Shown in pieces: positions 1-13,364 of a stretch of 13,364 nucleotides of DNA. The DNA comes from Deltaproteobacteria bacterium. GTDB lineage: Bacteria > Desulfobacterota > Desulfobacteria > Desulfobacterales > ETH-SRB1. Both the position numbers and the translations under genes were made by a program. Within the stretch, counting starts at the first letter, position 1; each line of letters begins with the position of its first letter. Location: positions 1 to 13,364 of the forward strand of contig DAOURZ010000010.1 of the NCBI GenBank assembly GCA_030627475.1. The letters are read 5' to 3'. The notes beneath the pieces are model-generated. The model was not told where the DNA came from, did no database searches, and worked only from the letters and a program-made list of their open reading frames with translations.

Positions 1-73
1 AACACTGTGCAACAAGGCGGACATAAGCTGTGATGCCTTAGTTGGGCAGTTATTTCGTCCACGTTCCTTAGCC

Positions 74-121
74 ACCGTAGGTGGCGTGAACTTAAATTTT
101 AAGTGCCCGCTACCCTACGGT
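74..121. repeat. Hairpin-forming fragment of a dispersed repeat, upstream of dnaB
   Basis: The 48-nt dyad has outer arms ACCGTAGG (74-81) and CCTACGGT (114-121) and an inner pairing of GAACTTAAA with TTTTAAGTGC. Just before it, GGGCAGTTATTTCGTCCACG followed by TTCCTTAG (about 45-70) resembles the end of the copy at the right edge of the window read on the other strand. The segment AAATTTTAAG...CCTACGGTTAA also matches the copy near 11680-11716. It looks like a degenerate member of an intergenic repeat family. A role as a transcript terminator for the unseen upstream gene is possible. Confidence 0.5.
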
Positions 122-150
122 TAATCTCATAATTGAGTTTTTAAATTTCT
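122..150 (+). terminator. Possible weak terminator before dnaB
   Basis: CTCA-TAAT-TGAG followed by TTTTTAAATTT forms a very short stem followed by a U-rich run. It could end transcription of the gene to the left of the window. The stem is only 4 to 5 bp, so this is weak evidence. Confidence 0.2.
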
Positions 151-183
151 GAAGAATTCAAGTTTATATTTCATCTAAAACCA

Positions 184-1548
184 ATGGCCAATAGGCAGAT
201 TCAAAACAAACAAGACCCCTCTCTTTATAAAATTCCCCCTCAAAATATTGAGGCCGAGGAATCTTTACTCAGCGGAATCCTTATAGATAACAACACATTG
301 ATTGATATCGTTGATATTGTTTCACCAGAAGATTTCTATAGATCGGCTCATCAAAAAATATTTTCCGGTATTATTGAACTTTTTTCAAAGAACGAACCTG
401 TTGATTTTGTAACTCTTACCAACTCTCTCAAGGAAAGGGGACATTTAGAGGAGATTGGAGGAGCAACATATCTGGCCACGCTTGTTGATACCGTACCGCT
501 TGCTGTAAATTCAAAACATTATGCTAAAATTGTTCATGATAAGGCATCGTTAAGGCAACTTATAGAAAAAGCAAATGAAATCGCCAAAGAATGCTTTGAA
601 GACAAGGGAAATATTGATGAAATAATAGATTTTGCTGAAAGTTCAATTTTTGAAATTTCAAAAAATAAGCATAAACAAGCATTCTATCCTATAAGTGCAA
701 TGATTGATGGGAATATTGAGACACTTGAAGAAAGACAGGGCAACAAGAGCCTGGTAAGCGGTGTTCCAACAGGGTTTACCAGACTTGATAGTCTTACATC
801 CGGCCTGCAGAAAGCAGAACTTATCATTCTTGCTGCACGCCCAAGTATGGGAAAAACAGCCTTGGCCCTTAATATTGCCAGGAACGTCGCAATTGATGCA
901 AATGTGCCTGTAGCCATATTTTCCCTTGAAATGTCAAAAGAACAACTATCAATGCGTTTGCTTTGTTCTGAAGCGAGGATTGATTCATCTCGTTTAAGAG
1001 GAGGTTTTTTCAGTATGGAAGACTGGCGCAAATTAACAGATGCTGCCGGAGTTCTATCTGATACTTCTATTTTTATTGACGATACCCCCGATATATCAGC
1101 GCTGGAAATACGAGCAAAGGCACGTAGATTAAAAATGGAAAAAAATATAGGCCTTGTCGTTATTGATTACCTTCAGCTTATGAAAGGCCGTATGTCTGCT
1201 GAACGTCGAGATCTTGAAATCTCCGAAATATCAAGATCTCTGAAAGCTTTGGCCAAAGAGCTTGATATTCCGGTAATGGCTTTATCTCAGCTCAACAGAA
1301 TGCTTGAGCAACGAAACGACAAGCAGCCAAGACTATCAGACTTGAGAGAATCCGGAGCTCTTGAACAGGATGCAGATGTAGTTACTTTTATATACAGAGA
1401 CGAAATATATAACAACGATGCAAACAATCCCAAAAAAGGTATAGCGGATATTCTGATTAGAAAAAATAGAAATGGCCCCACAGGCGAGCTGACATTAACG
1501 TTCCTGGATAGCTATACACGTTTTGAAAATATTGCATTTGAAAGATAG
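184..1548 (+). CDS. dnaB: Replicative DNA helicase DnaB
   Basis: This is the hexameric 5'-3' helicase that unwinds DNA at the replication fork and recruits primase. The 454 residues are normal for the family. An N-terminal DnaB domain (about 15-118) is followed by a linker and the RecA-like motor. The motor has Walker A ARPSMGKT (218-225), Walker B VVIDY (325-329), the RDLEISEISRSLKALAKEL stretch, SQLNR (368-372) and LSDLRESGALEQDADVV (384-400). The C-terminal KNRNGPTG (427-434) is typical of the family. No intein or insertion interrupts it. The ATG at 184 has no strong Shine-Dalgarno sequence, but it gives the expected N terminus. In many bacteria dnaB follows rpsF-rpsR-rplI; whether it does here is outside the window. 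It converges with the dnaA-glcD pair, with about 130 bp between the stop codons and no clear terminator there. Confidence 0.97.
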   Translation: MANRQIQNKQDPSLYKIPPQNIEAEESLLSGILIDNNTLIDIVDIVSPEDFYRSAHQKIFSGIIELFSKNEPVDFVTLTNSLKERGHLEEIGGATYLATLVDTVPLAVNSKHYAKIVHDKASLRQLIEKANEIAKECFEDKGNIDEIIDFAESSIFEISKNKHKQAFYPISAMIDGNIETLEERQGNKSLVSGVPTGFTRLDSLTSGLQKAELIILAARPSMGKTALALNIARNVAIDANVPVAIFSLEMSKEQLSMRLLCSEARIDSSRLRGGFFSMEDWRKLTDAAGVLSDTSIFIDDTPDISALEIRAKARRLKMEKNIGLVVIDYLQLMKGRMSAERRDLEISEISRSLKALAKELDIPVMALSQLNRMLEQRNDKQPRLSDLRESGALEQDADVVTFIYRDEIYNNDANNPKKGIADILIRKNRNGPTGELTLTFLDSYTRFENIAFER

Positions 1549-1676
1549 AATATAGCTATTCACCAACTTAGAAACGGGGACAAAATAATTTATATGAAAA
1601 AAAAAGCAAACTATCCTCAATATCGTGTACCCTGATTTTTAAAATCGAAGTAAATCAACAGAGTCATAAATCTGGA

Positions 1677-3074
1677 TCAAAGGGGAAAAATTTTGCCGGG
1701 ATTTAATATACCGTTGGGATCAAAAATATTTTTTATCTTTTTCATAAGTCCGAGTTCTACGGCACCTATCTCTTTTTGAATATAGGGTAACTTGGCTATA
1801 CCAATACCATGTTCTCCTGAAATGGTTCCGCCCAGTTTGAGTGTATATCCAAACAGCGCTTCAACGGCGTGTTCTGCCTTTTTAAGATCTTCTTTATTAT
1901 TTTTATCAAGCATTATATTAAAATGAATATTTCCGTCTCCGGCATGGCCGAAACTTACCATTACAAGTCCGGTTTTTTTTCTTAATTCATCTATTTTTTT
2001 TACAATATCAGGTATCCTGTTTCTCGGTACCACAATATCTTCATTTATCTTATCCCTGCCATATCTAAACAAAGCCGGCGAAATCGCCTTTCGAGCTTTC
2101 CAGAGTCTGTCAGCATCTTCTTTATTGCCGGCTTTTTCCACTTTCGCAGCCCCATAGGAAATACAAAGTTCTTCTATCTGATTTATCGCAATCTCAACTT
2201 CTTTCTTTTTTCCATCAACATCAATTAAAAGCAATGCATCAGAATTAACAGGTAGTCCCATCTTGAGATACTCTTCAACACATCTAATTGAAGCATTGTC
2301 CATATATTCTATTGTTCGCGGTATTATGCCATATTGAATAATCGCTGAAACCGCCTTTGCAGCGGTTTCCATATTATTAAAAATAGCGGTCATAGTACTG
2401 ACTCTCTCCGGGAGTGGTAAAAGTCTGAGAGTTATACGCGTAATTACTCCCAGCGTCCCTTCTGAGCCAACAAGAAGCCTGGTCAGATCATAACCTACCA
2501 CCCCTTTGGCTGTACGTACTCCGGTATTTATAATTTCTCCGGTTGGAAGGACAGCTTCTATCCCAAGCACGTAATCACGTGTAACACCATATTTAACTGC
2601 ACGTGGGCCGCCGGCACATTCTGCCAGATTGCCGCCCAGAGTGCAAAATTCAGAACTTGAGGGATCCGGGGGATAAAAAAGGTTTTCCTTTTCAACAGCT
2701 TTATGAAAACGGCCGGTCACAACACCCGACTCAACGCTGGCAATAAGGTTTTCCTTATCTATTTTTAGAATACGATTAAATCCGGTCATAACAAGAATAA
2801 TCCCTCCTTTTACAGCAAGAGATCCTCCTGTCATTCCTGAACCGGCCCCTCTTGGAATAACAAAAAAACTATCTTTATTGGCAAGCTTCAGAATAGAAGA
2901 TACTTGCAGGACATTTTGAGGAAACAGGACTGCATCAGGCAGATAAGTCTGTGCAGTCGCATCATATGCATAGCATGCAAGATCTTCTTTATCTCTGCTG
3001 AAATTGGACTTGCCTGCTATATCTTTAAGCTTTTTGAAAGTTTTATCACTAATTGTCATTGACAAGCTATCCAT
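1677..3074 (-). CDS. FAD-linked oxidase, GlcD/D-lactate dehydrogenase family
   Basis: This is a flavoprotein that oxidises a 2-hydroxy acid such as glycolate or D-lactate; the substrate is not determined. The FAD-binding (PCMH/VAO) domain covers roughly residues 45-220, with PRGAGSGMTGGS (74-85), PPDPSS (135-140), GGNLAECAGGPRAVKYG (147-163) and LLVGSEGTLG (200-209). The C-terminal FAD-oxidase domain has NEDIVVPR (344-351), GHAGDGNIHFN (376-386, probable metal and substrate histidines), GGTISGEHGIG (415-425) and FDPNGILNPGKIF (451-463). The 465 residues are normal for stand-alone GlcD-type subunits. No GlcE or GlcF partner and no Fe-S domain is present in the window, so the electron acceptor is unknown (electron-transfer flavoprotein or an unlinked GlcF-like protein). 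The ATG is 5 bp after the dnaA stop, and its ribosome site GAGGA overlaps that stop, which implies co-transcription and translational coupling with dnaA. Confidence 0.9.
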   Translation of the reverse strand: MDSLSMTISDKTFKKLKDIAGKSNFSRDKEDLACYAYDATAQTYLPDAVLFPQNVLQVSSILKLANKDSFFVIPRGAGSGMTGGSLAVKGGIILVMTGFNRILKIDKENLIASVESGVVTGRFHKAVEKENLFYPPDPSSSEFCTLGGNLAECAGGPRAVKYGVTRDYVLGIEAVLPTGEIINTGVRTAKGVVGYDLTRLLVGSEGTLGVITRITLRLLPLPERVSTMTAIFNNMETAAKAVSAIIQYGIIPRTIEYMDNASIRCVEEYLKMGLPVNSDALLLIDVDGKKKEVEIAINQIEELCISYGAAKVEKAGNKEDADRLWKARKAISPALFRYGRDKINEDIVVPRNRIPDIVKKIDELRKKTGLVMVSFGHAGDGNIHFNIMLDKNNKEDLKKAEHAVEALFGYTLKLGGTISGEHGIGIAKLPYIQKEIGAVELGLMKKIKNIFDPNGILNPGKIFPL

Positions 3075-3079
3075 GTTCC

Positions 3080-4429
3080 TCAGAATTCTCCGGATTCAAG
3101 TTTTTTGCTGAAAATTTCCATCTGTTTCTGCAAAGCTCTTTTTTCTTTTAACCCTCGCTCAACGATACCAATGGAATGAAGGGCTGTAGCATGATATCTG
3201 TTGAAACTTTTACCAATTGTTTGAAGAGGCAAATCTGTATATCTCCTTGAAAGGTAAATTGCTATTTGTCTTGGACGAACAAAGTTTTGTTTTCGGGAAC
3301 TTGAATTAATATCTTTTATAGAAATATTGAAATGCTTGCACACAAGTTTCTTGATAACATCTATTGTAATATTTTTACGTTGCCTGATTATATTCTGGGC
3401 TACACTTTTCGCAAGATCAAGGTCAATCGGCACTTCAAGAATGGATGACTTGGCTATAACCCCCAGAAGTCCGCTCTCAAGCTGCCTGACATCCGCTGTC
3501 AGTTCACTTGCGAGATAATCAATTACTTCATCATGTAATTTATGTCCTTTATTTTTCGATTTTTTCTTTAATATTTTGACTCTTGTCCTGAAACCGGGAG
3601 GGTCAATATTTGAAATAAGACCGTATGAAAACCGCGATACTAATTTTTCATTAAGTTTAGGAATATCGGAAGGGAGATAACAACTTGAAAAAATAATTTT
3701 CTTATCTGCTTCAAAAAGATAATCAAGAATTAAAGCCAGCTCAATCTGTGTACGCTCCTTTCCACTTAAAGAATGCACATCTTCAAGAAGCAATACATCA
3801 CATCCATTCCTGTATTTTCCCTTGAATTCATTAATTGAACCATTCCTAAAAGCATTAACCATCTCATTGGTAAACTCTTCTGCGGTTATATAATATACAT
3901 GTTCTGCTGGATATCGAGATATTATATGGTGACCCACGGCCTGCGAAAGATGACTTTTTCCCATTCCCATTTTTGATAATAAAAATAAGGAATTTTGCTG
4001 CGAATTCTTTTTGGAAGCAAGGTTAACTGCCGCTAAATAAGCAAAGTCATTATTGTTGCCGACAACGAACTGATCAAAAGTAAAATCTTTTCTTAATAAT
4101 CGGCCATTATACGGACGCAAATTAATCCCTGGCAGAGGGAGCTGGATATTATTATCCTTTTTAAAACATGAGTTCTCTTTTTTACTGGTTTTGCAGAAAA
4201 TCTCAATGCTAAGCTTGTATGCTTTACCGGAAGTTTTTTTTATTTCCGTTTCTATAATTGAACCATAGTGGTCAAGAATATGCTTTTTTGAAAAAGTATT
4301 TGCACACGAGAATACAATACAATTCCCCTTACATTCTATAAAGGCTACCGGTTCAATCCACATTTTATAACTATGGACAGGAATCTGTTTTTTAATCGAC
4401 CGTTTTACTTCTTCCCATATCTGTTTCAT
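3080..4429 (-). CDS. dnaA: Chromosomal replication initiator DnaA (divergent signature)
   Basis: This is an AAA+ ATPase that binds and melts the origin and loads DnaB. The 449 residues are normal. Domain I (1-80) has the typical WEEVKRSIKKQI and YKMWIEP pattern, followed by a short domain II linker (about 80-112). AAA+ domain III has Walker A SKMGMGKS (152-159), Walker B DVLLLED (211-217, Glu in place of the usual first Asp), a sensor region IIFSSCYLPSDIPKL and RLxSRF-type LVSRFSYGL, and sensor 2 LTADVRQLESGL (310-321). Domain IV holds RKQNFVRPRQIAIYLSRRYT (379-398). The DNA-contact signature reads FNRYHATALH (409-418), where most bacteria have GGRDHTTVLH. The ATG gives a complete domain I, although no good Shine-Dalgarno sequence precedes it. 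Its downstream neighbour is a GlcD-type oxidase, not dnaN. Upstream lies a 1.08-kb AT-rich region containing a 200-bp inverted repeat. I judge it the lineage's main DnaA because all four domains are intact. Confidence 0.93.
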   Translation of the reverse strand: MKQIWEEVKRSIKKQIPVHSYKMWIEPVAFIECKGNCIVFSCANTFSKKHILDHYGSIIETEIKKTSGKAYKLSIEIFCKTSKKENSCFKKDNNIQLPLPGINLRPYNGRLLRKDFTFDQFVVGNNNDFAYLAAVNLASKKNSQQNSLFLLSKMGMGKSHLSQAVGHHIISRYPAEHVYYITAEEFTNEMVNAFRNGSINEFKGKYRNGCDVLLLEDVHSLSGKERTQIELALILDYLFEADKKIIFSSCYLPSDIPKLNEKLVSRFSYGLISNIDPPGFRTRVKILKKKSKNKGHKLHDEVIDYLASELTADVRQLESGLLGVIAKSSILEVPIDLDLAKSVAQNIIRQRKNITIDVIKKLVCKHFNISIKDINSSSRKQNFVRPRQIAIYLSRRYTDLPLQTIGKSFNRYHATALHSIGIVERGLKEKRALQKQMEIFSKKLESGEF

Positions 4430-4600
4430 AGGGCATTACAATCCATATTCCAAAAAATAAGGTTAATATTAAAAGTTTTTCAAACGACTTTGCAAACCAA
4501 GAAAAATCAAGCTGTTTGGAAAAAATATTCAAATATAAATTTGAACCTGAATTGAACAAATTTTGGTTTGATCTGCACATCTCTTCCCCAAATCGCTCAA

Positions 4601-4800
4601 ATTAGGAACGTAAACGAAATAATTTCATCAACTATGCATCATAGATTCGGACCGCCTTTGTTTGATCTAAAATCTCAAAAGTATCAAAATAGCTCGCTAT
4701 TCCTTCAACTTTTGTGCCTATTTTAAATCGGGCAGATCAAACAAATCCAACCAAAATCTATGCGCCTACTTGATGAAGTTAATTCGTTCACGTTCCTAAT
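4601..4800. repeat. 200-bp imperfect inverted repeat (MITE-like or structured element)
   Basis: The left end ATTAGGAACG (4601-4610) is the exact reverse complement of the right end CGTTCCTAAT (4791-4800). Extended by eye, the outer arms 4601-4631 and 4770-4800 pair at 28 of 31 positions. Further inward, GTTTGATCT (4660-4668) pairs with AGATCAAAC (4734-4742), and CATAGATT pairs with AATCTATG. The centre has AATAGC-TC-GCTATT (4688-4701). Almost the whole element can therefore fold into one long hairpin. No coding capacity and no clear target-site duplication were seen. It could be a miniature inverted-repeat element or a structured regulatory element upstream of dnaA. Confidence 0.75.
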
Positions 4801-5204
4801 GTTTAAAAAAGATTTTTTGAAACGTATAAGAAGAATCGAAAAATTAAATAAGGATTAGGGATCCAAAAATTCTTGTGAAATTTAATGGCTTGATTAAGCT
4901 ATCAGCACCTTTCTGTCAAACCTGAATAATAATGTTTTACGCCTGTTTCGTAAAAAGTTATTAACAATTTATAGTTATCTGTTTTTATTGATCAATATTT
5001 TAAACATATAAACAACTACTTCTAAATACAAACATTTTTGCAAAGAGATTTTTTTGCAAACATTTTATGGAGATCCATCATTATCAGCACATTATTTACA
5101 ATAATGAACTATTCAAAAAGCTCGCCAATCCTTTCATTATCTTTAATTTTCAAAAAAAAATGCAAGCATCTTTGTAATAAAACATTTTTTAAATAACATC
5201 ATAT

Positions 5205-5226
5205 AGTTACCCCGTTCACGTTCCTG
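5205..5226. repeat. Solo end of the dispersed repeat
   Basis: CCGTTCACGTTCCTGACC shares the core CGTTCACGTTCCT with the right arm of the 200-bp inverted repeat (near 4785-4797) and resembles TTCGTCCACGTTCCTTAG near 54-70. It is probably a remnant or an end of the same repeat family. No partner end was found nearby. Confidence 0.4.
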
Positions 5227-5313
5227 ACCGTTATCGAATTGTATACCGGGAGCTGAAGGCTTCAGTTTAGCCATCTGAATTAATAAATTCGAAATCTCAG
5301 ATTTATTTAGAGA

Positions 5314-5341
5314 TTGTTTGATATTATTCAGAAGTTATGAT
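5314..5341 (+). promoter_or_regulatory. Candidate sigma70-type promoter for the cold-shock gene
   Basis: TTGTTT (5314-5319) and TATGAT (5336-5341) are spaced by 16 bp. They would give a leader of roughly 160 nt before the ATG at 5510, a long leader of the kind known for cspA mRNAs. The -35 match is poor, so the assignment is tentative. Confidence 0.25.
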
Positions 5342-5509
5342 ATTATTAAAATAGTTCGGTGGGAAAAAGCTTAATGATCTTGATTTGTTTTTTAAAAATA
5401 CGTTTTGAATGGCGTACCGGTTTCGTTCTTAAGGGAAAATATATTTGTCAAAGTGGCAACAACCTGAAGTCTGGAACCATTAGATTTTTTTTGAAAGGAG
5501 ATTGTCACT

Positions 5510-5710
5510 ATGGCGAATGGAATTGTGAAGTGGTTTAATGACCAAAAAGGTTTTGGATTTATTGAACAAGAAGATGGTCCTGATGTATTTGTTCATCATT
5601 CAGGAATCAATTCATCTGGGTTTAAAACCCTTAATGAAGGTGATCGGGTTACATTTGATATTGAGCAAGGGCAAAAAGGCCCTGCTGCTGTAAATGTAAC
5701 TGTAGCTTAG
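5510..5710 (+). CDS. Cold-shock domain protein, CspA family
   Basis: This is a 66-residue single-domain cold-shock protein that binds single-stranded RNA or DNA and acts as an RNA chaperone in the cytoplasm. RNP1 is KGFGFI (13-18) and RNP2 is VFVHH (26-30), preceded by the characteristic GIVKWFND start. The protein ends in the usual AVNVTV strand. A strong AAAGGAG ribosome site lies 8 to 9 bp before the ATG and fixes the start. It is monocistronic, with its own long AT-rich leader and a strong terminator just after the stop. The family name is certain. Whether it is cold-induced or constitutive cannot be told from the sequence. Confidence 0.96.
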
Positions 5711-5731
5711 CCTTAAGCTCAATTAGTTAAT

Positions 5732-5774
5732 AAAAAAAGGCACTCCGTCAAATTAGCGCAGAGTGCCTTTTTTT
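5732..5774. terminator. Bidirectional rho-independent terminator between csp and the TrmO-like gene
   Basis: A GC-containing stem GGCACTC (5739-5745) pairs with GAGTGCC (5761-5767). It is flanked by seven A on the left and seven T on the right, so the extended arms are AAAAAAAGGCACTC and GAGTGCCTTTTTTT. The symmetry lets it terminate rightward csp transcripts and leftward transcripts of the facing gene. Confidence 0.9.
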
Positions 5775-5839
5775 GTTGGCAGATATAGTGTAATCCTAAA
5801 AAAATGTTCGGGGTAGAAAACGATCAGGGGTTAATTAAA

Positions 5840-6277
5840 TCACAGCGTAGTCTTGCCTTTGAAACTCGGACAACTGTGTTTTTCTTCAACATGAGGCTTG
5901 ATATCCAAAACAGGTGTCCCATCACGCATATCAATTCCTGTTACGTAAACGAAGTTATCTTTTCTCCCGACAACTTCCAAAACCGACATGCCAACAGGAT
6001 TCGGCCGGATTGGCGAACAAGTGCTGAAGACGCCTAATTGCTCTCCACGGTGTGGAGGTGTCTGGCTGAGAAACTGTGAAATAAACTCAGGGCTTTGATG
6101 AAAATAAAAAATCACTACAATACGTTGGCCGACTCTGATATCTTTAAGCCCTTCTAAATATTTTTTATCTATAACCAATGCCCCTTCTTCATCCGAAACA
6201 CTCCAATGTCGGGGAATTTTTTCAGCATCAGTCTGAACAAAACCTATAGGTTCCATTTCGACGCTCATATTATTCAT
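5840..6277 (-). CDS. TsaA/TrmO-domain protein, probable tRNA t6A37 methyltransferase
   Basis: TrmO-family enzymes methylate N6-threonylcarbamoyladenosine at position 37 of tRNA using S-adenosylmethionine bound in a beta-barrel fold. The 145-residue protein is essentially one TsaA domain. It opens with MEPIGFVQTD (8-17), then has LGVFSTCSPIRPNPVGMS (81-98) and GIDMRDGTPVLDIKPH (114-129), the two family hallmarks. It is short compared with the enterobacterial TrmO of about 235 residues, but short versions are common. The usual Arg of the GVFATRSP motif is Cys here (residue 87), and the usual acidic end after KPY is replaced by HVEEKHSCPSFKG. Methyl transfer to another tRNA or small molecule therefore cannot be excluded. 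The start codon is ATG; a second in-frame ATG follows at codon 4, and the ribosome site is weak. It appears to be transcribed alone. Confidence 0.8.
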   Translation of the reverse strand: MNNMSVEMEPIGFVQTDAEKIPRHWSVSDEEGALVIDKKYLEGLKDIRVGQRIVVIFYFHQSPEFISQFLSQTPPHRGEQLGVFSTCSPIRPNPVGMSVLEVVGRKDNFVYVTGIDMRDGTPVLDIKPHVEEKHSCPSFKGKTTL

Positions 6278-6390
6278 TTTAGCTCACAAGTACAGCGTAA
6301 AAAACCCTGTTTTTGTTTTGACATTTTTTGAGGGTACTTTAGAAACCTGGTATCAAGTATCGCGCTGCTGGAAATGTTTTGAGATTAGAT

Positions 6391-6843
6391 TCAAGGGGAA
6401 AGGGTTCGGTCTAAGAGTTTGATGATTGTCGGTTTATATGCATCTTTCCTGGATAGCTCATTTCCTTTTGTTTTAACAAAGAAAAATGAAGTAAATAGAA
6501 ATAAAAAACCAACAATTATTGACAATATTGTCTGATCATAATTCAATATTGGTGCAAGTTTTTCGCCGATAACCACGCCTATAATCAGAAATAAAACTGG
6601 AATCATATACACAAGAAAAGTTGCTTTTAATAATGAAGACGTTTCAAAATTGATAACAACCTTGTCATTGACCTTTGCCTTTGCAGCATTTATTGCTTCA
6701 ATCTCCACATCATCATTGGACGTCCCTCCTCCGGTATCACAAAAACCTTTTGCAGAGCATGATTCACAGGCAGCGCATTTAGTGCATTTAACCCATGCTG
6801 TAGATGAATAAACCTTTGTTACAATGCCTTCTGCAGTTGCCAA
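6391..6843 (-). CDS. RseC/MucC-family positive regulator of sigmaE or SoxR-reducing protein
   Basis: This is a 150-residue inner-membrane protein of the RseC/MucC family. The N-terminal cytoplasmic part holds a Cys cluster, VKCTKCAACESCSAKGFC (18-35, Cys 20, 23, 26, 29, 35). A beta-rich stretch (46-67) comes next, then two membrane segments (about 72-93 and 104-123). In enterobacteria RseC works with the Rnf-like Rsx complex to reduce SoxR, and in many anaerobes an rseC-like gene accompanies rnf. Here it lies 224 bp downstream of rnfA on the same strand, so a role in assembling or modulating Rnf is a reasonable inference. The start is TTG, preceded by AGGGA at suitable spacing, with no in-frame ATG nearby upstream. 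The Cys cluster suggests Fe-S or redox sensing, but this is unproven. Confidence 0.82.
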   Translation of the reverse strand: MATAEGIVTKVYSSTAWVKCTKCAACESCSAKGFCDTGGGTSNDDVEIEAINAAKAKVNDKVVINFETSSLLKATFLVYMIPVLFLIIGVVIGEKLAPILNYDQTILSIIVGFLFLFTSFFFVKTKGNELSRKDAYKPTIIKLLDRTLSP

Positions 6844-7013
6844 AATACTATTCCCTGATGCCTTAGTGCCTTTATGGCTTGAACTATTATAAAAAAGTTT
6901 TGTGTTATAAATAAATTATATTTGCTGCCGGATTATCCTGGATTGGGCTTTAAAATTTTAGTGCGGCATATATGTGTGAAAAATTTTAAATGGTATTCTA
7001 TTTTTAGATATGT

Positions 7014-7053
7014 CCAGGGGAGCATTGCAATATATTTACTTATGCGCCCCTGG
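7014..7053 (-). promoter_or_regulatory. Stem-loop just after rnfA
   Basis: CCAGGGGAGCAT (7014-7025) pairs with ATGCGCCCCTGG (7042-7053) at 11 of 12 positions, with a 16-nt AT-rich loop. It lies 15 bp beyond the rnfA stop on the leftward transcript. No U run follows it, so it is more likely an mRNA 3'-end stabiliser or processing structure than a classical terminator. Confidence 0.5.
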
Positions 7054-7067
7054 TAGTTCCAATTTTT

Positions 7068-7642
7068 TTAAACCATTCCTTTGAATGCAAAAAATGCAAG
7101 GGAAAGCATTCCCGCAGTAACAAGCCCGATAGCAGTATCTTCAAGCGGTTTTGGGACCCTGGCAAGGAGAATACGTTCACGTACGCCGGCAAAAAGAACA
7201 AGAGCAAGACCAAAACCAGCGGCATAGCTAAATGATGTAACAAGGCTCTGCATAAATGTATATTCTTCATTAATATTTATTAGACAAACACCCATTACAG
7301 CGCAGTTTGTTGTAATCAGCGGCAAAAGATACCAAGCCCTTTATACAACGCCGGAATGCTCTTTCTTAAGAACATCTCAACAAACTGTACAAGAGAGGCT
7401 ATTACAAGAATAAAAGCAATAGTTCTAAGATATTCAAGATTGAACGGTTTTAAAACATATGCCTCAATAAGCCATGTTATTGCTCCGGCCATAACCAGAA
7501 CAAAAATTACAGCCATACCCATCCCGATTGCTGTTTCCATTTTCTTCGATGTCCCCATAAAAGGACAGCAACCCAGATACTGGGCAAGCAGAATGTTGTT
7601 AACAAGGACACAGCTTACAGCGAGGAGTATATATTCGCCCAT
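7068..7642 (-). CDS. rnfA: Rnf complex subunit RnfA, reading frame broken by a one-base deletion
   Basis: RnfA is an integral membrane subunit (six helices) that pairs with RnfE and contributes cysteines to the intramembrane [2Fe-2S] centre. The first piece (7316-7642, 108 codons) starts with ATG after GGAG and contains AQYLGCCPFMGTSKK (20-34). It runs to ALYKGLGIF and then hits a false CR-stop. The second piece (from 7325 down to 7068) continues with LPLITTNCAVMGV and ends LAFFAFKGMV. Restoring one T in the T run at 7324-7327 gives one frame of 191 residues, the normal RnfA length, with both Cys regions (25/26 and 114). All other cluster members are intact, so a sequencing or assembly slip is plausible; a real lesion would disable the complex. 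It begins 11 bp after rnfE. The protein identity is certain; its functional state is not. Confidence 0.9.
7323..7330 (-). other. Frameshift site inside rnfA
   Basis: On the coding strand the sequence reads GGTATCTTTTGCCGCTGATT. With four T the frame gives G-I-F-C-R-stop. With five T it gives G-I-F-L-P-L-I, matching the conserved RnfA segment. No convincing -1 slippery heptamer is present, so programmed frameshifting is unlikely. Confidence 0.85.
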
Positions 7643-7653
7643 TTAATTTTCTC

Positions 7654-8247
7654 CTATTTATTTCCTGCAAGGTTCATCATAGAGAGCATAAGACCAAGAC
7701 ACACAAAAGCGCCCGGGGCCTCGACCATGAATGTAAAAGGCTGAAAAGATTGCCCGAATACAGACATTCCGAAAAAAGTACCGTTTCCAAATACTTCACG
7801 TAAAGCTCCTATGGAAACCAGGGAAAGGGTAAACCCGACACCTATTCCAAATCCATCCGCTATTGAAGGAATAACACCGTTTTTGTATGCAAATGCCTCG
7901 GCGCGTCCAAGTAGAATACAGTTAACAACAATAAGCGGTATGAATATCCCAAGCTTTAAAAAAAGCGCATATGTATATGCCTGCATAAGAAGTTCCACCA
8001 CGATAACAAATGTAGCGATAATAACAATAAAACAGGCTATTCTTACTTTTGAAGGAATTATGTTCCGCAGTAATGAAACAAGTATATTGGAACATACAAG
8101 AACAAAGATTACAGCCACCCCCATTCCCAGTCCATTTTCTACCGATTTAGTAACAGCAAGTGTGGGACAGAGGCCAAGTACAAGCCTGAATGGTGGTATC
8201 TCATCCCACAAACCTTTAACGAATTCCTGAGTGATAGACTTAGCCAT
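7654..8247 (-). CDS. rnfE: Rnf complex subunit RnfE
   Basis: This is an integral membrane subunit of the Rnf ion-translocating complex, the paralogue and partner of RnfA. The 197 residues form about six membrane helices. Conserved landmarks are FRLVLGLCPTLAVTKS (Cys27) and FIPLIVVNCILLGRAEAFA (Cys110). These are the two Cys positions that, together with the RnfA pair, hold the membrane [2Fe-2S] cluster in the related Nqr enzyme. GALREVFGNGTFFG (147-160) is also characteristic. The ATG follows GGGAG at 6 bp. It starts 10 bp after the rnfG stop and ends 11 bp before rnfA, which fits a single operon. No unusual residues were noticed. Confidence 0.95.
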   Translation of the reverse strand: MAKSITQEFVKGLWDEIPPFRLVLGLCPTLAVTKSVENGLGMGVAVIFVLVCSNILVSLLRNIIPSKVRIACFIVIIATFVIVVELLMQAYTYALFLKLGIFIPLIVVNCILLGRAEAFAYKNGVIPSIADGFGIGVGFTLSLVSIGALREVFGNGTFFGMSVFGQSFQPFTFMVEAPGAFVCLGLMLSMMNLAGNK

Positions 8248-8257
8248 CTTTTACTCC

Positions 8258-8848
8258 CTAGTTAAATTCCTTTATTTTTTCAGCAATCTGAGGTTTTAAA
8301 CGTTTATAAATTTCTGCGGCATTTGATACGCCGCCGCAAACACCTCGTGAGGTAACAGTGGCTCCAGATATGGAGTCAATCTCTCCGCCGTCCGGTTTGA
8401 CCTTGCAGGGTTCAACCGCGGCTAATCCCTTAAATTGATTTGAAAACCTAGGATCTGTTTTTGCCTTGGAACCTATGCCGGGTGTTTCACTGTGGGTGGT
8501 TACACCTATGTCGATAATATTGTCGTTATCTAAACTTACACCAACCATAAGGCCAATATTACCGCCAAAGCCTTTCCCGGTTCCTTCAAAAGCAACGGCA
8601 TTGGCCTTTCCGTCAAATATACCTACAAAGAAGCTTCTTTCAATGTCTCCGTCCTTGATTTTAAAGCGGTCAACAATAGGATCATTGGAACATCCCTCAA
8701 GAATACTCCTTATTGCAGGCCCTTTAACAAACAGCAACTGCTGGGTTTCGATTTTATCCTTGGTTCCTCCGCGAATTGCAGCAAGAAGGCCTCCGGAGAA
8801 AGAGCTAAGCACAGTCAAAACCACGATCATTTTTATTATTTCACGCAT
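8258..8848 (-). CDS. rnfG: Rnf complex subunit RnfG, covalent FMN protein
   Basis: RnfG is a membrane-anchored subunit with an outward-facing FMN-binding domain. The FMN is attached by ApbE through a phosphoester to Thr in the motif S(T)GAT. The 196-residue protein has one N-terminal membrane segment (about 7-25) and an FMN-binding domain with TTHSETPGIGSKA (117-129). The flavinylation motif is ISGATVTSRGV (160-170, Thr164). The site is intact, so flavinylation is expected, but no apbE gene is seen in this window. The ATG lies 4 bp after the rnfD stop, with AAGGTAG inside the end of rnfD as the likely ribosome site, indicating translational coupling. In a cytochrome-linked Rnf this subunit is the probable link to the extracytoplasmic cytochrome (inference). 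Confidence 0.95.
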   Translation of the reverse strand: MREIIKMIVVLTVLSSFSGGLLAAIRGGTKDKIETQQLLFVKGPAIRSILEGCSNDPIVDRFKIKDGDIERSFFVGIFDGKANAVAFEGTGKGFGGNIGLMVGVSLDNDNIIDIGVTTHSETPGIGSKAKTDPRFSNQFKGLAAVEPCKVKPDGGEIDSISGATVTSRGVCGGVSNAAEIYKRLKPQIAEKIKEFN

Positions 8849-8852
8849 TTTT

Positions 8853-9812
8853 TTAAGCTACCTTTCCAATCGCTTTTGGTTTAATCTTATCTAAAAGCGG
8901 ATTTACAAGGTTCATAATCAGGAGCGCAAAGATCACGCCATCAACATAAACGCCGATATTTCTGATGAGTACGGTCATAAGTCCTGCACCGGCGCCGTAA
9001 ATAAGCATGGGAATAAAATTGACCGGTGAAGAGGAATCTTCAGTTGCAAGAAAAAAGGCGCCAATCAAAGTATAACCTGTGAAAAGATGAATAACCGGAC
9101 CCGCATAACGCGCGGAATCGGTCATATTGAATATAAGAGCAGTAAGAAAAACACCGAATAGAAAGGAAAAAGCTATTTCCCACCTGATGATTCCTCTGAT
9201 AATGAGATATATCCCTCCAACAATAAGGCCGATACCAAAGGTTGCACCTATTCCACCTGACTGTTTGCCCATTAAAAGATCACCCATGCTGAATGAATCA
9301 ACAGCAGATACACCAAAATGTTTCAGAGCGGCAAGAGGGTAAACCATAGCAAAATCGAAATCGTAATTTATAAGCGCTTCGTTAAAATCAAATATATCTT
9401 TCCATGATATCATAAGAATAGCCATGGCAACCACAACAGGATTAAAGGCATTGCCACCGATTCCACCATAAATCTGTTTTCCAATAATAATAGCAACAAA
9501 TGTTCCAATTATTACAAGCCACCATGGCGCTGTTGCCGGCAAAAGCATACCGAATAGAAGACCGATAATAGCAGCATTGCCATCTCCAATGGTAATTGGA
9601 CGTTTCGCTATACGACAAAACGCTAATTCCCAGATAATGGCCGAGGATATGGCAAGTGATATAACACCGACAGCCGACATGCCGTAATAAATGATGCCAA
9701 GTAGTATTGCCGGGAAAGCCGCAAAAGCCATATTATAATTTCGTGTAGATATTTTGCTTCCATCGTGCCAGAAAGGGGCATGTGAAACTATGAATTTGTT
9801 ATTATCAGCCAT
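8853..9812 (-). CDS. rnfD: Rnf complex subunit RnfD, lacking the usual flavinylation Thr
   Basis: This is an NqrB/RnfD-family integral membrane subunit of 319 residues with eight to ten helices. The reading frame is open further upstream, but the start is ATG at 9812 (MADNNKFIVSHAP). GGAGG lies 7 bp before it, and the family normally starts with a segment like IVSxSPHxH. It overlaps the rnfC stop by 8 bp (ATGGCTGA). Landmarks are PITIGDGNAAIIGLLFGMLLP (72-92 region), PWWLVIIGTFVAIIIGKQIYGG (97-117 region), NAFNPV (121-126), and TGYTLIGAFFLATE (245-258). Where other RnfD proteins read D-G-x-S-x-A-T-P-L, with Thr carrying covalent FMN, this one reads F-A-M-V-Y-P-L-A-A-L-K (154-164), so Tyr158 replaces the Thr. 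It either lacks that flavin or binds it non-covalently. Identification as RnfD is firm. Confidence 0.94.
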   Translation of the reverse strand: MADNNKFIVSHAPFWHDGSKISTRNYNMAFAAFPAILLGIIYYGMSAVGVISLAISSAIIWELAFCRIAKRPITIGDGNAAIIGLLFGMLLPATAPWWLVIIGTFVAIIIGKQIYGGIGGNAFNPVVVAMAILMISWKDIFDFNEALINYDFDFAMVYPLAALKHFGVSAVDSFSMGDLLMGKQSGGIGATFGIGLIVGGIYLIIRGIIRWEIAFSFLFGVFLTALIFNMTDSARYAGPVIHLFTGYTLIGAFFLATEDSSSPVNFIPMLIYGAGAGLMTVLIRNIGVYVDGVIFALLIMNLVNPLLDKIKPKAIGKVA

Positions 9813-11091
9813 TAGTTGCCTCCGCTGTATTTGCCATGCCAAGCTCATATTTTGCCGACCTGATATATTGGAATATCGGCATTCCGGATACACAAACATA
9901 ACTGCAAAGACCGCATTCAATACATGAATGCAAATCGTATTGATCTGCAGCTTCTTCATATTGTCCGGATTCAAGAAACCGGACAAGCAGGTTAATCTGA
10001 ATATTTGCAGGGCATACCCTTATGCAGTCGCCACAGTTTGTGCAGGGGTAATCTGAAATAACAGGTATATCTTCTTTATCCTGTACAATAATAGCATCTG
10101 TGTCAGGCTGAACCGGATGATCCTCTGAATAGACAGAAGAGCCCGTCATTGGGCCACCGAATATTATCCTGTCATTTTCGTTTAAAGTAATATTAAAAGC
10201 CTTGAATATTTCGCTGGCCGGTGTTCCGAGTTTGGCAGATACAAGTGATTTAGAGCCGTCTTTCTTAACAAGAGTCAAAATTTTTGTTACCGGTATCTGA
10301 CCGGTGTTAAAAGCATTTCCGATAGATGCAACCGCTTCAGCACTGATAAAACAAACCCCGATATCTTCAGAATTTTTTCCTGCCGGCACTTCCTTGCCCA
10401 GAATGTCTTTCATGATAAGATGCGGGAGTGCGGATGGATATGTATCATTAACCTGTTTTACTTTTTCACCGGTCGCGGAGAGTTCATGCATCTGGCCTTG
10501 TGAAGCGACCATTATAATATCATTAACTCCGGTTATTGTTTTTAGAACACTTATTCCATTTTTTATTGCATCAATATCGGACTTAACAACATACTGATTT
10601 GTTGTTATCAATAAATCGCTGTCGGCACAACAAACAACAATTGTATTTACAGGTTTGCTTTTGTCGGAAAACAACTTGACCGGAGAATTGCCAGGAACAA
10701 ATGCAAGATAGTTTTTGACGGTTTCAATAGTGGCATCCTTTGATCCGCCTGCGGTTGCCTTGAACTCATCATCTATTTCTTCATCATCAGCTACTTCAAT
10801 TGCGATGGCAGTATAAGATCGACCAAAGTCACCTGTATAAGAAGATATTGACGATACTTGTCCCGTAACACTTGAAATAACATATTCATCACTTTCCTTG
10901 TACAGTAAAAGCTTCTGTCCGGTTTTAACGGTCGCCTTTTTCTTAAGTAACAGGTTCTTTTTGTCAAATGGACAGTTTGATAAAATAGTAATCTCTTTTG
11001 GAGTTGGGATTTGCTTAAGGGAAGGCGTATCTTCAATAGATCCGTATTCAAGTCGTGGTTTTAACAAACCGATAAAAGATCTTTTTATCAT
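9805..11091 (-). CDS. rnfC: Rnf complex subunit RnfC with degenerate FMN/NADH site
   Basis: RnfC is normally the peripheral cytoplasmic subunit that binds FMN and NAD(H) and carries two [4Fe-4S] clusters. The clusters are intact: C350-x2-C-x2-C-x3-C (PCTNCGDCIRVCPANI) and C390-x2-C-x2-C-x3-C (CIECGLCSYVCVSG). Other family landmarks remain: LGTPASEI (288-295), FGGPMTGSS (311-319) and GKEVPAGKNSEDIGV (232-246). However, the N-terminal GGxHPPE is absent. The glycine-rich GLGGAGFPT loop is replaced by YLAFVPGNSPVKL (128-140). NAxECEPY is replaced by CCADSDLL (154-161), IEDNK by VASQGQ (195-200), and YPxGGEKQL by YPSALPHLI (218-226). With 428 residues it has no long C-terminal extension. The ATG follows AAAGG at 8 to 9 bp. 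It is 126 bp downstream of the cytochrome gene and overlaps rnfD by 8 bp. The likely meaning is loss of NAD(H) use (inference). Confidence 0.9.
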   Translation of the reverse strand: MIKRSFIGLLKPRLEYGSIEDTPSLKQIPTPKEITILSNCPFDKKNLLLKKKATVKTGQKLLLYKESDEYVISSVTGQVSSISSYTGDFGRSYTAIAIEVADDEEIDDEFKATAGGSKDATIETVKNYLAFVPGNSPVKLFSDKSKPVNTIVVCCADSDLLITTNQYVVKSDIDAIKNGISVLKTITGVNDIIMVASQGQMHELSATGEKVKQVNDTYPSALPHLIMKDILGKEVPAGKNSEDIGVCFISAEAVASIGNAFNTGQIPVTKILTLVKKDGSKSLVSAKLGTPASEIFKAFNITLNENDRIIFGGPMTGSSVYSEDHPVQPDTDAIIVQDKEDIPVISDYPCTNCGDCIRVCPANIQINLLVRFLESGQYEEAADQYDLHSCIECGLCSYVCVSGMPIFQYIRSAKYELGMANTAEATNG

Positions 11092-11217
11092 AGTTCCAAC
11101 CTTTCTTAGCTCTACTCGCTTGCTTCACCTGAATGCTATCAATGGCGGTCAGGTTTGTTAAACAAAACAAAACGAAGCCAAGCGTTTTTTTATTCAATTA
11201 ACAAATAAACTATTTGC
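11092..11217 (-). promoter_or_regulatory. Leader between the cytochrome gene and rnfC with small dyads
   Basis: This 126-bp gap holds an AT dyad CAAATA-GTT-TATTTG just after the cytochrome stop. It also holds ACCTGA (11127-11132) pairing with TCAGGT (11149-11154), and the near-palindrome TTTGTTAAACAAA. These could form weak hairpins that set the ratio of cytochrome to Rnf mRNA. No promoter is convincing. Confidence 0.3.
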
Positions 11218-11598
11218 TTACATTACATGGCACAATTCACATTTTTCAGGACCTGCTCCGCTTTCCTTATGACAATCAATACATTGTGCATGGAAAGCAT
11301 CAGCTCTGCCCGGTACATCTTCGTCCTGGCTCTCAGGTTCATGACATTCTCCGCAGGCTTGGGGATTTGTCTCACCTTCTTCAAGATTATGATGGCAGTC
11401 ACTGCATGAGATGCCATAACCCGATTCTACAGTATGTGTCTTGTGATCAAATAAAATCTTTCCGGCAACACATTTAAACATTAACCTGACCGGTTCTTCC
11501 TGGGCCTTAGCAGGAAAAGCTGCATAACTCAGAACACCCACAACCAACAAAATAATAGCCAGGCCGTAAGCTATCTGAAGTTCTTTGTTCGAGATCAT
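11218..11598 (-). CDS. Tetraheme cytochrome c3-type protein, exported
   Basis: This is a small class III multiheme c-type cytochrome of 126 residues. An N-terminal membrane segment (about 8-28) ends in PAKAQ, consistent with signal peptidase cleavage after Ala32 or with an uncleaved anchor, so the heme domain is outside the cytoplasmic membrane. Four CxxCH sites are present: CSDCH (65-69), CGECH (82-86), CIDCH (106-110) and CELCH (120-124). The FDHKTH segment (50-55), the extra His70 in CHH, and His103 in AFHAQC supply four likely distal ligands, the bis-His pattern of cytochrome c3. The mature domain is about 93 residues. The ATG follows AAAGGA at 7 bp. Lying just before rnfC, it is the likely partner that exchanges electrons with the Rnf complex on the periplasmic side, as multiheme cytochromes do in other Rnf clusters. 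That function is inferred from context. Confidence 0.92.
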   Translation of the reverse strand: MISNKELQIAYGLAIILLVVGVLSYAAFPAKAQEEPVRLMFKCVAGKILFDHKTHTVESGYGISCSDCHHNLEEGETNPQACGECHEPESQDEDVPGRADAFHAQCIDCHKESGAGPEKCELCHVM

Positions 11599-11900
11599 AA
11601 TTCTATCCTTTCAAAAGCGTTATCTTTGAGACCTTTGCAAAACACCCCTTTTTGCTCAATCACTGCGTCAGTCTCAAATTTTAAGCCCCAAAATACTCAA
11701 TGTATTCCTACGGTTAAACCTGATTTAAAATTTAGTCGCCTTCCTTAGTACTCGAACAAAATTGAACCTTTTTCAAGGGTCGATCTTTGTAAAAGTGGGT
11801 GTAAGAGTAAAATTAAAAATATATACCATAATGTAAAAATACTATCAAGTAAAAATCATGTCATCAGAGTGTGTAGTTTTATGTCCGGACTGCCATTGCT
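11599..11900. repeat. 302-bp gap between uspA and the cytochrome gene containing a dispersed repeat
   Basis: No gene is visible. A repeat copy covers about 11630-11800. Its core (11663-11718, starting CTGCGTCAG and ending CGGTTAAA) matches the right-edge copy at 13282-13337, about 50 of 56 bases by eye. It contains a dyad, CTCAAATTTTAAG against TTTAAAATTTAG. Short direct repeats, CCTTTGCAAAA (near 11632) and TCTTTGTAAAA (near 11784), flank it. The perfect 8-bp palindrome GTCCGGAC (11883-11890) lies just past the uspA stop. The insertion separates uspA from the cytochrome gene and could carry a promoter or terminator, but neither is clear. Confidence 0.7.
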
Positions 11901-12371
11901 TTATTCAACAACCCAAACAGTACAATCTTTCATATTCTGTACAATCTTATTGGATACACTTCCCAATACAAAGGCAGTGGTGGCGGACAATCCTCTACGT
12001 CCCACTACAACTGTGTCATAATTTTCTTTTCCTGCCTCTGCTATGATATCCCTGGCAATCCCGACAACCTTGTTTTGCATTTTTACTTCAACATTATCGT
12101 CAGAAAATCCTGCATTAATTAAAATGGTACGGCATTCCTCTATTCTTGATTCAGTCTTCTTTTTTTCTTCATCAACCATCCATCTAAGTTCAATAACCTT
12201 TTCTGAAAAGAACGGCTGTTTGAGGTCTTTTTCCATCTTTTCCAGATTTAAAGACATTGTCGGCAATACGCTAAACAGAGTTATATTGACTGTGGGATTA
12301 ACAGTAGAAGCTACATAGTTGACAACTTTTATTGCATACTCTGAATCATCTATGGTTATAAGCATCTTCAT
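11901..12371 (-). CDS. Universal stress protein, UspA family (ATP-binding type)
   Basis: This is a single Usp domain of 156 residues, cytoplasmic, with an alpha/beta fold. It starts with KMLITIDDSEYA (2-13), the usual first strand with an Asp. The ATP-binding signature G-x2-G-x9-G-S/T is present as GRRGLSATTAFVLGSVS (124-140). The family includes ATP-binding stress proteins of varied function. A charged helical insert (about 47-80, rich in Lys and Glu) may be longer than in minimal Usp proteins. It lies 21 bp after rnfB on the same strand with a GGAG site about 10 bp before the ATG, so it is probably co-transcribed with rnfB. Its specific job is unknown. Genes of this family often accompany energy-metabolism clusters, and it could sense adenylate state (inference). 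Confidence 0.88.
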   Translation of the reverse strand: MKMLITIDDSEYAIKVVNYVASTVNPTVNITLFSVLPTMSLNLEKMEKDLKQPFFSEKVIELRWMVDEEKKKTESRIEECRTILINAGFSDDNVEVKMQNKVVGIARDIIAEAGKENYDTVVVGRRGLSATTAFVLGSVSNKIVQNMKDCTVWVVE

Positions 12372-12392
12372 GGTTGTTTGTCTCCATATTTG

Positions 12393-13193
12393 TTATGTGA
12401 CTACCAATCTCTGAATAATTCCGGTAGGACATTTTTCAAAACACTCGCCGCACCCTGTGCATTTGTTACCGTCAACTATTGCCAGGAATTTATCAACTAT
12501 TATAGCCTTTTCCGGGCAAGCTTTTTTGCATTTTCCACAGCCGAGACAACCGATGTTGCATATTGACTTAACAATTTTTCCACCGTCATGTGAACTGCAA
12601 AGAGTTGCAACTTTTTGTGATTCTTTTATCAATCTGGGGATATGTCGAGGACAGATATCTACACATGTGCCGCAACCGGTGCAGAGTATTTCATTAACTA
12701 CAGGCAAGCCATCTTCTCCCATTGTTAAGGCTCCGAACGGACAATTTGTAACACAGGTACCAAGCCCAAGACAACCATAAGCACAGCTTTTGTCTCCCCC
12801 TGAAAGCAGAACATCCGCGCGGCAGTCTGACATACCTTTATAATTGCCTTTTCGTTCCGCAACGCTATGAGTGCCCTTGCAAAAAATATTCACTATATCT
12901 CTTTCGGTCGCGTCAGCGGATACTCCAAGGACAGCAGCAACTGCAGCTGTAACATCATCGCCACCGGCCTTACAGGCATTTGGCGGAGTCTCGCCTGCCA
13001 CCATAGCAACAGCGCAATCACTGCAACCGGCATAGCCGCATCCTCCACAGTTTGCGCCGGGAAGGCACTCATCTACCGCAACAACTTTTGGATCAACGTA
13101 CACATAAAAAACTTTTGACGCAATTCCCAGTATAACACTCAGTACCAAGCCAAGGCAGCCCATTGCTATCATCGCGTTTAATAAGGGTCCCAT
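12393..13193 (-). CDS. rnfB: Rnf complex subunit RnfB, polyferredoxin
   Basis: RnfB is the ferredoxin-accepting entry point of the complex. It has one N-terminal membrane helix (about residues 5-28) and a cytoplasmic Fe-S region. A four-cysteine Fe-S domain, DECLPGANCGGCGYAGC, is followed by four ferredoxin-type [4Fe-4S] sites: CAYGCLGLGTCVTNC, CTGCGTCVDIC, CLGCGKCKKAC and CTGCGECFEKC, each with a further Cys. The preferred start is ATG at 13193 (MGPLLNAMIAMG, 266 residues). AGGTG-type GGAGGT (13204-13209 on the plus strand as ACCTCC) lies about 10 bp before it. The upstream GTG at 13205 would overlap that ribosome site. The gene is first in the cluster, separated from rnfCDGEA by uspA and a cytochrome gene, whereas rnfB is last in the common rnfCDGEAB order. 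The repeat at the right edge lies in its upstream region. Confidence 0.95.
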   Translation of the reverse strand: MGPLLNAMIAMGCLGLVLSVILGIASKVFYVYVDPKVVAVDECLPGANCGGCGYAGCSDCAVAMVAGETPPNACKAGGDDVTAAVAAVLGVSADATERDIVNIFCKGTHSVAERKGNYKGMSDCRADVLLSGGDKSCAYGCLGLGTCVTNCPFGALTMGEDGLPVVNEILCTGCGTCVDICPRHIPRLIKESQKVATLCSSHDGGKIVKSICNIGCLGCGKCKKACPEKAIIVDKFLAIVDGNKCTGCGECFEKCPTGIIQRLVVT

Positions 13194-13239
13194 GAAATTT
13201 GTCACCTCCAGTTAGCTATAACCGATTACTTAAACCTAA

Positions 13240-13364
13240 ATTACTTAGTGCCTGAACGAAAACTGCCAATTTTTCCAATTTCTGCGTCAGGCGCAAATTT
13301 TAATCCTCAAAATACCCAATGTATTCCTGCGGTTAAAATTTGCGTCTTCCTTGAACTTGAAAAA
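13240..13364. repeat. Dispersed repeat copy upstream of rnfB (cut by window edge)
   Basis: The core at 13282-13337 matches 11663-11718. An internal inverted pair, GGCGCAAATTTTAATCC (13290-13306) and GGTTAAAATTTGCGTC (13331-13346), can form a hairpin. On the opposite strand the left end reads GGCAGTTTTCGTTCAGGCAC then TAAG, resembling the copy near 45-70. No promoter could be separated from the repeat. Confidence 0.7.

Follow-up and report, generated by a model that had tools for sequence, protein, structure and literature searches.

What becomes of the electrons in an Rnf complex whose RnfC has lost the motifs for FMN and NADH but kept the cysteines of its Fe-S clusters? The question is raised by an rnf operon in a window of 13,364 nucleotides (the whole stretch of DNA analysed here, contig DAOURZ010000010.1 of assembly GCA_030627475.1) from a sulfate-reducing bacterium (GTDB lineage ETH-SRB1) whose family also includes Eth-SRB1 and Candidatus Desulfaltia; Eth-SRB1 and Seep-SRB1a have been placed in one family (PMC10553843; papers are cited here by PMC number and from their accessible portions). 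The host genome (2.07 Mb in 483 contigs, 90% complete) encodes AprA, and a search of this 90%-complete assembly for CdhC (PF03598) gave no match, so a Wood-Ljungdahl origin of the ferredoxin electrons is not claimed. On the minus strand, the operon runs through rnfB (12393..13205), a universal stress protein gene (PF00582, 11901..12371), a cytochrome c gene (11218..11598), rnfC (9805..11091), rnfD (8853..9812, its ATG at 9810-9812 being overlapped by the rnfC stop), rnfG (8258..8848), rnfE (7654..8247), rnfA (7068..7642) and, downstream of rnfA, a gene of the RseC/MucC family (PF04246, 114.6 bits, 6391..6843). All six Rnf subunit families are encoded together, rnfA being pieced together from two frames and from its relatives.

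The rnfC gene, correctly placed at 9805..11091 by the initial annotation, is read on the minus strand from 11091 down to 9805, and encodes 428 aa that reach 180.6 bits against a TIGR01945 cut-off of 245.95. Five FMN/NADH motifs had been listed as missing from the protein, and alignment with 41 canonical RnfCs bears this out; a sixth, NVxT, is absent as well, so that under strict patterns the window RnfC has 0/6 motifs where the canonical rows have 6/6 in 41/41 cases. At the place of the canonical xG[IVL]HP stands -GLLK, at that of GxGGAxFPT stands YLAFVPGNS (residues 128-136, 10684..10710), at that of NxxECEPY CCADSDLL (154-161, 10609..10632), at that of IExNK (xExNK in the canonical rows) ASQGQ (196-200, 10492..10506), at that of YPQGxEKQ YPSALPHL (218-225, 10417..10440), and at that of NVxT SAEA (250-253, 10333..10344), all on the minus strand and placed by alignment. 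The same alignment finds GGPM retained (residues 312-315, 10147..10158, minus strand) and, as had also been claimed, both 4Fe-4S motifs (C350-C360 at 10012..10044 and C390-C400 at 9892..9924, minus strand), with cysteines 350, 353, 356, 360, 390, 393, 396 and 400 all in place. Compared with a canonical ferredoxin:NAD+ Rnf, the protein lacks the FMN/NADH motifs and has the two RnfC clusters with their eight cysteines. Among columns invariant in canonical RnfCs, it retains 3/25 within the motifs versus 32/56 elsewhere, so the loss exceeds general divergence; nor is it decay, given the low dN/dS across the window and 10 family loci (0.17 for RnfC, 0.21 for its FMN domain).

Is this loss private to the window gene? 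Comparison with other RnfCs indicates that it is not. Sorted by the six motifs, 172 RnfC rows fall into 41 canonical ones (6/6) and 131 motif-lost ones (0 or 1 of 6), with no row in between, although sampling was uneven and intermediates may exist. The motif-lost rows comprise the window, 12 loci of its family, 108 others, six loci of a separate small-RnfB group (the D-type) and four of a Desulfovibrio type, and represent 130 distinct proteins, since L111 and L167 are the same RnfC and both were counted; they were gathered, unevenly, for their resemblance to the RnfC or RnfG of the window. The 41 canonical rows are 30 loci picked as the top TIGR01945 scorers of their order, 10 found via RnfG, and L155, a canonical RnfC that neighbours a relative of the window gene; their uniformity is therefore partly selected, as rows were picked largely by top score. 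Second copies of other loci (L001, L034-L047, L048) are excluded from motif counts; frames below 380 aa (RnfC) or 280 aa (RnfD) are left out too. The eight cluster cysteines are complete in 131/131 motif-lost rows and in 40/41 canonical ones. Among the 120 listed matches nearest to a Desulfovibrio-type RnfC, of which the few named ones are Desulfovibrio, Bilophila or Desulfovibrionaceae, all six motifs are out of place in 120/120 and two C..C..C...C motifs occur in 116/120. Of the 17 genomes in the family of the window, 14 carry the window-type RnfC at 87-100% identity; G261 carries a D-type RnfC instead (30% identity), and in G085 and G279 an RnfC search at E 1e-20 gave no match. The loss of RnfC domains and the need for another acceptor have been stated for Desulfobacula toluolica Tol2, with a similar complex (Rnf2) in Desulfococcus multivorans (PMC5109826); an RnfC without FMN/NAD domains is what the window shares with this Tol2 type. 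The RnfC motif loss is thus not special to the window gene, and is partly in print already.

Could the motifs have been lost and the function kept? An ordinary ferredoxin:NAD+ oxidoreductase whose FMN/NADH pocket is made of other residues would agree with the RnfC/NuoF fold, which the window RnfC retains, with its Complex1_51K score (33.4 bits, just over the cut-off of 31.2), and with two acidic residues, D157 and D159, where canonical RnfCs have NxxECEPY, each conserved in 110/121 motif-lost RnfCs. We nevertheless regard such a rebuilt pocket as improbable, because all six motifs are gone, because, of the 25 motif columns that are invariant in canonical RnfCs, 14 vary above the protein average among motif-lost RnfCs (entropy >1.94, up to 3.28), and because the FMN site of RnfD is lost too.

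This second loss concerns the flavin that should feed RnfC. In Clostridium tetanomorphum RnfD, Thr153 is the covalent FMN residue, and Arg130 and Glu185 lie near the ring (PMC9588780). Aligned to that chain, the window RnfD shows Tyr for Thr153 (codon 9339..9341, minus strand), Met for Arg130 and Ala for Glu185, and hence has no covalent FMN threonine. All three residues are kept in 37/37 canonical rows, whereas the 126 motif-lost RnfDs keep none in 118 cases, one in six, two in one and all in one (L155, which holds both types, is left out of the RnfD counts). FMN could still bind to RnfD without a covalent bond. A literature search that took in the accessible part of PMC8238504, most subscription papers and the original Tol2 paper lying outside its reach, met no report of this RnfD loss.

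The state of RnfD bears on two further explanations. In one of them, RnfD would feed the 4Fe-4S clusters of RnfC, which would then serve another cytoplasmic redox protein docking at the old FMN/NAD place, the cytochrome being an extra branch. Such an arrangement seems unlikely, though worth weighing: the RnfD site that would have to feed RnfC has lost its covalent threonine and both ring-side residues, and none of the operon genes scanned was seen to encode a partner of that kind. The other takes RnfC as a structural subunit like NqrA, with electrons ending in membrane quinone at RnfD, as in Nqr; quinone had indeed been named beside cytochrome c in the initial annotation. NqrA of Na+-NQR does resemble the window RnfC in being an RnfC-fold subunit without FMN and NAD. 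However, NqrA has also lost the Fe-S clusters (PMC12174285) and works beside NqrF, while the window RnfC keeps the cluster cysteines and has RnfB as its companion; the NqrB quinone site lies on two N-terminal helices that are missing from RnfD (PMC12174285); and NqrB is said to hold FMN covalently, which the window RnfD should not. The window complex thus differs from the pairing of NqrF with a cluster-less NqrA, and the one PF03116 protein of the genome leaves no second RnfD/NqrB in this 90%-complete assembly. A quinone-ending complex appears quite improbable.

RnfG and RnfE have fared differently. RnfG (DVU2794-type, NF045876 at 250.8 bits, above the cut-off of 205) keeps its covalent FMN threonine, Thr164 (codon 8357..8359, minus strand), in an SGAT motif at residues 161-164, of the [ST]GAT form, and this threonine is kept in 122/125 motif-lost loci. 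RnfE keeps C27 and C110, and both cysteines are kept in 118/118 motif-lost loci. The FMN-attaching enzyme ApbE is encoded in the host genome. A flavinylation study pictures Nqr and Rnf as an outward and a return path (PMC8238504). In these terms, with losses in RnfC and RnfD and retention in RnfG and RnfE, the outward path seems to be whole, whereas the return path seems interrupted at two of its flavins. Might the whole operon instead be a relic under weak selection, with a frame break in rnfA as a sign of decay? In the window, rnfA is indeed split into two overlapping frames, with one T fewer than in relatives near position 7320. Yet this break falls in a T run (7316-7325) that is shorter than in the four relatives checked, and dN/dS lies between 0.14 and 0.18 in RnfC, RnfB, CytC3, RnfG and RnfE, which makes a relic highly improbable.

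Where, then, would the outward path lead? A tetraheme c3 gene directly upstream of rnfC had been proposed, and is confirmed: 126 nt upstream of rnfC, the gene at 11218..11598 (minus strand) encodes 126 aa with four CxxCH motifs by reading, a class III match (PF02085, 46.6 bits), and an N-terminus that by eye is hydrophobic and signal-sequence-like; the TmcA profile NF045722 gives 61.2 bits, below its cut-off of 114. A multi-heme gene, defined as one with at least three CxxCH, at most 1.5 kb upstream of rnfC and on the same strand, is present in 109/123 assessable motif-lost loci versus 0/39 canonical ones, loci with fewer than 900 bases upstream being excluded; a narrower overlap limit gives 103/123, the wider one allowing for the overlap between stop-to-stop frames. 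By group, the counts are 12/12 in the window family, 4/4 in the Desulfovibrio type, 4/6 in the D-type and 89/101 in the others, with 3 to 10 heme motifs per gene. The cytochrome gene also goes along with the RnfD loss. Where a motif-lost operon has a multi-heme gene upstream, the threonine is missing from its RnfD in 105/105 cases (Tyr in 84, Ser in three, other residues in 18; the three Ser might still take a flavin), and an aligned threonine is found in 6/14 motif-lost operons without one (Fisher p 8.7e-7, the rows being related and p therefore not based on independent events). In three loci (L194, L198 and L213) this threonine lies within TPL, as in the canonical motif. Eight of the 14 motif-lost loci in which the cytochrome gene is missing have a large RnfB, and four of these eight have the aligned threonine, which may reflect an intermediate form or an alignment effect.

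A parallel had been drawn with Methanosarcina acetivorans, and it holds for the published physiology, which is compared here rather than residues. In that archaeon a multi-heme cytochrome gene likewise belongs to the rnf operon, where it comes first, NAD is not used, and RnfG is the proposed electron donor to the cytochrome (PMC4023990, PMC11024163). The best profile for the window RnfB is NF041836 (rnfB_Methano), at 280.6 bits below its cut-off of 445. MmcA is described as a heptaheme protein related to tetrathionate reductase, whereas the window cytochrome is a tetraheme of class III and not of the MmcA family. Closer to hand, Desulfovibrio-type rnf operons resemble that of the window in their motif-lost RnfC, their small RnfB, a multi-heme gene upstream (4/4 loci) and the loss of the RnfD threonine (Asp in 4/4). 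They differ in that the upstream gene is decaheme and not tetraheme, and their RnfC and RnfB sit on long branches separate from the window's. Primers of D. alaskensis fit L159-L162 with 4-6 mismatches at best, so that these loci are not shown to come from that strain. In sulfate reducers, a cytochrome of the rnf operon has been hypothesised, by which electrons would move from the pool of cytochrome c to NAD(P)H/ferredoxin in the cytoplasm or the other way (PMC4287179).

If RnfC has lost its NAD site, does another part of the complex carry one? In the Tol2 type, RnfB is about 700 aa long with NAD-binding sites, whereas the window RnfB has 270 aa and none was seen; for the Tol2 type, the accessible text of PMC5109826 mentions neither the FMN site in RnfD nor a cytochrome upstream. 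Large RnfBs are common among motif-lost loci: among the 101 assessable loci of the "others" group, RnfB exceeds 600 aa in 65, is small in three, and was assigned to neither size in 33, and in the one case searched for domains (Desulfonema magnum, L113) the large protein consists of an RnfB front and a GltD-like module (Pyr_redox_2, Fer4_20). The window RnfB is of the small ferredoxin type, with no NAD(P)/FAD module found, and its family has RnfB frames of 271-277 aa. A search for an RnfB-GltD fusion in the own genome and five relatives found none. As a split-off NAD(P) module, the best GltD-like match in the host genome (G000:C218, 473 bits) was considered and rejected: it sits in a 1134-aa open frame, and a stretch of 490 aa further along the C218 frame (L219:1-1470, the part scanned) has molybdopterin-oxidoreductase domains, for which reason the match was taken for another enzyme. 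A second, canonical RnfC was likewise sought in the 90%-complete genome, as had been suggested, and not found: its single PF01512 protein is the window RnfC, with no other 51K-type protein.

The small RnfB seems not to share the history of its RnfC. A 36-row tree places the window RnfC within a set of RnfCs whose operons have a large RnfB, with L116 and L119 as sisters (support 98/91), and an AU test rejects placing it outside them (p 6e-6). The window RnfB groups, in a 36-row RnfB tree, with the small RnfBs of the D-type (98/96), one of which comes from a genome of the same genus, while an AU test rejects uniting the window and D-type RnfCs (p 6e-58). That the window RnfB is a truncated large RnfB was also considered and rejected, since it branches with small RnfBs and an AU test rejects joining it to L116/L119 (p 2e-6). 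A coarser 88-row AU test holding the window and large RnfBs together gave no rejection (p 0.45), its constraint asking only for a split that leaves other small RnfBs outside; in the 88-row RnfB tree, the Desulfovibrio type and L217/L218 were flagged as long branches that come together. Judged from these sequences, the window complex looks like a hybrid of a motif-lost RnfC with a small RnfB of another branch, and the simplest reading is that in the family ancestor an RnfB of the NAD(P)H type was replaced by one of the ferredoxin type.

Taken together, the reading that we favour, with a confidence slightly above even, is an Rnf-type pump without an NAD branch, in which electrons pass between ferredoxin and the periplasmic cytochrome c3 via RnfB, RnfA/E and RnfG and do not return to NAD. 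Ferredoxin would exchange electrons with the ferredoxin-type RnfB in the cytoplasm, as entry or exit; the Fe-S cluster of RnfA/RnfE would carry them across the membrane to the periplasmic FMN of RnfG; and this FMN would exchange electrons with the tetraheme cytochrome c3 whose gene adjoins rnfC, with no return through the FMN of RnfD, RnfC and NAD. The complex would then be an ion-coupled ferredoxin:cytochrome c3 oxidoreductase, which in the forward mode would take electrons from ferredoxin and set up an ion gradient, and backward would spend the gradient and make reduced ferredoxin from periplasmic electrons. The backward mode would, judging from the setting, be of use to a bacterium supplied with electrons from outside. 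The sequence itself shows the lost RnfC motifs and the three lost RnfD residues, the retained RnfG threonine and RnfE cysteines, the type of RnfB, the order of the genes and the content of the genome; acceptor, ion coupling and direction are what we infer. As to the change of acceptor put forward in the initial annotation, four findings support a lost NAD route and a link to cytochrome c, namely the lost RnfD FMN site, the contrast of 109/123 versus 0/39 in multi-heme genes, an RnfB without NAD(P) module, and a 90%-complete genome in which neither a second RnfC nor a second RnfD/NqrB was found; the change itself keeps the standing it had there. Ferredoxin is probably linked to periplasmic cytochromes in place of NAD.

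Several observations sit badly with this open-ended pump. The cluster cysteines kept in 131/131 motif-lost RnfCs are unexplained by a dead-end subunit that nothing feeds, the conserved acidic pair at the old FMN site does not fit, and 14/123 motif-lost loci are without a cytochrome gene. In Desulfovibrio alaskensis G20, the decaheme gene dhcA precedes rnf, and its loss gave no fitness defect save in one pyruvate experiment, unlike rnf mutants, which show fitness defects (PMC4215793); this counts against the cytochrome route. In support of the pump without an NAD branch, coupling of a gradient to ferredoxin oxidation and NAD reduction was tried without success in D. alaskensis vesicles (PMC4841214).

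More tentatively, and somewhat short of an even chance, a wider picture may be drawn, in which a group of Desulfobacterota Rnf complexes is open-circuit, having lost the return half (the RnfD FMN and the RnfC FMN/NAD sites) while keeping the outward half and joining it to c-type cytochromes. The Eth-SRB1/Candidatus Desulfaltia family would then have been re-fitted with a ferredoxin-type RnfB of another Rnf lineage. The outcome would be an oxidoreductase that couples ion flow to exchange between periplasmic cytochrome and ferredoxin, and that could provide electrons of low potential in a bacterium whose supply of electrons is extracellular. Three points were not met in the literature searched: that the FMN site of RnfD is lost in parallel, that this loss goes with the cytochrome gene, and that a hybrid with a small RnfB has no NAD(P) site at all. 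If true, this would be a natural Rnf with a single electron crossing, and would bear on whether ion coupling lies at RnfA/E or at RnfD. Sulfate-reducer Rnf is written as a ferredoxin:NAD+ oxidoreductase in models of syntrophic consortia (PMC10553843) and in fitness studies of D. alaskensis (PMC4215793); should the return path be missing, such models would need another partner for ferredoxin and another energy yield.

In the window's operon, the rnfA reading frame is split into two frames at a run of T (7316-7325, minus strand), and this run is shorter than in the four relatives compared (loci L108, L083, L086 and L080); the split is probably a sequencing or assembly error. At the other end of the operon, rnfB (12393-13205) adjoins a universal stress protein gene (11901-12371, minus strand), an arrangement found in nine of the 12 loci of the window's family. 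The model scoring highest on this RnfB is that of the Methanosarcina protein (NF041836), with 280.6 bits, under its cut-off of 445. Elsewhere in the same genome (G000), the sole other match to the window's tetraheme cytochrome lies about 600 bases from a gene for ApbE, the FMN-attaching enzyme, both on one contig (C272, 2596-4248).

RnfC proteins devoid of the FMN/NADH motifs also occur in other operon types. Eight loci (L192-L195, L197 and L199-L201) combine such a motif-less RnfC with a large RnfB, and are devoid of the upstream cytochrome gene; a threonine aligns with the RnfD FMN threonine in half of them (4/8). Six others (L196, L198, L202, L203, L206 and L207) form a distinct Rnf group, with a small RnfB and a likewise motif-less RnfC. 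The three RnfCs tested from this group reach 344-352 bits with the RnfC profile TIGR01945, above its cut-off (245.95), which therefore does not distinguish RnfCs with an NAD site from others.

Motif-less and canonical rnfC (all six motifs) are found together, in divergent operons at a single locus (L155), and as L149 (motif-less) with L016 (canonical), whose source contigs are equally long (41,686).
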